Shown piece by piece: positions 1 to 8,588 of a stretch of 8,588 nt of DNA (position 1 is its first letter; every line of letters starts with the position of its first letter). The notes under the pieces were generated by a model that worked only from the letters and a program-made list of their open reading frames with translations, did not search any database and was not told the DNA's origin. The DNA is from a bacterium (GTDB taxonomy: Bacteria; UBP15; UBA6099; DSWB01): assembly GCA_020061125.1 (NCBI GenBank), contig JAGUYV010000032.1, positions 1 through 8,588 of the forward strand. Reading direction: 5' to 3'. A program made the translations under genes and the position numbers.

Positions 1-621
1 CATGGCCATACCCGCGGCCGCGCCCGCGGCCCCGGCGCGCGCGCCGCCCGGCGACTCCAGAAACCGCAGATAGAACCAGTACGCCGCAAAGGTGAGCATG
101 GCCGCGCCCATGTCCACCGTGGCCAAAGACGCATGCGCGGCCGCCTCGGGCAGAAAACAGAACAAGACCAGGGCCGCGCAGCCCGCAAGTTCGCCGTAAA
201 GAGACCGGGCGGCAGCGAAAACCAGCAGTGCGCACAGCGCGCCCAGAGCCGCCGCCATCATGCGCGGCCAGAAGAACAGCGCGTGGTACCGGTCCATGTT
301 GCGCCGCATGAAATCCCACGAAAACGCGTATTTCAAATCCTGCGCAAATGCCTCGGATTCGTAGTCCGCGGCGGGTTTCAGAACGAGCAGGGGCAGGGCC
401 TGGAACGCGCGCACAAGGGGCGGGCTGCCCTGATGGTCCAGGTGCGCGCTGCCGGTTTGCAGCACGCTCAACCCCGCGGGGACATGCACATATTCGTCCG
501 CGGTCACGGAATTGATTCTGGCGCAATACGCGGCGTGGGCGAAAAAGAACAGCAGGCATGCCGCCACGGCCGCGATCATGGCGCGGGGCAGGGGCGTGTG
601 GGGTTGCGTGGTTTCCGGCAC
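1..621 (-). CDS. GT39/ArnT-like membrane glycosyltransferase, N-terminal part (runs off left edge)
   Basis: 207 codons are visible and the C-terminus lies beyond the left edge. The protein looks like a GT39/PMT-type polyprenyl-phosphate-sugar-dependent glycosyltransferase (dolichyl-P-mannose mannosyltransferase/ArnT superfamily), an integral membrane enzyme that moves a sugar from a lipid carrier to an acceptor on the outer face of the inner membrane. Seen: a first membrane span at about residues 15-34; then the first-loop signature with acidic pair D42-E43, H46, PAGL at 48-51 and the PPL motif at 67-69; a second span around 114-138; and an ...ASLATVD... helix around 163-170, typical of the family. 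I chose the GTG at 621, which gives a short cytosolic tail before the first span. No clear ribosome binding site is visible; ATG at 579 is the alternative. It lies 79 bp downstream of the radical SAM gene on the same strand and may be cotranscribed. The acceptor and sugar cannot be told from this fragment. Confidence 0.78.
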   Translation of the reverse strand, partial: MPETTQPHTPLPRAMIAAVAACLLFFFAHAAYCARINSVTADEYVHVPAGLSVLQTGSAHLDHQGSPPLVRAFQALPLLVLKPAADYESEAFAQDLKYAFSWDFMRRNMDRYHALFFWPRMMAAALGALCALLVFAAARSLYGELAGCAALVLFCFLPEAAAHASLATVDMGAAMLTFAAYWFYLRFLESPGGARAGAAGAAAGMAM

Positions 622-700
622 GAATACATCATGGCATGAAACCGGAGATAGAGCAACAAAGGCCGGGTGTGAAATCGTGCAAATGAGAGGTGCGGAAAAG

Positions 701-2176
701 TTAATCGGCGGCCGCGCGCTCCGCGCCGCCCTTGAACAGGCCGCTCAACTTGCTCGCCACCCGGAATGCGAACACATCCAGGGGAATGTAGAGCGCGAGC
801 AGGCTCTTGGGCATGTTGCGGCGCAGCAGCGATGTGATGCGCAGATAGAATGCAAGGAACTTGTACTGCTTCACGAGCAGGGCGCGGGGCTGTTCGTCGT
901 AGATGGGCACCGTGGGCAGATTGGGCATGCCGTCCCGGTACGGGGCGTACCAGTGGAAGCCCTCGGGAAGCACGCGCTTTTCGTGGGCGTAGGTGTCTAT
1001 GATGGTGCCGGGGTACACGCGCAGAATCTGCGTGGAGATGAAAGTGGCCTTAAGGGACAGGGCCTTGAGAAAGGTGCGGCGCAGGCCCGCGGGGTCGTCT
1101 CCGGGCAGGCCGATGAGCAGGTATATCTGCGCCTGCTTCACGCCGCTGCGGATGGCCTTGTCAATGAAATGCCTGGCCTTCTGGTAGTTCACCTTGCGGT
1201 GGATGAGCTTGTATGTGTTGGGGTTGAAGGTTTCGAGGCCGAAGTTGAGCTGCTGGCACCCGCTGCGGCCCATTTCCTCGAGCAACTCGTCGTTGAGGCT
1301 GTCGAAGCGCACGCTGGTGATCCACTTGAGCCAGGGGGTCTTCTCGCGGAACAGTTTCATGAGCTTGAGCGCGCGGTCCTTGTTGACCAGGAACTCGTCG
1401 TCGTAGAAGAAAATCACATCGTAGCCGTAGGTGTCGTGGATGTGCGTGATGCGCTCGATGACTTTTTCCGCGGAGAGTTGCGTGGATTTGCGGCCCCAGA
1501 AATGAGTGGCGCTGCAGTAGGCGCAGCCGAAGGGGCAGCCGCGGTTGGTGTTGACCTGCGTGCAGCGGTTTTTGTAGGGGCGGGCGCTGGGGTAGGCGCG
1601 CATGTCAATGAGGTGCCGGGCCGGGGGCGGCAGGGAATCCAGATCCTGCACGCGCGGCGGGCGGTCGTTGACCGCGATCCCGCCGTCGCGCCGGTACGCA
1701 ATGCCGGGGACTTCGGACAGGGGTTTGCCGTCCAGCAATTCGCGGATCACGGCTTCGCCCTCGCCGACGGCCACCAGATCCACGGCCGTGTGCCGCAGGG
1801 TGTCTTCCCATGTGAAGCTCACATGCGGGCCGCCCACGATGATCCAGATTTTCGGGCGCCGTTTCTTAATCTCGGCCGCCAGGAGCTGCATGTCGAACCG
1901 GGTTTCGGTGAAGCAGGTGATGCACAGCAGGTCCGGGTCCGCGGCCAGAATCGTGTCCGCGGCTTTTTCGATGGAATCGCGCTTGAGGGCCGCGTCGTAA
2001 ACCGTGACATGTTTGCCCATGGCCTCGGCGGTTCCGGCAAGGTACAGCAGGCCCAGGGGCGGATAGTATGAGGCGAACTGCGGGTTGATGGTGCTTGGCG
2101 CGACGCAGAAAAACACGCGGGTCACGCCGTCGAGCCTGGTGTCCGGGGTTGTGAGCGTTTCGTGCGTTTGGGTCAT
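701..2176 (-). CDS. B12-binding-domain radical SAM protein
   Basis: A 491-residue protein with the layout of cobalamin-binding radical SAM enzymes (class B-type methyltransferase/BchE-like group). Seen: N-terminal Rossmann-like B12-binding region, about residues 18-150, including YYPPLGLLYLAG (38-49), GGPH (115-118) and GEGE (138-141). The radical SAM core follows, with its cluster-binding cysteines C214, C218 and C221 in GCPFGCAYC; then FFYDDEF (256-262) and QLNFGLET (309-316). The C-terminal region carries aromatic and basic residues and may touch the membrane. Family knowledge: the core cleaves S-adenosylmethionine on a [4Fe-4S] cluster to make a 5'-deoxyadenosyl radical, and many members methylate or rearrange lipids, natural products or tetrapyrroles. 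The substrate here is unknown. AAAAGGA lies 4 nt before the ATG and supports this start. The downstream neighbour is a GT39 enzyme, which hints at envelope glycolipid or hopanoid-type chemistry, but that is inference. Confidence 0.9.
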   Translation of the reverse strand: MTQTHETLTTPDTRLDGVTRVFFCVAPSTINPQFASYYPPLGLLYLAGTAEAMGKHVTVYDAALKRDSIEKAADTILAADPDLLCITCFTETRFDMQLLAAEIKKRRPKIWIIVGGPHVSFTWEDTLRHTAVDLVAVGEGEAVIRELLDGKPLSEVPGIAYRRDGGIAVNDRPPRVQDLDSLPPPARHLIDMRAYPSARPYKNRCTQVNTNRGCPFGCAYCSATHFWGRKSTQLSAEKVIERITHIHDTYGYDVIFFYDDEFLVNKDRALKLMKLFREKTPWLKWITSVRFDSLNDELLEEMGRSGCQQLNFGLETFNPNTYKLIHRKVNYQKARHFIDKAIRSGVKQAQIYLLIGLPGDDPAGLRRTFLKALSLKATFISTQILRVYPGTIIDTYAHEKRVLPEGFHWYAPYRDGMPNLPTVPIYDEQPRALLVKQYKFLAFYLRITSLLRRNMPKSLLALYIPLDVFAFRVASKLSGLFKGGAERAAAD

Positions 2177-2269
2177 GGCGTCCTTTTCGTGTCAGAGCGG
2201 ATGAGCGCCGCACGGCGCAAAATCAGGAACAGTGCAACGGCGCGCCGTGTTCCGCGGCCCGGGGCCGGG
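2177..2269. other. intergenic gap with two short hairpins, no clear promoter
   Basis: A 93-bp gap between the TPR gene and the radical SAM gene. It holds a GC-only palindrome at 2255-2267 (CGGCC stem, 3-nt loop) directly after the TPR stop codon, and a GCGCC/GGCGC hairpin with a 4-nt loop at 2205-2218. Neither is followed by a T tract on the minus strand, so I do not call an intrinsic terminator. I see no convincing -10/-35 pair, so readthrough from the TPR gene into the radical SAM gene is possible. Confidence 0.4.
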
Positions 2270-4084
2270 TCATTGCTCGCCGTGAATGTAATCCGGTTCG
2301 TTGTGCGCCGTGGACTGCGGGCCGAAAAAGCGCGGCAGCGCAGGCGGCGCGGGTTCCGTCTCGCGCAGGCGGCCGGTTTCCTCGAGCCATGTGCGCACGG
2401 CCCGGGCGCGCGGATCCGTGGGGTATGTGACGCGCAGAAAATATTTGTAGTTTTTTTCCGCCTCGTCCGCGTCGCCCAGTTCGCGGCGGCATTCGGCAAG
2501 GTTGAAGAAAGCGTCGGCCGTCATGTAATTGTCCAGGCCCAGGGACCATCGGATCAGCTTGAGCGCTTCCTCGAAGGCCGAAGCCGCGGCCTCGGTGTGG
2601 CCTGCGGCGCGGTGAGCGGAGGCGAGGTTGTTGTATATTGCGGCCATGCGCAGGGGCGCGGCGTCCGTGGCTTCGCGTTCCACGCGAAGAGCCTGCTCGA
2701 AGTGCTCCACCGCGGCCTGCGCATCGCCTCGCGCGAACAGCAGCGACGCCACATTGTTGAAGTTCGCGCTGTCCGTCTCGATGTCCGATGCGTGCGCCGC
2801 GTCCAGGGCCAGGGCCTGCTTTTGCAGAACCAGGGCCGCGTCCGCGTCTCCCTTGAGTTGCAGGGTTGCGGCCAGGTCGGCCATGAGATCGGCCACGGCG
2901 GGGTGGGCGTTGCCGAGCAGGGACTGCTTCAGAGACAGCGCCCTTGTCAATTCGTCCGCGGCCAGGGACAGGCGCATGCGCTCGCGGTAAGTGATTCCGA
3001 GATAATGCCGGTCACGCGCCGCGGCCAGGCTGCGCGCGCCAAGCGCGCGCTCGTCCACTTCCAGGGCGTGGGAGAGCGCGGATACCGCGTGCTCATAGCG
3101 GTCCGTGGCCAGATAGAGCATGGCCAGGGCTGCGGATGTGGCTGCGTGGTCCGGGTGCTGGCGGCCGAGAAGTTCCTCCTGCGTATCCATGGCGCGCTGG
3201 AGCAGTTGCGCGGCGTAGGCGAAATCCCCGGAAGTGCGCGCCAGGTCCCCGAGGGCGGCGTAGGCGCGCGCGGTCTCCGGATGTTCTTTGCCAAGAACGG
3301 ATTCGAAAATGTGCAGGGCTTCGTAGCCGTAATCCCAGGCGTCGTCGGGCCGTCCCGTGCGTGCGTGGATTGAACTTATGAGCATACATGCGCGCGCCGC
3401 GCGCACGGCGAGCGGGCCTTCAAGCGCCACGGCGCGTTTGAGGTTGTCTTCGAGCAGACCCAGGGCGTCCGAGGCGCGGCCGAAATAATCCTGCACGCGC
3501 ACGCGCTGCAACTGGATGTCCAGGGCCGCCGACTCGCGGTCTTCACCCATGGCGGCGGCGAGCTGGGACGCGGCGTCCAGGAACGAAACCGCCGCCAAAG
3601 GCGCATCCGTGTCCAGCAGCGCGCCGGCCCAGGCCGTGTACAACCGCGCCAGATACGCGCGCTGTTCCGGGGTGCCGGTTTTGAGCAGGGATTCGGCTGT
3701 GGCGAAGGAAGAAAACGCCGCGGGGTAATTCGCGCGCGCCGCGTGGATGCGGCCCAGGCCGAACCACGCCACGGCCTGCACCAGCGGGTTCTGCGCATCG
3801 CGTCCCATCTCCAGGGCCGGGCGCAGGCACGACTCGGCATCAGCGTAGCGCGCCGCGTCAATGTGCCCGAAACCGGCCAGGGCCAGGCTCAAGCCCGCGG
3901 GGTCCGTGGACGCCCAGGTGTCCGCAACCCGGTAATGCGATTCGGAATCCGGAAGGATCGAGCGGATGCCCGGCACGCCCTGGGCGCGCGCGCATGCGGA
4001 CCATGCGAACAAAGCCAGAGCGCAGGCCGCAAAAGCTGGGGCCGCGCGCCGGAGAGTTGTCATGCCGCCGTGCTTCTTCATCAT
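2270..4084 (-). CDS. exported kinesin-light-chain-type TPR repeat protein
   Basis: A 604-residue protein. Seen: a basic N-terminus, a hydrophobic stretch at about residues 13-31 and a signal peptidase I-like site ARA-Q after residue 34, so it is probably exported to the periplasm. Residues from about 62 to 552 are almost all helical tetratricopeptide repeats. The central part is of the kinesin-light-chain type (TPR_10/TPR_12) with a 42-residue period: LG marks recur at 264, 306, 348 and 390, three of them followed by a HP pair. The last about 30 residues are proline-rich and outside the repeats. Such proteins act as scaffolds for protein contacts; no enzymatic domain is visible and the partner is unknown. 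The start is uncertain: ATGs at 4084, 4081 and 4063 all leave a usable signal peptide and none has a good ribosome binding site. Promoter-like TATAAT and a strong hairpin lie just upstream. Confidence 0.85.
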   Translation of the reverse strand: MMKKHGGMTTLRRAAPAFAACALALFAWSACARAQGVPGIRSILPDSESHYRVADTWASTDPAGLSLALAGFGHIDAARYADAESCLRPALEMGRDAQNPLVQAVAWFGLGRIHAARANYPAAFSSFATAESLLKTGTPEQRAYLARLYTAWAGALLDTDAPLAAVSFLDAASQLAAAMGEDRESAALDIQLQRVRVQDYFGRASDALGLLEDNLKRAVALEGPLAVRAARACMLISSIHARTGRPDDAWDYGYEALHIFESVLGKEHPETARAYAALGDLARTSGDFAYAAQLLQRAMDTQEELLGRQHPDHAATSAALAMLYLATDRYEHAVSALSHALEVDERALGARSLAAARDRHYLGITYRERMRLSLAADELTRALSLKQSLLGNAHPAVADLMADLAATLQLKGDADAALVLQKQALALDAAHASDIETDSANFNNVASLLFARGDAQAAVEHFEQALRVEREATDAAPLRMAAIYNNLASAHRAAGHTEAAASAFEEALKLIRWSLGLDNYMTADAFFNLAECRRELGDADEAEKNYKYFLRVTYPTDPRARAVRTWLEETGRLRETEPAPPALPRFFGPQSTAHNEPDYIHGEQ

Positions 4085-4093
4085 GGCGAGAAA

Positions 4094-4116
4094 GCGGCCC
4101 CGGGCCTGCGGGCCGC
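4094..4116 (-). terminator. GC-rich hairpin before the TPR gene; possible weak terminator or attenuator
   Basis: Read on the minus strand: GCGGCCC, a 9-nt loop, then GGGCCGC, followed by only TTT. The 7-bp stem is perfect and all G/C. The T tract is too short for a standard intrinsic terminator. The position, between a TATAAT box and the ATG at 4084, also fits a 5'-leader structure that would limit translation or transcription of the TPR gene. Confidence 0.35.
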
Positions 4117-4123
4117 ATCATTC

Positions 4124-4129
4124 ATTATA
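4124..4129 (-). promoter_or_regulatory. candidate -10 box (TATAAT) upstream of the TPR gene
   Basis: A consensus TATAAT lies on the minus strand, 40 nt before the ATG at 4084 and 16 nt after the methyltransferase stop codon. No matching -35 hexamer is visible at 16-19 nt spacing, so the call rests on the -10 alone. A transcript from here would include the hairpin at 4094-4116. Confidence 0.35.
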
Positions 4130-4144
4130 CACAATCATGGGAGA

Positions 4145-4825
4145 TTAGGATCCGCCGGGCTGCGCGACAAGCACATTCATGGCGCCGCCGTAATAAACAT
4201 GGAACTGGCCGTTCAGCCCGGCTCGGGCGGCGAACCCGCGCAGAGCGTCCCGCGCCATCCAGTCGCGATAGTTCCGGTAGTGAGCGCCCCCGGCCGCGCG
4301 CTCGGCCAGCCAGCATGCGCTCCGGCAGGGCAGAGCTGCAAGACTTGCCTTTAAGGGCAACGCATAATCCATGATCACAATGCGTCCACCGGGGCGCGCC
4401 ACTCGCTGCATCTCCCCAGTGAAGGAAAGCCGCAGCTTTTCCGGGATCTCGTGCAGCGCCAAGCTCATGGATACCAGATCAAAAATCCCGCTCTCGAAAG
4501 GAAGGCGGTCTGCGGAAGCGAGCACAAATTTCAAATTTTCATGCGCCCGCCCGCGCGCTTTGCAGAGCATATGCGGCGACATGTCCGCGGCCACGGCCAA
4601 CGCCCCGCTTTGTGAAAAAAGGAATGCCTGGGCGCCCGTTCCGCCGCACACATCAAGCGCCGTCATGCCCGGCATGGCTTGGGCGCACTCGCTCACGGCG
4701 CGGCGCATTCCCCACAATAGAGGCTCAATGACATAATTGTACACGCGTGCGGCGTTTTTATATGCGGCAATCTGGGGAGGCACCTTCGTTGACAGCAAAG
4801 AGCCGCCAGTCATCACGGCGCCCAT
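4145..4825 (-). CDS. class I SAM-dependent methyltransferase (Methyltransf_11/UbiE-like)
   Basis: A 226-residue Rossmann-fold methyltransferase that would transfer a methyl group from S-adenosylmethionine to an unidentified small molecule or lipid. Seen: motif I LDVCGGTGAQ at 57-66 (glycine-rich SAM loop), AADMSPHML at 79-87 with D81 placed to bind the SAM ribose, ASADRLPF at 103-110 for the adenine region, LALHE at 122-126, and the RPGG turn at 144-147 before a strand IVIMDYA. Length is normal for the UbiE/type-11 group. I chose the ATG at 4825 because it overlaps the stop codon of the upstream gene by one base (TGATG), a typical translational coupling arrangement; ATG at 4813 is the alternative. 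The frame stays open upstream to 5098, but that part overlaps the upstream gene and has no family resemblance. Substrate unknown; quinone, porphyrin or lipid methylation are all possible. Confidence 0.85.
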   Translation of the reverse strand: MGAVMTGGSLLSTKVPPQIAAYKNAARVYNYVIEPLLWGMRRAVSECAQAMPGMTALDVCGGTGAQAFLFSQSGALAVAADMSPHMLCKARGRAHENLKFVLASADRLPFESGIFDLVSMSLALHEIPEKLRLSFTGEMQRVARPGGRIVIMDYALPLKASLAALPCRSACWLAERAAGGAHYRNYRDWMARDALRGFAARAGLNGQFHVYYGGAMNVLVAQPGGS

Positions 4826-5319
4826 CACTGCGCGGTTTCCGGGAGTTCGCACCCGCTGCGCTGGGAGAGATCGGCAAGGGACAGTACGCCGGTAACCTTC
4901 TGTCCGCCGGACACGAACCATGTGGGCAGTTTCTCCACGCCCCTGTCCTTGCACATCTGGAGCACGCCGCCGCCCGCGGGATCCGCGCATTCCACATAGT
5001 CCACATGCTTGAAAGAACTGCTGAATAGCGTCTTTTGCTCCGTGCAGTAGCTGCACCAGGATGCGCCATACATTTTGAAACCCTTTCGGGTCAGGCATTT
5101 GGCGAAATCATCGTATGGCCCCGGCCGCGTGCCGGAATACACCGCCATTCCGCCGAAGATCAGGACGACAATCAGCGCCACACCAGCGGCGATGACGAGA
5201 TTCTGTTTGCCCTTAAGCCCGCCCGCGGGTTTTGCGTCTTTCTCGTAACAGCAACTCTTGTATTTCTTGCCGCTGCCGCACGGGCAAGGGGCGTTCCGGC
5301 TTGTTGCGGTCTCGTTCAT
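4825..5319 (-). CDS. SEC-C motif / single-span / VKOR-type thioredoxin-like fusion protein
   Basis: A 164-residue protein in three parts. Residues 11-24 are a SEC-C zinc-binding motif (PCPCGSGKKYKSCC; ligands C12, C14, C23, C24). A linker with several lysines leads to one membrane span at about 41-61. Residues 68-160 resemble the thioredoxin-like domain found fused to bacterial VKOR: FAKCL at 72-76, MYGASWCSYC with redox pair C89/C92, YVEC with C111, C123, and LPTW with the likely cis-proline P132, ending in SGC (C157). Positive charge before the span predicts SEC-C in the cytoplasm and the redox domain in the periplasm. The likely role is disulfide exchange on exported proteins; a link to the Sec machinery through the SEC-C motif is inference. 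GAGG lies 9 nt before the ATG at 5319 but only 3 nt before the in-frame ATG at 5325, so 5319 is preferred. No VKOR gene is in the window. Confidence 0.82.
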   Translation of the reverse strand: MNETATSRNAPCPCGSGKKYKSCCYEKDAKPAGGLKGKQNLVIAAGVALIVVLIFGGMAVYSGTRPGPYDDFAKCLTRKGFKMYGASWCSYCTEQKTLFSSSFKHVDYVECADPAGGGVLQMCKDRGVEKLPTWFVSGGQKVTGVLSLADLSQRSGCELPETAQ

Positions 5320-5375
5320 GGTCATATACCTCGCATTCAGCCCGGAGCGTGTCCGAGTCCCGATCTTATGGATTC

Positions 5376-5406
5376 ATTATAAAAGCGCTTATTCCCGCCA
5401 TATCAA
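5376..5406 (-). promoter_or_regulatory. candidate sigma-70-type promoter for the thioredoxin/methyltransferase pair
   Basis: On the minus strand TTGATA (5401-5406) and a consensus TATAAT (5376-5381) are separated by 19 nt, slightly longer than ideal. The -35 overlaps the stop codon of the lipoprotein gene. Predicted transcription would start near 5369, giving a leader of about 50 nt. This suggests the pair can be expressed apart from the upstream His/Met-rich unit. Confidence 0.5.
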
Positions 5407-5870
5407 TTCCCGGCGGAAACCATCACCGTGACCATGGTTTCCTGGTCCATCATGTGTCCGCCGCCCATCATGTGTCCGTCGGATGCGCCCGTAATTCCTG
5501 CGTCGAAGTGCATGGTGTGCGTGGCTCCCGCCATCATGGGTTCCGCGGGTGTGAATGTCATCATGGTGTTGCCTTCGCTCCAGGCCGCGGCGCCGGGCAC
5601 GGGCGTTCCGGTCACTGCATCACCGCGATACATATGAACGCGGCTTTCCACCGACGCCGTGTCCATTGGCATGCTGAACTGTACCGCAATCGTGGCCGTG
5701 GCGCCGTTCGCCGGTTCGGGCGCCTGGTTTGCTGAAACGGACAGGATTCTGGGCTGCTGTGCAGCGGCTGGAGCGGACGCAGCCGTGCTTCCTCCTCCGC
5801 ATCCGGCCAGGGTTGCCGCAAATCCTGCTCCCATTAATGCGGCGCATGCGGCAAAAATTGTTTTCAACAT
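5403..5870 (-). CDS. Met-rich lipoprotein with Big_5-like Ig domain
   Basis: A 155-residue predicted lipoprotein. Seen: signal peptide with lipobox LAGC, so C24 would be lipidated; a short Ser/Ala linker; then one Ig-like domain at about 41-153 resembling the bacterial Big_5/SbsA-Ig family, with the typical FSMPMD at 65-70 and TMMTFTPAEPM later. The mature part carries 14 methionines and 5 histidines in about 130 residues, including the cluster HMMGGGHMM at 133-141 near the end of the domain. Such His/Met clusters bind Cu(I) or Ag(I) in known copper proteins, and CopC has a comparable beta-sandwich fold; copper binding here is inference. AAGGAG sits 7 nt before the ATG. The gene lies 37 bp after the His/Met-rich exported protein gene and is probably in its operon. 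Confidence 0.75.
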   Translation of the reverse strand: MLKTIFAACAALMGAGFAATLAGCGGGSTAASAPAAAQQPRILSVSANQAPEPANGATATIAVQFSMPMDTASVESRVHMYRGDAVTGTPVPGAAAWSEGNTMMTFTPAEPMMAGATHTMHFDAGITGASDGHMMGGGHMMDQETMVTVMVSAGN

Positions 5871-5877
5871 GATACGG

Positions 5878-5883
5878 CTCCTT
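5878..5883 (-). promoter_or_regulatory. strong ribosome binding site of the lipoprotein gene
   Basis: AAGGAG on the minus strand, 7 nt before the ATG at 5870. It is among the best Shine-Dalgarno sequences in the window and fixes this start. Confidence 0.75.
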
Positions 5884-5907
5884 GTAATGTGTCGTGATGG
5901 GTGGTTT

Positions 5908-6426
5908 TCAGTGCTGATGCTGCGAATGATCGCCGGAGTCAGGCTGTGAGTGTTCGCTGCCTTGTTCCGTGGACGAGCCGGGGGCAGAGCCGCCCATGTG
6001 TTGCATGTGGCTGCCCATGGAGGAATGCAGTGCGGAAATGGCGCTGTCCAGAAACAGGCCTATGACAGCGCCTGTTGCGGCGTCCACATACAGGGTTGCG
6101 CTGTCCCCGCCGGGCATTTTCACGGGTGTCGCGTAGACCGGCATGCGGCCGAACTGCTCAAGCGCCGTTTCCCCGGCTTCGGCGCCGTGGAGATTTTCGG
6201 CCACGAAATCCTTGGATGTCTGCGTAGCTGTTTCCACCGCAACCAGAACCCCCATGCCGGTCGTGCTCCCGTGCATTTGCTGGTGACCGGATGTTTCGTC
6301 GTCGTGAACCATGGAATGCACCATGGATTTCACTTTTTTGATAGACATGCCCCCGCAGGCGTAAGCCGGCATGCTCACGCTGCCGATTGTGACTGCCGCC
6401 AGAGCCGCCATCGCAATTGTTTTCAT
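5908..6426 (-). CDS. His/Met-rich exported protein, unknown family
   Basis: I do not recognise the family of this 172-residue protein. Seen: a signal peptide with a likely AYA-C cleavage site after residue 23 (Y at -2 argues against a lipobox); a basic-amphipathic stretch with M35, H37, M39 and H41; a middle region whose ATLYVDAATGAVIG (110-123) is reminiscent of a beta-hairpin as in PepSY-like domains; and a C-terminal tail from about 134 dense in histidine and methionine (HSSMGSHMQHM, then HSQHQH at the extreme end). There are 12 histidines in all and 10 methionines in the mature part, so periplasmic metal binding (copper, nickel or zinc) is plausible. The frame is open upstream to 6609, but the ATG at 6426 is chosen because the signal peptide begins there and AAAGGA lies 10 nt before it. 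It is the first gene of a probable operon with the Met-rich lipoprotein. Confidence 0.75.
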   Translation of the reverse strand: MKTIAMAALAAVTIGSVSMPAYACGGMSIKKVKSMVHSMVHDDETSGHQQMHGSTTGMGVLVAVETATQTSKDFVAENLHGAEAGETALEQFGRMPVYATPVKMPGGDSATLYVDAATGAVIGLFLDSAISALHSSMGSHMQHMGGSAPGSSTEQGSEHSQPDSGDHSQHQH

Positions 6427-6474
6427 TTCCGCACCGTCCTTTAAGTTTTTTGCCACAAGGCCGCACTTGTATGA

Positions 6475-6490
6475 TTCAAGATCCGTGCCA
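6475..6490 (-). promoter_or_regulatory. candidate sigma-54 (-24/-12) promoter for the His/Met-rich operon
   Basis: The minus strand reads TGGCACG, 4 nt, TTGAA. The sigma-54 consensus is TGGCACG-N4-TTGCW, so the -24 half is perfect, the spacing is exact and only the C of the -12 GC pair is changed to A. The start would fall near 6464, leaving a leader of about 38 nt. No sigma-70 promoter of similar quality is visible in this gap. The changed -12 base is a real weakness. Confidence 0.4.
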
Positions 6491-6510
6491 TCAGCACCCC
6501 GGATTTCAGA

Positions 6511-6564
6511 GCCGCAAAATCCCGCGTGGAGACAAGGTTTTTTTGCGCGGCCGGATTTTGCGGC
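6511..6564. repeat. perfect 12-bp inverted repeat with 30-bp spacer
   Basis: GCCGCAAAATCC at 6511-6522 is matched by GGATTTTGCGGC at 6553-6564. The spacer carries a run of seven T on the plus strand and short CGCG segments that could extend pairing. A third partial copy of the half-site (GGATTT) is at 6501-6506. Relative to the candidate sigma-54 start near 6464 the arms lie about 47-100 bp upstream, a place where activators commonly bind. An RNA hairpin is the alternative reading. Confidence 0.6.
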
Positions 6565-6691
6565 CCGGGGGGTGCGCAGTTTGCGCTGACGGTCTTCTGT
6601 CAGGCGCATGCCGAATAATCGTCATACCGGCAAATGCGTTTGTGGCAGGGTGTTGGGTTTCTTGAATGGCTTGTGGCCGGGAACCGCAGTG

Positions 6692-7891
6692 TTACCGGGC
6701 GGTGAGCAGCCCGGCCACGGCCGCGGTGAGAAAACCGGCCAGCATGCCCGCGAGCAGGGCCTTGAGTCCGAGCCGCGCCACATCTTTCTTGCGCTCCGGG
6801 GCCAGGCCGCCGATGCCGCCGATCAGGATGCCGAGGCTGCCGAAGTTTGCGAAGCTGCACAGCGCGTAGGTGGCGATCATCTGCGCGCGCGCGGTAATTG
6901 CGCCCTGCTGCGCCAGTCCGGAAAGGTCCATGTATGCGAGAAACTCGTTGAAAACCACCTTTACGCCGAGCAGGCGGCCCACCTCGGGGCAGTCCCGCCA
7001 GGGCACGCCCAGCAAAAACGCCACGGGCGCGAACGCATAGCCCGCCAGCTCGCGGAACGATGTGCCGGCCAGGCCCAGCGCAAGATCCGCCATGTGAATG
7101 ATGGCGATGAACGCGAGCAGCATGGCGCCGATGAACGCGGCGAGCTTGACCCCGTCTATGGCGCCGTTGGACGCAGCTTCCACGATGTTGCCGTCTCCGG
7201 ACGCGAGCGTACGCCATTGAACCGCGCCAGCCGTGCGCGGCGCTCCAGTCTCGGGCACAAGCATCTTGGAAATCATGATGGCCGCAGGCGCGCTCATGAG
7301 CGACGCCGTGAGGATGTGCCCGGCCGACGCGCCGAACGCATTCACATAGATCACCATCACCGTGCCCGCTATGGTGGCCATGAACCCGGCCATGACCGTG
7401 AACAGCTCGCTCTCGGTCATGTCCCTGATGTATTGCTTCAGCCCGGTCACGCCCTCGATGCCCATGACCACGAACAGGGCCGACGCCAGGCTCTCGGCCC
7501 CGGACACGCGCAGGCTCCACTGCATGAGCCGCGCGAACAGGAACACGAACAGCGGTATCACGCGCAGATAGTACAGGATGGACATGACGGCGGACACGAA
7601 AATGATGACCGACGCGATATCCAGCATGAGATAGGATTTGGCGGCGAGATCGCCGAAAAGAAACGCGGCGCCGTAGTCCGCGAAATATTCGATTTTCTGA
7701 ATGAAGACCGCCACGGCGCGGAACAGCGCGGGCTTGCCCGGGGTGAGCAGCAGAACCGCGCCCAGCAGCGCCTGCAGACCCAGGCCCCACGCCACCAGCG
7801 GCCACGATATCCGCGCCCGGTCCCGCGACGCAAGCGCGCAGAACCCCACGATGGCGGCAATGCCCGCCAGACTCATCACCCGTTCCAGCAT
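6692..7891 (-). CDS. concentrative nucleoside transporter (CNT/NupC family) with altered nucleobase motif
   Basis: A 399-residue inner-membrane protein of the CNT (SLC28/NupC) family, which imports nucleosides with a cation gradient. Seen: N-terminal spans, GAESLASA (131-138) and MTESELFTVMAGFMATIAGTV (158-178) matching CNT core segments, the conserved NEF at 315-317 (E316 equals the ribose-binding glutamate of the family), and ALCSFANFGSLGI at 343-355, keeping the F, N and S used in substrate contact, then IGGIGG. Length is usual for bacterial CNTs. The segment that normally reads GQTE reads GIEG at 144-147, so the nucleobase site is unusual. I chose ATG 7891, where MLERVMSLAG matches the usual CNT N-terminus and GAAGGGAG ends 10 nt upstream; an in-frame TTG at 7927 would overlap the promoter. 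The substrate may be a nucleoside analogue or another compound. Confidence 0.9.
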   Translation of the reverse strand: MLERVMSLAGIAAIVGFCALASRDRARISWPLVAWGLGLQALLGAVLLLTPGKPALFRAVAVFIQKIEYFADYGAAFLFGDLAAKSYLMLDIASVIIFVSAVMSILYYLRVIPLFVFLFARLMQWSLRVSGAESLASALFVVMGIEGVTGLKQYIRDMTESELFTVMAGFMATIAGTVMVIYVNAFGASAGHILTASLMSAPAAIMISKMLVPETGAPRTAGAVQWRTLASGDGNIVEAASNGAIDGVKLAAFIGAMLLAFIAIIHMADLALGLAGTSFRELAGYAFAPVAFLLGVPWRDCPEVGRLLGVKVVFNEFLAYMDLSGLAQQGAITARAQMIATYALCSFANFGSLGILIGGIGGLAPERKKDVARLGLKALLAGMLAGFLTAAVAGLLTAR

Positions 7892-7926
7892 GACCCGAAC
7901 GCTCCCTTCGCACCCAATCCCCGTCA

Positions 7927-7957
7927 ATTATACAGGAACCCGAAGCAAGCGGACCAA
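7927..7957 (-). promoter_or_regulatory. candidate sigma-70-type promoter for the CNT transporter
   Basis: The minus strand has a consensus TATAAT at 7927-7932, with TTGGTC at 7952-7957 as a weak -35 at 19-nt spacing. Transcription would start near 7920, 29 nt before the ATG at 7891, leaving room for the GAAGGGAG binding site. Confidence 0.45.
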
Positions 7958-7970
7958 CCCGCCCTGCGCA

Positions 7971-7984
7971 CGGAAAAATTTCCG
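7971..7984. promoter_or_regulatory. palindromic operator candidate
   Basis: CGGAAA and TTTCCG form a perfect 6-bp inverted repeat with a 2-bp centre. It lies just upstream of the transporter -35 and within the region shared with the divergent SH3b gene, so one regulator could act on both. The cognate regulator is not in the window. Confidence 0.35.
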
Positions 7985-8056
7985 GTCAAGGTCCCTGTTC
8001 GATTCTGGAACATATTTTAGAGTACATTTATGAAATGCCGCGGGCAAACGACGCTC

Positions 8057-8063
8057 GGAGGGG
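8057..8063 (+). promoter_or_regulatory. strong ribosome binding site of the SH3b gene
   Basis: GGAGGGG, 5 nt before the ATG at 8069. It decides the start of the SH3b protein. Confidence 0.8.
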
Positions 8064-8068
8064 AAGCC

Positions 8069-8588
8069 ATGCGTGGGAAAAGAGTCTGGAACGGCGCGGC
8101 GCTGCTTGCGTGGCTTCTGCTTTTCGCCGCACCCGCCGCGGCGCGTACGGGCGTGGTCAACACCAACGATTTGAACCTGCGCAATTCCCCGCAAATCGTC
8201 CATGGCAACATCATCGGCAAGCTCAACTCCGGCGACCGCGTTTCCATCCTCTCACAGGACAGCCGCTGGCTCAATGTGCGCACCGACGCCGGTCTCACCG
8301 GCTGGGTGGACATGGATTATGTGGACGAAGCCACCCGGGGCGTGGTGAACACCGATGATCTCAACCTGCGCTCCGGCCCGGCAATCCGCGCGGACAATGT
8401 TGTCGGAAAGCTCAACGCCGGGGACGAAGTGATCATCACCGGCCGCCAGAGCCGCTGGCTGAATGTACGCACCAAATCGGGCCAATCCGGCTGGGTGGAC
8501 ATGGATTTCGTGGACGAGGACGGCGCGCCCGCGCCCCCGGTCAGGACCACGGCGCCGCCCCCGCAGGAGACCGGCCGCCAGACGGCGC
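8069..8588 (+). CDS. exported tandem SH3b-domain protein, N-terminal part (runs off right edge)
   Basis: 173 codons are visible with no stop before the right edge. Seen: a signal peptide with a basic start, hydrophobic core at about 9-21 and APAAA-R as the likely cleavage region near residue 25; then two SH3b domains at 27-87 and 90-150. Each has the family pattern VNT.DLNLR, a GKLN.GD turn, SRWLNVRT and GWVDMD. The two copies match at 39 of 61 residues, so they arose by tandem duplication. A proline- and alanine-rich linker begins at about 153, often followed in such proteins by further SH3b copies or an enzymatic domain not seen here. SH3b domains commonly bind peptidoglycan or other wall components and accompany amidases and NlpC/P60 peptidases. 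It is divergent from the CNT gene. Confidence 0.88.
   Translation, partial: MRGKRVWNGAALLAWLLLFAAPAAARTGVVNTNDLNLRNSPQIVHGNIIGKLNSGDRVSILSQDSRWLNVRTDAGLTGWVDMDYVDEATRGVVNTDDLNLRSGPAIRADNVVGKLNAGDEVIITGRQSRWLNVRTKSGQSGWVDMDFVDEDGAPAPPVRTTAPPPQETGRQTA

Follow-up and report, generated by a model that had tools for sequence, protein, structure and literature searches.

A SEC-C motif joined to a membrane-anchored, stand-alone VKOR-type thioredoxin, a plausible partner of a separate VKOR in a bacterial order

The stretch of DNA analyzed here (the window; 8,588 nucleotides, contig JAGUYV010000032.1 of assembly GCA_020061125.1) encodes, on the minus strand at 4825..5325 with the stop codon included, a protein of 166 aa in the list of open reading frames that joins an N-terminal SEC-C metal-binding motif, one transmembrane helix and a thioredoxin domain of the type found fused to VKOR. 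We hypothesize, with a probability of roughly 0.6, that this protein carries disulfides as a stand-alone thioredoxin of the VKOR type anchored in the membrane, a DsbA-like oxidase recharged by a separate VKOR, whose cytosolic SEC-C tail perhaps lies near ribosomes. The architecture is conserved in a second family of the same order, and the genome that encodes it has a separate VKOR and no detected DsbB.

The identity of the redox domain (residues 73–163; 4837..5109, minus strand) carries most of the argument. By phmmer, residues 59–163 match the VKOR/thioredoxin structures 3kp8, 3kp9 and 4nv2 with an E-value of about 8e-17, as against 2e-5 for glutaredoxin. An AlphaFold2 model built on 21 aligned sequences (mean pLDDT 82.5, with most of the thioredoxin domain above 90) places a helix at residues 39–64 ahead of a confident thioredoxin fold, and the best PDB match of the model is again 3kp8, the thioredoxin-like domain of VKOR (Foldseek TM-score 0.88 on the target). 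The same preference over generic thioredoxins is seen in the Foldseek E-values (5e-9 for the VKOR-type domain and 9.5e-4 for an ordinary thioredoxin) and in VIA-align, where superposition on the VKOR thioredoxin reaches Z 15.8 with an rmsd of 2.0 over 93 residues and other thioredoxins reach Z of about 8 (8.2). The domain contains the CxxC motif C91-S-Y-C94, a second cysteine pair (C113/C125), an L-P-T-W loop with P134 in the cis-Pro position, and an extra pair, C77/C159; C91, C94, C113, C125, P134 and W136 are invariant across the 21 sequences. The initial annotation had likened this part to the partner domain normally fused to VKOR, naming this loop and all of these cysteines except C77, and both its class assignment and its residues are borne out.

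Pfam, by comparison, returned SEC-C as the sole family in the window protein and no thioredoxin match. The DSBA and Thioredoxin_4 profiles did not match at E-values up to 1. Nor is the protein itself a VKOR (PF07884), as it has one helix and no multi-helix quinone-binding core in either the Pfam search or the predicted model. Its closest characterized likeness is the C-terminal domain of the Synechococcus VKOR homolog (3kp8, 3kp9 and 4nv2), which is the same domain with the same CxxC and P-T-W loop; however, that domain is fused to the VKOR core and lacks the C77/C159 pair, whereas here one anchor helix and the SEC-C tail stand in the place of the core. The likeness to DsbA, working with DsbB or VKOR, is one of proposed role, that of a separate thioredoxin-fold oxidase that depends on a quinone-linked membrane enzyme for recharging, although the domain is of the VKOR-fused type.

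The SEC-C motif occupies residues 10–27 (5245..5298, minus strand) and matches PF02810 with an E-value of 4.9e-9 and 36.3 bits, above the curated cut-off of 20.4; the pattern CxCGSGxxxKxCC is present, with C14, C16, C25 and C26 as ligands (CxCx8CC), all four of which had been named at the outset. For neither this motif nor the thioredoxin domain can the match be put down to chance. The predicted model reaches a pLDDT of just 50–60 in this part. The CxCx8CC motif with its basic consensus is shared with the C-terminal tail of SecA and the tails of YecA and YchJ, but here it opens a membrane protein with one span and no SecA motor. Between the motif and the redox domain, a predicted single transmembrane helix (residues about 39–64; 5134..5211, minus strand) is preceded by a K/R-rich segment and followed by a segment of balanced charge, and the ortholog described below (L042) has the same arrangement with RRRRR ahead of its helix. 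Under the positive-inside rule, this charge pattern in both orthologs argues for a cytosolic SEC-C motif and a CxxC domain outside the membrane, the topology that had been predicted.

Two in-frame ATG codons, at 5325 and 5319, are equally possible starts of the gene, and GAGG lies just 5′ of both. Because the initial annotation counted from the second (4825–5319), each of its residue numbers falls 2 short of ours: C12, C14, C23 and C24 correspond to C14, C16, C25 and C26; C89 and C92 to C91 and C94; and C111, C123 and C157 to C113, C125 and C159. A promoter scan around the gene gave one site, at chance level. The stop codon overlaps the ATG of a UbiE/MenG-like class I methyltransferase gene (4145..4826, minus strand; PF08241 2.4e-16, PF01209 5.3e-16) in the sequence TGATG, so that the two genes are probably translationally coupled; the match of the methyltransferase to the NCBIfam demethylmenaquinone methyltransferase model (7.8e-21) is far below the equivalog cut-off. 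Elsewhere in the window, 701–2176 (minus strand) encodes a B12-binding radical SAM protein that is kin to several methylase/BchE-type families and falls below all NCBIfam cut-offs.

The same architecture, at 43% identity over its length, is encoded in the genome of bacterium isolate Dive96_bin1.91 (JAJRTR010000072.1), which belongs to another family of the same order; this ortholog has retained the helix, all four cysteines of SEC-C and those of the redox domain, the CxxC pair included. When 386 genomes were surveyed for the architecture, as had been suggested, with a profile of both proteins, these two alone contained the full combination. Two short peptide patterns searched against 84,980 species genomes gave 22 loci, a narrow scan since both patterns derive from two sequences, and only one of the 22, the Dive96 protein, has SEC-C. 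Anchored or lipoprotein-like stand-alone loci that lack SEC-C came from Yanofskybacteria, Nano-, Woese- and Pacearchaeota, Moorena and Pseudanabaena, and the Luteimonas loci are frames with VKOR-like helices. Patescibacteria, DPANN archaea and Cyanobacteria all have stand-alone anchored VKOR-type thioredoxins without SEC-C. A literature search that reached few subscription papers returned no report of a thioredoxin that carries SEC-C; the pairing of the two is the only new part, the redox group itself being known.

In our phylogeny the SEC-C forms fall in one branch with the stand-alone forms of Patescibacteria and DPANN (support 97/98), apart from the fused and the cyanobacterial forms; the pairing of the two SEC-C forms within that branch is weak (81/75). 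The Patescibacteria and DPANN proteins (for example L043 from Yanofskybacteria, L044 from Nanoarchaeota and L045 from AR20) consist of an N-terminal helix or lipoprotein-like anchor followed by the domain with the same six cysteines and, unlike the window protein, have no SEC-C tail. The extra pair C77/C159 marks this branch: 13 aligned rows have both cysteines, and four more have C77, with the C159 position lying beyond the 85-residue alignment window and the full sequences ending in ..GC. The remaining rows lack both. A 283-aa frame counted as fused (L069) has the pair as well. This co-occurrence suggests that C77 and C159 form a disulfide with each other.

The search for a separate VKOR or DsbB that the initial annotation had proposed returned the former. 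The genome encodes a single VKOR of 258 aa, unfused to a thioredoxin (contig C387, L003:1078-1854, plus strand), with a CPYC motif and loop cysteines, and DsbB has no match in the same assembly, which is 79% complete. The remark that no VKOR is present is accordingly right for the protein, in which SEC-C is the one Pfam family and there is one helix, and wrong for the genome, so that a missing VKOR is rejected; the view of the window protein as a stand-alone partner fits this arrangement, and we consider it a plausible partner of this VKOR. The core of this VKOR is preceded by an additional N-terminal helix and a long, charged loop, and the Dive96 VKOR (L091:6015-6791) has a similar extension. 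Prokaryotic VKOR and DsbB hand on to quinones the electrons that they receive from thioredoxin-like oxidoreductases (PMC4555120, PMC11208910). By this chemistry, C91–C94 outside the membrane would take its oxidizing equivalent from the separate quinone-reducing VKOR and would pass disulfides to exported proteins, which is the work of DsbA.

Several observations count against this role. No operon shared by the VKOR and SEC-C/thioredoxin genes was found, the VKOR lying on another contig. VKOR occurs in all six other members of the order, which favors the role, yet five of the seven order genomes, those of family f3, have VKOR and neither the SEC-C/thioredoxin protein nor another VKOR-type thioredoxin. 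A DsbA-like Thioredoxin_4 protein is encoded in four of the five f3 genomes and in the Dive96 genome, so that the latter has at least two candidate VKOR partners; in the genome of the window protein, as assembled to 79% completeness, the Thioredoxin_4 match is weak and below cut-off. A further candidate redox partner in that genome is a thioredoxin-like protein of 139 aa with a membrane anchor and the motif CGVC (L094:3406-3825, minus strand), next to which a 1008-aa protein with membrane helices is encoded. Metal-related or Met/His-rich proteins in both neighborhoods would also suit a stress role. On balance, we regard the role of VKOR-charged oxidase as likely, although the sequence by itself is compatible with an isomerase too, the other option raised in the initial annotation.

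One alternative bears on the tail alone and does not conflict with a VKOR-charged oxidase: the SEC-C motif may be just a small metal-stabilized N-terminal cap or an iron or redox sensor, with no link to ribosomes or Sec, in a protein that otherwise works as its anchored relatives without SEC-C do. We place this somewhat below even odds. SEC-C is missing from relatives that share the redox domain and the anchor, the motif is present on many unrelated proteins, a search of seven genomes of the order gave no SecB, and work cited in PMC8076867 and PMC6620043 reports that SecA-like motifs can bind iron. Conversely, the four ligands and the basic residues of the motif (RNAPCPCGSG.KYK.CC.EKD) are kept between two families at an overall identity of 43%. 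In the role favored here, too, the motif would bind a metal ion.

Less probable, and in our view unlikely, is that the protein acts in the periplasm as a reductase or isomerase on metal-stressed proteins, where it would repair wrong disulfides or keep the thiols of metal proteins reduced and would be fed by a DsbD/CcdA-type membrane reductase in place of VKOR. Such an enzyme would resemble the Scs-type thioredoxins, which are membrane-tethered. It is a rival on account of the metal-related neighbors in both genomes: the two genes upstream in the window encode secreted Met/His-rich and possibly metal-binding proteins (5908-6609 and 5403-5870, minus strand; PepSY-like, at E 0.033 below cut-off, and Big_5), and among the neighbors of the Dive96 gene are those for small Cys/His-rich proteins, a transporter of the SBF family, a DUF3347 protein and a heavy-metal P-type ATPase that has HMA domains. 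These neighborhoods are nevertheless not a common one, since a search with six window proteins gave a clear match in the Dive96 neighborhood for none but the SEC-C protein, and the domain is of the VKOR partner type by both sequence and fold in a genome where VKOR is present. The reductase reading draws further on a genome from an unrelated phylum (G179), in which a 152-aa protein of SEC-C, linker and helix (L093:4196-4654, plus strand; 40% identity over the first 74 residues) is encoded by the gene that immediately follows those for a DsbD_TM/CcdA protein and a TlpA-like thioredoxin; it has a different cysteine-rich end (CPCGC...C...C) with no Pfam family above cut-off. We reject the explanation that misassembly or accident fused a piece of SEC-C to a thioredoxin, for although the assembly is fragmented (513 contigs, 79% complete), the independently assembled JAJRTR010000072.1 has the same continuous architecture without a stop or frame break.

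For a VKOR-charged oxidase, the SEC-C tail suggests a further step. The SEC-C tail of SecA binds 70S ribosomes (PMC6620043), and its ligands are SecB, the best known of them, and ribosomes (PMC6620043, PMC8076867). The tie to SecA and Sec export raised in the initial annotation was not established: the lack of a SecB match in the seven order genomes makes docking on SecB, and any tie mediated by it, unlikely, and the ribosome link comes by analogy. A tail that worked like that of SecA would therefore more likely have the ribosome as its ligand, and ribosome binding is possible; such contact would keep the enzyme near sites of co-translational export. The fuller proposal, that the tail keeps a disulfide donor bound, at the translocon, to ribosomes or to SecA and so couples disulfide formation to co-translational export, with SEC-C tails a recurrent device for periplasmic redox parts, seems doubtful to us. 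The G179 protein, a single case (the phyla of G179 and G325 contribute two and four genomes to the set), suggests that membrane redox parts may have acquired SEC-C tails on more than one occasion.

Should the tail of this protein bind ribosomes or the Sec machine, it would provide a one-protein bacterial link between export and disulfide formation, an idea comparable to the oxidoreductases at the ER translocon. Even without a tether, the tailed version joins a little-described group of stand-alone VKOR-type thioredoxins, a domain that Pfam missed in this protein.
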